From Zoogloea dura (lineage in GTDB: Bacteria > Pseudomonadota > Gammaproteobacteria > Burkholderiales > Rhodocyclaceae): DNA of 64,000 bases. The position numbers were made by a program, and so were the translations under genes. Numbering within the stretch: position 1 is the first letter of the stretch; each line of letters opens with the position of its first letter. Shown piece after piece: positions 1 to 64,000 of the stretch. The stretch covers positions 62,001-126,000 of the forward strand of contig NZ_JABBGA010000010.1 in NCBI RefSeq assembly GCF_012927165.1. The letters run 5' to 3'. Under the pieces are notes generated by a model. That model had not been told where the DNA came from and did no database searches. It saw only the letters and a program-made list of their open reading frames with translations.

Positions 1-35
1 CAAAACCCGACGTTCCCTGCGCGGCAAACGGGCGC

Positions 36-812
36 TCAGACGCCCAGCGCGTCCTTCACCTGGGGCCACTGGCGGCGGCTCACCGGCAGCTGTTCGGCCA
101 GCCCTTCCAGCAACACCACCCAGTGGGCCTCGCCGTCCTCGCCGGTGGTGGCGCGGGCCACGCCCTTCACGCGGCGGGGCGCGATGAGGCAATTGCGGTG
201 GATGCGCAGGAACTGGCCGGGAAACTCCTCCTCCAGCTGCACCAGGGATTCGTCGAGCAGGTATTCGCGGTCGCGGGTACGCGCCACCACGTATTTCTGC
301 TCGGCCTTCAGGAACAACACGTCGGCCACCGGCACCAGCAGGATGCGCCCGCGCTCGCTCACGCTGAAATGGCTGCGCACCGACGGTGCGATGCGGCGCA
401 GGATCTCGTCGGCCGGTGGGCGCAGGCGCCGCGCCTTGGCCAGCGCCTCGGCCAGCCGCACGGCGCGGACCGGCTTGAGCAGGTAATCCACCGCCGCCAA
501 CTCGAAGGCCCGCACCGCGTATTCGTCGTAGGCGGTGGTGAAGATCACCGCCGGCGCCGGATCGAGGCGGGCGACGTGGCGGGCCAGCTCGATGCCGTCC
601 ATGGCAGGCATGCGGATGTCGGTGAGGATCAGGTCCACCCCGCCGCCGCCGAGCATCGACAAGGCCTCGATGCCGTTGGCGGCCAGCCCCACCACCCGGT
701 TGGGCTGCTCTGCGGCGACATCCCCGAGCACGTCGCGCAGACGCTCACGCGCTGGGGCCTCATCGTCGACCACCAGCACGGCCAGCGGCGCCGGGAGCGG
801 GCTGTCAGTCAT
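36..812 (-). CDS. LytTR-family response regulator (AlgR-like)
   Basis: DNA-binding response regulator of 258 aa. The N-terminal receiver domain (about residues 10-125) has the acidic pair D16/D17, phospho-acceptor D65 in a TDIRMP motif, and K113 in a YLLKP motif. The C-terminal LytTR domain (about 150-255) carries the family's FLRIHRNCLI segment. Its start overlaps the end of the upstream histidine kinase by 4 bp (ATGA), so the two are translationally coupled partners. The neighbourhood with argH matches the fimS(algZ)-algR-argH arrangement known from Pseudomonas, which supports an AlgR-like identity. Its regulon here cannot be read from the sequence. Confidence 0.93.
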   Translation of the reverse strand: MTDSPLPAPLAVLVVDDEAPARERLRDVLGDVAAEQPNRVVGLAANGIEALSMLGGGGVDLILTDIRMPAMDGIELARHVARLDPAPAVIFTTAYDEYAVRAFELAAVDYLLKPVRAVRLAEALAKARRLRPPADEILRRIAPSVRSHFSVSERGRILLVPVADVLFLKAEQKYVVARTRDREYLLDESLVQLEEEFPGQFLRIHRNCLIAPRRVKGVARATTGEDGEAHWVVLLEGLAEQLPVSRRQWPQVKDALGV

Positions 813-1825
813 GGCCGGCTCCGGAAGGGCAGGCGGATCCGCACGCGGTAGACACCGGCTTCCTGCCAGGTGTCGAGGGAGGCCTCAAGGTCGAAGAACA
901 GCATCAGTCGCTCGCGAATATTGTCCAGGGCCATGCGATTGCCGGCATGGTGGCGCGCCGGATCCTGCAGGGGATTCGAGATCCCGATGTGCACCTCCGG
1001 ACCGTGCCGGGCGATGGTAATCGAAACCGTGCCCGGCTCGGCGCCGGGCTCGATGCCGTGATAAACCGCATTCTCGACCAGCGGCTGCAGCAGCAGGGGC
1101 GGCACCCGCGTCGCCTCGGCCTCCGCGTCCCTCGACCACTGCACTTGCAGGCGCTCGCCCAGGCGCAGGCGCTCGAGGCTGAGATAGCGCTCGCACAGCG
1201 CGATCTCCTCGCTGAGCGGAACCAGCTCCCGGTTGTCCTGCATCAGGGCACGGAACAGGTCGGCCAGCTCTTCGAGCGCCTCCTCCGCCCGCCGCGGATT
1301 GGTGCGCAGCACGCCCAGCACGCCATTGAGGCTGTTGAACAGGAAATGCGGCCGGATCCGCGCGGTCAGGGCCAGCAGGCGCGCCTCGGCCAGGGCCGGC
1401 GCGTGGGCGGCGCTGCGCTGCTGGAAATAGGCCAGCACGCAAAGCGCCACCACCAGCGACCACAGCACCGGCCACATCACATCACCGCCCAGCGGCGCCA
1501 TCAGTCCATGCACCAGGGAGGTCATGCCCACCACCAGCAGCACCGTCGCAGCCTGCCCTGCCACCGGTGCCAGCCGACTCAGCAGCGGCGCCGCCAGGAA
1601 CAGCACGGCGACGCACAGGATGAGCGGAAACTCGACCCGCAGCGCCATGTCGAGGATTTCCCCGCCGAGGCGGGACAGCTCTCCGTTGCGCACCAGCACT
1701 GCCGCCATGGCGAGGGCATTGACCAGCACCACCACGCGCAGCACCACCCCAAGATTGCGGAAGTCGGGAAGCGGAGGCCGATGCGCCCCACGGCCGGCGC
1801 GCGGCAGGTTTTGATTTATACTCAT
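809..1825 (-). CDS. LytS/AlgZ-type sensor histidine kinase
   Basis: Membrane sensor kinase of 338 aa. Hydrophobic segments between about residues 25 and 135 form the membrane part. The His_kinase domain follows, with the phospho-accepting region RPHFLFNSLN, and then a HATPase region with the N-box LLLQPLVENAVYHG. No extracytoplasmic sensing domain is evident, as is usual for AlgZ/FimS-like kinases. It lies upstream of, and overlaps by 4 bp, its cognate LytTR regulator. It is divergent from argH across 89 bp, which must hold both promoters. Confidence 0.92.
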   Translation of the reverse strand: MSINQNLPRAGRGAHRPPLPDFRNLGVVLRVVVLVNALAMAAVLVRNGELSRLGGEILDMALRVEFPLILCVAVLFLAAPLLSRLAPVAGQAATVLLVVGMTSLVHGLMAPLGGDVMWPVLWSLVVALCVLAYFQQRSAAHAPALAEARLLALTARIRPHFLFNSLNGVLGVLRTNPRRAEEALEELADLFRALMQDNRELVPLSEEIALCERYLSLERLRLGERLQVQWSRDAEAEATRVPPLLLQPLVENAVYHGIEPGAEPGTVSITIARHGPEVHIGISNPLQDPARHHAGNRMALDNIRERLMLFFDLEASLDTWQEAGVYRVRIRLPFRSRP

Positions 1826-1914
1826 GGGTCACAATCAGGGCCAAAACCTTGAATCCACGGGTTTCTCCCCGGGGCAAGACAGCCCCCTTACACAGCTGAG
1901 AGCACCACCGAATT

Positions 1915-3375
1915 ATGGCAGATCAATCCGCGCCGCAGGACGGCACCGCCAAGGCCTGGTCCGGCCGTTTCTCCGAGCCCGTGTCCGACCTGGTCAAGCG
2001 CTACACCGCCAGCGTCTTCTTCGACAACCGCATGGCCGGGCAGGACATCCGCGGCTCCCTGGCTCACGCAAAGATGCTGGCCCGGCAAGGCATCATCGCC
2101 CCCCAGGACCTGGCCGACATCGAACGCGGGATGAGCCAGATCGTCGGCGAGATCGAGCGTGGCGAGTTCAACTGGAACCTCGACGACGAAGACGTCCACC
2201 TGAACATCGAGAAGCGCCTGACCGCCCTGGTGGGCGACGCCGGCAAGCGCCTGCACACCGGCCGCAGCCGCAATGACCAGGTGGCCACCGACATCCGCCT
2301 CTGGCTGCGCGACGCCATCGACAGCATCCTCGGCCTGATCCGCGAATTCCAGCTGGCCGTGCTCGACCTGGCCGAACACCACGCCACTACCCCGCTGCCC
2401 GGCTTCACCCACCTGCAGGTGGCCCAGCCGGTGACTTTCGGCCATCACCTGATGGCCTACTACGAGATGACCCGCCGCGACGCCGAGCGTTTCGCCGACT
2501 GCCGCAAGCGCGTCAACCGCCTGCCGCTGGGCTCGGCGGCCCTGGCCGGCACCACCTTCCCGATCGACCGGGAATACGTGGCCGAGCTGCTGGGCTTCGA
2601 GGAGGTCTGCTTCAACTCCCTGGACGCCGTGTCCGACCGCGATTTCGCCATCGAATTCTGCGCCGCCGTGTCCCTGCTGATGACCCACCTGTCGCGCCTG
2701 TCTGAAGAGCTCATCCTGTGGATGAGCCCGCGCGTCGGCTTCATCGACCTGGCCGACCGCTTCTGCACCGGCAGTTCGATCATGCCCCAGAAGAAGAACC
2801 CGGACGTGCCCGAGCTCGTCCGCGGCAAGACCGGCCGGGCCAACGGCAACCTGGTCTCCCTGCTGACCCTCATGAAAGGCCAGCCGCTGGCCTACAACAA
2901 GGACAACCAGGAAGACAAGGAACCCCTCTTCGACTCCGCCGACACCGCCATCGACACCCTGCGCATCTATGCCGACATGATGGGCAGCCGCGTCGACGCC
3001 GCCACCGGCGAGAAGGTCTTCAACGTCCGCGTCAAGCGCGACGCCATGCAGGCAGCCCTGACCCAGGGCTACGCCACCGCCACCGACCTCGCCGACTACC
3101 TGGTCAAGAAGGGCCTGCCCTTCCGCGACGCCCACGAGGCCGTTGCCCTGGCCGTGCGTGCCGCCGACGCCAAGGGCTGCGACCTGCCCCAGATCGCCCT
3201 CGACGAGCTCAAGGCCGCCATGGCCCATGTGGCCGGCGCCGTCGAACGTCTGGACGAGGACGTGTTCCAAGTACTGACAGTCGATGGCTCCCTCGCCGCC
3301 CGCGACCACATCGGTGGTACGGCCCCCAACCAGGTCCGGGCAGCCATCGCCCGGGCCCGCAGCCGCATCGCCTGA
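1915..3375 (+). CDS. argH: Argininosuccinate lyase
   Basis: Cytosolic lyase (486 aa) that splits argininosuccinate into arginine and fumarate, the last step of arginine synthesis. The fumarase/aspartase-superfamily signature [12 protein letters not shown] lies at about residues 286-297. The N-terminal KAWSGRF segment and the HTGRSRNDQ motif are typical of ArgH. At 486 aa it is slightly longer than the usual 455-465, with a short extra N-terminus. A Ser/Thr kinase starts 11 bp downstream, so the two are probably cotranscribed. argJ, another arginine-pathway gene, is at the far end of the window and not linked. Confidence 0.97.
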
Positions 3376-3386
3376 AAGGTCGCACC

Positions 3387-4667
3387 ATGGACAGGATAGG
3401 CAAGTACGAGATCCGCCAAAAGCTGGGCGAAGGCGCCACCAGCGAGGTCTTTCTCGGCTTCGATCCGTTCTCCCAGCGGGAGGTCGCCATCAAGCGTCTC
3501 CACGCCGACCTGCTGCGTGGCAGCACCCGGGCGGCCCTGTATCACCACCTGCTGCTCAACGAGGCCTCCCTGGCCGGCAAGCTGCAGCATCCGCATATCG
3601 CACAGATCCACGACGCCGTCATCGGCGACACGGACGCCTACGTGGTGATGGAGTACGTGCCCGGGGGCACCCTTGAGCCCTACACGCACCCGGACCGGCT
3701 GCTGAGCTTCGAGCACTTGGTCGAGATCGTCTTCAAGTGCACCCGGGCCCTCGACTACGCCTACCTGCACGGCGTCACCCACCGGGACATCAAGCCGGCC
3801 AACATCCTGCTCACCTCACCCGGCGGGCAGGACATCAAGATCTCCGACTTCGGCGCGGCGCTGTTCACTGCCAGCGAAACCACCCAGCTGGCCGGGCTCG
3901 GCTCACCGGCCTACATGTCCCCCGAGCAGGTCCGGGAGATGCCTCTCGACCACCGCACCGACATCTACTCCCTGGGCGTGGTGATGTACCAACTGCTGAC
4001 CGGACGACTGCCCTTCGAGGCCAGCTCCAACGTCAACATGATCTACCAGATCGCCCACCACACGGCCCCGCCCCCGTCCAGCCTGCGCCCCGAGATTCCA
4101 CCCGAGCTCGACGCCATCGTGCTCAAGGCCATGCACCGGGAGCCCTCCCAGCGCTTTGCCACATGGATGGAGTTTTCGCACGACCTGGCCCAGGCCTACC
4201 GCAACCGCAACCTGCTCGCCACCGGTTCCGAGCCGCCAGACAGCGCGAAGTTCGAGCGCCTGCGCGGCTTCCGCTTCTTCCGCGAATTCAGCGACATCGA
4301 GATCTGGGAGATCGTCCGCTTCGCTGAATGGCGCCTCATCCAGCCGGGCACGGTGGTCATGAAAGAAGGCGAGCCGGGCAATTATTTCTGCTTCGTGGTG
4401 GACGGAGAGCTGCGCATCGTCAAGAACGGGCACCTGCTCAACGTGCTCTCCGCTGGCGACTGTTTTGGCGAAATGGCCCTCTTTGCCGCCGGACGCGGCG
4501 CGCGCACGGCATCCGTCGAAGCCCTGCAGGAAACCCGCATCCTCACCATCCGCGCACCGGCACTGCTGCGCGCATCCAGTCTGTGCCAGATGCACTTCTA
4601 CAAGGGCTTCCTCGAAGTCCTGTCGACGCGTCTGTCACTTGCCAACAGCCGCATCGCCAATGTCTGA
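3387..4667 (+). CDS. Ser/Thr protein kinase with C-terminal cyclic nucleotide-binding domain
   Basis: Hanks-type kinase of 426 aa. The P-loop is GEGATSEV, with ATP lysine K36, catalytic HRDIKPAN (D134) and Mg-binding DFG (D154), so the catalytic residues are intact. The activation segment GSPAYMSPEQ is standard. After residue about 285 comes a cNMP-binding domain whose phosphate-binding cassette (FGEMAL ... ARTASV) keeps the Glu and Arg expected for ligand binding. There is no transmembrane or PASTA region, so it should be cytosolic and may be gated by a cyclic nucleotide. The ATG at 3387 is chosen because it begins the kinase fold directly; upstream in-frame sequence is the argH coding region. 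Function and substrate are unknown. Confidence 0.92.
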   Translation: MDRIGKYEIRQKLGEGATSEVFLGFDPFSQREVAIKRLHADLLRGSTRAALYHHLLLNEASLAGKLQHPHIAQIHDAVIGDTDAYVVMEYVPGGTLEPYTHPDRLLSFEHLVEIVFKCTRALDYAYLHGVTHRDIKPANILLTSPGGQDIKISDFGAALFTASETTQLAGLGSPAYMSPEQVREMPLDHRTDIYSLGVVMYQLLTGRLPFEASSNVNMIYQIAHHTAPPPSSLRPEIPPELDAIVLKAMHREPSQRFATWMEFSHDLAQAYRNRNLLATGSEPPDSAKFERLRGFRFFREFSDIEIWEIVRFAEWRLIQPGTVVMKEGEPGNYFCFVVDGELRIVKNGHLLNVLSAGDCFGEMALFAAGRGARTASVEALQETRILTIRAPALLRASSLCQMHFYKGFLEVLSTRLSLANSRIANV

Positions 4668-4723
4668 CCGGCCCAAACTGCCGATGATCTGTCGGATTAT
4701 TTGACACGAAGCCCAGCCCCTCC

Positions 4724-4758
4724 GCCCCCTCTCTAAAAAAGGGGGCATTTAGTTTTTT
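4724..4758 (+). terminator. Rho-independent terminator after argH-kinase
   Basis: A 6-bp GCCCCC/GGGGGC stem with an 11-nt A-rich loop is followed by ATTTAGTTTTTT. It lies 57 bp after the kinase stop codon and separates that unit from the next cluster. Confidence 0.6.
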
Positions 4759-4788
4759 ACTTTCAATGGCTTACAATAATTCGCAAAA

Positions 4789-4804
4789 AGGAACATTATT
4801 TGCT
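4789..4804 (+). promoter_or_regulatory. Candidate sigma-54 promoter for the HPr-rel-A cluster
   Basis: AGGAACATTATTTGCT matches the -24/-12 consensus TGGCACRNNNNTTGCW at 14 of 16 positions if the four N are counted as matches. The GG and GC doublets have the required 10-bp separation. It lies in an AT-rich stretch about 110 bp before the Tat-like protein start and just after a terminator. The match is by eye; no integration-host or activator sites were established. Confidence 0.45.
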
Positions 4805-4913
4805 TATAGGTAAGTAACCATAAAGCGGACCTCCGTCACAGACGTGCCACGAGGCCCCGCCTATACTGCAAATTCACGGCGCCAGTCATGGCATCAGTTC
4901 AACGAGGATCAGC

Positions 4914-5480
4914 ATGAAGCCGGAACACTCTCAAGAATCTGTCGCGCCCCTTGGCAGCGACACAGGCACGATGCCGAAAGAAAGCCGTCGCCGACTCATC
5001 CAGGGCGGCCTTGCTGGCGCTCCTCTTCTGATGGCCCTGACCAGCGTTCCGGCCTTGGCCGCCGAATGCAAGCAGCCATCCGGCTTCTCTGCTTCGGGCA
5101 ATTTCAGCCAGAACGGCACCACGGCCTGCTCGCCCAAGATGAACGGCGTGAAGTTCTGGCAGGACTTCTGCACGGCCACTCCGGCACCAACCACGCACCC
5201 GGTTGACACCAAGACCTTCTCCGGCGTTTTTGCGGCGACCACGGGCGTGACGGCCACCTTCCGCAACATCCTGATGACGTCCGGAACCCCCATCCAGAAA
5301 AAGATCGTCGCAGCCTGGCTCAGCGCCAACGCAGGCAGCTCCCTGTTCACCGCAAGCACGGCCGTCAAGATGTGGAACGACGGGATCGTCGGGGGAGCCT
5401 TCCATCCGAGCGCAACCATGCCCAGCGTGACCTGGAACGCCGCCCAGGTCGAGCTGTACCTGGACTACGTACTGGCCTGA
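4914..5480 (+). CDS. Exported protein with Tat-like signal, first gene of HPr-rel-A cluster
   Basis: A 188-aa protein of unknown function. Residues 1-23 are polar, then SRRRLIQGG and a hydrophobic stretch ending PALA-AEC resemble a twin-arginine signal peptide with cleavage near residue 50. The mature part of about 138 aa has three cysteines, including one in KFWQDFCTAT and one just after the cleavage site. The segment KKIVAAWLSANAG resembles other small exported proteins found beside HPr-rel-A genes, from memory of such loci. It starts a run of four co-directional genes. It may be the exported product or target of the modifying genes that follow, which is an inference. Confidence 0.8.
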   Translation: MKPEHSQESVAPLGSDTGTMPKESRRRLIQGGLAGAPLLMALTSVPALAAECKQPSGFSASGNFSQNGTTACSPKMNGVKFWQDFCTATPAPTTHPVDTKTFSGVFAATTGVTATFRNILMTSGTPIQKKIVAAWLSANAGSSLFTASTAVKMWNDGIVGGAFHPSATMPSVTWNAAQVELYLDYVLA

Positions 5481-5495
5481 TCACCGTAGCGAGTC

Positions 5496-5828
5496 TTGCT
5501 TTCGAACGACCATCACTACCGCGCCTGCGATGCCCTGTTTCACGGGCTTGCCGAGGTACGCTGGAAAGAAGTTGACGAAGGCTGGGTTCGTTACGACCCT
5601 GCCGCCGGTCAGACCTTCCTGATTGCTCCAATAACCCGCTTTGTTCTTGACCAGCTGGCGCATCCAGGGCGCCATCTAAGCTTCAGCCAGCTCCTCGCCT
5701 GCGTCCTGCAGGAAGAACCAGACGCCGATCCGGATGACTGCCGGCAACTCGTGGAGTTTGCCATCGAGGCCTTGATCGGGGCCCGCCTGATCCTCTCCGA
5801 GCCGAGACCCAGCCTTGCGAATCCGTGA
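5496..5828 (+). CDS. PqqD-like protein, HPr-rel-A system
   Basis: A 110-aa protein with the size and pattern of the PqqD/RRE peptide-binding fold: a strand pair containing WVRYDP, then a helical half with NxF-type spacing. It matches the PqqD-like member that precedes HprK-related kinase A in other proteobacteria. PqqD domains bind precursor peptides for modifying enzymes in RiPP pathways. The start is TTG at 5496, 15 bp after the exported-protein gene. The 3' end overlaps the kinase gene by 14 bp, indicating a tight operon. Confidence 0.75.
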   Translation: MLSNDHHYRACDALFHGLAEVRWKEVDEGWVRYDPAAGQTFLIAPITRFVLDQLAHPGRHLSFSQLLACVLQEEPDADPDDCRQLVEFAIEALIGARLILSEPRPSLANP

Positions 5829-6729
5829 CCTGTCACCCGCCGAGTTCCGCCAGCGGCTAACGGGGGACGGTATCCGCCTTGCAGCCGGCCCCTTCCATTG
5901 CCGGCTGCAAAGTGGCATTCCCGATATTGCCCACGAGCTAGCCCGCCTTTACGCCCATCACACGCTGGTCGGCAGCCAGGACTTCACGGATTTCCATGTC
6001 TCCGTGCAACCTGGCCGGGGGCTGCGTCGGTGGCTCGCCCCCCAGGCCCGCTTCGTGGTCGATGCCGTCGAGCCCTTCACGCCCCTCCCCCGCAACCAGG
6101 CGCTGCCAATGCTGGAGTGGGGGCTGAACTGGTGCATCACCGCCTACAGCCATCACATTCTCGTCATCCACGCCGCTTCAGTGGCCCGGGATGGACGCGC
6201 AGCAATCCTGCCGGCCCCGCCGGGCTCGGGCAAGAGCACCCTGTGCGCCGCCCTGGTCAACCGCGGCTGGCGACTGCTGTCCGACGAGCTGACCCTGATC
6301 CGCCTCGACACAGGGCAGATCATGGGCCTCGCCCGACCGGTCAATCTCAAGAATGCCTCGATCGACATCATCCGCGCGTATGCGCCGGATGCATTCCTGA
6401 CCCGCCCCGTCCTCGACACCACCAAAGGCACGGTGGCCCTGATGGCACCCAGCCAGACCAGCGTGGAAGCCGTCGACGAATGGGCCGACCCGGCCTGGAT
6501 GATTCTGCCCCGCTACCGGGCTGGCGCCGAGGCCGAACTCAGCCCGATGGGAAGCGGCACGGCCTTCCTGCAGCTTGCCGACAACGCGATGAACTACCAC
6601 GTCATGGGTTCGCGCGGCTTCGACACGGTGGGGCGACTCGTCGACCGTTGCCGCAACTACCGCTTCGAATACAGCCGGCTCGACGACGCCATTGCCGTTT
6701 TCGACCGCCTCGCCAGCGGCGCTGCCTGA
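5815..6729 (+). CDS. HprK-related kinase A
   Basis: A 304-aa homologue of the C-terminal catalytic domain of HPr kinase/phosphorylase. The P-loop PPGSGKST is at residues 135-142, preceded by the strand HHILVIHAASV and followed by LLSDELTLI, which fits the acidic Walker B-like region of HprK. It lacks the N-terminal regulatory domain of true HprK, and no ptsH gene is adjacent, so HPr is unlikely to be its substrate. The start is TTG at 5815, inside the preceding gene. The stop overlaps the next start by one base (TGATG). Confidence 0.85.
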   Translation: MRIRDLSPAEFRQRLTGDGIRLAAGPFHCRLQSGIPDIAHELARLYAHHTLVGSQDFTDFHVSVQPGRGLRRWLAPQARFVVDAVEPFTPLPRNQALPMLEWGLNWCITAYSHHILVIHAASVARDGRAAILPAPPGSGKSTLCAALVNRGWRLLSDELTLIRLDTGQIMGLARPVNLKNASIDIIRAYAPDAFLTRPVLDTTKGTVALMAPSQTSVEAVDEWADPAWMILPRYRAGAEAELSPMGSGTAFLQLADNAMNYHVMGSRGFDTVGRLVDRCRNYRFEYSRLDDAIAVFDRLASGAA

Positions 6730-7856
6730 TGAACCTGCTCCTCAATACCTACCGCCGCCCCGGCTCGATAGGCCTGCTGGACGCCGGCCAGTGGGATCTG
6801 CTGGTACGCCAGGCCCGCCATGCCAATCTGCTTGGGCGCCTCTTCCTGCGCCTGCAGGCCGCCGGTGTCGAAGACAGGATTCCCGAGCGTCCCCACAACC
6901 ACCTGCTCTCCGGCGCGGTGATGGCGGGCGAGCAGCGCCACGCGATCCGTCGCGAAGCCCGCTACCTGCAAGAAGCGCTCGAGCCTGCCGGCATCCCGGT
7001 GATCCTCCTCAAGGGCGCGGCCTATGTGGCTGCCGAGCTGCCCGCCGCCCAGGGCCGGCTCTTCTCGGACGTGGACATCCTGCTGCCCAGGGCCCGCCTC
7101 GCCGACGCCGAATCCGCACTGCAGCTCAAGGGCTGGGTGAGCACCGCCACCGACGCCTATGACCAGCGCTACTACCGCCAGTGGATGCACGAGCTCCCTG
7201 CAATGCGCCACGTCTTTCGCGGTTCAGCCCTGGATGTGCATCACACCATCCTGCCGCCGACCTCCCGGCTCAAACCCGATGCCAGCCTGCTCATGGATGC
7301 CAGCGTCGAGCTGGGCAAGGACCTGCCGGGCATTCGCACCCTATCCCTGCCCGATCTCATCCTGCACAGCGCCTGCCACCTCTTCCACGAGGGCGAGCCC
7401 AACAACCTGCTGCGCGACCTGACCGATCTGGACCTGCTGCTGCGCCATCTCGCCCGGGACGATGCGGCTTGGGACGAACTGCTCGAACGTGCCGGACTTC
7501 TACAGCTGGACGCCCCCCTGCGCCTCGCATTGCGCTACTGCCACAGCCTGCTCGAAACCCCCTTGCCGAGCCACGTGCAGACCCGCACGGGCTGCCTCCT
7601 CGGCGGCGACTGGGTTCAACGCCTGCGCGACGCCATGTACGCCCGCGTGCTGCGCCCTCAACACCCCAGCACTGCCGACGCACTGACGCCCCTCGCCCGC
7701 CGGGCTCTGTACATCCGCGCCCACTGGCTGCGCATGCCGCCCCAGCTGCTTGCCTATCACCTGGCCCACAAGGCCATCTTCCCCGCCAGGCAGGACACCC
7801 ACCCCCTGTCCACCGAGAAGATCGAGCTTGCGACAGGCGAAAAAAAAGCGGCCTGA
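6729..7856 (+). CDS. Nucleotidyltransferase family protein, HPr-rel-A associated
   Basis: A 375-aa protein with the core of the large, divergent nucleotidyltransferase family that accompanies HprK-related kinases. VILLKGAAYV precedes the metal-binding strand LFSDVDILLP (two aspartates, at about residues 117-119). A helical C-terminal half includes a His-rich DLILHSACHLFHEGE region. The ATG at 6729 overlaps the kinase stop codon, so it is translationally coupled. Target unknown; transfer of a nucleotide or sugar-phosphate to the cluster's peptide or protein is plausible but unproven. Confidence 0.85.
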   Translation: MNLLLNTYRRPGSIGLLDAGQWDLLVRQARHANLLGRLFLRLQAAGVEDRIPERPHNHLLSGAVMAGEQRHAIRREARYLQEALEPAGIPVILLKGAAYVAAELPAAQGRLFSDVDILLPRARLADAESALQLKGWVSTATDAYDQRYYRQWMHELPAMRHVFRGSALDVHHTILPPTSRLKPDASLLMDASVELGKDLPGIRTLSLPDLILHSACHLFHEGEPNNLLRDLTDLDLLLRHLARDDAAWDELLERAGLLQLDAPLRLALRYCHSLLETPLPSHVQTRTGCLLGGDWVQRLRDAMYARVLRPQHPSTADALTPLARRALYIRAHWLRMPPQLLAYHLAHKAIFPARQDTHPLSTEKIELATGEKKAA

Positions 7857-7868
7857 GCCGCTTTTTTT
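7841..7868. terminator. Bidirectional terminator
   Basis: AAAAAAAGCGGC / GCCGCTTTTTTT flank a CTGA loop, giving a long perfect stem with an A-run on one side and a T-run on the other. It lies between the convergent nucleotidyltransferase gene and grxD and can stop transcription from both. Confidence 0.9.
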
Positions 7869-7883
7869 GGACCAACCACCTCT

Positions 7884-8201
7884 TCAGGCCTGGACTTCGT
7901 CGAGCAGCTTCTTCAGCTCGCCCGAGTCGAACATCTCTTTCATGATGTCCGAACCACCGATGAACTCACCCTTCACGTAGAGCTGGGGAATGGTCGGCCA
8001 GTTTGCGTATTCCTTGATGCCCTGGCGGATGTCTTCGTTCATCAGCACATCCACGGCCAGGTAGCTTTGCACGCCACAGGCCTTGAGGATCTGGGAGGCC
8101 ATGGAAGAGAAACCGCAGCGGGGCATGGCCGGGGAACCCTTCATGTAGAGCACGACCGGGTTGGTGGTGACTTGTTCTTGAATGACTTTCTGGACGTCCA
8201 T
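7884..8201 (-). CDS. grxD: Monothiol glutaredoxin, Grx4 family
   Basis: A 105-aa CGFS-type glutaredoxin with active-site C29 in PRCGFS, and the WPTIPQLYV and GGSDI glutathione-binding motifs. This family binds a [2Fe-2S] cluster with glutathione and hands it on in iron-sulfur assembly. It ends the hemA-prfA-prmC-grxD run on the minus strand, 63 bp after prmC, and stops just before a shared terminator. Full length. Confidence 0.96.
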   Translation of the reverse strand: MDVQKVIQEQVTTNPVVLYMKGSPAMPRCGFSSMASQILKACGVQSYLAVDVLMNEDIRQGIKEYANWPTIPQLYVKGEFIGGSDIMKEMFDSGELKKLLDEVQA

Positions 8202-8264
8202 CGTGGTCTCGCTAAATAGTTGAGCAATTCAGTCGGGAAAGAATAGGCCTGCAGACGCAGCCCG

Positions 8265-9092
8265 TCAAGGGCGTCGCCCGAAGCCGATCCGCTCGATGCC
8301 GGCCAGGTCCCGCGCCGAGGCCACATCGAGAAAGCCCCGGGCCAGCAGCAGATCCCGCACTGCAGCACCCTGGTCGTAGCCATGCTCCATGAGCAGCCAG
8401 CCACCGGAGTTCAGGTAAGCAGGGGCCTCGGCGGCAATCCTGGCCAGGTCGTCGAGCCCTGCAGGGCCGGAGGCCAGCGCCCCCGGCGGTTCGAAGCGCA
8501 CGTCGCCCTCTTCAAGGTGAGGATCACCCGCGGCAATGTAGGGCGGATTGCTGACGATCAGGTCGAACACCTCTCCCTGCAGCGCGGCAAACCAGTCGCT
8601 CTCGAGGCAGCGGAGCCGTGCCCCGAGGCGCTGCGCATTGGCAGCAGCCACCGCCAGCGCCGCCGGCGAGATATCCACCGCGGTGACCTGGGCCGCAGGC
8701 AACTCCAGCGCCAGGCTCACCGCCAGGGCGCCGCTGCCGGTCCCCAGGTCGAGGATCCGCAAGGCGGCATCCTTCACCACCCGGGCCAGCACCGTATCGA
8801 CGATCAGCTCGGTCTCCGGACGGGGGATCAGCACTGCCGGCGACACCCGGAAGCTGCGGCCATAGAATTCCCGTTCACCCAGCAGATAGGCCACCGGCTC
8901 ACCCTGCTCCCGGCGCACCAGCATGTCCACAAAACGCAGCGCCAGCCCGGGTTCGAGGCCACGCTCCGGGTAGGCGGCGATCTGGGCGGTGGATGCGCCA
9001 GTCAGGGCCCCGAGCAACAAACGCGTCTCGGCGGCGGGAATGCGTCCGCGGGCCAGCGTCAGGGCGGCACCGAGCGTGTCCGGCAACTTCAA
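8265..9092 (-). CDS. prmC: Peptide chain release factor N5-glutamine methyltransferase
   Basis: A 275-aa SAM-dependent methyltransferase that methylates the glutamine of the GGQ motif in release factors. The SAM-binding motif DLGTGSG is at 115-121 and the substrate-binding NPPY at 182-185. The N-terminal helical domain is complete. It starts one base after the prfA stop codon, which pairs the enzyme with its substrate in one operon. Confidence 0.96.
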   Translation of the reverse strand: MKLPDTLGAALTLARGRIPAAETRLLLGALTGASTAQIAAYPERGLEPGLALRFVDMLVRREQGEPVAYLLGEREFYGRSFRVSPAVLIPRPETELIVDTVLARVVKDAALRILDLGTGSGALAVSLALELPAAQVTAVDISPAALAVAAANAQRLGARLRCLESDWFAALQGEVFDLIVSNPPYIAAGDPHLEEGDVRFEPPGALASGPAGLDDLARIAAEAPAYLNSGGWLLMEHGYDQGAAVRDLLLARGFLDVASARDLAGIERIGFGRRP

Positions 9093-9093
9093 G

Positions 9094-10179
9094 TCAGTTG
9101 CCCTCTTCGGCCAGGGCAGCCAGCAGTTCGGCCTGGTGCTCGGCGGTCAGGGCGGCCAGCACCTCGTCCAGGTCGCCCTGCATGATCGCGTCCAGCTTGT
9201 AGAGGGTCAGGTTGATGCGGTGGTCGGTGAGCCGCCCCTGGGGGAAGTTGTAGGTGCGGATCCGCTCCGAGCGGTCGCCGCTGCCCACCAGGCTCTTGCG
9301 GGTGGCGGCCTCGCGGGCCTGCTGCTCGCGCACCTGGATGTCCTTGATCCGCGCCGCCAGCACGCGCAGGGCCGAGGCCTTGTTCTGGTGCTGGGAGCGC
9401 CCGTCCTGGCATTCCGCGACAATGCCGGTGGGCAGGTGGGTGATGCGCACCGCCGAGTCGGTCTTGTTGATGTGCTGACCACCGGCGCCGGAGGCGCGGA
9501 AGGTGTCGATGCGCAGATCGGCCGGGTTGAGCTCCACGTCGCCCACCTCGTCCGCCTCGGGCATCACCGCCACGGTACAGGCCGAGGTATGGATGCGCCC
9601 CTGGGTTTCGGTGGCCGGCACCCGCTGGACCCTGTGCCCACCAGACTCGAACTTGAGGCGCGAGTAGGCGCCGTTGCCGGCGATGCGAATGATCACCTCC
9701 TTGAACCCCCCCAGCTCCGAATCGCTGGCCGAGATGGTCTCCACCTGCCAGCGCTGGCGTTCCGCGTAGCGGGTGTACATGCGCAGCAGGTCGCCGGCGA
9801 ACAGGGCGGCCTCGTCGCCGCCGGTGCCGGCCCGGATTTCCAGGAAGAGATTGCGCTCGTCGTTGGGATCACGGGGCAGCAAGGCCTTCTGCAGATCATC
9901 CTCGATACGCGCCTGGGCCTCGCGGGCAGCCTCCAGTTCGGCCGCCGCCAGCTCCTTCATCTCGGGGTCGGCCAGCAGCTCGCGGGCGCTGGCCTCGTCT
10001 TCGACAGCCCGGCAGAAATCCCGGTACAGACCGACCACCGGCGTGATCTCCGCATGTTCGCGGGTCAGCTTGCGGTAGTTGTCCATATCGGCGGCCGCCT
10101 CGCTGGTGGCCAGCAGGCGGTCCAGCTCCTGCAGACGGTCAGCAAGGTTCTCGAGCTTGTCGCGGATACGCTGTTTCAT
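9094..10179 (-). CDS. prfA: Peptide chain release factor 1
   Basis: A 361-aa release factor for UAA and UAG. The stop-codon recognition motif PAT lies at 188-190 (PxT type, so RF1 rather than RF2). The catalytic GGQ is at 233-235 within [16 protein letters not shown]. Full length. It sits 48 bp downstream of hemA and immediately upstream of prmC, the standard order in proteobacteria. Confidence 0.98.
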
Positions 10180-10227
10180 GGGAATACCCGCCCGCCGGAG
10201 CAGGCATGAACGACCCGGCCGTGAGGC

Positions 10228-11481
10228 TCAGTGGTCCTTGGAAAGATTGAAGAGACGCTGGACCAGGCCGGCGCAGTCGCCCCGGTGATCACCGTCTGCG
10301 TCGTTGAGAAAGCGGGTCGGGCCGTGCATGAACTTGTTGGTGAGGCCGTGGCTGAGCGCCTCCAGCACCTTCAGCGGATCCTCGCCCCGGGCCAGCAGGC
10401 GCTGGGCCCGCTCAAGTTCGGCCAGGCGAAGCTGGTCGGCATGCTCGCGCAGGGCCCGGATGGTCGGCACCGTGCCGCGGCTGTCCAGCCAGTGCAGGAA
10501 GCCATCGACCCGGTTGTCGATGATGCCTTCCGCCTCCACCACCGCCGCCTGACGGGATTCGAGACCGGAGTCCACCACCTGGGCCAGGTCATCCACGGTA
10601 TACAGAAAGACGTCGTCCAGCCCGGCCACCTCCGCCTCGATGTCGCGGGGCACGGCCAGATCCACCATCACGATGGGACGCCGGCGGCGGGCCTTGAGGG
10701 CGCGCTCCACCGTCCCCAGCCCGATCACCGGCAAGGGGCTGCCGGTGCAGGAGACCACGATGTCATAGCCCGGCAGGGCCTCGCCCACCTGGTCGAGGCG
10801 CAGCACATCGCCACCGAAGCGTGCGGCCAGGGCTTCGGCCCGGGACAGCGTACGGTTGGCAATCGAAATGCGCTTCGGCTTTGCACCGCCGAAGTGGGCG
10901 GCGCACAGTTCGATCATCTCGCCGGCGCCCACGAACAGCACCCGCTGATCGCTGACCCGCTCGAAGATCCGCTCCGACAGATGCACCGCCGCCGCCGCCA
11001 TCGACACGATGTTGGCACCGATGGCAGTGGTCGAACGCACCTCCTTGGCCACCGAGAAGGTGCGCTGGAAGAGCTTGTGCATGGTGGCGCCGAGGGTGCC
11101 GGCCTCCTCCGCCTGGCGCACCGCGTCCTTCATCTGGCCGAGGATCTGCGGCTCGCCGAGGACCATCGAATCCAGCCCGCTGGCCACCCGGAACACATGG
11201 CGCACCGCATCCCGCTGGGGCAGGGTGTACAGGTAGGGAGAGAGCTCCGGCAGGGCCAGCCGGTGGTACTCGGCAAACCAGTCGGCCGCGTGCTGGGGCT
11301 GCTGGGTGGCGAAATAAAGCTCGGTCCGGTTGCAGGTGGACAGGATGGCAGCTTCCTTGACCGGCTTCTCCTTCACGAAGTCGGCCAGGGCCTGCACCAG
11401 ACTCTCCGGACGAAAAGCCACGCGCTCGCGGATGGCGAGCGGCGCAGTATGGTGATTCAGTCCGAGAGCAAAGAGCTGCAT
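10228..11481 (-). CDS. hemA: Glutamyl-tRNA reductase
   Basis: A 417-aa NADPH-dependent enzyme that reduces glutamyl-tRNA to glutamate-1-semialdehyde, the first committed step of tetrapyrrole synthesis. The nucleophile C50 is in LSTCNRTE. The NADPH-binding motif VGAGEM and the C-terminal dimerisation helix are present. It is the first gene of the hemA-prfA-prmC-grxD series and has its own probable promoter just upstream. Confidence 0.97.
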
Positions 11482-11519
11482 GGGTCAGGCCAGGCAGGGG
11501 CGGAATTTTTCAGCCGGCG

Positions 11520-11548
11520 ATTATATCACCCGGTCTTTTTCCTGCATG
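11520..11548 (-). promoter_or_regulatory. Probable hemA promoter
   Basis: On the minus strand a perfect TATAAT (-10) occupies 11520-11525, preceded by TG two bases upstream (TGATATAAT). The -35 position around 11543-11548 is poor. It is 39 bp from the hemA start. An adjacent imperfect hairpin (CCCGGTC/GACCGGG) may end the upstream regulator gene. Confidence 0.4.
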
Positions 11549-11575
11549 ACCGGGGAAAAGCGCAGGCCCGTCCCC

Positions 11576-12379
11576 TCAGCCCACCTCCACGCCATCGGCC
11601 TTGGCTACGGCAGGCCGGGACAGCCGGCGGGCCACTTCGGCGCGGCTCTCGCGCTCCTCGTGCAGAGCACGCGCCACCATGCTCTCGGACACAAAACCGA
11701 TGTGGCGGAGCACGGCCGCACGGGCCGCCTCGGGGTCACGCTTGCGCAGCGCATCCCAGATCGCCCGGTGCTGACCACGCAGCTCCTGCCAGTCGTCTTC
11801 CTGGCGGCGCAGGTGCTTGAGGTTACGGTCGATGTGGTCGTGGATGACACGGAACAGACTGGCCGTGAGGTGCCCGAACATCACGTTGTGGGCCGCCTCG
11901 GCAATGGCCTGGTGGAAGGCCAGATCCGCCGCAACCTGCTCTTCGGAACCGGACGGCCCCTGGGCGAACAGACTTTCGAGACGCTCGAAGGCCTCGCCGA
12001 TGCGCTGGATGTCGGCGTCGGTGGCACGCCGAGCCGCCAGCCCGGCCGCCTCGCACTCGAGCATGCCGCGAAATTCGAGCAGATCGTCCTGGATGTCCGG
12101 GTGCTGGCGCAGCATCTCCTGCCAGTGATCGGTGAAGCCCGCATCGAGGCGGTCGGTGACATAGGTTCCGCCCCCCTGGCGACTCTGCAGCAAGCCCTTG
12201 GAGACCAGCTTCTGGATCGCCTCACGCAGCGACGGGCGCGATACGCCCAGCTCGGCGGCCAGCTCGCGTTCGGGCTGCAGACGATCACCGGGCTTCAGGG
12301 CGCCATCCAGGATGCGCCGCTCGAGCTCGCGAGCGATGGTGTCGGAGAGTCGCTGGACAGCCAGCTTGCCACTTGCCAT
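11576..12379 (-). CDS. GntR/FadR-family regulator of lactate genes (LldR-like)
   Basis: A 267-aa regulator. The N-terminal winged helix (about residues 10-75) contains PERELAAELGVSRPSLREAI. The C-terminal FCD ligand domain supplies the usual metal-ligand residues, with FHQAIAEAAHN and an HRAIWDAL helix. It is divergent from lutA, and the intergenic region has two TTGGT-N3-ACCAA palindromes, the recognition type of LldR and PdhR. The start at 12379 is preferred because it begins directly before the DNA-binding domain; a longer in-frame ORF to 12451 would read through one operator. Lactate or pyruvate as effector is inferred from context. Confidence 0.9.
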   Translation of the reverse strand: MASGKLAVQRLSDTIARELERRILDGALKPGDRLQPERELAAELGVSRPSLREAIQKLVSKGLLQSRQGGGTYVTDRLDAGFTDHWQEMLRQHPDIQDDLLEFRGMLECEAAGLAARRATDADIQRIGEAFERLESLFAQGPSGSEEQVAADLAFHQAIAEAAHNVMFGHLTASLFRVIHDHIDRNLKHLRRQEDDWQELRGQHRAIWDALRKRDPEAARAAVLRHIGFVSESMVARALHEERESRAEVARRLSRPAVAKADGVEVG

Positions 12380-12394
12380 GGTGATGAGAGACAA

Positions 12395-12411
12395 AATTGG
12401 TAAGACCAAAA
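12395..12411. promoter_or_regulatory. LldR-type operator 1
   Basis: AATTGGT-AAG-ACCAAAATT: palindromic TTGGT-N3-ACCAA core at 12397-12409. It lies 18 bp upstream of the regulator start, suited to autorepression. Confidence 0.7.
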
Positions 12412-12558
12412 TTCTAGGCCAGAGCACAGATCCGGACAATACACCCAACACCCAAAAACATGGGGGAAACCCTTATAACCCCAAAAAATCAACCCTTTGA
12501 ATCATCTACAAGATTGACTTGGCTGATGACTGAGCGTAAATTTTCGACATGCACGGCA

Positions 12559-12575
12559 AATTGGTCTTACCAATT
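12559..12575. promoter_or_regulatory. LldR-type operator 2
   Basis: AATTGGTCTTACCAATT is a perfect 7+7 palindrome around CTT. It lies 83 bp upstream of the lutA start and shares its half-site with operator 1, 162 bp away. Confidence 0.75.
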
Positions 12576-12657
12576 TACCGAATGATTGGACCACATAACC
12601 GGAAGCCGCCCCCGAAGAACACCTTCTTCGACCACGGCAAGACGGGAGAGGAGACCC

Positions 12658-13482
12658 ATGAGCAGCCCAAGCCACGGCGCGAACACCCCGCGCACCTACC
12701 CGTCCCGCCCCCAGGCGGTGTACTTCTATGGCACCTGCCTGGTGGACATGTTCGTCCCCGAGGCCGGCATGGACGCCATCACCCTCCTGGAACGCGAAGG
12801 CATCCGCGTCATCTTCCCGGACAACCAGACCTGCTGCGGCCAGCCGGCCTTCACCAGCGGCTTTCCGGACGAAGCGCGCCGGGTGGTCGAAGCGCAACTC
12901 GACCTGTTCCCCGGCAACCACCCCATCGTGGTGCCCTCCGGCTCCTGCGCCGGCATGATCCGCTGGCACTGGGAAAAGGTCTGCGCCGGCGACCCAGCCC
13001 TCAAGGCCCGCGCCGAAGCGATCTCCGCCCGCACCTATGAGCTCGCCGAATTCCTGCTCCATGTGCTCGGCTTCAACCGCAAGGACGAAGGCCCCGCCAC
13101 CACCGTCACCCTGCACACCTCGTGCTCGGCGCGCCGCGAGATGGGCACCCACCTTGTGGGCCGCGAGCTGTTGGCCCGCCTCGGCAACGTCACGCTGGCC
13201 CACCACGATCACGAATCGGAATGCTGCGGCTTCGGCGGCACCTTCTCCCTCAAGCATCCCGACGTCTCCACCGCCATGGTCAGCGACAAGGTCGCCTCGC
13301 TGAAGGCAACGGGCGCCAGCCAGCTGGTCACCGCCGACTGCGGCTGCATGCTCAACATCACCCAGCGCGCCGCCCGTGAAGACCAGGACGCCGGCCGGGC
13401 CTGCGCCTCCCTGCCCGGCGAGCACCTCGCCACCTTCCTGCTCCGGCGCACCGGCGGCAGCCCCTGCGGAGATCAGAAATGA
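12658..13482 (+). CDS. lutA: Lactate utilisation protein A (Fe-S oxidoreductase)
   Basis: A 274-aa LutA/LldE protein, one subunit of the LutABC L-lactate dehydrogenase complex. It has two CCG-domain cysteine motifs, DNQTCCGQPAF and ESECCGFGGTF, which hold Fe-S or quinone-reducing centres. The ATG at 12658 is chosen for the strong Shine-Dalgarno GGGAGAGGAG 6-15 bp upstream; an upstream TTG start would add 24 poorly conserved residues. First gene of lutA-lutC-lutB, overlapping the next by 4 bp. Confidence 0.93.
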   Translation: MSSPSHGANTPRTYPSRPQAVYFYGTCLVDMFVPEAGMDAITLLEREGIRVIFPDNQTCCGQPAFTSGFPDEARRVVEAQLDLFPGNHPIVVPSGSCAGMIRWHWEKVCAGDPALKARAEAISARTYELAEFLLHVLGFNRKDEGPATTVTLHTSCSARREMGTHLVGRELLARLGNVTLAHHDHESECCGFGGTFSLKHPDVSTAMVSDKVASLKATGASQLVTADCGCMLNITQRAAREDQDAGRACASLPGEHLATFLLRRTGGSPCGDQK

Positions 13483-14153
13483 GCGCCCGCGAACGCATCC
13501 TGGCCAAGCTGCGGAAGGCCCAGCCTGAACTGCCGCAGCACCTGCCCAGCCTCGACGCCCACTACGCCCCCCGCGTCCGTGGCGAATCGCGGCAGGAGCG
13601 CCTGGCGCGCTTCCGCACCGGCATCGAGGGCTTCCATGCCGACGTGCACATCAGCACCGCCGGCAACTGGCCCCAGGTGCTGGCCACCCTGTGCGCCGAA
13701 AAGAACATCCAGACCCTGATGTACGGCGCCGCCACACCGGCCGCCGCGCAGCTTGAAGCAACGGCCTTCGGCGGCACCACCCTGCGGCCCTGGGCCGGCC
13801 AGTTCGAGGATCTCAAGGCCGACCTGTTCCACCGCGTGGATGCCGGCTTCACCCTGGCCCGTGGCGCCATCGCCGAAACCGGCTCGCTGATCCTGTGGCC
13901 GTCGGGCGACGAACCACGCACCCTGTCGCTGATCCCGCCGATCCACTTCGTGCTGCTCGACGCGGCCACCGTCCACCCCACCTTCTACGATGCCCTGGTC
14001 AACGAGAACTGGGCTGCCGGCCTGCCCACCAACGCCTTGCTGATCTCCGGCCCGTCCAAGACCGCCGACATCCAGCAGACCCTGGCCTACGGCGCCCACG
14101 GCCCCAAGGAACTGATCGTCATCGTCATTAACGTGGAAGGAGGCACTGTATGA
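13479..14153 (+). CDS. lutC: Lactate utilisation protein C (LUD domain)
   Basis: A 224-aa LUD-domain protein, third subunit type of the LutABC complex. Residues 95-215 carry the LUD core with LARGAIAETGSLILW and the ISGPSKTADIQQTLAYGAHGP signature. It overlaps lutA and lutB by ATGA at both ends, so the three subunits are translationally coupled. The order A-C-B differs from the Bacillus lutABC order but is common in proteobacteria. Confidence 0.93.
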   Translation: MSARERILAKLRKAQPELPQHLPSLDAHYAPRVRGESRQERLARFRTGIEGFHADVHISTAGNWPQVLATLCAEKNIQTLMYGAATPAAAQLEATAFGGTTLRPWAGQFEDLKADLFHRVDAGFTLARGAIAETGSLILWPSGDEPRTLSLIPPIHFVLLDAATVHPTFYDALVNENWAAGLPTNALLISGPSKTADIQQTLAYGAHGPKELIVIVINVEGGTV

Positions 14154-15601
14154 GCAGCCCCGCCCAGCAGAGCGCCGGCAAGCCCGTCGCCTTCGTCTCA
14201 GCGCAGGCCCTGCGCGCGCGCATGCACGATGCGGTGAACGACCCTCACCTGCGCCAGAGCTTCCGCGGTGCCATGGACTTCCTGATGGCCAAGCGCGCCG
14301 CCCAGTTTCCCGACCAGGGCGAACTGGACTCTCTGCGCAGCCTGTCCGAATCGATCCGCCAGTACAGCCTGTCGAAGCTGCCCGACCTGCTCGAGCAGCT
14401 CGAAGCCAACCTGACCCGCAATGGCGTGCAGGTGCACTGGGCCGAAACCCCCGAAGAAGCCAACGCCATCATGCTGGGCATCGCCCAGCGCCACGCGGCC
14501 AGGCTGATCGTCAAGGGCAAGTCGATGGTCAGTGAGGAGATCGAGTTCAACCACGCCATGGAAGCCGCCGGCGTCGGGGCCCTCGAGTCGGACATGGGCG
14601 AGTACATCGTCCAGCTCGCCGGCGAAAAGCCCTCCCACATCATCATGCCGGCGATCCACCAGACCAAGCAGCAGATCGCCAAACTGTTCGCCGAGCACAT
14701 CCCCGGCGTGGATTACACCGACAACGTGGATGCCCTCATCCAGATCGGCCGCCGGGTACTGCGCGAAAAGTTCGAAGTCGCCGACATCGGCCTCTCCGGC
14801 GTCAATTTCGCGGTGGCCGAAACCGGCACCCTGTGCCTCGTCGAGAACGAAGGCAACGGCCGCATGTGCACCACCGTACCCAAGGTGCACATCGCCATCA
14901 CCGGCATCGAGAAAGTGGTCGAGAAGCTGGAGCACGTCGCCCCGCTGTTCTCCATCCTCACCCGCTCGGCCACCGGTCAGGCCGTGTCCACCTACTTCAA
15001 CATGATCTCCGGCCCGCGCCGGGGCGAAGACAAGGACGGCCCGGAAGAGGTGCACCTCGTCCTCCTCGACAACGGCCGCAGCCAGGCCTATGCCGACGAG
15101 CAATTGCGCAAGACGCTGCAGTGCATCCGCTGCGGCGCCTGCATGAACCACTGCCCGGTCTACACCCGGATCGGCGGCCATGCCTACGGGACCACCTACC
15201 CCGGCCCCATCGGCAAGATCATCTCGCCCCACATGATGGGGCTCGAACAGACCCACCTGCTGCCCACCGCCTCCAGCCTGTGCGGTGCCTGCGGCGAAGT
15301 CTGCCCGGTGAAGATCCCCATCCCCGAGCTGCTGATCCGCCTGCGCGGCGAAGCCAACAGCGCCCCCCACGCCAATCCGGCGATGGTCGGCCAGGGCGCC
15401 GCCTACGATCCCAAGATCAGCCTGTTGTGGAAGCTGTGGGCACGCCTGTATGCCCGCCCCGCCACCTACCGGGCCTTCACCTGGCTGGCGACCCGCTTCC
15501 GGGCCCTGACCCCGACGCAGCAAAGCGGCTGGACCGCTGCCCGCACGCCGCTCAAGCCCGCCTCGCGAAGGTTGAGAGACATGGTCAAGGACCGACGCTA
15601 G
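14150..15601 (+). CDS. lutB: Lactate utilisation protein B (LUD and ferredoxin domains)
   Basis: A 483-aa iron-sulfur subunit of the L-lactate-oxidising complex. The N-terminal LUD domain spans about 60-300 (AETGTLCLVENEGNGRM). Two 4Fe-4S motifs follow, CIRCGACMNHCPVY and CGACGEVCPVKIP, with a C-terminal tail of the LutB_C type. Its start overlaps lutC by 4 bp. About 100 bp containing a REP-like hairpin separates it from the D-lactate dehydrogenase gene. Confidence 0.94.
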   Translation: MSSPAQQSAGKPVAFVSAQALRARMHDAVNDPHLRQSFRGAMDFLMAKRAAQFPDQGELDSLRSLSESIRQYSLSKLPDLLEQLEANLTRNGVQVHWAETPEEANAIMLGIAQRHAARLIVKGKSMVSEEIEFNHAMEAAGVGALESDMGEYIVQLAGEKPSHIIMPAIHQTKQQIAKLFAEHIPGVDYTDNVDALIQIGRRVLREKFEVADIGLSGVNFAVAETGTLCLVENEGNGRMCTTVPKVHIAITGIEKVVEKLEHVAPLFSILTRSATGQAVSTYFNMISGPRRGEDKDGPEEVHLVLLDNGRSQAYADEQLRKTLQCIRCGACMNHCPVYTRIGGHAYGTTYPGPIGKIISPHMMGLEQTHLLPTASSLCGACGEVCPVKIPIPELLIRLRGEANSAPHANPAMVGQGAAYDPKISLLWKLWARLYARPATYRAFTWLATRFRALTPTQQSGWTAARTPLKPASRRLRDMVKDRR

Positions 15602-15631
15602 CGCCAATCAGGCGCTGTATTCAGGCGCCGA

Positions 15632-15654
15632 GGGCGGCTGAAGCCGCCCCTACA
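15632..15654. repeat. REP-like short palindrome
   Basis: GGGCGGCTGAAGCCGCCC followed by CTACA: a 7-bp inverted repeat with a short loop, ending in the CTAC/GTAG foot seen in REP sequences. Only one good copy is seen in the window; a weaker relative (GGCGGTCGAAGCCGCC) lies near 31082. Confidence 0.5.
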
Positions 15655-15699
15655 TCACCCCCAAGAGTTCAACCCTAATCCCTGACGGGAGGACCCGCC

Positions 15700-18480
15700 A
15701 TGTCCGCTCTCATCGACGCCCTGCGCCAAAGGCTCTCCGCCGAGCGCGTCATCACCGACGAACTTCGCCGCCTTGCCTACGGCACCGACGGCAGCTTCTA
15801 CCGGCTCATCCCCGAAGTGGTGGCCGTGGTCAACGACGAAGCCGAAGTGCGCGACGTGGTGGACATTGCCCGCCGCAACGAGCGCCCCGTCACCTTCCGC
15901 GCCGCCGGCACCAGCTTGTGCGGCCAGGCGGTGACCGACGGAGTCCTGGTGCTGCTGGGCGAGGGCCTGGCCACCTGCCGCATCAGCAGTGACGGCCTCA
16001 GCGTGGCAGTGGGCCCGGCCATCATCGGCGCCGAGGTCAATCGCCGCCTGGCCCCCCTGGGCCGCAAGATCGGCCCCGATCCGGCCTCGATCAACGCCGC
16101 CAAGATCGGCGGCATGGCCGCCAACAACAGCTCGGGCATGTGTTGCGGCACCGCCCAGAACAGCTACAACACCCTGGCCTCGATCCGCGTCATCCTCGCC
16201 GACGGCACCCTGCTCGACACCGGCGACGCCGCCAGCGTGGCCGCCTTCCGCAGCAGCCACGCGGCCCTGCTCGCCCACCTCGGCAGCCTGGCCGCGCAGG
16301 TGCGCGCCGACGCCGCCCTGGCCAACCGGATCCGCAGCAAATACAAGATCAAGAACACCACCGGCTACAGCCTCAACGCCCTGGTGGACTTTGCCGACCC
16401 GGTGGACATCCTCGCCCACCTCATGATCGGCTCGGAAGGCACCCTCGGCTTCATCGCCGGCGTCACCTACAACACCGTCCCCGAATACGCCCACAAGGCC
16501 AGCGCCCTGGCCTTCTTCCCCGACATGGAGACCGCCTGCCGCGCCGTGGCCGGCCTCAAGTCCCGCCCGGTGGATGCGGTGGAGCTGCTCGACCGCGCCT
16601 CCCTGCGCTGCGTCGCCGACAAGCCGGGCATGCCCGCCCTGCTCAAGACCCTGCCCGACGGCGTCACCGCCCTGCTCATCGAGACCCGCGCCCCCGGCGC
16701 CACCGAGTTGCAGGTCCGCATCGCCTCCGTGCTCGAAGAGCTGCACGCCTACCCGCTCATCGAAGCCCCCGCTTTCACCACCGACCCGGCCGAGATCGAG
16801 CGCCTGTGGAACGTGCGCAAGGGCACCTTCCCCGCCGTCGGCGCCGTGCGCAAGCCCGGCACCACGGTGATCATCGAGGACGTGGCCGTCGCCGTGCCCG
16901 ACCTGGCCGCCGCCTGCCTCGACCTTCAGCACCTTTTCGCCAAGCACGGCTACCACGAGGCCATCATCTTCGGCCACGCCCTGGAGGGGAACGTCCACTT
17001 CGTGTTCACCCAGGACTTCGGCATCGAATCCGAGGTGGCCCGCTACGCCGCCTTCATGGATGACCTCTGCGCGGTGCTGGTGGCCAAGTACGACGCCTCC
17101 CTCAAGGCCGAGCACGGCACCGGCCGCAACATGGCCCCCTTTGTCGAACTCGAATGGGGCGCCCAGGCCTACGCCCTGATGAAGGAGATCAAAGCCCTGT
17201 TCGACCCGGAAGGCCTGCTCAACCCCGGCGTCATCATCAATGACGACCCCCAGGCCCACCTCAAGCACCTCAAGCCCATGCCTGCCGCCGGCCAGCTCTA
17301 CGCCCCGGTGGACCGCTGCATCGAATGCGGCTTCTGCGAGCCCCAGTGCCCGTCCCACGGCCTCACCCTGTCGCCGCGCCAGCGCATCGTCGGCTGGCGC
17401 GAACTGTCCCGCCGCCAGGCTGCCGGCGAAGCCCCCGGCCAGCTCGGCGAGGACTACCTCTACATGGGCCTCGACACCTGCGCCACCTGCGGCCTGTGCT
17501 CCACGGCCTGCCCGGTGGGCATCGAGACCGGCGCCCTGACCCGTGCCGTGCGCGGTGAAAAGCTCTCCAGCGTGGCCCGCAGCCTCGGCCAGGTGGCCGC
17601 CAACCACTTCGGCGCCACCCAGGCCCTGGCCCGCACCGCCATCAAGGCCGGCCACCTCGCCGAAGCCATCGTCGGCACCAAGGCCTTGTCGCGCCTCACC
17701 GGCGGCGCCTGGAAGGCCCACATGCCGACGCCCCAGCCGCCGGGCCGCGCCTCGCGCAGCAGCGGCGACAAGATCGTGTACTTCCCCACCTGCGCCGGCC
17801 GCATGTTCGGCGCCGACACCCCCGAACACGCCCTCTCGGCCACCGTCATCCGCGTGCTGGAGCGGGCCGGCTACGCGCCCATCGTGCCCGACAACGTCAA
17901 CAGCCTGTGCTGCGGCCAGTCCTTCGCCAGCAAAGGCCTCGAAGCCGACGCCGACCGCAAGTCCGCCGAACTGGAAGCCGCCCTGCTCAAGGCCAGCAAC
18001 AACGGCGAGTACCCCGTGGTGCTCGACGCCAGCGCCTGCTCCCTGCGCATGAAGACCTTCCTGGCCCAGCGCCTCAAGGTGTACGACCTGGTGGAGTTTG
18101 CCCACGACGCCCTGCTGCCGCGCCTGATGCTGCACAAGAAGGCCGACCCGGTGCTGGTGCACCTCAACTGCTCGGCCCGCCGCATGGGCTTCGAAAGCAA
18201 ACTCCGGCAGCTCGCCAGCGCCTGCGCCGACCAGGTGGTGCTGCCCGCCGAGGTGAAGTGCTGCGGCTTCGGCGGCGACCGCGGCTTCGTGGTGCCCGAA
18301 CTCAACGCCCACGCCCTGCGCAAGCTCCACGCCGACGTGCCGGCCGGCTGCTGCGGCGGCTACTCCAGCAACCAGACCTGCGAAATCGGCCTCACCAACG
18401 CCACCGGCCTGCCCTACCGCTCCATCGTCCATCTGCTCGACGAATGCAGCGCCGAAGCCACCCGCCTGGCCACCTGCTGA
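15700..18480 (+). CDS. FAD/Fe-S D-lactate dehydrogenase (Dld-II type)
   Basis: A 926-aa respiratory enzyme combining an FAD-binding PCMH domain (about 35-260, with KIGGMAANNSSGMCCG), an FAD-linked oxidase C-terminal domain (about 260-530, ending in LNPGVIIND), two 4Fe-4S motifs (CIECGFCEPQCPSHG and CATCGLCSTACPVG) and two CCG motifs (SLCCGQSF, VKCCGFGGD). This fusion is the Dld-II D-lactate:quinone oxidoreductase described in Shewanella and relatives. A glycolate oxidase-like role is a less likely alternative. It lies between lutB and the lactate permease, so both lactate isomers can be used. Confidence 0.92.
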   Translation: MSALIDALRQRLSAERVITDELRRLAYGTDGSFYRLIPEVVAVVNDEAEVRDVVDIARRNERPVTFRAAGTSLCGQAVTDGVLVLLGEGLATCRISSDGLSVAVGPAIIGAEVNRRLAPLGRKIGPDPASINAAKIGGMAANNSSGMCCGTAQNSYNTLASIRVILADGTLLDTGDAASVAAFRSSHAALLAHLGSLAAQVRADAALANRIRSKYKIKNTTGYSLNALVDFADPVDILAHLMIGSEGTLGFIAGVTYNTVPEYAHKASALAFFPDMETACRAVAGLKSRPVDAVELLDRASLRCVADKPGMPALLKTLPDGVTALLIETRAPGATELQVRIASVLEELHAYPLIEAPAFTTDPAEIERLWNVRKGTFPAVGAVRKPGTTVIIEDVAVAVPDLAAACLDLQHLFAKHGYHEAIIFGHALEGNVHFVFTQDFGIESEVARYAAFMDDLCAVLVAKYDASLKAEHGTGRNMAPFVELEWGAQAYALMKEIKALFDPEGLLNPGVIINDDPQAHLKHLKPMPAAGQLYAPVDRCIECGFCEPQCPSHGLTLSPRQRIVGWRELSRRQAAGEAPGQLGEDYLYMGLDTCATCGLCSTACPVGIETGALTRAVRGEKLSSVARSLGQVAANHFGATQALARTAIKAGHLAEAIVGTKALSRLTGGAWKAHMPTPQPPGRASRSSGDKIVYFPTCAGRMFGADTPEHALSATVIRVLERAGYAPIVPDNVNSLCCGQSFASKGLEADADRKSAELEAALLKASNNGEYPVVLDASACSLRMKTFLAQRLKVYDLVEFAHDALLPRLMLHKKADPVLVHLNCSARRMGFESKLRQLASACADQVVLPAEVKCCGFGGDRGFVVPELNAHALRKLHADVPAGCCGGYSSNQTCEIGLTNATGLPYRSIVHLLDECSAEATRLATC

Positions 18481-18600
18481 CTGAACACCCTTGCAACCCA
18501 ATAAAAGCAGCAACACAAGCCGTACCGACGACACCCGTAGCCAACCTTCGTAGCAATAGCCAAAGCCATACCCACCGCATTCACCAAGGAGGAAACACGA

Positions 18601-20247
18601 ATGCAACCCTGGATGCAGATTTACGACCCGCTGGGCAACCTCTGGTTGTCCTCGCTGGTCGCCGCACTACCCATCATCTTCTTCTTCGTCGCGCTCGCCG
18701 TACTGCGCCTGAAGGGACACGTGGCCGGCACCATCACCGTGGCCATCTCCTTGGCCGTGGCCATCTTCTTCTACAAGATGCCGGTGCAGATGGCCCTGGC
18801 TTCGGCCGGCTACGGCTTCCTGTATGGTCTGTGGCCCATCGCCTGGATCATCATCGCGGCGGTGTTCCTCTACAAGATCACCGTCAAGACCGGCCAGTTC
18901 GACATCATCCGCGCCTCGGTCGTCTCCATCACCGATGACCAGCGCCTGCAGATGCTGCTCGTCGGCTTCTCCTTCGGCGCCTTCCTGGAAGGTGCGGCGG
19001 GCTTCGGCGCCCCGGTGGCGATCACCGCCGCCCTGCTGGTGGGCCTGGGCTTCAACCCGCTCTACGCCGCCGGCCTGTGCCTCATCGCCAACACCGCCCC
19101 GGTGGCCTTCGGCGCCATGGGCATCCCCATCATCGTGGGTGGCCAGGTGACCGGCATCGACCCCTTCAAGATCGGCCAGATGGCCGGCCGCCAGCTCCCG
19201 CTGCTGTCGGTGATCGTGCCCTTCTGGCTGGTCGCCATGATGGACGGCTGGCGCGGCATCAAGGAAACCTGGCCCGCCATCCTGGTCGCCGGCCTGAGCT
19301 TTGCCGTGACCCAGTTCTTCACCGCCAACTACATCGGACCGGAACTGCCGGACATCACCTCCGCGCTGGTCAGCCTGATCTGCCTCACCCTCTTCCTGAA
19401 GAACTGGAAACCCAAGCGCATCTTCCGCTTCGACAACCAGCACCACGCCGAACTGGGCGAAGACAGCCACCACAGCTTCGGCCAGATCGCCAAGGCCTGG
19501 TCGCCCTTCGTCATCCTGACCATCATGGTCACCATCTGGAGCCTCAAGCCCTTCAAGGCCCTGTTCGCCAAGGACGGCCCCCTGTACTCGCTGGTGTTCC
19601 AGTTCCCGGTGCCGATGCTCGACAAGCTGGTCATCAAGATGGAGCCGATCGTCGCCAAGGCCACGCCCTACGCCGCGGTGTACAAGCTGGACATCCTCTC
19701 CGCCACCGGCACCGCCATCTTCCTGGCGGCCATCATCAGCATGCTCGTGCTGGGCATGCGCAGCAGCGACGCCGCCAAGGCCCTGAAGGAGACCGTGGTC
19801 GAGCTGAAGCGCCCGATCTACTCCATCGGCATGGTGCTGGCCTTCGCCTTCGTGGCCAACTACTCCGGCCTGTCCGCCACCCTGGCCCTGCTGCTGGCCG
19901 GTACCGGCGCGTTGTTCCCCTTCTTCAGCCCCTTCCTGGGCTGGCTGGGTGTGTTCCTCACCGGCTCGGACACATCGTCCAACGCCCTGTTCTGCTCCCT
20001 GCAGGCCACCACCGCCCACCAGGTCGGCGTGTCCGACACCCTGCTGGTGGCGGCCAACACCACCGGCGGCGTGACCGGCAAGATGATCTCGCCGCAGTCC
20101 ATCGCCGTGGCCTGCGCCGCCGTGGGCCTGGTTGGCAAGGAGTCGGACCTGTTCCGTTTCACCGTCAAGCACAGCCTGATGTTCGCCACCATGGTCGGCA
20201 TCATCACCACCCTGCAGGCTTATGTGTTCACCTGGATGATCCCCTGA
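18601..20247 (+). CDS. lldP: L-lactate permease
   Basis: A 548-aa LctP/LldP-family transporter with about 13 hydrophobic segments. It carries the family segments [17 protein letters not shown] and [13 protein letters not shown]. It imports lactate (both isomers, and glycolate in E. coli LldP) with protons. AAGGAGG lies just upstream of the ATG. Last gene of the lactate cluster, followed by a strong terminator. Confidence 0.95.
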
Positions 20248-20299
20248 TCACCAGACCTTTCTCTTCAGTATGGGGGTGATGCGTCCCCTGGGAGCCTTG

Positions 20300-20331
20300 A
20301 CGGCGGCCGCACAAGCGGTCGCCGTTTTTTT
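20300..20331 (+). terminator. Rho-independent terminator after lactate permease
   Basis: ACGGCGGCCGC / GCGGTCGCCGT stem (one G-T pair), ACAA loop, then seven T. It closes the lactate operon. Confidence 0.88.
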
Positions 20332-20450
20332 ATTGGCGGGCTTTCACATCCTGCAGCTTGCGGCAAGCACCATCCATCGGCGATGCTACACACGGGCCCC
20401 CGCCCCTGCCCCAACCACACGCTGCCGATAAGGTCTGACACCTCCTGCGC

Positions 20451-21788
20451 ATGGACCAGCCCCTGCAAGACCGCCTCCCCAACTATGTGGACCTCCTGCT
20501 CGACGCGGTCTTTCTCGTCGATGCCGCAGGCCACATCATCTATGTCAACCGCGCCTGCGAGCGCATCTTCGGGTACACCCAGCGCGAGATGACCGGCCAG
20601 CTGATGGTGAGCTTCCTGCACCCCGAAGACCTGGTCCGAACCCACGAGGAATCCCTGCAGGTCATGGCCGGCTTTCCCCGGGTGGGTTTCGAGAACCGCT
20701 ACATCCACAAGCACGGCCACATCGTCAACATCATGTGGTCGGCGCGCTGGTCCGAAGCCGACCAGCTACGCATCGGCGTGGCCCGCGACGTCACCGGGCA
20801 GAAGCTGGCCGAGGCCCTGCAGGCCGCCACCTACGCCGTGTCCGAAGCCGCCCACAGCGCCAAGGACCTGGACAGCCTGTTCTCCCTGATCCACGCCATC
20901 ATCGCCCGCTGCGTACCGCTGGCCGGCCTGGCCGTGGCCACCTGCATGCACCACCCCGACCGGCTCGAGTTTCCCTATCAGCGCAACGACGATGGCGACA
21001 ACGGCGACGACCTGCTCCTCCATGAAGCCACCGCCCGCAAGCTGTGCGAAGAAGTCCTGCACAGTGGCCAACCCCTGCAGCTCACCCACGACGCGCTGGC
21101 CGCGCCCTCCGGCGTCGATGCCGCCGCCAAGGGCGCCAGCGCCTGGCTCATCCTCCCCCTCGTCGCCCAGCACGAAACCATCGGCGTGCTGATCCTCAAG
21201 GCCCGCCCCGGCGCCCGCTATTCGGACAAGGACAGGGAGCTCCTGCACTTCGTATCGGCCCAGGTCGCCACTGCCATCGAACGGGGCCGGCTCAAGGCCA
21301 GGCTGCTGCGCGCCGCCCAGTACGACGACCTCACCAATCTGCCCAACCGCCGCCTCTTCCACGACCGCCTGAGCACCGCCCTGGCCCGCAGCAAGCGCCG
21401 GCAGCACCCGATGGCCCTGCTCTACATCGACATCGACGACTTCAAGCACGTCAACGACACCCTCGGGCACAGTGCCGGCGACCGCCTGCTGCAGCACATC
21501 GCACGCAGCCTCGAAGGCTGCGTGCGCAAGGCCGACACCGTCGCCCGCCTGGGCGGCGATGAATTCGTGATCATTCTGGAAGACATTCACGGCCCCCACG
21601 ACGCCCTCGCCGTGATCGAAAAGATTCGCAGTGCCCTGCACGCCGCCTGCGTCATCGACGGCACCACGCTGCACACCGCCGCCAGCATCGGCCTGGCCCT
21701 CTACCCCGAACACGGAAGCGAGGCCGAAGAACTGCTCAGGCACTCCGACAGCCGGATGTACCACGAGAAGACCGGCCCGGCCCCCTGA
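20451..21788 (+). CDS. PAS-GAF diguanylate cyclase
   Basis: A 445-aa cytosolic signalling enzyme. The PAS domain (about 10-125, with IIYVNRACERIFGYT) is followed by a GAF-like domain (about 130-280) and a GGDEF domain (about 290-440). The active-site GGDEF is at about 368-372, and RKAD five residues before it forms a canonical inhibitory I-site, so cyclase activity with product inhibition is expected. No EAL domain follows. No membrane segments are present. It stands alone after the lactate operon terminator. Confidence 0.93.
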   Translation: MDQPLQDRLPNYVDLLLDAVFLVDAAGHIIYVNRACERIFGYTQREMTGQLMVSFLHPEDLVRTHEESLQVMAGFPRVGFENRYIHKHGHIVNIMWSARWSEADQLRIGVARDVTGQKLAEALQAATYAVSEAAHSAKDLDSLFSLIHAIIARCVPLAGLAVATCMHHPDRLEFPYQRNDDGDNGDDLLLHEATARKLCEEVLHSGQPLQLTHDALAAPSGVDAAAKGASAWLILPLVAQHETIGVLILKARPGARYSDKDRELLHFVSAQVATAIERGRLKARLLRAAQYDDLTNLPNRRLFHDRLSTALARSKRRQHPMALLYIDIDDFKHVNDTLGHSAGDRLLQHIARSLEGCVRKADTVARLGGDEFVIILEDIHGPHDALAVIEKIRSALHAACVIDGTTLHTAASIGLALYPEHGSEAEELLRHSDSRMYHEKTGPAP

Positions 21789-21888
21789 CCGACCCGTACT
21801 TTCATCACATAAGCTAGTCCAATAATGTTGGAAATTGTTTCTTACCTGATATTCTGTGAACAAATTCACTACATACAGGGAACAAAAA

Positions 21889-22485
21889 ATGCGTGTCGCG
21901 ATCGGTGGCGTCCTCTTTGCAAGCGCTCTTGGCATGGCCTCTGCCGCCAACGCAGCGGTCACTGTCACAGGGACTTTTGACGGAACCGAAGCCACCATGA
22001 ATGGTCGGCTCTTCCGCGACGGGACTGCCTCGACCTGTTCTCCCACCAAAGCCTACCCCGGGATCAGCGGCGCAGGCAGCGCCCGCGCCTACCGCACCGA
22101 CACCGTCTACAACAACGGCCCCGCCCAGTGCGTGACCGTCGCTTTCGATGTGGGCACCTGCGGCACCAACGTTCACCTCGTCGCCTACGCCGGCAGCTTC
22201 AACCCTGCCGACCTGTCGCAGAACTTCATCGGCGACGTGGGCAGTTCGTCATCCCAGTCCTTCAGCTTCACGGCCCCCGCCGACAGCGCCATCGTCATCA
22301 TGGCCCAGGACAACAACGGCGTGGCCGCTCGCTGCACCTACAGCTTCACCTCGACAGAACTGTTCCCGACTCCGGTGCTGTCCCCGACGGCCATTCCGAC
22401 CCTGTCCCAATGGGGCATGATCATCATGTCCGCCATGCTTGGCCTGGCCGCCTTTGGCGCAATCCGCCGCAACGACCGCTCCTGA
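21889..22485 (+). CDS. IPTL-CTERM sorting domain protein
   Basis: A 198-aa secreted protein. The signal peptide is about residues 1-22, ending ASAANAA. The C-terminus has the IPTLSQWG motif, a hydrophobic helix and an RRNDRS basic tail. This tripartite signal is recognised by an exosortase variant (exosortase H type) and anchors or processes surface proteins. The body has paired cysteines (TCSPTKAYPG ... QCV ... CGTN) that could form disulfides. The ATG at 21889 is preferred over an upstream GTG because it opens directly into the signal peptide. No exosortase is in the window. Confidence 0.88.
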   Translation: MRVAIGGVLFASALGMASAANAAVTVTGTFDGTEATMNGRLFRDGTASTCSPTKAYPGISGAGSARAYRTDTVYNNGPAQCVTVAFDVGTCGTNVHLVAYAGSFNPADLSQNFIGDVGSSSSQSFSFTAPADSAIVIMAQDNNGVAARCTYSFTSTELFPTPVLSPTAIPTLSQWGMIIMSAMLGLAAFGAIRRNDRS

Positions 22486-22550
22486 ACGAATCCCCACGGC
22501 CGGGCTGGGCCCGCGCCCATCCATCGCGCGGCTTGCCCGGAAGCGGCAAC

Positions 22551-22579
22551 ACAAAGGGGGCGATCATCGCCCCCTTTGT
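22551..22579. terminator. Long perfect hairpin, likely bidirectional terminator
   Basis: ACAAAGGGGGCGAT / ATCGCCCCCTTTGT: a nearly loopless perfect inverted repeat between convergent genes. It lacks a long T-run, so terminator function is probable rather than certain. Confidence 0.55.
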
Positions 22580-22607
22580 CCATCCATCCCCTGCCCCCCA
22601 GCCCACC

Positions 22608-24443
22608 TCACTGCGGCGCCATCACCACCCGGTTGCGGCCTTGCTCCTTGGCTTCGTACAAGGCTTCATCGGCCAGGCGGATCAGCCGCTCGGCCACCTT
22701 GTTGCTGTCCGGCACCAGCACCGCCACACCGAAGCTCGCCGTCACCACGCCGCAGGGCGACCCGGCGTGGGGGATCTCCAGCTGCTCGACGCCGGCGCGC
22801 AGCCGCTCGGCCAGCACCGCCATCCCCGCCGCGTCCGACGACGCCGCGATCACCGCGAATTCCTCGCCGCCGTAGCGCGCGCACAGATCCCCCGGGCGAT
22901 GCACGCCGGCCTCCAGCACCGCCGCCACCCGGCGCAGGCAATCGTCGCCGGCCAGGTGCCCGTAGTAGTCGTTGTACTGCTTGAAGTGATCCACATCGAT
23001 CATGATCAGCGCCAGCGGCCGGCGCGCCCGGCAGGCCCGCGACAGTTCGCCCTGCAGCGCCTCGTCGAAGCAGCGCCGGTTGGCCAGCCCGGTCAGGCCG
23101 TCGGTATCCGAACGGCGCGCCAGCTCCAGGTTGGCCTCTTCGAGTTCGGCGGTGCGCGCCGCCACCTCGTGCTCCAGGTTCGCCGTGTGATAGCGCACCC
23201 CGTCCGCCATCAGGTGCAGGGCGCGCGACAAGGCTTCCACCTCGGCGATCGCGCTGGCGCCGGGCGCCACCTCGCGCCACTCGCCATGCCCCAGGCGGGC
23301 GGCCCAGGCGCCCAGCGCTTCGAGCGGGCGCGCCACCCGGCGGCTCACCACCAGGGCCACCGCCACGCTCAGGACCAGGATCGCCGCGCTGAACAGCGCC
23401 GTGTTGAAGAGCAGGCTGCGCGACGGCGCGTCCACCCGGCTCTGCGGCAGCACCACGCCTATCGTCAGCGTCGGCCCGTCGGGCAGCGGATAGGCCCACC
23501 AGTCGAGCAGGTAGGTCTGCCCGGCCACATCCCGGAAGGCCCTCCCCTTGAGCTGGTCCGCTTCCTTCACCACCCGGCTGGCGGCACTGATCAGCGGGTT
23601 GGGGCTCTCGGTTGCGCGGATGCGGCGGGTCTGATCGGCCTGCAGCTCATACAGCGGCTCCAGCGTGGAAGCCGCCAGCAGGTCTCCCGCCTCATCCATC
23701 AGGAAGGCCGTGCCGCCCAGGTCGCGGGTGATCCCGGCGAGCAGCTCGCTCAACTGAGTCAGGGCCACGTCGGCCGTCACCACGCCGATAAAACGGCCCG
23801 CCGCATCATGCAGGGGCGACGCCATCCCGATCCCCATCGCATCGTAGGCACCCTTGGGGTCATTGATCGCGTAACGGTAGGCCGGATACCAGCGCAGGCT
23901 GTCGCGCCCCATCGCCGCCTTGAACCACGGCCGGGTGCGCGCATCGAAGTGCGGATTGCCCCAGGCGATGAACTCGCCGCGCCGGTCGTCGGCGCTCACC
24001 CGGTACAAGCCCATCTGCCGGCCATCCACCTGCGTCGCCTGCAACAGGCGCAGAGCCCGGTCCTCGCCCTGCACCGGGCGGCTGGCCGAGAAGTATTCGC
24101 CCTCCGCCGTGCCCACCGACAGGAAGGTCAGCAAAGGCTGCTGGCGCAGCTGCAGCAGGAAGTTGCGCTGCATGCCCTCGCTGTCCGCCGGGTTCAGCAC
24201 GCCGGCCCGGAACTGCTCGGCATTGAAGCGCACCACCCGCTGCGGCACATCGAAGAACTGCAGCACCTTGTCGTACACTCGCGCGCTCACCTCGCTCGCC
24301 AGCTGCTCCTGGAACTGCACGGCCGAACGCTGCGCGGTGAGGTAGTAGAACCACGCCTGCACCGCCACCATCGGCACCACCACCAACAGGAGCGCCAACA
24401 CCAGGAGGCGTTGCAGGGTGATCGGGCGGGAACGGGAAAACAT
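22608..24443 (-). CDS. Membrane diguanylate cyclase with periplasmic Cache-type sensor
   Basis: A 611-aa protein. A transmembrane helix at about 12-32 is followed by a large periplasmic region (about 35-300) with the dCache pattern WFKAAMGRDSLRWYPAYRY. A second helix at about 310-330 leads into a HAMP-like linker and a GGDEF domain. The active site is GGEEF in RYGGEEFAVIA, with RPGD five residues before it as I-site. It probably couples a small extracellular ligand to c-di-GMP synthesis. The start at 24443 places the first helix near the N-terminus; a longer ORF to 24509 adds 22 residues without support. Confidence 0.9.
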   Translation of the reverse strand: MFSRSRPITLQRLLVLALLLVVVPMVAVQAWFYYLTAQRSAVQFQEQLASEVSARVYDKVLQFFDVPQRVVRFNAEQFRAGVLNPADSEGMQRNFLLQLRQQPLLTFLSVGTAEGEYFSASRPVQGEDRALRLLQATQVDGRQMGLYRVSADDRRGEFIAWGNPHFDARTRPWFKAAMGRDSLRWYPAYRYAINDPKGAYDAMGIGMASPLHDAAGRFIGVVTADVALTQLSELLAGITRDLGGTAFLMDEAGDLLAASTLEPLYELQADQTRRIRATESPNPLISAASRVVKEADQLKGRAFRDVAGQTYLLDWWAYPLPDGPTLTIGVVLPQSRVDAPSRSLLFNTALFSAAILVLSVAVALVVSRRVARPLEALGAWAARLGHGEWREVAPGASAIAEVEALSRALHLMADGVRYHTANLEHEVAARTAELEEANLELARRSDTDGLTGLANRRCFDEALQGELSRACRARRPLALIMIDVDHFKQYNDYYGHLAGDDCLRRVAAVLEAGVHRPGDLCARYGGEEFAVIAASSDAAGMAVLAERLRAGVEQLEIPHAGSPCGVVTASFGVAVLVPDSNKVAERLIRLADEALYEAKEQGRNRVVMAPQ

Positions 24444-24574
24444 GGAAGCAGCTCGGGTCGCAAAGTCGTCCCGAAGGTAACACGATGGCGCAGCGGCAAA
24501 AACCAACAAAGGCGCACTTCCGGCCCGCGCAGCGCTTACATTTCAGGTTTGCCCCACACCGCAACTGAACACGC

Positions 24575-25903
24575 ATGAAACCCTCGAAGCGCCCCGAACA
24601 GATCGACCTGCTGCCCTACCTGGGCAAGTGGATCCTGCTGGCCACCGCGGTTGCGGCCCTGGCGGGCTCGGCATCGGCCTTCTTCCTCATCGCCCTGGAG
24701 TGGGCCACCGACACCCGCAACGCCCATCGCGGACTGATCTGGCTGCTGCCGCTGGCCGGCTTCGTGGTGGGCTGGCTCTACCTCCGGTTTGGCCAACAGG
24801 TCGAAGCCGGCAACAACCTGCTCATCGACGAAATCCACGACCCCAGGAAGATCGTGCCCCTGCGCATGGCGCCACTGGTCCTGGGCGGCACGCTCATCTC
24901 CCACCTCTTCGGCGCCTCGGTCGGGCGGGAAGGCACGGCCGTGCAGATGGGCGGCGCGCTGGCCGACCAGCTCACCCGCCTCTTCAAGCTCAAGCATGAA
25001 GACCGCCGCATCATCCTGATGGCCGGCATCAGCGCGGGCTTCTCGTCGGTCTTCGGCACGCCGCTGGCCGGCGCAGTGTGGGCGCTGGAGGTGCTGGCCA
25101 TCGGCCGCCTGCGCTACGACGCGCTGCTGGCCTGCACCGTCGCCGCCATCGTCGCCGACCAGGTGTGCGCTCTATGGGGCGTGCACCACACCCACTACCT
25201 CATCCCCCAGATCCCTCACCTCAGCGCCTGGGGCTTCTGTGCCATGGTGCTGGCCGGCATGGCCTTCGGCCTGGCCGGCAAGCTCTTTGCCGACGCCACC
25301 CACCTGCTCGGCGGCTGGGTGAAGAAGACCATCGCCTACGCGCCCCTGCGCCCCCTGCTGGGCGGCGCCATCCTGGCCGCGATCATCATGTATGGCAACA
25401 CCGACCGCTACATCGGCCTCGGCATCCCGGTCATCCTAGAAGCCTTCGACAAGCCGCTGCCCGCCTACGACTTCCTCGGCAAGATGGCCTTCACGGTGTT
25501 CTCCCTCGGCGTCGGCTTCAAGGGCGGCGAAGTGACCCCGCTGTTCTACATCGGAGCCACCCTGGGCAACGCCCTCGCCCCCATCCTGCACATGCCCTTC
25601 CCCCTGCTCGCCGGCATCGGCTTCGTGGCGGTGTTTGCAGGCGCCGCCAACACGCCCATCGCCTGCACACTGATGGCCATGGAGCTGTTCGGCGCCGAGG
25701 TCGGCGTCTATGCCGGCATCGCCTGTGTCGTCAGCTACCTGTTCTCCGGGCACACCGGCATCTACCGCTCACAGCGCGTCGGCCAGGCCAAGCACAGCCC
25801 CGCCCCGGAAGGCATCAAGCTGGGCGAGCTGCCCGCCTACCGCAAACAACTCAAGGCCCAGGCCGCACAGGAAAACCGCAGCCCCGACGAAGCGGACAAA
25901 TAG
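24575..25903 (+). CDS. CLC-family antiporter, fluoride/proton (CLC-F) type features
   Basis: A 442-aa CLC transporter with about ten hydrophobic segments. The gating glutamate E119 lies in GREGT (117-121). The usual GSGIP segment is replaced by AGNNLL (78-83), and the later selectivity region reads GGEVTPLF instead of GxFxP. These substitutions match the fluoride-exporting CLC-F clade rather than chloride CLCs, from my knowledge of that family. No fluoride riboswitch was recognised in the 65-130 bp upstream. Specificity remains inferred. Confidence 0.85.
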   Translation: MKPSKRPEQIDLLPYLGKWILLATAVAALAGSASAFFLIALEWATDTRNAHRGLIWLLPLAGFVVGWLYLRFGQQVEAGNNLLIDEIHDPRKIVPLRMAPLVLGGTLISHLFGASVGREGTAVQMGGALADQLTRLFKLKHEDRRIILMAGISAGFSSVFGTPLAGAVWALEVLAIGRLRYDALLACTVAAIVADQVCALWGVHHTHYLIPQIPHLSAWGFCAMVLAGMAFGLAGKLFADATHLLGGWVKKTIAYAPLRPLLGGAILAAIIMYGNTDRYIGLGIPVILEAFDKPLPAYDFLGKMAFTVFSLGVGFKGGEVTPLFYIGATLGNALAPILHMPFPLLAGIGFVAVFAGAANTPIACTLMAMELFGAEVGVYAGIACVVSYLFSGHTGIYRSQRVGQAKHSPAPEGIKLGELPAYRKQLKAQAAQENRSPDEADK

Positions 25904-25924
25904 CCGCCCGGCCAGCCGCCGCCG

Positions 25925-26578
25925 TCACCCCCCACGCCAGCCCCGCAGCGCCCAGGACAACGCCACGAAGCCGGCAACATTCCCCAGCACCGACAACCAG
26001 AAGCGGGCCCGGAACGACGCCTTGCTCGACTTGTGACGCAACAACTGCTGCGCCACGATCGCCCCCGGCCAGCCCCCCAGCAAGCCGAGCCTCAGCAAGG
26101 TACTCTCCCGCACCCGCCGCCGCCCCTCCACCTGCGCCGCCGACTTGTCCTGGCCATACACCACGAAGCACACCAGGCTCATCAGCCCATACCAGCCCAT
26201 CACCCAGGCCGGCAGCTTGAAGAAATGGGCCACCACCGCAGCCCCCACGAAGAATGCCGGGATCGCAAACAACGTCGCCGTCCCCCAGCGCACCGGGCTG
26301 CCGGACGGCGAAGGCCCGGCACGCCGCCGCGCCTTCAACAGCTCGACCCGCTTCGCCCGCTTCTTGCCCTCCGCGCTCAACTCCACCTCGAAACTCAAGG
26401 CCACCCCCACCTCCGGCCGCGCCGCGCGCGCCGGAAAGGCCTTGATATGCACAAAAACCTCCTGGCCGCCGTGCACAGGCTCGATAAAGCCAAAGCCACG
26501 GTCGTCGTTCCAGGTCTTGAGGATGCCTTCTTGGCGCATGGGGGTATGTGGAGCGGTTGAGGGGGTATTGGAAGACAT
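25925..26578 (-). CDS. Cold-shock domain fused to DUF1294 membrane domain
   Basis: A 217-aa protein with an N-terminal cold-shock domain (about 12-80; the RNP1-like GFGFIEP and VFVHIKAF motifs are intact) and a C-terminal DUF1294 domain with about four hydrophobic segments and the WWPG-like GGWPGA and HKSSKASFR motifs. This fusion is widespread in proteobacteria; its role is unknown, with nucleic-acid binding at the membrane suggested by the domains. The start at 26578 is chosen; an in-frame ATG at 26608 adds ten residues. It converges with the CLC gene, 21 bp apart. Confidence 0.88.
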   Translation of the reverse strand: MSSNTPSTAPHTPMRQEGILKTWNDDRGFGFIEPVHGGQEVFVHIKAFPARAARPEVGVALSFEVELSAEGKKRAKRVELLKARRRAGPSPSGSPVRWGTATLFAIPAFFVGAAVVAHFFKLPAWVMGWYGLMSLVCFVVYGQDKSAAQVEGRRRVRESTLLRLGLLGGWPGAIVAQQLLRHKSSKASFRARFWLSVLGNVAGFVALSWALRGWRGG

Positions 26579-26668
26579 TACAAAAAAGGGAGGGTCATGC
26601 TCCGGCATCGCAGCACGGGCGGGCGTGGCTTCATCGACTCACCCCCCGCCTTGCGCGCTTCAGGTCTT

Positions 26669-26833
26669 TCAAGCGTATTTGAAACTCAGATAAACCGCCC
26701 CGACAATCATCGCCACAAACAGCAAGCCCACAACGGTTCTGACAACACGCACCCACGCGTGACGCTTCGCCGCCTTCTCGGTCGCCACATCAAGGCTCGC
26801 CTCAATGGCGAGTTCAGTGATTTCATCGATCAT
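26669..26833 (-). CDS. Small single-pass membrane protein (54 aa)
   Basis: An ATG-to-TGA frame of 54 codons. It starts MIDEITELAIEASLDVATEK, continues with a basic stretch AAKRHAWVR, then a clear transmembrane helix (VVGLLFVAMIVGAVYLSF) and ends KYA. The amphipathic N-terminus, basic boundary and helix give a coherent small inner-membrane protein. RAYT element copy A ends 17 bp upstream of its start. The plus-strand ORF overlapping it has no comparable structure. No family recognised. Confidence 0.7.
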   Translation of the reverse strand: MIDEITELAIEASLDVATEKAAKRHAWVRVVRTVVGLLFVAMIVGAVYLSFKYA

Positions 26834-26850
26834 CGTGTATTCCCCAACCC

Positions 26851-27035
26851 GTAGGTCGGGTTAGCGCAGCGTAACCCGACACCCCGCACCCAAACCTACT
26901 CATGCCCCACGCCTTCAAAACCCATTGCCCCGCGGCCCCAATCCGTCACGATGGTGAAAAAGGCACCGCCAAAAGCAATCGCGCGTCGATATTGCATGGG
27001 GAGATGTCGGGTTACGCTGCGCTAACCCGACCTAC
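26851..27035. mobile_element. RAYT element copy A, internally deleted (185 bp)
   Basis: Both ends match the full-length element at 27520-28140: a terminal GTAGGTCGGGTTAGCGC hairpin and its inverted copy at the other end. The middle lacks 432 bp of the transposase gene. The join is the same as in copy C (CCAATC|CGTCACGA), and it keeps the reading frame. It looks like a MITE-like, non-autonomous derivative that must rely on a RAYT in trans. Confidence 0.85.
26896..26997 (-). pseudogene. In-frame deletion remnant of RAYT transposase (33 codons), copy A
   Basis: An open frame starting MQYRRAI and ending GFEGVGHE, joining transposase residues 1-20 directly to 165-178. The HUH motif and catalytic tyrosine are lost, so it cannot be a transposase. 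The frame is open despite several substitutions relative to the intact copy. Confidence 0.75.
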
Positions 27036-27054
27036 CGGGACTGACCCATGATGA

Positions 27055-27492
27055 TCAATGGGAGTGATGACCACATGGCCTTGGAGGATTGGATGCGGGC
27101 ACTACCGTGACAGCCCCCCGCAATCGCCTGGGCTTGGCAGACTCTCCAAAGCTCAGATCCACCAACAAGCTCTCACGGTCGAACCGGGCTGAACCCACCG
27201 CCTCTCGCACGCGCACACCACAGTGCCAGAGTTCCGCGCCAGGCCCGAAATTCGCCAGACTCTCCACGGGCCCCTTCAGCAGATAGGTCGTCTGCGTCTC
27301 ATACACAGTGAAATCAAAAGGGATGTGCAGGTTACCCGTCCACCACGTACTCTCGCGCAACTCTATGGACATCACGGAAGGTGAGTCCGCGTGAAGGTAT
27401 GCCGTTCCCTCCAGACCACCGCCCGACCAGAAGAAGCACGCGCTCAAGGGCAGGCACAGCAAAACGACAATGACACCTTGCACACCACGCAT
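27055..27492 (-). CDS. Putative lipoprotein of unknown function
   Basis: A 145-aa protein with a lipoprotein signal: hydrophobic residues 5-17, then LSAC with the lipidated cysteine at 19. The mature part is beta-rich, with ELWHCGVRVREAVGSARFD. No family recognised. It lies between RAYT copies A and B, with 20 and 28 bp to each. An upstream in-frame ATG at 27495 would add one methionine. Confidence 0.75.
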   Translation of the reverse strand: MRGVQGVIVVLLCLPLSACFFWSGGGLEGTAYLHADSPSVMSIELRESTWWTGNLHIPFDFTVYETQTTYLLKGPVESLANFGPGAELWHCGVRVREAVGSARFDRESLLVDLSFGESAKPRRLRGAVTVVPASNPPRPCGHHSH

Positions 27493-27519
27493 CACACTCT
27501 CCTCTCAGTCGCCAGCCCC

Positions 27520-28140
27520 GTAGGTCGGGTTAGCGCAGCGTAACCCGACACCCCGCACCCAAACCTACTCATGCCCCACGCCTTCAAAACCCATTGCCCC
27601 GCGGCCCCAATCTGACGCATACACTCCCGCCTCCACATAACGGCCGAAGCTGGAATAGGCCCATTCCAGCGGCGACAAGGCCAGGCCGTGCTTGACCGGG
27701 TTGTAATGAACGTAATCGACGTGCCGGGCAAAGTCGGCTTCGTCGCGTAGCTGATGTTCCCAATATCGATGCTGCCACAGGGCTTGCTCGCCCTTCTTCA
27801 GCCGCGCAGCGTCGGGCGCGCGCCGGAGTGTTTCCGGGCAATGTTTGGTGAATCCGGTCTTCATCAGGCGCCAGCGGGTAGAGAAGTCTGTATCGCCAGG
27901 CGGCAAGGTCCAGATGCAGTGAAGATGATCGGGCATGACGACGATGGCATCAACATGGAACGGACGTGACTGGCGGACGGACCGGAAGGCATCGCGCAAG
28001 GCATCGACAGCTTCATCCGAAGCCAGCACAGGACGCCGCCGATCCGTCACGACGGTGAAGAAGAAGCTGCCGCCGGGAACGATCGCGCGTCGATATTGCA
28101 TGGGGAGGGTGTCGGGTTACGCTGCGCTAACCCGACCTAC
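27520..28140. mobile_element. Full-length RAYT element copy B (621 bp)
   Basis: The element is bounded by inverted 31-bp ends, each itself a REP-like hairpin (GTCGGGTTA ... TAACCCGAC) with GTAG at its outer foot, the signature recognised by REP-associated tyrosine transposases. It contains one intact transposase gene. It is inserted between two lipoprotein genes; its right end is 6 bp from the stop of the downstream one. Confidence 0.88.
27565..28101 (-). CDS. REP-associated tyrosine transposase (RAYT)
   Basis: A 178-aa Y1 transposase of the IS200/IS605-related RAYT group. The HUH motif is H59-L-H61 in MPDHLHCIW; the catalytic tyrosine is probably Y130 or Y133 in DYVHYNPVKHG, followed by WAYSSFGRY. 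It is expected to nick and join single-stranded REP hairpins. The gene looks intact and lies within REP hairpin ends on both sides. Two short relatives of this element, A and C, retain only its first 20 and last 14 codons. Confidence 0.9.
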   Translation of the reverse strand: MQYRRAIVPGGSFFFTVVTDRRRPVLASDEAVDALRDAFRSVRQSRPFHVDAIVVMPDHLHCIWTLPPGDTDFSTRWRLMKTGFTKHCPETLRRAPDAARLKKGEQALWQHRYWEHQLRDEADFARHVDYVHYNPVKHGLALSPLEWAYSSFGRYVEAGVYASDWGRGAMGFEGVGHE

Positions 28141-28146
28141 TTGGGC

Positions 28147-28695
28147 TCAAAAACTGACCAAAAATCGAGCCGGAGAGTAATTCCTGTTTTCGATAACAAT
28201 CTCATCCCCACTTTCTATAACAGCCCCTTCTAGATGCCCCAGCAAGGTCGTACAGCACGGATCAACATGCAACTCAAAACTCTTCGTTGTTCCTAGGGCC
28301 GCACTGTTAAGCGTCACTAGGATCGAAACATTCTCCTTCACCGTCGTATTAATAACTGCAACATTTCCTGGCCCAAGAACAGCCTTGCGAAATGAAACTG
28401 TAATTGGAAGACTAGGCTTTTTCTCGACCTTCTCCTGCAACCTCGCATTGCGCGCCTCGACAGCTTCCTTTTCAGCCTTCACCGTCTCAACCTCGGCCTT
28501 CAACCTTTCAGATTCAACCTGCGCAGCCGCTGCTTGCACCTTAATCCGCTCGGTTTCAGCCTGCATTGCGCTGGTTTGAGCCCGAAGCTCTGCGAGCTTG
28601 GCTGCAGTCTCATCGGCGTTGACATGCTGATCACATCCACCAACCACCGTTACACAAAGAAGAACACACAGAACAAACCGCACGGCCCACCTCAT
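28147..28695 (-). CDS. Putative coiled-coil lipoprotein
   Basis: A 182-aa protein with a lipoprotein signal ending VVGGC (C21). A long Ala/Glu/Lys-rich coiled coil follows (about 30-90, TAAKLAELRAQTSAMQAE and similar heptads), then a beta-rich C-terminal domain of about 85 aa containing a CC pair. No family recognised. The ORF extends upstream to 28791, but that part is AT-rich and Cys-rich without signal character, so the ATG at 28695 is chosen. Base composition here is lower in GC than in flanking core genes. Confidence 0.7.
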   Translation of the reverse strand: MRWAVRFVLCVLLCVTVVGGCDQHVNADETAAKLAELRAQTSAMQAETERIKVQAAAAQVESERLKAEVETVKAEKEAVEARNARLQEKVEKKPSLPITVSFRKAVLGPGNVAVINTTVKENVSILVTLNSAALGTTKSFELHVDPCCTTLLGHLEGAVIESGDEIVIENRNYSPARFLVSF

Positions 28696-28953
28696 CAAAT
28701 GTGATTCACAAAACAAACACCATTGTCGATCAAGCACCAACTTTAAATCATCGCAAGCATGAGAGGAGCACAGAAAACGCTTCTTCATCACAGAATGAGC
28801 AAGTAATCATTGGGAAGCTCTTTTGAGAAACACACTAATTCAAAAATCTAGCCTCATCATCTTGACCGGATCTTCAACACCAAAAGGCAGAAGCTTAAAC
28901 TAGAAAATCCAATTTATTCAATCAAGCTCTGCGACTCTTACACGCTTTTGATC

Positions 28954-29019
28954 TCAGCGCTCCTCGACAAGATGACGAATTTGCTCACGAAGGCTTTTTT
29001 CATCCTTAACGGCAGCCCC
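28954..29019 (-). pseudogene. Possible orphaned gene tail beside RAYT copy C
   Basis: An open minus-strand frame of about 21 codons ends in a TGA at 28954-28956 and reads KDEKSLREQIRHLVEER, which looks like a natural helical C-terminus. It abuts RAYT copy C and has no start of its own. It may be the original end of a gene interrupted by the element. Evidence is limited to composition and position. Confidence 0.3.
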
Positions 29020-29207
29020 GTAGGTCGGGTTAGCGCAGCGTAACCCGACACCCCGCACTTAAACCTACTCATGCCCCACGCCTTCAAACCCCATTCCATC
29101 GCGCCCCCAATCCGTCACGACGGTGAAGAAGCTGCTGCCGCCGGGAGCGATGGCGCGTCGATATTGCATGGGGAGGTGTCGGGTTACGCTGCGCTAACCC
29201 GACCTAC
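29020..29207. mobile_element. RAYT element copy C, internally deleted (188 bp)
   Basis: Same inverted REP ends as copies A and B, and the same internal 432-bp deletion and junction as copy A. The outer right end (CTAC) carries the stop codon of the adjacent CPCC-type gene. Confidence 0.85.
29065..29169 (-). pseudogene. In-frame deletion remnant of RAYT transposase (34 codons), copy C
   Basis: An open frame starting MQYRRAI and ending GFEGVGHE, equal to transposase residues 1-20 fused to 165-178. It is one codon longer than the remnant in copy A, so frame is kept despite a length difference. Confidence 0.75.
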
Positions 29208-29482
29208 CGGGAGCAGATGGCGCGTGCCGCATAACGGTAGTTCTCGCGCGCAGGGACGGCAGCGACATTTGCTTTGAATTTGGCTGCACAAGCACCAAAC
29301 ATAAGGAAATTCTTTCGGCCGTCATGAAGCGTGAGGCCATGATTTGCGCAGGAGGCCTCATCAGGCTCCGAAACGCCAAAAGCGTCCTGCTCCCAGAAGC
29401 AGACAGGACAGATTTCATAGTCGTTGCCTTTCGGGATAGTGAAGTAATCACAGCAGTCGCATTGAGCAAGAGATTCGGACAT
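29204..29482 (-). CDS. CPCC-type cysteine-rich zinc-ribbon protein, 3' end altered by RAYT copy C
   Basis: A 92-aa protein with CDCCDYFTI and YEICPVCFWEQD, the paired CxxC pattern of the Cys-rich CPCC family, followed by the usual LTLHDGRKNFLMFGAC helix. The TAG stop lies inside the terminal repeat of RAYT copy C, so the last residues (near AICSR) come from the junction and the native C-terminus may be lost. The ATG at 29482 is favoured over 29494. Such proteins often occur near toxin or immunity genes, but nothing of that kind is seen here. Confidence 0.7.
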   Translation of the reverse strand: MSESLAQCDCCDYFTIPKGNDYEICPVCFWEQDAFGVSEPDEASCANHGLTLHDGRKNFLMFGACAAKFKANVAAVPARENYRYAARAICSR

Positions 29483-29712
29483 GACGGGTTCCAACGTAAA
29501 GTGGATGTCAATTTTGCAGAGACTCTCGGGTTCGTGACGGATAACTTAATGGCGTTGATTGGTGCAGTACATTGCTTCCAAATTAGATTGTCGGACACTG
29601 CCAGTCCGCGTCCGGTACTAGATATTTCGCCAAATCCTGGAGGCGCTCCAAAAGTGCCAATGGCACCATGCGACTGCTTTCGGGTGACTTGACCACTGGC
29701 CGCCTCCGCCCC

Positions 29713-30177
29713 CTACCCGCCCCGCCCCTCAAACCTCTCCCCTTCCTCATTCCCCCTGCACGCCAGCCAATAAAACAACGGAATCAAGCCGATCACCGTC
29801 AGCGACAGCAATTGCCACCAGCCGCTTCTCCCGGTGTCATGCAGGCGTCGCGTCGCCGCAGCCAGGGAGGGTAGAAGAATTGCGAGGTTGATGAGGTTGG
29901 AGAGCTTGCCGGAGCGGTCGATGAGTTGGGCGCCCCAGATAAGCAGCCAGCAGAACAAAGCAAACCACCAGTATTCCGGCCGCCCTGCCCGTCCCTTGAA
30001 GTCCGCGTATTTGGATAGACAAGTCTTGATGGACTGGCCGAAGGTCATTGGTTCGGCGGCGTTCAGCGGAATGAGGCCGGGCTGCAGCGTTGTGCCGGCG
30101 GCCTGGAGGCTTGCGCCGCAGTGGGTGCAGAACTTTGCGTTATCGGGGGTTTGCTTGCCGCATTCGGGACAAAACAT
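29713..30177 (-). CDS. Zinc-ribbon DUF805 membrane protein
   Basis: A 154-aa protein. The N-terminal zinc ribbon CPECGKQTPDNAKFCTHCG (residues 3-21) is joined to a DUF805 domain (about 45-150) with three to four hydrophobic segments and the family motifs RAGRPEYWWF and RRLHDTGRSGWW. Inner membrane, function unknown. It belongs to a group of small orphan genes around the RAYT elements. Confidence 0.88.
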   Translation of the reverse strand: MFCPECGKQTPDNAKFCTHCGASLQAAGTTLQPGLIPLNAAEPMTFGQSIKTCLSKYADFKGRAGRPEYWWFALFCWLLIWGAQLIDRSGKLSNLINLAILLPSLAAATRRLHDTGRSGWWQLLSLTVIGLIPLFYWLACRGNEEGERFEGRGG

Positions 30178-30287
30178 GTTTTCTTCCTGCCCCGTGTTGT
30201 GGTGCCAGGCAGCAAGCGGGGTCGTGTTGCCTGGGGGATGACATGCAGCGCGGTTTGTGGCGGCGCCTTGGTGACGGATTCAGGCGC

Positions 30288-30869
30288 TCACCCGCACCAT
30301 TGTCTTTCGCAGGGCACGCCGTCGTTATTCCCATCCATCTTCACCCCCGGGCAATTCCTCAGGAACCACGTGGCCTCTGCGCAGGAGGTCATCTGCGTGC
30401 AATGGATGCGGCCGTCGCATTTGTAGGCCGGGGTGGCGGGGGCGTCGATGCGCGGGGTGCTGACGGGCCGGACAGGCGCCGCGTTGTCTTCCGCGGGGCT
30501 GACGAGGCTGTGCCCGGCCGTGGCGTGGCGGGTGTAGTAGGTGTAGGCGGCGTAGGCCAGGAGGCCGAAGACGATGAGCAGGATGAGCTGGCTGAAGAAG
30601 CCGCGGCTGCGCTTTTCGGGGTGGCGGGGGGAGGCCGGGTGGGGGTGGCTGCGTGGTGGCCGGTCGGGGCGTTGGAGGGCGTGGGCGCGCTTGGTGCCGT
30701 CTTCGCCGGTGATGATCTCGAAGCTGAGGCGTTCGCCCTGGACGGGGCGGCTGCCGTCGAGGGGGAAGGCGGAGATGTGCACAAAGACGTCGGGGCCGCC
30801 GTTGGTGGGGGCGATGAAACCGAAGCCGCGTTGGTCGTTCCAGCGGGCGAGGATGCCGTCGATGCGCAT
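30288..30869 (-). CDS. Cold-shock domain, membrane helix and excalibur domain protein
   Basis: A 193-aa protein with an N-terminal cold-shock domain (about 1-70, GFGFIAP and VFVHISAF), a proline/arginine linker, one membrane helix (about 92-112, LILLIVFGLLAYAAYTYY), and a C-terminal excalibur domain (CTQMTSCAEATWF ... DGNNDGVPCE) with EF-hand-like acidic residues and four cysteines. The combination would place the RNA/DNA-binding part in the cytosol and the calcium-binding part outside. An ATG at 30932 would add 21 Pro-rich residues. Related in layout to the CSD-DUF1294 gene at 25.9 kb. Confidence 0.83.
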   Translation of the reverse strand: MRIDGILARWNDQRGFGFIAPTNGGPDVFVHISAFPLDGSRPVQGERLSFEIITGEDGTKRAHALQRPDRPPRSHPHPASPRHPEKRSRGFFSQLILLIVFGLLAYAAYTYYTRHATAGHSLVSPAEDNAAPVRPVSTPRIDAPATPAYKCDGRIHCTQMTSCAEATWFLRNCPGVKMDGNNDGVPCERQWCG

Positions 30870-31145
30870 GTTGGGAGGCGGGCCGGGTTCCGGCGCTTGG
30901 CCGGGAGGAGTTTGGGGCTGAATATGTTTCAAGATGTTGGCCCAATCTTGGCACAGGGTTTGATGGGGGCTCTATGCACTGAGTCACTCGATGATGTTGC
31001 GCTATGCGATAGTGGTATGGGCAGATCAGGGGGTTGGAGGTGCCTGCCTGTGCAGGGGATGGGTGGGCCGATTGACGAGGCGGGCGGTCGAAGCCGCCTC
31101 CGTCGGGCCCTGTGGAGCCCGGCGAGGCCGAGGCGGAGCTTGCGA

Positions 31146-31532
31146 TCAGGTGGTGGGTTCCGGGGGCGGTGCGACCGCCTTCGGGATGCGGACGGCGGCC
31201 TTGCGTTCGGATTTTTTCTTGAGGCCGAGGGCGGCCAGTTGGTCTGAATCGGGGCCGTAGAGGGCCTTGACCTGGTTCTTTACGCCGAGGATGGCGTCGT
31301 GGAAGGCCCACTGGGCTGCAATGGCGGCATCGCGAGCCGCGGCATGAGCATGCTGGGCGTGGAGTTCGGCCTCCTGGGTGGCCAGCAGGCGTTCATGCAG
31401 GTTGGTGACGTTGGGAAGGCTGAAGTCGGGGCTGAAGGGCTGGTAGTCGGGCATGACCTTGAGGGCCAGGTAGGCCTCGATGTCGGCCTGGGCGACCGCT
31501 CCGGGGAGCCAGCTGTTGCGGGTATTTGCCAT
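31146..31532 (-). CDS. Conserved hypothetical protein, Ala-rich helical
   Basis: A 128-aa protein starting MANTRNSWLPGAV, with a long Ala/His-rich helix (about 55-90), a KxxVKALYGPDS segment and a basic tail. GGAGGATAC lies just before the ATG at 31532, a good ribosome site. Similar proteins annotated as hypothetical occur in Rhodocyclales from memory, with no known role. The 213 bp downstream, before the cold-shock gene, hold only a weak REP-like hairpin. Confidence 0.7.
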   Translation of the reverse strand: MANTRNSWLPGAVAQADIEAYLALKVMPDYQPFSPDFSLPNVTNLHERLLATQEAELHAQHAHAAARDAAIAAQWAFHDAILGVKNQVKALYGPDSDQLAALGLKKKSERKAAVRIPKAVAPPPEPTT

Positions 31533-31587
31533 GTATCCTCCGGCGCGCATTGTGGTTGATGGGATGAGGCGCGCCAGGGAATCCTAC

Positions 31588-31953
31588 ATGCCAATGTCTT
31601 TTATCCTCAATATGGCGAAATGCAAACAAGTGCTTCCATTCGATGTGGACGCCGCCAGGTTTCATGTTGCGGGCGCCATGAAGCACCTGGCGGTGTCTAC
31701 ATTGAATGCAGGCGCCGCTGGGAAGCATGTAGACCGGTCTACATTGAATGCAGAGACCGATATGTTCGATGCAGTGCTGTCTACATTCGATGTAGACAGC
31801 ACTGGGAAGCATGTTGACCCGTCTACATTCAATGTTGCCCCGTCCACATCGAATGTAGACGGGGCAACATTGAATGTAGACGTCACCATGAAGCATGTAG
31901 ACGGCGATGGACAATCCCCAGCCGCCGCCCCGCCTCATCGCTCACAGTTATAA
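31588..31953 (+). CDS. Possible heptad-repeat protein
   Basis: An open frame of 121 codons from ATG 31588 (AGGGA 8-12 bp upstream) covers the 13 tandem 21-bp units at 31639-31911 exactly in register. Each unit gives one heptad, for example FDVDSTG, KHVDPST, FNVAPST, LNVDVTM. Consensus is roughly (F/L/K)(N/D/H)VDxST. There is no signal peptide. The opposite strand reads similar heptads in another open frame, so which strand is coding, if either, is undecided. Confidence 0.35.
   Translation: MPMSFILNMAKCKQVLPFDVDAARFHVAGAMKHLAVSTLNAGAAGKHVDRSTLNAETDMFDAVLSTFDVDSTGKHVDPSTFNVAPSTSNVDGATLNVDVTMKHVDGDGQSPAAAPPHRSQL
31639..31911. repeat. 13-unit tandem repeat, 21 bp per unit, palindromic core
   Basis: Thirteen consecutive 21-bp units with no indels. 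Conserved elements are TTGAATGTAGAC-like and GTCTACA-like blocks, which are reverse complements of each other, so adjacent units form imperfect palindromes such as TCTACATTCGATGTAGA. Units vary at many bases, but the length is strictly 21 bp, keeping every frame in phase. Confidence 0.92.
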
Positions 31954-32030
31954 GGTTATGAGTAATATCTGCTGCAGATTCAAGGCGCAATGGCGGATAA
32001 TCACCGGCTTTCCGTTTGCAGCTCTTCGCC

Positions 32031-32807
32031 ATGGCCGCGTATATCACCGAAAAAGTTCTGAGCGTTCACCACTGGAACGACACCCTGTTCTCCTTCACCA
32101 CCACCCGCGACCGCTCGATCCGCTTCGAGAACGGCCAGTTCGTGATGATCGGCCTGGAGGTTGAAGGCAGGCCGCTGGTACGGGCGTACTCGATCGCCAG
32201 CGCGAACTACGAGGAGAACCTGGAGTTCTTCAGCATCAAGGTGCAGAACGGCCCGCTGACGTCGCGCCTGCAGCATCTGCAGCCGGGTGACGACCTGCTG
32301 GTGTCGCGCAAGCCCACCGGCACGCTGCTGCTGTCCGACCTGCTGCCGGGCAAGCACCTGTACCTGTTCTCCACCGGCACCGGCATGGCCGCCTTCATGA
32401 GCGTGATCCGTGACCTGGATGTGTACGAGCGCTTCGAGAAGGTGATCCTGGTGCATGGCGTGCGCCAGGTGAGCGAGCTGGCCTACCACGACTACATCAC
32501 CAAGGAACTGCCCCACCACGAATACCTGGGCGAGGCCATTTCCGAGAAGCTGATCTACTACCCCACCGTGACCCGCGAGCCTTTCCGCAACCAGGGCCGC
32601 CTGACCGACCTGGTGGAGAGCGGCAAGCTGTTCGAGGACATCGGCCTGCCTCCGCTGGACCCGGCGGTCGACCGCGCCATGATCTGCGGCAGCGCGCCGA
32701 TGCTGAAGGACAGCCGGGCGATGCTGGATGCACGCGGTTTCCGCATGTCGAAGCGCATCGGCGATCCGGCCGACTACGTGATCGAACACGCCTTCATCGA
32801 GAAGTAA
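32031..32807 (+). CDS. fpr: Ferredoxin-NADP reductase
   Basis: A 258-aa FAD flavoenzyme moving electrons between NADPH and ferredoxin or flavodoxin. FAD-binding RAYSIAS is at about 49-55; the NADP domain has FSTGTGMAAFMS, LVHGVRQVSELAY and CGSAPML. The C-terminus HAFIEK matches bacterial subclass Fpr. The length equals E. coli-type and Pseudomonas Fpr. Monocistronic, with a hairpin at its 3' end. Confidence 0.95.
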   Translation: MAAYITEKVLSVHHWNDTLFSFTTTRDRSIRFENGQFVMIGLEVEGRPLVRAYSIASANYEENLEFFSIKVQNGPLTSRLQHLQPGDDLLVSRKPTGTLLLSDLLPGKHLYLFSTGTGMAAFMSVIRDLDVYERFEKVILVHGVRQVSELAYHDYITKELPHHEYLGEAISEKLIYYPTVTREPFRNQGRLTDLVESGKLFEDIGLPPLDPAVDRAMICGSAPMLKDSRAMLDARGFRMSKRIGDPADYVIEHAFIEK

Positions 32808-32833
32808 GCCACGCGCCTTGCGGCGCGAAGCAA

Positions 32834-32863
32834 ACGGGGGTGCTGCCTGGGCAGCACCCCCGT
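32834..32863 (+). terminator. Hairpin after fpr
   Basis: ACGGGGGTGCTGC and GCAGCACCCCCGT form a 13-bp perfect stem with a 4-base loop, 26 bp after the stop codon. Only a short T-containing tail (TGTGCTTT) follows. Confidence 0.6.
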
Positions 32864-32874
32864 TGTGCTTTCCG

Positions 32875-32910
32875 GCACCCCGGAGGGGCAGTGGTGCCCC
32901 TCCGGGGTGC
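32875..32910 (-). terminator. Hairpin after porin gene
   Basis: GCACCCCGGAGGGGCA and its exact complement form a 16-bp stem with a GTGG loop, directly after the minus-strand porin stop. No T-run follows; probable end of the ethanolamine operon. Confidence 0.55.
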
Positions 32911-32914
32911 ATGG

Positions 32915-33781
32915 TCAGAAGGCCTTGGCGATGCTCACGAAGAACTTTTCCTTGGCGATGTCGTGCTTGGAGGTGCCGTCGCTGAGGCTGTAGTAGCTGT
33001 CGTAGGCCTTGGGCTCGCTGCTGGCCGAGAAGAAGGCGCCGGCGCTCCAGCCGTCGGGCAGGGCGCGGGTCACGCCGACCTTGTAGTAGGAGATGTTGAG
33101 CCCGGTGGTGTTGGAGATGTACTGACGGCCGATCTGGCCGCTGAGGTTCCAGCCCTCGGCCACGTCGTAGGCGGCATTCAGCTCGAAGAAGTGCGAGCCG
33201 CGGGTGCTGCCGGTGACGCCGGCGGAGGAATCGCCGAAGAAGCCGCCGTTGGTGGGGGAGTTGTTGGTGCTCCAGCCGAAGTATTCGGTGAGCTGGCGGC
33301 CCGTCTTGAAGGTGAGCCATTCATAGCTCACCGCCAGGTAGGCCTCGAGGGTGTTGAGGCTGTTGGAGCGGTTGTAGCCGGCAAACACCGAGTCGGTCCA
33401 GTTGCCGCCCGGGTAGGTGTAGTAGATGAGGCCGGCGTCGTAGCCCACGGTGTCGGCGATCTTGCCGCGATAGCCGCCGTAGAAGTCCATCTCCACCGCG
33501 GCGCCGGGCAGCCAGTGGTCGGCCACATTCGAGGCGAAGAAGCCGGCGTAGGCACCCGAGGTGTGCACGGCCTCGACGCTGAACTGCAGGGCGGGCTTGC
33601 CCCAGGTCTGGGTCTGACCGCGGAAGATGTAGTCGCTGACAAGGCTCAGGCTGACGGGCACGGTCCACTCGGGGGTCTCGTCGGCGGCCAGTGCGGGCGT
33701 GGCGGCAGCCAGGCTGGCACAAGCGAGACAGACGGCGGTGGAGGCGCGCAGGCGGCGCAGGGGGGTGTGAAGCATGAACAT
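32915..33781 (-). CDS. TorF-family putative porin
   Basis: A 288-aa outer-membrane protein with a signal peptide ending TPALAADE (about residue 33). The mature part is a run of amphipathic beta strands beginning VSLSLVSDYIFRGQTQTWGKPALQ, the hallmark of the TorF family, and ending in F (SIAKAF), the usual last residue of outer-membrane barrels. It is the fourth gene of the ethanolamine operon, 39 bp after eutC, which suggests that it admits ethanolamine. The substrate is inferred from position only. Confidence 0.87.
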   Translation of the reverse strand: MFMLHTPLRRLRASTAVCLACASLAAATPALAADETPEWTVPVSLSLVSDYIFRGQTQTWGKPALQFSVEAVHTSGAYAGFFASNVADHWLPGAAVEMDFYGGYRGKIADTVGYDAGLIYYTYPGGNWTDSVFAGYNRSNSLNTLEAYLAVSYEWLTFKTGRQLTEYFGWSTNNSPTNGGFFGDSSAGVTGSTRGSHFFELNAAYDVAEGWNLSGQIGRQYISNTTGLNISYYKVGVTRALPDGWSAGAFFSASSEPKAYDSYYSLSDGTSKHDIAKEKFFVSIAKAF

Positions 33782-33820
33782 CTCCTGGGAAGTAACAACA
33801 AGCTCGAAACAGTTAATAAG

Positions 33821-34627
33821 CTAAAGGCGTGCCAGGCTGGAATGCAGCCCGGACGGGGCAGGCAGGGGGGCGGCAGTATCGCTGTCATCCTTGAGATCGA
33901 CACCAGTGCGCCCCAACTTGAGTGCACCAGCGATCAGGAAGGCCAGCTTGCGGGCGGCGTCCTGGTAGCCGAGGCCCTCCGGGCGCACATTGGAGATGCA
34001 GTTGCGCTGGGCATCGGTGAGGCCGGGCCGGGGGCCGGCGGTGAGGTAGAGGCCGAGGCTGTCGGGCGATGAGAGGCCCGGGCGCTCGCCGATCATCATC
34101 ACCACCTGTTCGGCACCGAGCAGGTGGCCGATCTCGTCGCCCAGGGCGACGCGGGCCTGGCTGGCGACGATCACGGGCTGGCTGCGCAGGTCGGGGAAGT
34201 AAGGCAGCAGGGCTTGCAGCATGTGCAGGCCGTGGCTGTCGGTGGCCAGGGACGACAAACCATCGGCCAGCACCAGGGCCAGACGGGGCCTGGGCGCCCA
34301 CAGGGTCGGTGCATCCTCGCGCAGCAGGCGGGTGCTCTCCGGCGCGAGGCTGCGGCCCCAGTCGGGGCGGCGCAGATACACGCTGCGGTCGGCCGCCTGA
34401 CTGTGCACGGCCAGGGAGGCGAAGCCGGCGTTCTCCAGGTCGGCCTGCAGGGCGGCCACGTCCAGGGCCTGATGCACGGCGTCGCGGGCCTGGGCGTGGG
34501 CGGTGCCAAAGCGCAGCACTTCGCGGGTGGGCAGGCTGGCGCCGCTGCGCCCCAGGGCGATGCGGGCGCGGGTCAGGGCTTGCAGGCGCTGCCAGGGGTC
34601 GGCGGTGACGATGGCGGGTTTGCTCAT
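33821..34627 (-). CDS. eutC: Ethanolamine ammonia-lyase small subunit
   Basis: A 268-aa light chain of the adenosylcobalamin-dependent lyase that converts ethanolamine to acetaldehyde and ammonia. Motifs RIALGRSGASLPT, LVLADGLSSLA, MMIGERPGLSSPDSLGLYLT and RNCISNVRPEG are all typical of EutC. It lies 15 bp after eutB. Confidence 0.96.
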   Translation of the reverse strand: MSKPAIVTADPWQRLQALTRARIALGRSGASLPTREVLRFGTAHAQARDAVHQALDVAALQADLENAGFASLAVHSQAADRSVYLRRPDWGRSLAPESTRLLREDAPTLWAPRPRLALVLADGLSSLATDSHGLHMLQALLPYFPDLRSQPVIVASQARVALGDEIGHLLGAEQVVMMIGERPGLSSPDSLGLYLTAGPRPGLTDAQRNCISNVRPEGLGYQDAARKLAFLIAGALKLGRTGVDLKDDSDTAAPLPAPSGLHSSLARL

Positions 34628-34642
34628 GTTGCGCCCCTCCCC

Positions 34643-36025
34643 CTACAGGCTGCCGGCCAGGGCCAGCAGGGGCTGGGCCTCGCTCTGCGGCAGCAAGTTG
34701 CCGCCAAAGTCGGCAATGTTCATGCGCTCCAGCCAGTCTTCGAATTCGGGGGCGCGGCGGCGGTCGAGCACGCGGCGCAGGTAGAGGGCGTCGTGGAAGG
34801 AGGTGCTCTGGTAGTTGAGCATGATGTCGTCTGCACCGGGCACGCCGATGATGAAGTTGATGCCGGCTACGCCGAGCAGGGTGAGCAGGGTGTCCATGTC
34901 GTCCTGGTCGGCTTCGGCATGGTTGGTGTAGCAGATGTCGCAGCCCATCGGCAGGCCGAGGAGCTTGCCGCAGAAGTGGTCCTCGAGGCCGGCGCGGATG
35001 ATCTGCTTGCCGTCGTAGAGGTATTCCGGGCCGATGAAGCCGACCACGGTGTTCACCAGCAGAGGTTTGTAGCGCCGCGCCAGGCCATAGGCGCGGGCCT
35101 CCAGGGTCTGCTGGTCGGCGCCATGGTGGGCATTGGCCGACAGGGCGCTGCCCTGCCCCGTCTCGAAGTACATGACGTTGTCGCCCAGCGTGCCGCGGCC
35201 CAGCTCCAGGGCCGCGATGTTGGCTTCGTCGAGCAGGTCGGCAGAGACGCCGAAGCTGCGGTTCACCGCCTCGGTGCCGCCGATGGACTGGAACACCAGG
35301 TCCACCGGCGCGCCCTTCTCGATGGCGCGCACGGTGTTGGTGACGTGGGTGAGCACGCAGCTCTGGGTGGGCACCTCGTACTGCTCGCGGAAATCGTCGA
35401 TCAGGTGCAGCAGGGTGGTGATGGCGGGCAGGCTGTCGGTGGCCGGGTTGATACCGATCACTGCATCGCCCGCGCCGTAGAGCAGGCCGTCGAGCATGGA
35501 GGCGGCAATGCCCCGCGCGTCGTCGGTGGGGTGGTTGGGCTGCAGGCGCACGGCCAGCCGCCCGGGCAGGCCGAGGGTGTTGCGGAAGCGGGTGATCACG
35601 CTGCACTTGGCGGCCACCAGGATGAGGTCCTGGTTGCGCATCAGCTTGCTCACCGCGGCTGCCATCTCGGGGGTGATGCCGGGGGCCAGGGCGCTGAGGG
35701 TGGGGCCGTCGGCCAGGTCGGAGAGCAGCCAGTCGCGGAATTCGCCCACGCTCAGGCCCGCCACCGGCGCAAAGGCCGCCGGGACGTGGCTGTCGAGGAT
35801 GAGTCGCGTGACTTCGTCATGTTCATAGGGCACCACGGCTTCTTGCAAAAAGCGCGCCAGCGGTATGTCGGCCAGCACACAGCGGGCGGCCATGCGCTCC
35901 TCTTCCGAGGCCGCCGCCACCCCGGCCAGCATGTCGCCGGAACGGGCCGGGCTGGCCTTGGCAAGCACCGTCTTCAGGTCGGGGAAGACGTAGCGCCGGA
36001 GTCCGAGGGTGCAGGCGTAGTTCAT
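34643..36025 (-). CDS. eutB: Ethanolamine ammonia-lyase large subunit
   Basis: A 460-aa heavy chain holding the substrate and B12 sites in a TIM barrel. Recognisable family segments are NPATDS, FQSIGGTEAVNRSFG, YFETGQGSALSANAHHGADQ and GCDICYTNHAEADQDDMD. Full length. There is no EutA reactivase, shell protein or aldehyde dehydrogenase gene nearby, so this is the short, non-microcompartment form of ethanolamine use. Confidence 0.97.
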   Translation of the reverse strand: MNYACTLGLRRYVFPDLKTVLAKASPARSGDMLAGVAAASEEERMAARCVLADIPLARFLQEAVVPYEHDEVTRLILDSHVPAAFAPVAGLSVGEFRDWLLSDLADGPTLSALAPGITPEMAAAVSKLMRNQDLILVAAKCSVITRFRNTLGLPGRLAVRLQPNHPTDDARGIAASMLDGLLYGAGDAVIGINPATDSLPAITTLLHLIDDFREQYEVPTQSCVLTHVTNTVRAIEKGAPVDLVFQSIGGTEAVNRSFGVSADLLDEANIAALELGRGTLGDNVMYFETGQGSALSANAHHGADQQTLEARAYGLARRYKPLLVNTVVGFIGPEYLYDGKQIIRAGLEDHFCGKLLGLPMGCDICYTNHAEADQDDMDTLLTLLGVAGINFIIGVPGADDIMLNYQSTSFHDALYLRRVLDRRRAPEFEDWLERMNIADFGGNLLPQSEAQPLLALAGSL

Positions 36026-36085
36026 GGGGGAGATCCTTGGGGATGGGGGTGGGACAGGGGCGGCAGATACCGCCCCTGCGCGGGG

Positions 36086-37474
36086 TCAGCCTTCCGCTTC
36101 GGCCAGCCCGGCGAAAGGCAGCGCTTCACGCTGCTTGTGGGTGAGCTGGAAGTAGCCGTAGCCGACCAGCAGGATGAGCACGAAGAGGCCTGCCAGGAGC
36201 GGGTTGAACCACGCCACGGTGCCCAGGCAGATGAGAGCGCCGGCCAGGGCGATGGCGGGAAACACAGGGTAGAACGGGGCCTTGTAGGGCCGCGCCAGGC
36301 GGGGTTCGGCGGCGCGCAGCTTGAACAGGGCTGCCATCGACAAGGCATACATCAGCAGCGCGCCGAACACCGACATGGTGACGATGTTGGCGGTGAGGCT
36401 CTGCCCGCCGAAGGACAGCCATTCGTCGCTGAAGATGGCCGCGATGCCCACCGCGCCGCCGCCCAGGATGGCCCGGTGGGGCGTCTTGAAGCGCGGGTGG
36501 ATCTTGCCAAACCAGCCCGGCAGGTAGCCGGAGCGGGCCTGGGCGTAAATCTGGCGGGAGTAACCCAGGATGATGCCGTGGAAGGACGCCACCAGGCCGA
36601 ACAGGCCCAGCCACACCAGCATGTGCAGCCAGCCGCTGGATTCGCCGACCATGGTCTTCATGGCCTGGGGCAGCGGGTCGTTGATGTTGGCGAGCTTGGT
36701 CCAGTCGCCCACGCCGCCGGCAAACACCATCACGCCCACGGCCAGCACCACCAGGGTGAGGATGCCGCCGGTGTAGGCGATGGGGATGGAGCGCTTGGGG
36801 TCCTTGGCCTCTTCGGCGGCCATGGCGACGCCTTCGATGGCCAGGAAGAACCAGATCGCAAACGGGATGGCCGCGAAGATGCCGGGGATGGCCGCCAACG
36901 AGAAGCTGTCGGCACCGCTCCAGCCGCCCTTGGTGAAGTTGGCCAGGGAGAAGCCCGGCGCCACCACGCCCATGAACACCAGCAGCTCGAAGATGGCCAG
37001 CAGCGTGACGAAGAGCTCGAAGGTGGCGGCAATCGTCACCCCGACGATGTTGAGGCCCATGAAGACGATGTAGGCCCCCACCGCGGCGAGCTTGGGGTCG
37101 AGCGCCGGGTATTGCACATTGAGGTAGGCGCCGATCGCCAGGGCGATGGCCGGCGGCGCGAAGACGAATTCGATGAGGGTGGCCATGCCCGCCAGGTAGC
37201 CGCCGGTGGGGCCGAAGGCGTGGTAGCTGTAGGCGAAAGGCCCGCCGGCGTGGGGGATGCTGGCGGTGAGTTCGGTGAAGCTGAAGATGAAGGTGCCGTA
37301 CATCACGGCCACCATGATGGTGGTGACGAGGAAGCCGAGAGTGCCGGCGGAGGCCCAGCCGAAGCTCCAGCCAAAGTACTCGCCCGAGATGACCAGGCCG
37401 ACGGCGATGCCCCACAACTGCCAGGTGCCCAGGCTGGCCGAAAGGCCGTGCGGGGCTTGATTGGATGCGCTCAT
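36086..37474 (-). CDS. eat: Ethanolamine permease
   Basis: A 462-aa APC-superfamily transporter with about 12 hydrophobic segments and the N-terminal motif VISGEYFGWSFGWASAGTLG characteristic of ethanolamine permeases (EutP/Eat type). It precedes eutB by 60 bp and is probably the first gene of the eat-eutB-eutC-porin operon. The start at 37474 is chosen over 37504 for homology of the MSASNQ-like start and a GGGAGG Shine-Dalgarno 9-14 bp upstream. Confidence 0.93.
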   Translation of the reverse strand: MSASNQAPHGLSASLGTWQLWGIAVGLVISGEYFGWSFGWASAGTLGFLVTTIMVAVMYGTFIFSFTELTASIPHAGGPFAYSYHAFGPTGGYLAGMATLIEFVFAPPAIALAIGAYLNVQYPALDPKLAAVGAYIVFMGLNIVGVTIAATFELFVTLLAIFELLVFMGVVAPGFSLANFTKGGWSGADSFSLAAIPGIFAAIPFAIWFFLAIEGVAMAAEEAKDPKRSIPIAYTGGILTLVVLAVGVMVFAGGVGDWTKLANINDPLPQAMKTMVGESSGWLHMLVWLGLFGLVASFHGIILGYSRQIYAQARSGYLPGWFGKIHPRFKTPHRAILGGGAVGIAAIFSDEWLSFGGQSLTANIVTMSVFGALLMYALSMAALFKLRAAEPRLARPYKAPFYPVFPAIALAGALICLGTVAWFNPLLAGLFVLILLVGYGYFQLTHKQREALPFAGLAEAEG

Positions 37475-37531
37475 GATTGACTCCGGGAGGTTTGATGACT
37501 GCATCGTGGCTCACCGGAAGGGGGTGCATCT

Positions 37532-37567
37532 AGCAAGATTCGGCACGCCGATAGCAGGATTCGGCAC
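37532..37567. promoter_or_regulatory. Two direct repeats, 21 bp apart, in the eat promoter region
   Basis: AGCAAGATTCGGCAC (37532-37546) and AGCAGGATTCGGCAC (37553-37567) differ at one base and are offset by exactly 21 bp, two helical turns. Tandem half-sites with this spacing are typical of AraC/XylS-family activators. They lie between eat and the divergent AraC-type gene, 58 bp or more from the eat start. Confidence 0.65.
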
Positions 37568-37766
37568 CGCCGCGCAAACGTGCCGAAAGCTGCCATGCGG
37601 CCTGCACCAGGCCTGTGCCCGAGCCTTGTGCAACGCACCAAGACAGATCATTTTCGCCACTGGGTAATACCGGGCGGCGGGCTTGAAGCACGCACCGGCG
37701 CGCACATCCTTCCAACGGTACGGCGCTTGCTTCGCAGGCAGGATGATCCCCTTGCAGGACGCCACC

Positions 37767-38741
37767 ATGAGCGCCACCCTCCTCTCTCCGCCCGCCCCGC
37801 CCCGGCCGCTGCGGCGCGTGACCCGGGCCCGGGACGCCGACGAGCAGGCGCACAACCTGTCCCAGTGGGACCAGCGTTATGACCAGCTCTCGCCGGGGCA
37901 CTTCGAGGGTTCGGTGACGGAGTTGTGGCTGCCCAGGAGCCAGGTCTTCGTCGAGACGGCCAACCGCCAGCTGCGCCAGACCTGCGCGGCGTGGCCCCGC
38001 TCGGTGTGGTTCGGCATTCCGGCGGCGCGGGACGGCATGATGTCCTTGGGGGGCAAGCCCTTGTCGTCGCGGGCAGTGTGCATCCGGGACGGGGGCGCGG
38101 AGTTCGACCTGCTCACCGCACCGGACTTCAACCTGTTCGGCATCGTGGTGGACCGGCTGGCCTTTGCCGAGCATGTGGACCGCCACGCCCACCGGGATCT
38201 GGACCGCCTGCTGCAACAGGGCGACGTGCTCAACCTGGAGCCGGCACGCAAGAACGCCCTGTGCGCAGCGCTCACCGCCATCCTGGCCGACGCCGAAGGG
38301 CCCGACGCCGCCGGCAGCTCGGCCGACGCGCTGCAGCTGCGCATCTTCGATGCGCTGGCCGACATGCTGATGGGCCCGGACACCGCGCCCGGCCACGTCA
38401 GCCGCAGCCGCCTGGCCCACCAGCAGACGGTGGAGCGGGTGCGCCAGTATGTGCTGCAGCACCCCGACCAGCCGCCCTCCATCCCCGAGCTGTGCGAGCG
38501 CCTGCACCTGAGCCGGCGCGCCCTGCAGAACTGTTTCGAGGATGTGGCCGGCATGCCGCCGCTGAGCTACATGCGCAGCCTGCGCCTCAACGAGGTACGC
38601 CGCGAGCTCAAGCACAACCGCGGCCGGCGCCCCATCTCGAGCATCGCCTACGACTGGGGCTTCACCCACATGAGCCAGTTCGCGCGGGACTACCGGCGCA
38701 TGTTCGGGGTGCTGCCTTCAGAGTCCGTCCGCGAGGTGTAA
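37767..38741 (+). CDS. AraC-family activator, probable ethanolamine regulator (EutR-like)
   Basis: A 324-aa regulator with an N-terminal ligand domain (about 1-215) and a C-terminal AraC double helix-turn-helix (about 225-320: SIPELCERLHLSRRALQNCFEDVAGMPPLSYMR and SSIAYDWGFTHMSQFARDYRRMFG). It is transcribed away from the eat-eutBC-porin operon, as EutR-type regulators are, and two 21-bp-phased direct repeats lie between. The start at 37767 has GCAGGA about 8 bp before it; in-frame ATGs at 37743 and 37683 are alternatives. Confidence 0.87.
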   Translation: MSATLLSPPAPPRPLRRVTRARDADEQAHNLSQWDQRYDQLSPGHFEGSVTELWLPRSQVFVETANRQLRQTCAAWPRSVWFGIPAARDGMMSLGGKPLSSRAVCIRDGGAEFDLLTAPDFNLFGIVVDRLAFAEHVDRHAHRDLDRLLQQGDVLNLEPARKNALCAALTAILADAEGPDAAGSSADALQLRIFDALADMLMGPDTAPGHVSRSRLAHQQTVERVRQYVLQHPDQPPSIPELCERLHLSRRALQNCFEDVAGMPPLSYMRSLRLNEVRRELKHNRGRRPISSIAYDWGFTHMSQFARDYRRMFGVLPSESVREV

Positions 38742-38879
38742 GCCGCCGGCGCCACCGCTGCCGGGGAGCAACATGCTAGGATTGCCGTCGATGGGGCTTG
38801 ATCGCCCCTTTATCCGACACCCGTCTGCCCTGCCGGCCTGCCCGGTTTGCAGCAGCCCGACGCAACAGAAGATCCGAAC

Positions 38880-39560
38880 ATGTCCGCATCACCCGAGCCA
38901 ACCCGTCATTCGGAATGGCTGGCCTATACCGACCTGCCGACCACGCATGGTGTGTTTGCCATGCACATCTTTCGCACCACCCTGCCCGACCCCACCCAGG
39001 GCTTCCAGGAACATGTGGCCCTCGTGCATGGCCAGGTCGAGGGCGTCGCCGGCCTGCCGGTGCGCGTGCACTCCGAGTGCCTGACCGGTGAAGTCTTCGG
39101 CTCCCTCAAGTGCGACTGCCGTGACCAGCTCGATCTGGCCCTGTCGGAGATCGTGCGCCGTGGCGCCGGCATCGTGCTCTACCTGCGCCAGGAAGGCCGC
39201 GGCATCGGCCTGACCAACAAGGTGCGGGCCTATCATCTGCAGTCCCGCGGGCATGACACGGTGGATGCCAACCGCCTCCTCGGCCTGCCCGACGATGCCC
39301 GGTCGTATGAGATGGTCCCCGAGATGCTCGCCCACTTCAAGGTGCCGAGCATCCAGCTGATGACCAACAACCCCGACAAGCTGGCCAAGCTCACCGCCCT
39401 GGGCGTGAAGGTCGACGGCTGCCTGCCGGTCATCACCCAGCCCAACACGCACTCCATCGGCTATATCAAGACCAAGCGCCAGCGCATGGGGCATTCGCTG
39501 CCCGACCATGGTGACAAGGCGCCACTCGCCAGCGTGGGCGCCAGGCTCAGCGAAGACTAG
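38880..39560 (+). CDS. ribA: GTP cyclohydrolase II
   Basis: A 226-aa enzyme opening GTP to the first riboflavin intermediate. Zinc ligands C67, C78 and C80 are in SECLTGEVFGSLKCDC; the catalytic YLRQEGRGIGL is intact. It is the stand-alone RibA rather than a RibBA fusion. The C-terminal end overlaps the convergent LysR gene by 14 bp. No FMN riboswitch is recognisable in the 138 bp upstream. Confidence 0.96.
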   Translation: MSASPEPTRHSEWLAYTDLPTTHGVFAMHIFRTTLPDPTQGFQEHVALVHGQVEGVAGLPVRVHSECLTGEVFGSLKCDCRDQLDLALSEIVRRGAGIVLYLRQEGRGIGLTNKVRAYHLQSRGHDTVDANRLLGLPDDARSYEMVPEMLAHFKVPSIQLMTNNPDKLAKLTALGVKVDGCLPVITQPNTHSIGYIKTKRQRMGHSLPDHGDKAPLASVGARLSED

Positions 39561-40515
39561 GCAGCGGCGGCCGAGCCTCCGCAGCGCCGGCCTCAGCCAG
39601 CAGCCAGGCCCGGAAATCCCTTATCAAGGGTCGATCGGCCAGGGCCTCGGGCACCACCAGGCTATACACGTAGCGCGATGGCATTACGGTGGCAAAGGGC
39701 ATCACCAGCCGGCCGGCGCTGACGTCGGCCTCGACCAGCGGCCATAGCGCCAGCGCCATGCCCTGCCCGCCCAAGGCGGCTTCAAGCACCAGCACGGCGC
39801 TGGAGAAGCGCGGCCCCCGGCTGGCATCCACCTCGGCCACACCGGCCAGCCGGAACCATTCAGCCCAGCTTGGCCGCACGGCCTCATCGGGAATCGATTC
39901 GTCGTGGATGAGAACGTGCTGGCCCAGATCGGCCGCGGTGACGAGTGGCGCGCTTCGTGACAGCAGCCCGGGGCTGCACACCAGCACGTATTCGGGTGCC
40001 AGCAGCAGGTCGCGGCAGAAGCCCGGGTAATCCACCATGCCGAAGCGCACGGCCACTGCGCTGCCGGCGTCGCGCGGATCGGTCAGCAGCGTCTCCGGCC
40101 CGCGTCCCAGACCGTCGATGTTGCCCACGTCGTCGGCCAGGCGCAGCTCCACCTCCGGATGCAGGGCACCAAAGCGCGACAGGCGCGGCACCAGCCAGCG
40201 CAGGGCAAAGGAGGGCGGCGCATGCACGGTGAGCGGCCCGGCCGGACGTAGCTGTGCAACGCCCACGGCCGCCGCCAGGCAATCCAGGCCTTCGCGCAGC
40301 TTGGGCAACATGGCCTGCCCCTGCTCGGACAATTCAAGCGCCCGCGGCAGGCGATGGAACAGCGGCACGCCGAGATAGCTTTCGAGGGCCTTGATCTGCT
40401 GACTCACCGCGGCAGGTGTGACGAAGAGCTCGTCGGCCGCTTTCTTGAAGCTCAGATGACGCGCCGCCGCCTCGAAGGCTCGCAGCGCGGGGAGCGGCGG
40501 CAAACGGTAGCTCAT
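39547..40515 (-). CDS. LysR-family regulator, GcvA-like
   Basis: A 322-aa LysR-type regulator. The N-terminal helix-turn-helix (LPALRAFEAAARHLSFKKAADELFVTPAAVSQQIKALE pattern, residues 8-46) and the rest of the length match the GcvA group. A perfect 7-7 inverted repeat sits 10 bp upstream of its start. It is divergent from a 50-aa protein gene. Target genes are not evident; the small protein next door is the first candidate. Confidence 0.9.
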   Translation of the reverse strand: MSYRLPPLPALRAFEAAARHLSFKKAADELFVTPAAVSQQIKALESYLGVPLFHRLPRALELSEQGQAMLPKLREGLDCLAAAVGVAQLRPAGPLTVHAPPSFALRWLVPRLSRFGALHPEVELRLADDVGNIDGLGRGPETLLTDPRDAGSAVAVRFGMVDYPGFCRDLLLAPEYVLVCSPGLLSRSAPLVTAADLGQHVLIHDESIPDEAVRPSWAEWFRLAGVAEVDASRGPRFSSAVLVLEAALGGQGMALALWPLVEADVSAGRLVMPFATVMPSRYVYSLVVPEALADRPLIRDFRAWLLAEAGAAEARPPLPSLR

Positions 40516-40524
40516 GATGGCTTC

Positions 40525-40543
40525 GATTAAGTAAAGCTTAATC
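40525..40543. promoter_or_regulatory. Palindromic LysR-type operator
   Basis: GATTAAG-TAAAG-CTTAATC is a perfect inverted repeat with a T-N11-A core, the form bound by LysR-type regulators. It is placed right before the LysR gene, suited to autoregulation and control of the divergent gene. Confidence 0.6.
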
Positions 40544-40689
40544 GTAGCATCAGAAAACCTAGCTTGCTGCAGCGCAACATCAAACCTAGAGTGACATCAG
40601 GCGCACAGCAAGGTCCGGTGTCAGGCAACCCCTCCCCTCTGCCTGATACCGAACCGCGCCATCCCGGCAACACGCACAAGGAGAACAAG

Positions 40690-40842
40690 ATGAACCTCGA
40701 CCACCTCCGCAGACTCTTCAGCCGCTCGCTCGACGAACGGGTCACCGAAGAACGTCGCACCCTCGTCGGCCATGTCTCCGACGCTTTCGAATACGACTGT
40801 GAGTCCTACTTCAAGGAAGTCTTCGCCGGCCAGGTCTTGTAA
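40690..40842 (+). CDS. Small conserved-looking protein (50 aa)
   Basis: A 50-codon frame starting MNLDHLRRLFSRSLDERV with a clear Shine-Dalgarno (AAGGAGAA) and ending in its own terminator. The composition is charged and helical (RVTEERRTLVGHVSDAFEYDCESYFKEVF), with a single cysteine and no signal peptide. Divergent from the LysR gene. No family recognised; the ribosome site, terminator and codon use make a real gene likely. Confidence 0.65.
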   Translation: MNLDHLRRLFSRSLDERVTEERRTLVGHVSDAFEYDCESYFKEVFAGQVL

Positions 40843-40869
40843 GCAGCGACCGGCACCTGCCAGCCCATG

Positions 40870-40900
40870 AAAAAACCAGCCTGCGACGGCTGGTTTTTTT
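40870..40900. terminator. Strong terminator, probably bidirectional
   Basis: AAAAAACCAGCC / GGCTGGTTTTTTT with a TGCGAC loop. It ends the 50-aa gene and, read on the other strand, the 228-aa hypothetical gene. Confidence 0.9.
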
Positions 40901-40907
40901 GTGGACT

Positions 40908-41594
40908 TCAGTCACCTTCCGAAAAGCGGAAGTCGCTTTCGATCCACGCCCTGGCCGCTGCCGCGGTGAGCCGGAAATCTGCGGCCACCTTCTGCCGGGC
41001 AGCTGACTCGCCCGACTCGTCAAAAGCCTCCAGCAGGGCGTGGGGGTCGTACTCGTCGGGCACGATGTCCAGCGTCACCTCCCATTGGGCGTCGCCCGCC
41101 CGTACCGTCACCTGCTTGTGCAGATGCGCCTGACGCTGCGCCGTCTGGCGCTGCAGGACAGCCGACGCCTGCCTGAGCAGCGCGCTGAACGCCGACGCCC
41201 CGAGCGGCTCGGGGCTGTCGCCGGCCATGCGCCAGGGCTGCACCAGGGCGGGTTCGGATTCGCCATCGCGGCGCATCTCGACGGCCCAGCCTTCGGCGTC
41301 ATCCGACTTGATGACACGCGCGCTCCAGCCGTCTTCGCCCCACTGCCGCGCGTCCCGAACGCCTGCAACAGCCTCGGGGACGACCGGGGCCGGCGCGGGA
41401 ACAATGATGGGCAGCCTGCATTCGATCAAGGCTGGGGCGTCCGGCGATTCATCTGCGCCCATCAGGGCCAGCTGCGACGGGATGAGCGCACCGGCAGGCA
41501 GGGACGACAACGTGCGCCTGCGTGCCTGAGGCACCCGGCCCGCCATTGCGAAGGATCCGTCGAGCGGAAAGTTGAAACTCATCTGGTTGTTCAT
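40908..41594 (-). CDS. Hypothetical protein
   Basis: A 228-aa protein starting MNNQMSFNFPLDG, with a low-complexity Pro/Ala region (about 65-80), then a C-terminal half of mixed strands and helices containing GWAVEMRRDGE, RQAHLHKQVTV and a FRLTAAAARAWIESDFRFSE end. No signal peptide or membrane segment, probably cytosolic. Good codon bias throughout. The ORF extends to 41645, but that start gives a Cys-rich leader in AT-rich DNA and is disfavoured. Function unknown. Confidence 0.7.
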   Translation of the reverse strand: MNNQMSFNFPLDGSFAMAGRVPQARRRTLSSLPAGALIPSQLALMGADESPDAPALIECRLPIIVPAPAPVVPEAVAGVRDARQWGEDGWSARVIKSDDAEGWAVEMRRDGESEPALVQPWRMAGDSPEPLGASAFSALLRQASAVLQRQTAQRQAHLHKQVTVRAGDAQWEVTLDIVPDEYDPHALLEAFDESGESAARQKVAADFRLTAAAARAWIESDFRFSEGD

Positions 41595-41645
41595 CTGCGC
41601 ATTGCCCGCTTGATTCAGCACGCCGCAAACTGTACAAAAATACAC

Positions 41646-42027
41646 TAATTAGTTCAAGTCAACCGCGCGCTCTTACCCGGCCCGCCCATCCACGTCCGGC
41701 AACGCAACGTCCGACGCAAGCGGGAGGCGGCCGCTGCTTTCTCGACGCCTTGCAGATCACCGCCACCCGAAGCCCAACCATCGGTCCGGGACAGGCCGCG
41801 CCTTCGACATCGGAGTCTGTGGAAGCGGTCATGCCGGAGGCAGGACACGACGAATGAAGACAAGCGTAAGGAACGCCACGGAGAGGATCTATTTGTCATA
41901 GAACGTTAAATATACCTTATCGATATCATGGCAACCACCAGGCGGCCGGGCCACCTGAAAGACAACGATATAATCAATTGTCGTATCCCATTGAATTTAT
42001 CAACTACACACTTATTACCTGAAAGCC
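41646..42027. other. Intergenic region (382 bp)
   Basis: No supportable gene. The first half is GC-rich with only an Arg-rich minus-strand shadow ORF. The second half is AT-rich; a TATAAT at 41969-41974 could be the -10 of the downstream lipoprotein pair, though no good -35 is visible. Confidence 0.5.
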
Positions 42028-42468
42028 ATGAACAAACTGGTCAAGCTTCTCCTCCTGCTGTGCATCACAGCCGCCATCACAAGCGGCTGCGCCGTCAATC
42101 GCGCCACGGCCCACATCGATCCGGCCACCAACCTCTCTGCACTGAAGACCCTGCACGTCAGGAAATTCGCCGACGACAATGCCAATACCGAGACCCTGAT
42201 CGCAGACCGACTGCGCGCCCAGGGCGTCAAGGTCACGGCGGACCCGCAGACGCCCCCGGCCGGGGTCGATGGCGTCGTCACCTACGTCGAAAAGTGGATG
42301 TGGGACATCACGATGTACATGCTTGAACTCACCGTCGTGATCCGGGATCCGCAGAGCGACTTCCCCCTCGCCACCGGCAACTCCTACCACACCTCGCTGA
42401 CCCGCAAGTCGCCCAAGGAAATGGTCGATGAGGTCATTGGCAACATCTACAAGGAGCAAAACAAATGA
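42028..42468 (+). CDS. Putative lipoprotein, first of a pair
   Basis: A 146-aa protein with lipoprotein signal ITSGC (C21). The mature part has the alternating pattern of small outer-membrane lipoproteins: LSALKTLHVRKFADDNANTETLIADRLRAQGVKV, then YVEKWMWDITMYMLELTVVIRD. It resembles the DUF4136-like/LptE-like folds that bind at the outer membrane, but the family is not certain. It overlaps the next lipoprotein gene by 4 bp, so the two probably act together. Confidence 0.82.
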   Translation: MNKLVKLLLLLCITAAITSGCAVNRATAHIDPATNLSALKTLHVRKFADDNANTETLIADRLRAQGVKVTADPQTPPAGVDGVVTYVEKWMWDITMYMLELTVVIRDPQSDFPLATGNSYHTSLTRKSPKEMVDEVIGNIYKEQNK

Positions 42469-43010
42469 TCCGTCAGAACCATATTTGCAAACACGTCGCG
42501 GCCCCGGCGGCGGCCCTGGCCCTGTTGCTGGCAGGCTGCGCGTCGCCGGCAAACCGCCAGGCGATGATTCCGCAGGTGCTCGGCCCCCTTCAGACCCATC
42601 CCTATAGCGTGCGCGTACAAAGTAGTGGGGGCAGCGATACCGGCGCGCTGGACAGCAGCAACATCTCGGATGCCGACTTGAAGTCAGCCATCGAGGAGGC
42701 GGTGGTCAGCAACAAGGTGTTCAAGAGCGTCGTCCAAGGCAAAGACGGCGACTATGAGCTCTCCGTCCGCGTGACCAGTCTGAGCAAACCAATCATCGGC
42801 TTTTCGTTCACGGTGGATATGGAGGCGGCCTGGTCCCTGCTCAAGGTTTCCGACCGCTCCGTGGTCATGCGCAAGTCCATCAAGAGCTCTGGCACCGCAA
42901 CAGCCGGTGATTCCCTGGTTGGCGTCACCCGGCTTCGCCTTGCAGTCGAGGCCTCCGCCCGCGACAACATCAGCCAGGGCCTGCAGGCCGTCTCCGCACT
43001 GAAGCTCTGA
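42465..43010 (+). CDS. Putative lipoprotein, second of a pair
   Basis: A 181-aa protein with lipoprotein signal LLAGC (C25). The mature domain (about 45-180) contains SDADLKSAIEEAVVSNKVFKSVVQGKDGDYELSV, a pattern of proteins with a mixed alpha/beta periplasmic fold. Translationally coupled to the preceding lipoprotein (ATGA). A hairpin follows about 50 bp downstream. Function unknown. Confidence 0.82.
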   Translation: MIRQNHICKHVAAPAAALALLLAGCASPANRQAMIPQVLGPLQTHPYSVRVQSSGGSDTGALDSSNISDADLKSAIEEAVVSNKVFKSVVQGKDGDYELSVRVTSLSKPIIGFSFTVDMEAAWSLLKVSDRSVVMRKSIKSSGTATAGDSLVGVTRLRLAVEASARDNISQGLQAVSALKL

Positions 43011-43061
43011 GGTGGGAACTGCCGCCTGCCGGCGGAGCGCCATACGGGCGCACAAAAGAAA

Positions 43062-43090
43062 AACCCGAGGGCCTGTGGGCCGCTCGGGTT
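43062..43090 (+). terminator. Hairpin after lipoprotein pair
   Basis: AACCCGAG / CTCGGGTT stem enclosing a smaller GC stem. It is followed by AAATCC rather than a T-run, so confidence is moderate. Confidence 0.5.
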
Positions 43091-43507
43091 AAATCCACAC
43101 CAATGGAGGAGAGGGTGGAGGAGACGGATCAAGAATACACCCTCCTCGTTGTGCGGCGCAACAATTCGCGTGTATCAAGCTGTGACGGAGATCACAAACA
43201 CTGAACCCGGCCGCGCAACCACCTCGAAGGTGCATTTACCCTGCGCCGCGCGCCATGGCGACGCCTTGAGCATGGCGCGCCAGGCCTCCTTTCACATCAG
43301 GGCAGTGAGCAGCTCCCTCCGCGGGCTGGATGGCGAAGCCCCCTACCATCAAGAAAGCACATCCCATCCAGATGACCCGAAGCGGTCAGTCATGCAGCGG
43401 ATCGCCGCCCCACAGCATCGAAGCGTCTCCCCCTCACGCCTCGCCTAAGGGGCCACCCAAGCCGGGGTATGTTCCAAAATACTATAAACAGGGACGAGGG
43501 ACGGGCA
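43091..43507. other. Intergenic region (417 bp)
   Basis: No supportable gene. A 99-codon plus-strand frame (43149-43448) has no ribosome site and no structured composition. Nothing else recognised. Confidence 0.4.
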
Positions 43508-44065
43508 ATGAAACTCAAGAGGTTCAGTGAAACGACCCGATGGCTGCCAATAGGCGTATCGATTTTCGCTGGAATGTCGAACTACAGCCTCGCGCATGGG
43601 GCCACGACCATATTCTCGTACTCCGGCCCTGCCACGCCGATCCCAGACGGTATCGATCTCTCGGGCTCCCTTCCAGGTGCAGAGGTTGGGACGCCGATTA
43701 CCGTATCGGGTCTCACCCCGGCCTGATCGGCAAGATAACCCTGAGCATAGACGGGACGGCGTGCTCGGCCACAGGGGCTGCACCACCGTCGGCATCGATC
43801 ATACTTTTGTGAATGACTTGCGGATCAAGCTACGCTCACCAACCAGCACCGGGGTCGTGGTAATCCAACACTCACGGAAGTGGCAACAATCTCTGCCAAG
43901 TCGTGCTGGATGACGCTGCGGCCACATCCATCCAGACCGCGGTTACGGCCCCGGCACCTTTCACCGGAACGTGGGCCCCCAATGCACCGCGGTCGGCCTT
44001 TGCCGGGCAAAGCGCAACGGCATCTGGACCTTGCTGGCGTTCGGGAGCATCGTACTGATGCATCG
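43508..44065 (+). pseudogene. Degraded exported protein with proprotein convertase P-like domain
   Basis: The first frame starts MKLKRFSETTRW with a signal-peptide-like region, then FSYSGPATPIPDGIDLSG. The homologous text continues in other frames: GKITLSIDG near 43730, VGIDHTFVNDLRIKLRSPT near 43790, LCQVVLDDAAATSIQTAVTAP from 43885, and NGIWTLLAF near 44017. Together these spell the P-domain (IDHTFxxDLxIxLxSPxGT ... FxGxxxNGTWTL) found in secreted bacterial proteins, often with CTERM sorting tails. At least four frameshifts, near 43722, 43777, 43880 and 44015, make it non-functional. Confidence 0.8.
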
Positions 44066-44188
44066 CTGTCACTAGCCAAGAAAAGCAAGATGCTCAGCCA
44101 GGAAGCCCACCCCACGGTGGACTTTTCTATTGCCCGCGACGAGCCCTGGTGAGCCCCAATTCCGTGGAGGTCCCGCCCGCGTGAACGC

Positions 44189-44219
44189 AAAAACGCCGAC
44201 CACATGGATCGGCGTTTTT
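44189..44219. terminator. Bidirectional terminator
   Basis: AAAAACGCCGA / TCGGCGTTTTT stem with a 9-nt loop, between the pseudogene and the minus-strand tRNA-Phe. Confidence 0.85.
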
Positions 44220-44231
44220 ACTTAAATATCT

Positions 44232-44307
44232 TGGTGGCCAGTCGCGGAATCGAACCACGGACACGCGGATTTTCAATCCGCTGCTCTACCAACTGAGCTA
44301 ACTGGCC
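44232..44307 (-). tRNA. tRNA-Phe (GAA)
   Basis: A 76-nt cloverleaf on the minus strand with CCA encoded. Acceptor GGCCAGT pairs with ACTGGCC; D-loop AGCTCAGTTGGTAGAGC; anticodon stem-loop CGGAT-TGAAAAT-CCG region gives anticodon GAA; T-loop GTTCGATTC. All stems are intact. Confidence 0.97.
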
Positions 44308-44402
44308 TAAGAGAGAGCGCATTATAGGAGCCATTCCCGTCTTCGTCAAGAGGAATCTGAGCTTTCTCACAATTACGCGAGCTCGATCACCATTCAGGAC
44401 GC

Positions 44403-45902
44403 TCAAGCGGGCGGAAACTGCTCCCGTACGGCAGCAGGCAGCGGAGCATCTGTATCGTCAGCCGTTCCACGGCTACGAGGAAACACAACCTGTGCGATGG
44501 TGCCCTTCCCAGAGGGGTTGGGGATGAGGCTGACTTTTGCGCGGTGCAGTTCGGCAATCTCGCGGACGATGGGAAGGCCGAGACCGGAGCCGCTTTCGGT
44601 GCTCCCCAGGACGCGGTAAAAGCGCTCGAAGACACGTTCCCTGTCGGAGTCCGGCACGCCGATCCCGGTGTCCTCCACCTCAACGATGGCACGCTCGGTG
44701 GCGATGGTTCGCACGGTGACGCAGCCGCCTTCGGGGGTGTACTTGATGGCGTTGTCGATGAGGTTCTTGAGCAGTTCGCCAAGCAGGACGGGGTTGCCAT
44801 CGATGACTAGGGGAGCCTCGGTGGTTTCCAGGCCGAAGTCGATGTTCTTCTGGCGGGCACGCGGCACGAAATCGCTGAGCATGGTGCGAAGCAGGCTTTC
44901 CAGGTCGACACGCTCGACCGCGTAGATCTTCTCGTAGCTGGCTTCCGCGCGGGCCAGTGACAGCAGCTGATTGATGAGGTGCCCCGCGCGCTCGGCGCTT
45001 TGCGAGATATGCACCAGTGAGCGGTGCACCTGTGTCGGGTCTGTTTCCATCAGGGCAAGGTCGGTCTGCATGCGCAGGCCGGTGAGGGGGGTGCGCATCT
45101 GGTGGGCCGCATCCGCAATGAAACGCTGTTGCGCCTGCAGGTTTTCCTCAAGGCGCGCCATCATCTCGTTGAAGGCGATGATCAGTGGCCGCACCTCTTC
45201 GGGCACACCGGAGACCGAGATCGGCGACAGGTCGGACGGGCGCCGCCGACGGATCAGGCGCTGCAGGTTATTGAGGGGTGCGATGCCGCGCGAGAGGCCC
45301 ATCCAGACCAGGATGACGGCAATCGGAATGATTGCGAACTGGGGCAGCAGCACCCCCGTGACGACACGGGATGCGAGGGTGCTGCGCTTGTTGCGGGTTT
45401 CAGCGACCTGGAGCAGCACCAACTTGCCCGGCTGACTGTCGATGGGCTGCAGAAACTGGTAAGCGACACGGACCTCCTCGCCGGCGATGCTCTCATCGCG
45501 GAACATGACCAGGTCGGGCACCACGCTGTCGGGCGAAGCGATGGGAGGGATGTCCTTGTCACCGGCCAGGAGCTCGCCCTTGAAGCCGATGACCTGATAG
45601 TAGACCGTGTCATCCTCGTCCGCGCGCAGGATCAGCCTGGCCGGAGCAGGAAAATTGACGCGGGCCTGCCCTCCCTCCAGCTTGACCAGCCGAGCGATGG
45701 CCCGCACGTTGACGGCGAGCGCCTGGTCGTAGGGCTGGTTGGCAATGCTGTTGGCGACGTTGTGGGTGACGATGATGGAGATGGGCCACAGAAAAAGCAG
45801 CGGCGCCAGCATCCAGTCGAGGATTTCCCCGAACAGCGAGTTGAAGGCCTTGCCGTCCCCCTCACCCTCATCTGCCGCCTTGCGCCACCTAGGCGACCAC
45901 AT
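44403..45902 (-). CDS. TctE/QseC-type sensor histidine kinase
   Basis: A 499-aa membrane kinase. Two transmembrane helices (about 30-50 and 180-205) flank a periplasmic domain with the TctE-like N-terminal pattern (YYQVIGFKGELLAGD). HAMP is followed by HisKA (DAAHQMRTPLTGLRMQ) and HATPase with NLIDNAIKYTPEGG, DTGIGVP and GSGLGLPIV. It overlaps its response regulator by 14 bp. TctE relatives often sense carboxylates; proximity to acetate genes makes that possible but unproven. Confidence 0.92.
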   Translation of the reverse strand: MWSPRWRKAADEGEGDGKAFNSLFGEILDWMLAPLLFLWPISIIVTHNVANSIANQPYDQALAVNVRAIARLVKLEGGQARVNFPAPARLILRADEDDTVYYQVIGFKGELLAGDKDIPPIASPDSVVPDLVMFRDESIAGEEVRVAYQFLQPIDSQPGKLVLLQVAETRNKRSTLASRVVTGVLLPQFAIIPIAVILVWMGLSRGIAPLNNLQRLIRRRRPSDLSPISVSGVPEEVRPLIIAFNEMMARLEENLQAQQRFIADAAHQMRTPLTGLRMQTDLALMETDPTQVHRSLVHISQSAERAGHLINQLLSLARAEASYEKIYAVERVDLESLLRTMLSDFVPRARQKNIDFGLETTEAPLVIDGNPVLLGELLKNLIDNAIKYTPEGGCVTVRTIATERAIVEVEDTGIGVPDSDRERVFERFYRVLGSTESGSGLGLPIVREIAELHRAKVSLIPNPSGKGTIAQVVFPRSRGTADDTDAPLPAAVREQFPPA

Positions 45903-46563
45903 CAGGCTTTTCCAGGCAGTATCCCAGCCCTCTCACCGTCACGATCTGCACGCCACTCTGTTCTAGCTTCTTGCGCAGACGATGGACATAGACCTCGATG
46001 GCGTTGTTGGAGACTTCCTCACCCCAGCCACACAGGTGGTCCACCAGTTGCTCCTTGCTCACCAGGCGGCCCGCGCGCAGGAGCAGGACCTCGAGCAGCC
46101 CGATCTCACGGGCGGAGAGTTCGATCACCTGGCCATCGATCTTGGCCACGCGATCGGCCTGGTCATAGACGAGGCGCGCATATTCGATGCAGCGGGCCTG
46201 CCCCGTACCGCGCCGGGTCAGGGCACGCACACGGGCTTCAAGTTCAGGGAGGGCAAAGGGCTTGGTGAGATAGTCATCCGCACCGGCATCCAACCCCCGC
46301 ACCCGGTCTTCAACGCCATCCTGGGCAGTGAGTATGAGTACCGGCAAGGCGCACTTGCGCGCCCTCAGGCGACGCAGGACCTCGATGCCGGAGAGCTTGG
46401 GCAAACCCAGATCAAGGATGAGCAGATCGAAAGTCTGGCTCATCAGGGCCGCATCCGCACCGGCGCCGTTGGGAACATGATCGACGGCATATCCGGCTTT
46501 TTTGAGGGCACGGCACAGGCCGTCCGCGATGATCGGGTCATCTTCAGCCAACAGGATCCGCAT
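45889..46563 (-). CDS. OmpR/TctD-type response regulator
   Basis: A 224-aa transcription regulator. The receiver domain (1-115) has phospho-acceptor D51 in LLILDLGLPKLSG and the lysine in DYLTKPF. The C-terminal winged helix (about 125-222) contains VYVHRLRKKLEQSGVQIVTVRGLGYCL. Partner of the overlapping kinase. Divergent from nothing close; 413 bp separates it from actP. Confidence 0.94.
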   Translation of the reverse strand: MRILLAEDDPIIADGLCRALKKAGYAVDHVPNGAGADAALMSQTFDLLILDLGLPKLSGIEVLRRLRARKCALPVLILTAQDGVEDRVRGLDAGADDYLTKPFALPELEARVRALTRRGTGQARCIEYARLVYDQADRVAKIDGQVIELSAREIGLLEVLLLRAGRLVSKEQLVDHLCGWGEEVSNNAIEVYVHRLRKKLEQSGVQIVTVRGLGYCLEKPDVVA

Positions 46564-46685
46564 GGCGTCCTTCGCAGGGGCAGGAGTGTAAGTTTGAAGT
46601 AAGCGGACTGGAGCACATTAGGCCCGCTGTTCTCCTTTTACTCGGTCTTGGGGGCACGTCTGCTGCGCAAGCGGCGACAACGCCT
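46564..46685 (+). ncRNA. Possible small RNA ending in an orphan terminator
   Basis: A plus-strand terminator (46686-46729) has no plus-strand gene in front of it; the only upstream genes are on the minus strand. A TTGAAG at about 46592, then 17 bp and a weak -10, could start a transcript of about 110-130 nt. No known RNA family was recognised. Low confidence. Confidence 0.25.
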
Positions 46686-46729
46686 CGGGGGCTGGCCCGC
46701 CCGACGGGCCAACCCCCGCCGTCTTTTTT
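46686..46729 (+). terminator. Orphan terminator
   Basis: GGGGGCTGGCCCG / CGGGCCAACCCCC stem with a CCCGA loop (one internal mismatch), then GCCGTC and seven T. Orientation is plus strand by the T-run. Confidence 0.75.
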
Positions 46730-46895
46730 TGTCGCTCAACAAGTCCCGACATCCTCACCCTGACGCGCGCTGGCGCTGGTCGGGGCATTGTTACATCCCA
46801 AGACAAATCCGCCTGAGTCTAGCACAGGGCAGTAGGCCCAATGGCAGCAGGGCTTTCACGCCGCCTGCTTCCCCGGATAACGCCCGCACAACAAA

Positions 46896-46931
46896 CAAAA
46901 CCCCGGCTGCCTTTCGGCGAGCCGGGGTTTT
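46896..46931. terminator. Terminator after actP
   Basis: AAAACCCCGGCT / AGCCGGGGTTTTT stem with an 11-nt loop, 46 bp beyond the actP stop on the minus strand. The A-run and T-run allow function in both directions. Confidence 0.85.
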
Positions 46932-46976
46932 TCACCTGCACCCGCCCGGTCACGCCAGGCAGGGGAAGGACAGGAC

Positions 46977-48725
46977 TTAGTGGCCGGAAGCGCCCGAAGC
47001 ACCAATGCCGGTCTCGGAGCGGATCAACTGCGCCGCGAAGTCGGCACGCTCCTGCTCGGCGTTCTTGCTGCGGTCGAGCACCGAGAAGAGCCAGATCCCG
47101 ACAAAACCGATGGTCATCGAGAACAGGCAGGGCGAGGTGTAGGGGAACCAGGCGGAGCCCTTCGGATTGCCAAGGGTGGCTTCCCAGACAGACGGGGAGA
47201 CCACGGTCAGCGCCACGGAAGAGATCAGACCCAGGAAGCCACCAATCACCGCACCCTTGGTGGTGCAGTCCTTCCACAGCACGCTCATGAAGAGCACCGG
47301 GAAGTTGGCGGACGCGGCGATGGCAAAGGCCAGGGACACCATGAAGGCGATGTTCTGCTTTTCGAAGGCGATACCCAGAACCACGGCAACGATGCCCAGC
47401 ACAATGGTGGTGATGCGGGAGACGCGCAGCTCGGAAGCAGAGTCGGCATTGCCCTTCTTGAACACCGTGGCGTACAGGTCATGGGACACAGCCGATGCGC
47501 CGGACAGGGTCAGACCGGCAACCACGGCCAGGATGGTGGCAAAGGCAACCGCGGAGATGAAGCCGAGGAAGATGTTGCCGCCAACCGCATTGGCCAGGTG
47601 AATGGCCGCCATGTTGCCGCCGCCCTTCAGGGTGCCCTTGGCATCCAGGAAGGTCGGATCGGTCAGCACGAAGCAGATGGCGCCGAAGCCGATGATGAAG
47701 GTCAGGATGTAGAAGTAGCCGATCCAGACGGTCGCCCAGCCCACGGACTTGCGTGCTTCCTTGGCATCCGGCACCGTGAAGAAGCGCATCAGGATGTGGG
47801 GCAGACCAGCGGTACCGAACATCAGGGCCATGCCGAAGGAGATGGCAGAGATCGGATCCTTCACGAAGGTACCCGGACCCATGATGGAATCGCCCTTCTT
47901 GGCAGCGGCGACGGCCACATCGATACCCTTGGCGGCCGCTTCCTCGATCAGCTTGGCATCCTTGGCAGCCAGGGCAGTCTTGATCTCGACGGCCTTGGCA
48001 AACATGGCTTCAGGGCTGAAACCGAACTTCACCAGCACCATAAAGGCCATGAAGGACGCGCCAGCCAGCAGCAGCACGGCCTTGATGATCTGCACCCAGG
48101 TGGTGGCGGTCATGCCACCGAAGAGCACGTACACCATCATCAGGGCACCCACGATCACCACGGCCATCCAGTATTCCAGGCCGAAGAGCAGCTTGATCAA
48201 CTGGCCGGCACCGACCATCTGGGCGATGAGGTAGAAGGCCACCACGACCAGCGTGCCGGACGCCGCAAAGGCGCGGATCGGGGTCTGCTGGAAGCGATAG
48301 CCGGCCACGTCGGCAAAGGTGAACTTGCCGAGGTTGCGCAGACGCTCCGCCATCAGGAAGGTGATGATGGGCCAACCCACCAGGAAGCCGATGGAGAAGA
48401 TCAGGCCATCGTAGCCGTTGGCCATCACCGCAGCGGAAATACCCAGGAAGGACGCAGCGGACATGTAGTCGCCGGCGATCGCCAGACCGTTCTGGAAGCC
48501 GGTGATACCGCCGCCTGCCGTGTAGAAGTCAGCCGCCGACTTGGTCTTGGAGGCCGCCCACTTGGTGATGAACATCGTGCCGGCAACGAAGATGCCGAAC
48601 ATGGCGATGGCAGTCCAGTTGGTGGCCTGCTTTTCGGCAATCCCCAGGTCGGCACCGGCCGCCAGCACGGCACCGGATGCAAGGAGTGCCAGCAGGCCGG
48701 CAACGAGTTTGGAAGAGCGCATCAC
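46977..48725 (-). CDS. actP: Cation/acetate symporter
   Basis: A 582-aa sodium:solute symporter family protein with a signal-like N-terminus and about 13 transmembrane helices. Typical ActP segments are [32 protein letters not shown] and [12 protein letters not shown]-like [15 protein letters not shown]. It imports acetate and other short carboxylates. Its start overlaps the DUF485 gene by 4 bp, the usual yjcH-actP pair, and acs lies upstream on the same strand. Confidence 0.97.
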
Positions 48726-49030
48726 TTGGTGGCCTCCTTGATGACTTGTTCCTTCAGCGCATCAAATTCGGTGTTGGCGCGGCGGATGTAGATACCGGTG
48801 ATGATGACGGTGAACAGGATCACGCCGACACCGATGGGGATCCCCACGGACGTCACGCCAGCCCCCATTTTCTGGGCCAGGAACTCCTTGTTGAACGCAA
48901 TCAGCACGATATAGCCGTAATAAACGACAAGCATCAGGATTGTCATCATCCAGCCATAGCTATTGCGCTTAGAGACCAGCTCCTGGTATTTCGGATTTGC
49001 CCGGATGCGGTCGCCGAGGTCGTCTTTCAT
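48722..49030 (-). CDS. DUF485 membrane protein (YjcH-like)
   Basis: A 102-aa protein with two transmembrane helices (about 27-47 and 60-82) and the conserved [15 protein letters not shown] start of DUF485. It is translationally coupled to actP and is found next to actP in most proteobacteria, probably as an accessory subunit. GGAGAGAT lies 5 bp before the ATG. Confidence 0.95.
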
Positions 49031-49230
49031 ATCTCTCCTCCTCTTCGAATTAACCTGTGGGGAGCCAAAAGGACTCCTCTAGGGGTGATTGAAAGTTACA
49101 GAGCAACGCTTACGTCGACCTTACGCAGGCAAAAACTACCAAAAACCTTGATCTGCGCGGGTTTTCGCCAACAAGTACATTACCGGAACAACATGCAGGA
49201 TATGCTGCATGGCACAAAAAAGTAGACGAA

Positions 49231-49257
49231 AAAAAGGCGCGATGAACGCGCCTTTTT
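49231..49257. terminator. Terminator after acs
   Basis: AAAAAGGCGCG / CGCGCCTTTTT stem with an ATGAA loop. It lies about 150 bp past the acs stop on the minus strand, separating acs from the DUF485-actP unit. The rest of the 374-bp gap shows no gene; the stretch next to DUF485 (49040-49200) should hold its promoter. Confidence 0.85.
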
Positions 49258-49404
49258 CTCCCCCTCTACCCCCGGCCATACGGCGCCGGGTTCCTCCCCT
49301 GTTATTCCTTTGTCTCAACCGGCATTGATTTTTATATTTCCGGCAATTCGGGGGAATTGCCGGCCGCCGGTTTGCCCGGTCGCGGACCGGGACGGTGAGT
49401 TTGA

Positions 49405-51366
49405 TTAGCCCTTCAGCTGGTCCAGGATGGCCGGGTTTTCCAGCGTGGAGGTGTCCTGGGTGATTTCCTCGCCCTTGGCCAGCTGACGGAGCAGGCGGCG
49501 CATGATCTTGCCGGAACGGGTCTTCGGCAGGTTTTCACCGAAACGGATGTCCTTGGGCTTGGCGATCGGGCCGATTTCCTGGCCGACCCAGTTCTGCAGT
49601 TCCTTGAGCACCTTGGCCGCCTCGTCGCCGGTCGGACGGGCACCCTTGAGCACCACGAAGGCCACGATGGCTTCGCCGGTCAGATCGTCCGGACGGCCAA
49701 CCACGGCAGCCTCGGCCACCTTCTCGTGGGCCACCAGGGCGGATTCGATTTCCATCGTGCCCATGCGGTGACCGGAGACGTTCAGCACGTCATCGATACG
49801 ACCGGTGATGGTGAAGTAGCCTGTGTCCTTGTCGCGGATCGCGCCGTCGCCCGCCAGGTACAGCTTGCCCTGGAAGTCGGCCGGGTAGTAGGACTTCACG
49901 AAACGCTCCGGATCGCCCCAGATGTTGCGGATCATGGACGGCCACGGACGCTTCACGACCAGGATGCCGCCCTGGCCCCAGGGCACTTCGGTGCCGGTTT
50001 CGTCGACCACGGCGGCCTGGATGCCCGGGAAGGGCAGCGTGCAGGAGCCGGGGATCAGCGGGGTGGCACCGGGCAGCGGGGTGATCATGTGGCCGCCGGT
50101 CTCGGTCTGCCAGAAGGTATCCACGATCGGGCAGCGGCCGCCACCGATGTTCTCGTGGTACCACTCCCAGGCCGCCGGGTTGATCGGCTCGCCCACGGAA
50201 CCCAGGAGACGCAGCGAAGTGAGGTCGTACTGCTTCGGATGCACGGCCGGGGTGTTGTCCGCGGCCTTGATCAGGGAACGGATGGCGGTCGGCGCGGTGT
50301 AGAAGATGCTGACCTTGTGGTCCTGGATCATCTTCCAGAAGCGGCCGGCGTCCGGATAGGTCGGAACGCCTTCGAAGACGATCTCGGTCGCACCGCAGGC
50401 CAGGGGGCCGTAGGTGATGTAGGTGTGACCCGTGACCCAACCGATGTCGGCGGTACACCAGAAGACATCGTCCGGCTTGATGTCGAAGGTGTATTGCATG
50501 GTCAGGATGGCGTGCAGCAGGTAGCCACCGGTGGAGTGCTGGACGCCCTTCGGCTTGCCGGTGGAACCCGAAGTGTAGAGCAGGAACAGCGGGTGTTCGG
50601 CTTCGACCCACTCGGGTTCGCAGACATCGGACATCTGGGCGACGATTTCATCGGCCCAGATGTCGCGACCGGCAACCATGGCGGTCTCGGCGCCGGTGCG
50701 CTTGACGACCAGCACGCTGGTGATGGTGGGGCAGCCGCTGGCCAGCGCTTCGTCAGCGATGGACTTGAGCGGGAGCGCCTTGCCACCACGGTTCTGGCCG
50801 TCGGAGGTGATCAGCAGCACTGCGCCGGCATCGTTGATGCGGTCGGCCAGCGACTGGGCGGAGAAGCCACCGAAGACGATGGAGTGAGTCGCACCGATGC
50901 GGGCGCAGGCCTGCATGGCAACGACGCCCTCGATGGACATCGGCAGGTAGATGACGACGCGGTCACCCTTCTTGACGCCTTGCGCCTTGAGGGCGTTGGC
51001 AAACTTGGAGACGCGGGTCAGCAGGTCGGAGTAGGTGACCTTGGCGATGTCGCCCTTGTCGCCTTCAAAGATCAATGCAACCTTGTCGCCCAGGCCCTTT
51101 TGGACCTGCCGATCCAGGCAGTTGTAGGACACGTTGAGCTTGCCATCGGCAAACCACTTGAAGAACGGCGCATTGCTTTCATCCAGGACCTGGGTGAAAG
51201 GCGTCTGCCAGTCGATCAGCTCCTTGGCGCGCTTGCCCCAGAAACCCTCGTAGTCCTTATCGGCTTCGGCAACCAGCGCCTTGTACGCTTCCATGCCCGA
51301 CACGGCCGCGTTCTTCACCACCTCTTCGGACGGATAGTAGAACTTCTGGGTGGTTTCGCTCGTCAT
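49405..51366 (-). CDS. acs: Acetyl-CoA synthetase
   Basis: A 653-aa AMP-forming enzyme making acetyl-CoA from acetate. Motifs are [15 protein letters not shown] (P-loop), [11 protein letters not shown], the [14 protein letters not shown]-like hinge, and [13 protein letters not shown] with the acetylatable lysine near the C-terminus. The start at 51366 is preceded by GGAGAGGTG. It acts with ActP and the DUF485 protein downstream in acetate uptake, and can also use acetate derived from ethanolamine. Confidence 0.98.
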
Positions 51367-51723
51367 TTTTTCACCTCTCCTCGTGTTATGAGTGTGCAAC
51401 GTGGGTAGCTCTGAAACCTGTTCTGGGCGGGGAAGCCTGGCCGCTTGTGCCTGTTTTTCTTGTTGCTTGCTGTGGATGCACGCGCCGTTTCTGATTTTTC
51501 TTGGAGTACCGGGCCCTGGGTCCGAGCGGCATTAGAAGCGATCAATCTTACACATGACTTACACCTGCCGAGTTTGGTCCGGCATGGCCACGCCCTCCCC
51601 GGCGACCAGCCCCTCCGGCCCGGTGCGGAATGTGTCTGACGGTCAACTAATGGAACTACAGCTTTACAGGCCTCATTATTCCAATAGAATTAATCCAAAT
51701 GACATCCAAGAACCCGCTCCCCA
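51367..51723. other. Divergent promoter region between acs and secretin gene (357 bp)
   Basis: No supportable gene. It contains the acs upstream region on one side and, on the other, a probable sigma-70 promoter for the secretin gene (listed separately). Confidence 0.5.
51663..51690 (+). promoter_or_regulatory. Probable sigma-70 promoter for the secretion cluster
   Basis: TTTACA (51663-51668) and TAGAAT (51685-51690) are separated by 16 bp in an AT-rich stretch, 33 bp before the secretin start. Confidence 0.5.
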
Positions 51724-53568
51724 ATGCACATTCCAAACCGGTTCCTGCTGCCTGCAAGCCTGTTGCTGGGTGCCTGTGCATCCCCGCCCGACTTCCCCCC
51801 GGGCTCCGGCCATCTCGGCCCCCTGGTGCCTGACCGCCCCATGACGGCGCAGGCTCCGGCATCCCCCCGGCCGCCACCCACGCCGCCCAGCCAGGCACCG
51901 GGCTCCGCTTTGCCGCTCGAGACCTATTCTGTCGTCGTCACCGGCGTCCGGCTCCAGGACCTGCTCTTCGCCCTCGCGCGGGACGCCCACCTGAACGTGG
52001 ACATTCACCCAGGCATCACCGGCAGCGTCACACTCAACGCGATCGACCAGACCCTGCCGCAGATCCTGGCCCGCATTGCCCGTCAGGCGGATGTGCGCTT
52101 CGAGTTCGATGGCCCCACGCTACGGGTGATGCCCGACACCCCCTTCCTGCGCATCTACCGGCTCGACTACGTCAACCTGAGCCGCCAGATGTCGGGCACC
52201 GTCGCCACCAACACCCAGATCGCCACCAGCGGCGCAGGCAGTGTTGCGGCGGGGCAATCCGCCAGCGCCAATCCGATCGGTGGCGGCAACATCTCGGCAA
52301 CCCGCATCGAAAACACCTCCCGCAACCAGTTCTGGGACTCCGTCGAAAAGAACCTCAAGGATCTGCTGCGGGAGACGGACAAGATTCTGCCCGAAGGCTC
52401 CAGCGAAACCCTCATCGAGAACTCGGGATCCAGCGTCACGACAGGATCTGCCGTGCCTGCCGCACCAACCCAGCCGCCACCGGCCCGGGGGCGCAGCACG
52501 ACGCCCCGCAGCACGGCCCAGGGTGGCCCGTCCGCAGCCCAGAGCACCACCACCACGCTGGTCCAGCAATCCACCTTTCGCGAAGCCGCCGCCGTGATCG
52601 CCAACCGCGAGACCGGAGTCCTGACGGTCCGCGCCACCGGACGCCAGCACGGGAAGGTGGAGGAATTCCTGGAGCAGGTCACGCAGGCGGCCCGCCGGCA
52701 AGTCCTGATCGAGGCCACCATCGTCGAGGTCGCCCTGGGAGACACCTACCGGCAAGGCATCGACTGGAGCCGGGTACTGGCCGGAGGCACCCGCTTCGGG
52801 CTGACCGGCCCGGGCCTGGGCAGCACGGCCGGCAGCGGCACCACGCCATTCAGCATCGCCTACCAGAGCCGCGACGGGATTGACTCCACGGTGAAGCTGC
52901 TGGAGAGCTTCGGCACGGTCAAGGTGCTCTCCAGCCCCAAGCTCTCGGTGCTCAACAACCAGACCGCCGCGATCAAGGTCGTCGAGGAATACGTCTATTT
53001 CACGGTCAAGGCCGACACATCCCAGACGACCAACGCCGGCGTCCTGACCACCGTCACCACCACGCCCCAGGCGGTGTCGGTGGGACTGGTGATGACGGTC
53101 ACACCACAGATCAGCGAGACCGACGAGATCATCCTCAACATCCGGCCCACCATCTCCAGCATCTCCGACTTCCGCCGGGATCCCAACCCCAACATCCCGG
53201 CGACCATCCCCAACCTGGTGCCCCAGATCCGGACCCGCGAGATCGAGTCGATCCTGCGTATCGAAAACGGTGAAACCGCCATCCTCGGCGGCCTCATGGA
53301 AGACCGGATCGACTACCGGACCGGCCGCGTTCCGCTGATCGGCAGCCTGCCCCTGTTCGGCGAGGTGTTCACCAGCCGGGACAACGGGGTCCAGAAGACC
53401 GAGCTGGTGATCTTCCTGCGCCCGATGGTGGTCCGGGAAGCCCGGCTCCTCGCCCGGACACCGCAGCTGCGCGAACACCTGCCGGGCGAGGACTTCTTTC
53501 GGAATACCCCACCGCCAGGGCAGCGCAACTTTCCGGGGACATCCCTGCCACTCGAGGCCAGGCCATGA
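51724..53568 (+). CDS. MshL-like secretin lipoprotein
   Basis: A 614-aa outer-membrane channel subunit. It has a lipoprotein signal LLGAC (C18), a Pro-rich linker, a secretin/TonB short N-terminal domain (about 65-135), a low-complexity insert (about 235-290), an N1-like domain and the secretin core (about 350-580), with VEEYVYF, VGLVMTVTPQIS and IGSLPLFGEVFTS ending in TELVIFLRP. The layout matches MSHA pilus MshL. The ribosome site is weak. First of six consecutive genes for one export machine; overlaps the next gene by 4 bp. Confidence 0.92.
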   Translation: MHIPNRFLLPASLLLGACASPPDFPPGSGHLGPLVPDRPMTAQAPASPRPPPTPPSQAPGSALPLETYSVVVTGVRLQDLLFALARDAHLNVDIHPGITGSVTLNAIDQTLPQILARIARQADVRFEFDGPTLRVMPDTPFLRIYRLDYVNLSRQMSGTVATNTQIATSGAGSVAAGQSASANPIGGGNISATRIENTSRNQFWDSVEKNLKDLLRETDKILPEGSSETLIENSGSSVTTGSAVPAAPTQPPPARGRSTTPRSTAQGGPSAAQSTTTTLVQQSTFREAAAVIANRETGVLTVRATGRQHGKVEEFLEQVTQAARRQVLIEATIVEVALGDTYRQGIDWSRVLAGGTRFGLTGPGLGSTAGSGTTPFSIAYQSRDGIDSTVKLLESFGTVKVLSSPKLSVLNNQTAAIKVVEEYVYFTVKADTSQTTNAGVLTTVTTTPQAVSVGLVMTVTPQISETDEIILNIRPTISSISDFRRDPNPNIPATIPNLVPQIRTREIESILRIENGETAILGGLMEDRIDYRTGRVPLIGSLPLFGEVFTSRDNGVQKTELVIFLRPMVVREARLLARTPQLREHLPGEDFFRNTPPPGQRNFPGTSLPLEARP

Positions 53569-53909
53569 CCCGCCCCCCCCACCTCTCCTTCACGCTCGAG
53601 GAAGCCGGGCAAACCCCGGATCCCGGACTGAGCTTCGAATCCTCCGCAGCCCAGGTCATGCCGCCCGCAGAGGCCCGCCCGGCCGCCCCTGCCGCTCCAC
53701 CTGCATCAATGGTCCGTACCCAGCGCCGCACGCTGGCAGACAGGTCGGCGCCATTTGCCCTGGCCGCTGCTGCACTCGCGCTCGCAGCCCTGGCCGGTCT
53801 GCTGGGCTACGAGTGGATGCTTCTCCATGCCGACCAGGCACCCCCTCCCGCCTCGCCAGCGAGCACCGACCACCTCCGGGCCCACACCAGCAGGAGTCCC
53901 AGCCAATGA
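53565..53909 (+). CDS. Small single-pass membrane protein of the secretion cluster
   Basis: A 114-aa protein. A polar Pro/Ala-rich cytosolic part (1-60) is followed by a transmembrane helix (about 62-85, FALAAAALALAALAGLLGYEW) and a short Pro/Ser tail. It overlaps the secretin before and the ATPase after by ATGA at both ends. Its position equals that of MshM/MshN or GspC-like linkers, but it is far shorter and unrelated by sequence. Could be an assembly adaptor; not recognised. Confidence 0.7.
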   Translation: MTRPPHLSFTLEEAGQTPDPGLSFESSAAQVMPPAEARPAAPAAPPASMVRTQRRTLADRSAPFALAAAALALAALAGLLGYEWMLLHADQAPPPASPASTDHLRAHTSRSPSQ

Positions 53910-55609
53910 ACAGCGCCGCCCCTTCCCCGCCCATCGGCCAGACCCTCATCAGCATGGGCCTGATCAGCCCGGACCAGCTGCGGATCGGTCTACAGGAACA
54001 GGCCCGCAGCGGCCATGCGATCGGGCGACAGCTGGTCGGCCTGGGCTTTCTCTCCGAAGCGACCCTGCGCGACGCCCTGGCCCGCAAGCTCGACCGGATC
54101 AGTGTCGACCTGTCTGCCCTGCTGCCCGACCCGCAGGCCATCGCGCAGGTTCCCCGCCAGCTCGCCAGGCGCCTGGGCCTGATCCCCCTCAGCTATGACC
54201 CCGGCCAGGGCCGGCTGGTGGTGGCCTCCGCGAACCTTGACGACATCCTGGCCCAGGATCAGCTGCACGCCCTGCTGCCGCCCGGTACGCACATCGACGT
54301 CCGCCTTGCCGGCGACTCCGAGATCGCCCGCGCCATCGACCAGATCTACGGCCATGAGCTCTCCATCGACGGCATCCTCCAGGAGATCGAGACCGGCAGC
54401 ATCGACACCGCGGCCGGGCGCGGCGACAGCTACGCGCAACCGGTAGTCCGCCTGATCGACGCCCTGCTTGCTGACGCCGTCAAGCAGGGCGCTTCCGACA
54501 TCCATTTCGAGCCGGAGGCGGCCTTCCTGCGCATCCGCTACCGCATCGACGGCCTGCTCCAGCAGATCCGCGCCCTGCACCATGCCTATTGGCCGGCCAT
54601 GGCGGTGAGGCTCAAGGTCATGGCCGCCCTCGACATCGCCGAGACGCGCAGCCCGCAGGACGGACGGATCTCCCTGAGTGTCAGCGGCCGGCCGGTGGAC
54701 TTCCGGGTCTCCACCCAACCCACGCTGCATGGCGAGAACATCGTGCTACGCATCCTCGACCGCCAAGGCGGCCTGGTTGGCATCGACGAGCTGGGCCTCG
54801 CCCGGGCCCAGCTCGACCTGCTCAAGCGCATGATCCTCCGTCCGGAGGGCCTGATCCTCGTTACGGGCCCGACCGGCAGCGGCAAGACCACCACGCTGTA
54901 CTCGGTGCTCAAGCACATCAACACCGAGAGCATCAACATCATGACCCTGGAGGATCCGGTCGAGTATCCGCTGGCCCAGATCCGCCAGACCGCCGTTTCG
55001 GATGCCGCCAGGCTGGACTTCGCCAGCGGGATCCGCGCCATGCTGCGCCAGGACCCGGATGTCATCCTGGTCGGCGAGATCCGCGACGGCGACACCGCCC
55101 GCATGGCGCTCCAGGCGGCCATGACCGGGCACCAGGTCTATTCAACCCTGCACACCAGCTCGGCCATCGGGGCCATTCCCCGCCTGCTCGACCTGGGCAT
55201 CGTCCCCGAGATCCTCGCCGGCAACCTGATCGGGATCGCCGCCCAGCGCCTGGTACGCCGACTCTGCCCGGAATGCCGCGCTCCGGCGCCGGCCAGCGAC
55301 CAGGAGATGCGCCTGCTCGGCCTCGGACAAGCCCGGACCAGGCCGGTGCTGCACCACCCGTCCGGCTGCCCGCAGTGCGCCTTCCGTGGCTACAAGGGGC
55401 GCATGGCCATCATGGAGCTGCTCCGGGTCGGCCCGGAGCTGGACGAACTCATCGTCCGCCGCGCCACCCCGCGTGAGATTTTCGAGACCGCGCAGGCACA
55501 TGGCTTCACCAGCCTCGCCGAGGACGGCACCCGTCGCGTGCTGGAAGGCAGCACCTCGCTCGAAGAGCTGGCCCGGGTCATCGACCTGACCGGCCGCCTG
55601 GCATCCTGA
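53906..55609 (+). CDS. GspE/MshE-type secretion ATPase
   Basis: A 567-aa hexameric ATPase for pilus or pseudopilus assembly. The N-terminal MshEN domain (about 10-62) has two tandem 25-residue motifs. An N2 region with HFEPEAAFLRIRYRIDG is followed by Walker A GPTGSGKTT at about 320, the Asp box DPDVILVGEIRD and the His box. A four-cysteine zinc finger (CPEC ... CPQC) is near residue 455-490. The c-di-GMP-contacting arginines expected at the start of each MshEN motif are Pro and Ala here. Start at 53906 overlaps the small gene. Confidence 0.93.
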   Translation: MNSAAPSPPIGQTLISMGLISPDQLRIGLQEQARSGHAIGRQLVGLGFLSEATLRDALARKLDRISVDLSALLPDPQAIAQVPRQLARRLGLIPLSYDPGQGRLVVASANLDDILAQDQLHALLPPGTHIDVRLAGDSEIARAIDQIYGHELSIDGILQEIETGSIDTAAGRGDSYAQPVVRLIDALLADAVKQGASDIHFEPEAAFLRIRYRIDGLLQQIRALHHAYWPAMAVRLKVMAALDIAETRSPQDGRISLSVSGRPVDFRVSTQPTLHGENIVLRILDRQGGLVGIDELGLARAQLDLLKRMILRPEGLILVTGPTGSGKTTTLYSVLKHINTESINIMTLEDPVEYPLAQIRQTAVSDAARLDFASGIRAMLRQDPDVILVGEIRDGDTARMALQAAMTGHQVYSTLHTSSAIGAIPRLLDLGIVPEILAGNLIGIAAQRLVRRLCPECRAPAPASDQEMRLLGLGQARTRPVLHHPSGCPQCAFRGYKGRMAIMELLRVGPELDELIVRRATPREIFETAQAHGFTSLAEDGTRRVLEGSTSLEELARVIDLTGRLAS

Positions 55610-55624
55610 GCGGCAGCAGGACTC

Positions 55625-56824
55625 ATGGGCCTCTTCACCTATCGCGCCATGGATCCCCACGGACAGATTGTCCGGGGGCACATGGAAAGCAGCAGCCTGG
55701 CGGAGCTCGAAGCCCGGCTCCAGCGCCTCGAGCTGGATCTCATCCACGGCAGCGATGCCCGCAGCCACTGGCGCTGGCAACCACGCCCGGTGCCGCGCCG
55801 TGAGCTCATCAACCTGTGCTTCCAGCTGGAACAACTGCTGGGCGCTGGCGTGCCCGTCACCGACAGCCTGAACGACCTTGCCGACGCCATCCGGCAGCCC
55901 CGGCTGCGTCAGGTAGTGGCCGACCTGGCCTCGGGCATCGAGGGTGGCGCCAGCCTGAGCCAGGCTCTGGCACAACACCCCGACGTCTTCGATGCGGTGT
56001 TCTGCAACCTCGTCCGCGCCGGCGAATACAGTGGCCGCCTGCCCGAAGTCCTGCGGGCCCTTTGCGAAGCCTTCAAGCGCGACGACGAACTGGCCGCCTA
56101 CGCGCGACGCATGGCCATCTACCCCGCCATCGTCGGCCTCATGGTGCTGGCCGCGCTTGGCGTGGCCTTGGTTTATGTGGTGCCCGAACTCGCCCGCCTG
56201 TTCCAGACAGCCGGCCTCCCGCTACCCTGGCAGACCCGGCTGCTGATCGCCCTCTCCCGCGGCGTCACCCACTATGGCGCGCTCCTGCTCTTCGCCACCG
56301 CCGCCGCCGCGCTGGCTCTGCGACAGGCGCTAGGCCGCCCCGCCCTGCGCCTGCGCTACGACGCAGCCATCCTGCGCGTGCCGGTTCTGGGGGCGCTCCG
56401 CAGCAAGATCGCCATGGCCCGTTTCAGCGGCCTGTTCGCCATGATGTACGCCTCCGGCATCACCGTGCTGGACGCCCTGCGGGCAGCCGAGAACGTGGTC
56501 GGCAATACGGCCCTGCAGGCAGGGCTGCGCCAGGCCGGACGCAGCATCGAGGACGGGCGGAGCGTCTCCGAAGCCTTTGCGGAAGTCAGCCACTTCCCAC
56601 CCCTGGTCACCCGCATGATCCGGGTCGGCGAGCGCACCGGCGGGCTCGACAAGGCCTTGTCCAATGTCAGCTACTTCTACGACCGCGACGTGCGCGAAGC
56701 CATTGAGAAGCTCCAGGCCGGCATCGAACCCGCTCTGACCCTGATCCTGGGCGGACTGCTGCTGGCGGTCATGAGCGCAGTGATGATGCCGGTTTACGAC
56801 ATCGTCACCCGGCTCAAATTCTGA
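55625..56824 (+). CDS. GspF/MshG-type inner-membrane platform protein
   Basis: A 399-aa protein with two repeated T2SSF domains (about 70-190 and 275-395), each followed by membrane helices, and the family signatures ELINLCFQLEQLLGAGVPVTDSL and RMIRVGERTGGLDKAL. It forms the membrane platform worked on by the ATPase encoded just upstream (15 bp gap). Full length. Confidence 0.93.
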   Translation: MGLFTYRAMDPHGQIVRGHMESSSLAELEARLQRLELDLIHGSDARSHWRWQPRPVPRRELINLCFQLEQLLGAGVPVTDSLNDLADAIRQPRLRQVVADLASGIEGGASLSQALAQHPDVFDAVFCNLVRAGEYSGRLPEVLRALCEAFKRDDELAAYARRMAIYPAIVGLMVLAALGVALVYVVPELARLFQTAGLPLPWQTRLLIALSRGVTHYGALLLFATAAAALALRQALGRPALRLRYDAAILRVPVLGALRSKIAMARFSGLFAMMYASGITVLDALRAAENVVGNTALQAGLRQAGRSIEDGRSVSEAFAEVSHFPPLVTRMIRVGERTGGLDKALSNVSYFYDRDVREAIEKLQAGIEPALTLILGGLLLAVMSAVMMPVYDIVTRLKF

Positions 56825-56826
56825 CC

Positions 56827-58314
56827 ATGACCAGGCCGCACCACATCCTTTACCTGACCAGCACCAGCCTGACCCCCTGTACGGTCGTGCGGGGCCAGAT
56901 GAAAATCGAGCCCTCCTGCCCGCCGACCGCAGAAGGCTTCGCCCGCTTCGAAGCCTTTCTGCAGGCGAACCCGCCGGGCAGCCGCATGACCATCCTGGCC
57001 GACCTGGCGGACGAAGCCCACCACCTCGAATCCCTGCCCTTCGCCCGCGGCAGGGACCGGCGCAACATGCTGGAGCGGCGGCGGCAGCACCTCTTTGGCG
57101 ACACACCTTTCGTGCTGACACGCTCGCTGGGGCGCAGCCCGGAAGGCCGCCGGGACGAACAGGTCCTGTTCGCAGCCCTGCCCCGCCCTGCCGTCATCAC
57201 CCCCTGGCTGGAGCGCATCGTGCAGGCCGGGCATGTGCCCGGAGGGATCACCTCGGTCCCCTTCCTGACCCGCCACCTCGTGCCCGCAGACATCTCCGGC
57301 CCCATGGTGCTGGCCCACGCAACACCCGCCGGCTTCCGGGTCAGCTGCTTCGAGAAGGGCCAGCCGAGGTTCAGCCGCCTGACGGCACTCGCTGCCGCTC
57401 CGGGCCAGTCGGGCAACACCTGGCAGGACGAACTGCGACGCAGCGCAGACTACCTGCTCAACCAGCGCATCCTCCCACGGGATCCTCCGACGCCGGTGCT
57501 GCTGATCCTCACGCCGGAACTGGGCCTGTCCCCGGATGCCAACCTGAGCTCCCTTCACCCAGGCCTCGCCATACGCATCGAGACCTCGCCGACCGGGGCC
57601 GCCGCGCAGCCTGGCAGCCCTCTTCACGGACTGCTCGAAATCCTGTCACGCCACCCCGGTGAGCCCCAGTTTGCGCCGCACGCCATACTGGCCCGCCGGC
57701 GCCACCTGATCTTTGCGCAAGCCGCCTGGGTACTCGCCGCGGCGGGCATTCTGGCCTGCGCCGGCGTGTCCCTTCATGACCTGGGCAGCATCCGCGACCT
57801 GCGGCAGCAAAAAGAGACGAACCTGGCCCGGAGCCGGGCACTCGAAGCTCAGGCCAGTGCCCTGCGTGGCACACTGCACACAGCCCCCAACCCCCTGCCT
57901 CAGCTGGAGCAACTGGAACTGGATCTGGCCAACCTGGAGGCCCTGCAGCAGGCGCCGCAGGGCCCCGAAACCGACCTGCGTCGCCTGGCCGATATCCTGT
58001 CCGGCAACCCGGCCATTCAAATCGAGGCCCTGGATTGGCGGCGCCTCCCGCCTGTGGGGGAGAACAGCGCAAGCCGCAGTCTCGAGATAAAGATTGCCCC
58101 TCCGCCCCAGGAGCTGCAGGCAGGCGTGGCCCCCCCGCCGCTCATGAGCCTGCTCCGTGCATTACGTCAGTGGCCGGAAACTGAAGTCCGGCAGACAAGC
58201 GGGACGCTTGCGCCCGAGTCGCCGGCCCCGCGGGCAGGCGATGTCGCGACGGACGACAGGGCTGCACCGGACGACCATCCCAGCATCCAGGTCCGCTGGC
58301 TGCCACGCCAATGA
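56827..58314 (+). CDS. PilN/MshI-like assembly protein
   Basis: A 495-aa protein. The N-terminal region (about 1-290) has the outline of a PilM/MshI-like cytosolic domain but no visible ATP-binding motif. A transmembrane helix (about 300-322, FAQAAWVLAAAGILACAGVSL) leads to a coiled coil and a periplasmic domain (about 370-495) with LRRLADILSGNPAIQIEALDW. This is the topology of fused PilM-PilN/GspL. It starts 2 bp after the platform gene and overlaps the next by 4 bp. Assignment rests on position and topology. Confidence 0.75.
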   Translation: MTRPHHILYLTSTSLTPCTVVRGQMKIEPSCPPTAEGFARFEAFLQANPPGSRMTILADLADEAHHLESLPFARGRDRRNMLERRRQHLFGDTPFVLTRSLGRSPEGRRDEQVLFAALPRPAVITPWLERIVQAGHVPGGITSVPFLTRHLVPADISGPMVLAHATPAGFRVSCFEKGQPRFSRLTALAAAPGQSGNTWQDELRRSADYLLNQRILPRDPPTPVLLILTPELGLSPDANLSSLHPGLAIRIETSPTGAAAQPGSPLHGLLEILSRHPGEPQFAPHAILARRRHLIFAQAAWVLAAAGILACAGVSLHDLGSIRDLRQQKETNLARSRALEAQASALRGTLHTAPNPLPQLEQLELDLANLEALQQAPQGPETDLRRLADILSGNPAIQIEALDWRRLPPVGENSASRSLEIKIAPPPQELQAGVAPPPLMSLLRALRQWPETEVRQTSGTLAPESPAPRAGDVATDDRAAPDDHPSIQVRWLPRQ

Positions 58315-58976
58315 AGAATCCCCTCACACGCTCCACTGCGCGGCTCGCCATGTCGGCCCTGGCGCCCGCCATGCTTGCACTCGCGGCTGGCGCGCTCCTC
58401 TTCTTCAGCCGCCACACGCTGGAAATCGCGCAAAGCCAGCTGGATTCCGCCCGCACAGCCCTGGCGCGCGCTGCGGCGGAAGTCTCGATGGCCAAAGATC
58501 TGGTCCGCCGACACGAGCTCGTGCAGGCTCATCTTGCCACCCTCCACGAACGCGGCCTTGACCAAGCCATCGATGAACTCCGCTGGCACGAGACCCTGAC
58601 CAGGGCGCGCCGGGACCTCCACGTATCGTCCCTGCGCTACACCCTACCCCCCGAGAGCCCGGAGGAACGTGCAGCTGACGCACCGCCATCCTCACTCCGG
58701 ATCTCCAGCCTGCGCTTTGAGGCGGAACTGCGGCACGAGGGAGATTTCCTGGCCCTGATGCACCGACTCGAACAAGTCAGCGCAGGTGTGCGTACCCGCC
58801 ACTGCAGGCTGACACTGACACAGGAGGAGGATTCAGCCCCCCGCCTGAAGGCCCGCTGCGAACTCGAGCGGGCCTACGTTCAAGCAGGGGAAGGGGACAT
58901 ACAGCAGGCGGACCAAGGGCGCGGCGCCCTTCCGTCAAACCGGGGGGCGCCGCTCCGGCAGGATCAGGAGCGGTAA
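58311..58976 (+). CDS. PilO/MshJ-like assembly protein
   Basis: A 221-aa protein with an N-terminal transmembrane helix (about 15-35), a coiled coil (40-90) and a periplasmic alpha/beta domain with [27 protein letters not shown], the usual PilO/GspM pattern. It overlaps the preceding PilN-like gene by 4 bp. Its 3' end runs 13 bp into the convergent argJ gene. Last gene of the cluster; no pilin, prepilin peptidase or minor pseudopilin follows. Confidence 0.75.
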
Positions 58977-60202
58977 TCCGCGTTGATCTTGACATAGTCA
59001 TAGGAGAAGTCGCAGGACCACAGGGTGGCTGCCGCAGAGCCGCGCGCGAGGTCAACCCGCACGGTGATCTCGGCCTCCTGCATCACCCGGGCACCTGCCT
59101 CCTCCCGATAGCTCGCAGCGCGTCCGCCATGCTCAGCCACCAGCACCTCCTCACCGGCGCTCGCCAACCAGACACGCAGGCGGGACACGTCGAGATCGTC
59201 AATACCCGCATAGCCAATGGCGGCCAGGATACGTCCCAGGTTGGGGTCCGACGCAAAGAAGGCCGTCTTGACCAGCGGCGAATGGCCGATGGCATAACCA
59301 ACCTTGCGGCACTCATCGCGGCTGGCACCGCCCCCCACCTGCAAGGTGATGAACTTGGTCGCGCCCTCGCCATCCCGGACAATGGCCTGGGCCAGCCAGA
59401 TGGAGAGGTCCAGCACCGCTGCACGGAAGGCAGCGTAATCCGCCGAGGCTGCATCCGACAGGGTCGGGTTGCCGGCCTGGCCAGTCGCAATCAGGATGAA
59501 GCTGTCGTTGGTCGAGGTGTCGCCGTCCACCGTGATGCTGTTGAAGGACAGGTCGGCCACGTCCTTGACCAGCGCGTCCAGCAGGGGCTGGGCCACGTCC
59601 GCATCGGTGGCCAGGAAACCCAGCATGGTCGCCATGTTCGGCTTGATCATGCCGGCGCCCTTCGACATGCCGGTGAGCGTCACGGTCTTGCCGCCGATGC
59701 TCACCTGGCGGGAGGCCGCCTTGGGCACGGTATCCGTGGTCATGATGCCGTGGCAGGCATCGAACCACCCATCCGCCCGCAGCGCCTCCCGGGCAGCAGG
59801 CAGGCCGGCCACCAGGCGCTCGACCGGCAGCGGCTCGAGGATCACCCCCGTGGAGAAGGGCAGCACCTGCTCCGCCGACACGCCCAGGAGCGCCCCCACG
59901 GCCTCGCAGCTCGCACGGGCGGCAGCCAGGCCAGGCTCCCCCGTGCCGGCATTGGCCACTCCGGTATTGATCACCAGCGCCCGGATCCCGCCAGCCGGCA
60001 GATGGGCCTTGCATACCTGCACAGGCGCCGCGCAGAAACGGTTCTGGGTAAACACCCCGGCCACGCGGGCGCCCGGCGCCAGCTCGATCAGGGTCAGATC
60101 CTTGCGGTTCTGCTTGCGGATGGCGGCCTCGGCCACACCGAGGCGGACGCCGGTGACAGGCAGAAGGGCAGCGGCTTCAGGGGCACACAACAGGACAGGC
60201 AT
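58964..60202 (-). CDS. argJ: Glutamate N-acetyltransferase / amino-acid acetyltransferase
   Basis: A 412-aa bifunctional arginine-pathway enzyme that transfers acetyl groups between N-acetylornithine and glutamate. It self-cleaves at the [10 protein letters not shown] motif; T192 becomes the N-terminal nucleophile of the beta chain. The C-terminal [11 protein letters not shown] is standard. Alone on the minus strand, convergent with the secretion cluster. The ATG at 60202 begins [10 protein letters not shown]. Confidence 0.97.
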
Positions 60203-60596
60203 GAAAGACTCCGGAGATTCCTAGTTTTATGAGGATGAATGACACATACGCTGGCGCATCAGAATCGAGGCCAGCCTTGACGCGGATGATAGCGCCTCAA
60301 GGCTGCCAGGGGTTTGCACGCACAGGCGTCCCGTCCCAGCCCTCAGGGCCAGCCGCAGCCAGCCTTTCACACAGGCGTCTACACCATGACGAGCGTGCGT
60401 CGGCCAGTTCACCGGCATGTCGAATTTTTTTACACATCCTTGCACTCAAGTCTTCAATGAAATATTTTCCATAAAAAAAACATGAACTTACAGACGTAAA
60501 AATAGCTGGCACAGGACGTGCTAGATGGTTAGCGCGTCTTACTGCTGGCTCACAGCAACAGTCTGTTAGCAACCTACATCTGCAAAAGGAAATAAA
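60203..60596. other. Divergent region between argJ and PEP-CTERM gene (394 bp)
   Basis: No gene supported. The part near argJ is mixed GC; from 60430 on it is strongly AT-rich (including a run of eight A near 60473), as expected for a promoter region. A sigma-54-like element is listed separately. Confidence 0.5.
60507..60522 (+). promoter_or_regulatory. Sigma-54 promoter for the PEP-CTERM gene
   Basis: TGGCACAGGACGTGCT matches TGGCACRNNNNTTGCW at all but one defined position, with GG and GC 10 bp apart. The start codon is 74 bp downstream, leaving a leader of about 60 nt. PEP-CTERM genes in related floc-forming bacteria are known to depend on RpoN and the PrsK/PrsR system. Confidence 0.75.
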
Positions 60597-61466
60597 ATGA
60601 AACTCTCCAAGATTGCTCTGGCCACTGCTGCTACGCTGCTCAGCGGTGCCGCCTTCGCCGATTTCGTTCCGCTGCCCGTCGGCGTTGGCATCCTCGAAGA
60701 TGACAACATCGAGTACGTTCTGGACGCTCAAGGCAACTTCAAGACCAGCGGCACCCTGGCCGTTGGCGACCGTCTGCGCGCTGTCGTGAAGTTCAGCAAC
60801 GTCCTGAACCCCGACAACTCCGTCTTTACCGCCCTCGGCGCCCCCGGCCTTGAGCTGACCGGCATCTCCGAAATCGAAGTGAAGTCGATCAACGCGGTTA
60901 CCGGCCTCTACACCTTCGGCACCTCCGCCGCCTTCACTTCCGTGTATGGCGCCGGCGCCATGGCCGCCATGTTCGCCCAGACCACCGGCGACTTCTTCAC
61001 CTCCTGCAACGGCACCAGCATCGCTGCCTGCGAAACCGCCGCCACCAACGGTACCAAGTGGGCTGTTGCCGGCCTGTCGGATGCGGACGACTTCTGGGTT
61101 GCCAGCAGCGCCATCGCCGGCGTTCCCCTGAACACCATCGACGTCAGCACCCTGTCCGGCTCCGCCGCGACCACCAAGGTTGCCGTGGCCAACTTTGCCC
61201 TGTCCATCCTGTACAACGGCACTGGCTACGAGTTCAACGAACAGACCTCGGCCCTGTCCCCGTTCTACACCGTTGGCGGCGATGGCAAGACCGACGTTAT
61301 CGGCTCCGGTGACATTCTCGGTGGTCAAGGCCTCGCCAACAACTACGTTGCTCGCAGCGACTTCGACTTCCAGGTGAGCCGCGTGCCGGAACCCACCAGC
61401 ATGTCCCTGATCGGCCTCGGCCTGCTGGGCCTGGGCGCTCTGTCCCGCAAGCGCAAGGCTTCCTGA
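60597..61466 (+). CDS. PEP-CTERM sorting domain protein
   Basis: A 289-aa secreted protein. The signal peptide is about 1-21 (LLSGAAFA-D). The C-terminal VPEPTSMSLIGLGLLGLGALSRKRKAS is a full PEP-CTERM tripartite signal (PEP motif, helix, basic tail) for exosortase-dependent surface sorting. The body contains one cysteine pair (SCNGTSIAAC) and is rich in Gly, Ala, Thr and Ser. Monocistronic, with its own sigma-54-like promoter and strong terminator. Probable surface or matrix protein; precise role unknown. Confidence 0.93.
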   Translation: MKLSKIALATAATLLSGAAFADFVPLPVGVGILEDDNIEYVLDAQGNFKTSGTLAVGDRLRAVVKFSNVLNPDNSVFTALGAPGLELTGISEIEVKSINAVTGLYTFGTSAAFTSVYGAGAMAAMFAQTTGDFFTSCNGTSIAACETAATNGTKWAVAGLSDADDFWVASSAIAGVPLNTIDVSTLSGSAATTKVAVANFALSILYNGTGYEFNEQTSALSPFYTVGGDGKTDVIGSGDILGGQGLANNYVARSDFDFQVSRVPEPTSMSLIGLGLLGLGALSRKRKAS

Positions 61467-61512
61467 TCTCCTGACGGAAATCACGTGCTGCCCCTGCAGC
61501 ACGCAAGCCTGA

Positions 61513-61546
61513 ACAAGCCCCCGGTTTTCCGGGGGCTTGTTTTTTT
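61513..61546 (+). terminator. Rho-independent terminator after PEP-CTERM gene
   Basis: ACAAGCCCCCGG / CCGGGGGCTTGT perfect stem, TTTT loop, then six or more T. Confidence 0.95.
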
Positions 61547-61697
61547 ATGCCCATCACCCGCGGTATCCTCTTCTCCTGATCACTGGCATCCGTGTAATAC
61601 GCAGCCCAAGGATCGGATCATTCGGTTCCACGCCGCCCATGCACCCCGCATGTAGCGGTCTTCAGTTACCGCAATCTGCCCGGAGAAGGCCTTACCC

Positions 61698-62726
61698 ATG
61701 GACATTCTGGAACTACTGCGCCTGGCCACCCGCGCCCCATCCGCGGACAACTCCCAGCCCTGGACCTTCACCCAGCAAGCTGACGTCCTGAGCTGCCGCT
61801 ACGCCCACCCGGGCAACTTCCGCGATCCCTTCGGTCCCAACGGGCATGCATCCCTGCTGGCAGCAGGCGCGCTGCACGAAAACCTGGACCTGATCACCGG
61901 CGGACAGGTCGAGTGCCGCCTGGATACCGGCCGCGAAGACATACCTTGGGAGTTGAACATCAGGCCTGCAGGTGCCTCCAGCCCTTCCAGCGCGTTACGC
62001 GGTCAGATGGAGAATCGCCATACCAACCGCCACCCCTTCGCCAGGCGCCTCCCGGGGCCACTCCCCGACTGCCAGGCCAGCCCTGGCGTGCGGATCATCA
62101 CCTGCACGGAGAGCCCCCGCATCCATGCCCTGGGCGAGGCACTGCAACTCTGCTCGCGGGCCCGTTTCAATCAACCGGAACTCCATGAATGGTTGTTCAC
62201 CAGCCTGCGCTGGAACGATGACGAGATCGCAGCAGGCGACGGGCTCGACATCAATACGCTCCACCTCCCGCCGGGCGGCCAGCACTTCATGCGCTGGATC
62301 AAGCCCTGGCACAGGATGGAAATGCTCAACCGGCTGGGTGTCGACAGGATGATGTCGATTGCCGATACCGTCATGGTCAAGCAGGCGCCCGCGGTCATTG
62401 CCCTGTGCGGCAGCGACGAGGCGCAAGACGTCTGGAACGCGGGGAGAACCCTGCAGCGCCTGTGGCTTGGATTGAACGATGCCGGCCTGGCCGTTCATCC
62501 CTACTACGCCGTGACCGACCTCGGCAACCGGCGCAAGGCCGGTCGCCTTCTGCCTGGCTGGGATGCCTCCGTCCAGCGCGGCGAGGAAATCTGCGCCGAC
62601 ACCCTCGGTCTCGAGCGAGGCGAGCAGGTCCACATGCTGCTGCGCGTCGGCCTCGCCCGCCACGAGGCTGTCCGCGCCAGGCGTCGCCCCGCACAGCGCT
62701 TTCTCTCCGCGGACAACAGAGCATGA
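61698..62726 (+). CDS. Nitroreductase-like protein
   Basis: A 342-aa protein. The N-terminus DILELLRLATRAPSADNSQPWTF is the classical FMN-contacting start of nitroreductase-family proteins, and ENRHTNRHPF and GLNDAGLAVHPYYAVTDL fit the longer Acg-like subgroup. The Acg-type branch is larger than classical nitroreductases (about 200 aa) and may have lost or altered catalysis. No signal peptide. It lies between the PEP-CTERM gene and a permease gene; the partner is not evident. Confidence 0.83.
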   Translation: MDILELLRLATRAPSADNSQPWTFTQQADVLSCRYAHPGNFRDPFGPNGHASLLAAGALHENLDLITGGQVECRLDTGREDIPWELNIRPAGASSPSSALRGQMENRHTNRHPFARRLPGPLPDCQASPGVRIITCTESPRIHALGEALQLCSRARFNQPELHEWLFTSLRWNDDEIAAGDGLDINTLHLPPGGQHFMRWIKPWHRMEMLNRLGVDRMMSIADTVMVKQAPAVIALCGSDEAQDVWNAGRTLQRLWLGLNDAGLAVHPYYAVTDLGNRRKAGRLLPGWDASVQRGEEICADTLGLERGEQVHMLLRVGLARHEAVRARRRPAQRFLSADNRA

Positions 62727-62981
62727 ATCCCCGCGCGGGTCTAAAGTCCGCCCGTTCCTGTCCGACATAGATCTGACGGGCATTTTCCGGAATCCCACCC
62801 GGCAGCCGCCATCCGCCGAGGAAGGTCTTTGGGCTACCATGTCGGCATGGGCGTCCGGGCGTACCTTTCGCTCACGCCCTCATTCAACACGCCAGGAACA
62901 GGAATCGACCCCCATGGCACGCATGCATAGCTCCAGGCACCTGCCAGCCCCCGGTGGCGCTCACCCTGCAGCGAGGACAAG

Positions 62982-64000
62982 ATGAAACTGAATCTTGGCA
63001 TCCTCCGCGGCATCGTCGACCTGGCCTCACGCAACCTGACGCGCCAGCGGAGACGCTCCCTGCTTGCGCTAGGCACTGTCTGCGGCGGGGTGGTGGCCTT
63101 CCTGCTGGCGGGCGGCTTCATCCACTGGATCTTCCTGCAGATGCGGGAGGCCACCATCCACGCCCAATTGGGGCACATCCAGATCACCCGGCCAGGCTAC
63201 TTCAAGGAGGGCATCAGCGACCCCTACCGCTACCTGTTGCCGGACGACACGTCCGCGGTATCGGCCATCGCCCCCGATCAGATCAGCGCGGTCTCGCCCC
63301 GCCTGGCCTTCAGCGGCCTGGTCAGCAAGGAAGACTCGACCGTATCGTTCATCGGGGAAGGGATCGACCCGGTGCGCGAAGCACCGATCACCAGTGCAAT
63401 CTCGATTGTGTCCGGCAAGGACCTGACTGCCAGCCCACCCGACTCCGCCATAGTCGGCGAAGGACTGGCGGCCAACCTGGGGGTTGCCGCCGGTGATCGC
63501 ATCGTCCTGCTCGTCACCACTTCGAACGGCAGCATCAATGCGGTGGAGCTTACGGTCGCCGGGCTCTTCGCCACCAGCACCAAGGCTTATGACGATACCG
63601 CCCTGCGGGTTCCCATTCCGGTCGCCCGCAAGCTGATGCGGGTCCAGGGCGCCACGAGCTGGGTGGTCCTGCTCCACGAGACATCCCAGACCCAGCCCAC
63701 CGCCGAGCTCTTCCGCTCCAAGCTGCCCCCGAAGGAGTTCGAAGTCGTTCCCTGGGAACAGCTGGCCGACTTCTACACCAAGACGGTAACGCTGTTTTCA
63801 AAGCAGGTGGGCGTCGTGCGCCTGCTGATCGCCATCATCGTCATCCTGACCATCTCGAACACCCTGTCGATGGCCGTCGCCGAACGCACGGGAGAAATCG
63901 GCACCTCCATGGCCCTGGGTGTCCGCCGCAGCGGGATCATGGCGCTGTTCATCTGTGAAGGCCTCCTCCTCGGCACCATAGGCGGGCTGCTCGGCATCGG
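62982..64000 (+). CDS. ABC transporter permease, MacB/LolC-FtsX type (partial, runs off the window)
   Basis: The first 339 codons of a permease. An N-terminal helix (about 25-50, LLALGTVCGGVVAFLLAGGFI) is followed by a MacB-like periplasmic domain (about 55-270) and then the FtsX core helices from about 275 (LLIAIIVILTISNTLSMAVAERTGEIGTSMALG). This topology is used by LolC/E, MacB and similar machines that move lipoproteins or other substrates at the inner membrane. GAGGA lies 6-10 bp before the ATG. ATP-binding subunit not in view. The 255-bp gap upstream has no gene. Confidence 0.88.
   Translation, partial: MKLNLGILRGIVDLASRNLTRQRRRSLLALGTVCGGVVAFLLAGGFIHWIFLQMREATIHAQLGHIQITRPGYFKEGISDPYRYLLPDDTSAVSAIAPDQISAVSPRLAFSGLVSKEDSTVSFIGEGIDPVREAPITSAISIVSGKDLTASPPDSAIVGEGLAANLGVAAGDRIVLLVTTSNGSINAVELTVAGLFATSTKAYDDTALRVPIPVARKLMRVQGATSWVVLLHETSQTQPTAELFRSKLPPKEFEVVPWEQLADFYTKTVTLFSKQVGVVRLLIAIIVILTISNTLSMAVAERTGEIGTSMALGVRRSGIMALFICEGLLLGTIGGLLGI

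Follow-up and report, generated by a model that had tools for sequence, protein, structure and literature searches.

Here we show that an exported protein (EXP), encoded by the first gene of a four-gene operon in the 64,000-nucleotide stretch of Zoogloea dura DNA analysed here (the window), is conserved in position and occurrence with the PqqD-like protein, HprK-related kinase A (HprK_rel_A) and NTP_transf_5 nucleotidyltransferase-like enzyme (NTase) encoded after it. We regard the operon, with moderate confidence and with a chemistry that we infer, as a RiPP-like protein-modification cassette having EXP as its one dedicated substrate. The PqqD-like protein, with its RRE-type fold, would bind the conserved EXP leader in the cytoplasm, HprK_rel_A would then phosphorylate a serine just past the leader (Ser56 and/or Ser61 of the window EXP), and the NTP_transf_5 enzyme would attach either a sugar or a nucleotidyl moiety, on the phosphoserine so formed or within the same segment. 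Modified EXP would be exported, probably via Tat, with removal of the leader. It may end at the cell surface or in the matrix, being produced alongside PEP-CTERM proteins under the control of PrsK/PrsR and RpoN. The four-gene set, found in environmental bacteria, may thus place a chemical tag on one exported protein on its exit, controlled by a switch resembling that of biofilm-matrix proteins. By naming a substrate, residues and a promoter, we offer a testable hypothesis for a cassette that was represented here by family models only.

All four genes lie on the (+) strand. EXP (4914-5480; 188 residues) is followed after 15 nt by the gene for the PqqD-like protein (5496-5828; TTG start), the proposed leader-binding RRE. 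HprK_rel_A (5815-6729; TTG start) overlaps the latter by 14 nt, and the NTase gene (6729-7856) overlaps HprK_rel_A by 1 nt, in agreement with the initial annotation of four linked genes sharing overlaps or short gaps. A hairpin with a T-run at the 3' end of the operon (7848-7868, + strand) was spotted by eye and is absent from the terminator listing.

Conserved gene order and co-variation of EXP with the kinase, both anticipated from the single sequence, were borne out across genomes. Among 75 dereplicated loci, all four genes occurred on one strand in 66, and were closely spaced in the order EXP-PqqD-HprK-NTase in 64. EXP was located on the kinase strand in 69 of the 75 loci and went unfound there in only six, some of which are cut by contig ends; EXP is seldom missing from homologous clusters. 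Likewise, the kinase and NTase were together on the same strand in 72/75 loci rather than beside unrelated genes; in the other three no NTase turned up on the strand of the kinase, and in three of the 75 no PqqD-like protein was found there.

In 300 genomes of the order to which the host belongs, the kinase exceeded its cut-off in 50, EXP was matched in 46, and 44 genomes held both (Fisher 1.2e-43). EXP was located within 3 kb of the kinase and on its strand in 43 genomes, or in 46 when either EXP or its leader was counted, six of the latter having it downstream of the kinase; in five genomes the EXP profile matched the leader only. The two EXP matches in kinase-negative genomes of the order were partial, in open reading frames of more than 1000 residues from which the leader was absent, and one of the 44 shared genomes similarly owed its match to an unlinked domain in a leaderless open reading frame of that size. 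The census is not fully independent, given that the EXP profile itself contains rows from at least six of the 46 EXP-positive genomes (the leader profile drew on the same six and one further genome), and its negatives are non-exhaustive because only a subset of candidates per genome was scored in the first pass. In a phylum sample of 398 genomes, in which the EXP profile is weak, 61 genomes were positive for the kinase and 37 for EXP, with 33 shared and four EXP-positive but kinase-negative; among the 33, the two were non-adjacent in four (other contigs in three, other strand in one). In 20 regions taken from the 34 kinase-positive genomes devoid of an EXP profile match, a protein with an RR-type leader was present in 17 (12 detected by profile, E-values in this small set reaching 0.033; five by eye) and absent in three. 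The co-occurrence is explicable by the operon alone, without a substrate relation.

Upstream of EXP, a sigma-54-like -24/-12 element, AGGAACATTATTTGCT, is located at 4789-4804 (+ strand; 10.4 bits against a consensus matrix), and an enhancer-like dyad, TGTCGGATTATTTGACA, at 4690-4706 (+ strand) is a TGTC-N9-GACA variant and a candidate PrsR site. No sigma-70-like site was listed within 4600-7950. A terminator ahead of the operon had also been predicted; a hairpin following the upstream kinase gene does lie at 4727-4745 (+ strand), between the dyad and the -24/-12 element, but it is weak, and the three terminator-like hairpins found in the region compare with 1.8 expected. Sigma-54 sites of the kind first proposed from the window are enriched upstream of EXP homologues: using 392 regions upstream of other predicted genes as controls, from which cassette genes were not purged, scores of at least 8 bits were obtained in 49/70 EXP regions vs 102/392 controls (the less favourable control), and at 12 bits in 27/70 vs 30/392. 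A sigma-54 site with an upstream TGTC-N9-TACA dyad was present in 28/70 EXP regions vs 4/392 controls, a count that excludes the window dyad since it ends in GACA; the TGTC-N9-TACA dyad itself was found in 26/50 regions, with maxima of 3-4 after shuffling. Within the Zoogloea dura genome, in which both XrtA and PrsR exceed their cut-offs, TGTCGNNNNNNYTKACA has 11 exact matches including the window dyad, compared with four for the reversed pattern. Four of the 10 other matches precede genes with a PEP-CTERM domain; the other three of the seven tested, one of them reaching the locus end, were without such a domain. Judged by these motifs, the enrichment and the four dyads preceding PEP-CTERM genes support the earlier guess that the operon belongs to an RpoN/PEP-CTERM regulon.

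XrtA is the sorting enzyme of PEP-CTERM proteins, and its distribution bears on a less likely alternative, namely that EXP is merely a co-regulated matrix protein and that the other three gene products modify something else, for instance a lipid or sugar carrier for exopolysaccharide. Consistent with this alternative, XrtA exceeded its cut-off in 47 of the 50 kinase-positive genomes of the order vs 26 of the 250 others, and homologues of PrsT, PrsR or the XrtA-associated ATPase were found near 23 of 63 loci (flanks of up to 8 kb; thresholds set in this analysis). Of 55 kinase-positive genomes from outside the order, 19 had XrtA above the cut-off, divided into 7/7 in f53, 12/12 in f85 and f118, and 0/36 elsewhere, where six of the 36 have weaker XrtA matches and several genomes are incomplete; none of 25 hand-picked genomes outside the kinase matches exceeded it, three giving weak matches. 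The XrtA link extends through the order and to certain lineages beyond it but is not universal, and a strict dependence of the cassette on XrtA is rejected.

Against another substrate stand the peptide-binding habit of PqqD relatives and the leader of EXP, which is conserved far above the cargo. The leader carries a twin-arginine pair, kept in 70/73 and 72/73 EXP sequences at its two positions, although the Pfam TAT model matches only 2/47 EXPs. Its conserved part spans residues 19-49 (31 residues; 4968-5060, + strand) with the motif RRxL/F...PVxLTLxSxPVxA, and an alignment of 70 leaders has a mean column identity of 50%; it is the constant part of EXP, while the cargo varies. In 76 genomes, leader matches at E<=1e-4 numbered 39, all adjoining the kinase, and none was obtained in the 26 XrtA-positive, kinase-negative genomes, the best E-value there being 2.2e-4. 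Weaker matches (>1e-4) away from the kinase, judged from the match coordinates, align for the most part with the RR end of that profile and fall in longer open reading frames.

The kinase and NTase of the proposed cassette have intact active-site motifs. HprK_rel_A scores 382.2 bits against TIGR04352 (cut-off 200), and its Walker A motif PGSGKST (residues 136-142; 6220-6240, + strand), in which G137, G139, K140, S141 and T142 are invariant among 30 sequences, is accompanied by an equally invariant H119 and S156-D157-E158. The NTase scores 182 bits against PF14907 (cut-off 31.2), and in its GRxFxDxD motif the G, R and both D residues are kept in at least 90% of 73 sequences, D114 and D116 forming the DxD of the window protein. 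The PqqD-like protein of the window falls below curated cut-offs (21.6 vs 35 bits for TIGR04353; 14.5 vs 23.4 for PF05402); its aligned positional homologues all match TIGR04353 at E<=0.01 (43/43; best 1.1e-21). The structure model of the kinase matches PEPCK and HprK folds, and HprK relatives can act as both kinase and phosphorylase, while Tat substrates are frequently served by dedicated chaperones. These points would suit an export checkpoint that delays EXP in the cytoplasm, by means of the PqqD-like protein and reversible phosphorylation of serine, until folding is complete or the protein is required, and that leaves no permanent modification. We consider such a checkpoint somewhat less probable again, in that it leaves without a role an NTase kept on the kinase strand almost throughout, and does not explain the sulfotransferase gene that sits between kinase and NTase in two loci.

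The proposed modification sites, Ser56 and Ser61 (Ser56-Ser61 codons at 5079-5096, + strand), lie shortly past the leader in a segment that is probably disordered, given its low confidence in the structure model (pLDDT 54-56). Each of the two serines is invariant in 47/47 aligned EXPs, an alignment drawn from 63 kept of 73 sequences and omitting the longest and most divergent, whereas the next-best Ser/Thr columns of the mature part reach 38, 37 and 36 of 47. In the wider 73-row alignment Ser56 is kept in 67/73, while the position of Ser61 depends on the alignment, its column holding 12 Ser and 50 gaps and the next column 58 Ser. Conservation of these serines could instead reflect a role in export, cleavage or folding. 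We discarded a fixed Cys-x3-Ser motif, since among the 45/47 EXPs that have the Cys, 25 show a spacing of 3 and the others one of 1, 2, 4, 6 or 8; a C-terminal serine as target, suggested by paeninodin, was discarded because the EXP tails among those listed end in many residues. Residues 71-188 form a confident domain in the structure model of EXP, and a fold search with that model gave no PDB or BFVD match at E<=0.001, so that the fold gives no function. The window EXP had no match at E<=1 in Pfam or NCBIfam, the 47 members gave generic TAT and chance matches only, and the lack of a C-terminal TIGR02595 domain match rejects EXP as a PEP-CTERM protein. It is improbable that EXP serves as a precursor from which the N-terminal Ser/Cys segment is excised to yield a small modified peptide: the conserved leader, variable core, RRE-like partner and the Ser and Cys placed close together, though at varying spacing, past the leader would fit, but the operon genes show no protease or cyclase match and a bare peptide would not need the domain at residues 71-188.

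If the reading of the operon as a cassette dedicated to EXP is true, RiPP-type leader recognition serves the modification of full-size exported proteins, and matrix building by floc- and biofilm-forming bacteria includes an extra enzymatic step. More tentatively, and rather doubtfully, the cassette may represent a new kind of protein modification, in which RiPP machinery has left peptide natural products behind and become dedicated to an exported protein of the biofilm matrix. A sugar (or nucleotide) would then be linked through phosphate to a serine beside the signal peptide ahead of export, possibly tying EXP to the exopolysaccharide made by the same regulon.

The closest described system is HPr-rel-A (NCBIfam TIGR04352 and TIGR04353), with which the operon shares a kinase over cut-off and PqqD-like and NTase neighbours. 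The HPr-rel-A models name the kinase and PqqD protein, to which an exported partner, its leader, the serines and an RpoN-type promoter are added here; a literature search found no paper naming HPr-rel-A, HprK-related kinase, PqqD_rel_X, TIGR04352 or HprK_rel_A. Among lasso peptide systems, B1 proteins are PqqD-like and kinases of the PsmK/PadeK type resemble HprK. As in the mechanism proposed here, PsmK/PsmN (pseudomycoidin) and PadeK (paeninodin) combine a kinase and a nucleotidyltransferase homologue on a leader-bearing precursor; PsmK phosphorylates a serine and PsmN is required for hexoses on the phosphoserine, the hexoses possibly being added by an E. coli enzyme after nucleotidylation (PMC9266682). 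The window operon differs from lasso tailoring in that its genes have no match to a lasso cyclase or B2 protease, the proposed substrate EXP is an exported protein of 188 residues that contains a folded domain, and the candidate serines lie past the leader rather than at the C-terminal end. In Deinococcus, a locus with an annotated lasso B2 protein contains related PqqD-like, P-loop and PF14907 proteins: one protein combines PF14907 with B2-type domains (33% vs the NTase over 155 residues), the kinase profile matches a 181-residue part at E 2.5e-6 over 52 P-loop columns only, and the PqqD profile matches at E 1.2e-5, both being single-comparison E-values. From PEP-CTERM proteins EXP differs in having a twin-arginine leader and no PEP-CTERM match, and with the PEP-CTERM/XrtA regulon (PrsK, PrsR, PrsT) its operon shares a sigma-54 site and an upstream motif, the distance between them falling inside the published range (PMC1569441).

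A single operon at 4914-7856 of the 5.83 Mb genome's window carries four genes, encoding an exported companion protein with a twin-arginine leader (EXP), a PqqD-like protein, an HprK_rel_A kinase (TIGR04352) and an NTP_transf_5 nucleotidyltransferase (PF14907). Gene calls and family-model matches bear out all four identifications made in the initial annotation, and its observation of a linked gene set stands; the PqqD-like identification needed family context because this protein by itself scores under the curated cut-offs. The closest named relatives of the kinase are Zoogloea records (92-93% identity). His119, the Walker A motif and Ser156-Asp157-Glu158, which match catalytic positions of HprK, are invariant among 30 kinase sequences. 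HprK was the first, but weak, match in the kinase sequence search (E 0.016), and Foldseek comparison of the kinase model returned PEPCK and HprK, members of one superfamily, with best E-values of 3.6e-7 and 3.1e-4, respectively. The nucleotidyltransferase retains a DxD motif. The cassette already carries a name in the family-model library, and five names of this kind were absent from papers of the literature searched; the present analysis adds the family of exported partners with its leader, conserved serines and promoter.

Profiles built in this analysis were searched against 111 fetched loci plus the window, and one locus was kept per kinase group at 85% identity, giving 75 loci from Beta-, Gamma- and Alphaproteobacteria and two Planctomycetes (taxa as labelled in the records). 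In this sample, which was seeded with the window kinase and is biased toward its relatives, EXP lies on the kinase strand in 69/75 loci, all four genes are present on that strand in 66/75, and the tightly spaced order EXP-PqqD-HprK-NTase is found in 64/75. In a survey covering 300 genomes from the order, which scored part of the first-look candidates per genome, the kinase was over cut-off in 50 genomes, EXP was matched in 46 (at least six of which contributed rows to the search profile) and both occurred in 44. EXP was encoded within 3 kb of the kinase on the same strand in 43 genomes, and EXP or the leader in 46; in six genomes EXP or the leader lay downstream of the kinase. Two of the remaining four kinase-positive genomes (loci L203 and L204), searched singly, yielded a leader protein, genomes G153 and G245 falling outside this check. 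Within the genus, 15 of 23 genomes had a kinase match. As regards gene arrangement, the earlier interpretation is supported by the conserved order and by the co-occurrence of EXP with the kinase; modification of the exported protein is putative.

Mean column identity is 20% for EXP (47 sequences), 50% for its 31-residue leader (70 sequences) and 60% for the kinase (30 sequences), a comparison that is only rough because the sequence sets differ. The hydrophobic part of ordinary Tat leaders is under weaker constraint. The alignments point to a leader that is kept and a cargo that is variable across EXPs. When 76 genomes, at least seven of which contributed profile rows, were searched with the leader profile, all 39 matches at E<=1e-4 adjoined a kinase, and the top match among kinase-negative genomes had E 2.2e-4. 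Read by eye, proteins of Sphingomonas-like and several other lineages have a recognisable RR leader, usually followed by Ser-x3/4-Cys, and a seemingly unrelated cargo. A Vibrio alfacsensis plasmid bears a cassette (locus L205, 3022-6089) with an EXP-like leader protein containing an SGNxS segment; in this cassette a PqqD-like gene was neither annotated nor matched. The C-terminal domain of EXP (SPGYWKNH-like) also matches within leaderless ORFs of 760 to 2888 residues (G143:C33, G219:C43, G652:C23, G123:C22 and G102:C65), and may be a more widespread extracellular module that lacks a family model.

Just after the leader, Ser56 and Ser61 are invariant across 47 aligned EXPs. The AlphaFold2 model of EXP has pLDDT values per ten residues of 52-61 to residue 70 and of 84-97 from residue 71. 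Conserved serines in a probably disordered stretch by the cleavage site would fit a modification or recognition site. A wider, 73-row alignment, which keeps Ser56 in 67/73 rows and splits the Ser61 column (12 Ser and 50 gaps, with 58 Ser in the adjoining column), weakens Ser61 and not Ser56, making Ser56 the firmer candidate.

Sigma-54-like sites of at least 8 bits occur upstream of EXP in 50/73 cases, compared with 9 for the reverse strand and 6.7 for shuffled sequences. The excess shrinks when the upstream regions of other genes serve as control: such sites are found in 49/70 EXP upstream regions versus 102/392 regions of other genes, and at 12 bits in 27/70 versus 30/392. TGTC-N9-TACA followed 25-110 nt on by a sigma-54 site occurs in 28/70 EXP regions versus 4/392 of other genes; the window dyad (4690-4706) is the variant TGTC-N9-GACA and lies outside the 28/70 count. 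According to Haft and colleagues, proteobacterial PEP-CTERM genes are preceded by a bipartite site in which a motif containing TTTACA is followed, 32-92 nt on (mean 62.8), by a sigma-54 motif; profile matching linked this site to the regulator PrsR (PMC1569441). The window spacer is 82 nt between elements as drawn here. Genome-wide, the dyad pattern has 11 matches and the reversed pattern 4; besides the window dyad upstream of EXP, four of the 11 precede genes whose products score over the cut-off for the PEP-CTERM domain, and one of these genes lies within the window. This gene (60597-61466) resembles that of the floc protein PepA (48.5 bits, under the cut-off of 80), and its region has a dyad at 60418-60434, from the genome pattern search, with a sigma-54-like site, TGGCACAGGACGTGCT, 72 nt beyond (15.2 bits). 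In another floc former, a PEP-CTERM gene has published RpoN dependence (PMC9850573). The suggestion of a regulon shared with PEP-CTERM genes thus gains support from the sigma-54-like sites, the dyad and the PEP-CTERM genes with the same pattern.

The PEP-CTERM sorting enzyme XrtA and PrsR both score over cut-off in the window genome, and XrtA does so in 47/50 kinase-positive versus 26/250 other genomes of the order. Since the XrtA-kinase link is only partial outside the order, XrtA is regarded as a frequent companion and not as part of the cassette. In two loci, L196 (3359-4798) and L200 (3-1586), the nucleotidyltransferase gene is followed by genes matching the model for the XrtA/PEP-CTERM amidotransferase (scores of 623.8 and 719.4 bits, under the cut-off of 816.9, both genes being cut by the locus end); a model search did not find XrtA in these two genomes.

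A TPR-sulfotransferase gene lies between the kinase and nucleotidyltransferase genes in 2/7 regions inspected (L197, 3381-5624; L202, 1192-2904; two other lineages), an arrangement that fits a modification island. Immediately upstream of the window operon, on the same strand, a gene at 3378-4667 encodes a Ser/Thr protein kinase that includes a cyclic-nucleotide-binding domain; the gene is parted from the operon by a weak terminator-like hairpin.

By analogy, the nearest described chemistry is lasso peptide tailoring. The B1 proteins of lasso systems resemble PqqD and bind leaders. A Deinococcus plasmid locus with an annotated lasso B2 protein has a PF14907 domain (33% identity over 155 residues), together with a PqqD-like protein and a P-loop protein whose similarity to the kinase spans 52 columns. 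On the Deinococcus psychrotolerans plasmid (L206, L208), the PqqD-like protein, the kinase-like P-loop protein and a PF14907-B2 fusion are accompanied by an ORF of 63 residues, a possible precursor; a lasso cyclase was not found among the annotated genes shown. According to a review, PadeK and PsmK phosphorylate a serine of the lasso peptide precursor, and hexoses on the phosphoserine made by PsmK require PsmN, a nucleotidyltransferase homologue, with the review allowing that the hexoses may be added by an E. coli enzyme (PMC9266682). From this chemistry and the likeness of the Deinococcus locus we propose that EXP would undergo leader-guided phosphorylation, followed by transfer onto its phosphoserine ahead of export. 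The cassette would work in the manner of that lasso tailoring module; it is not a lasso cluster.
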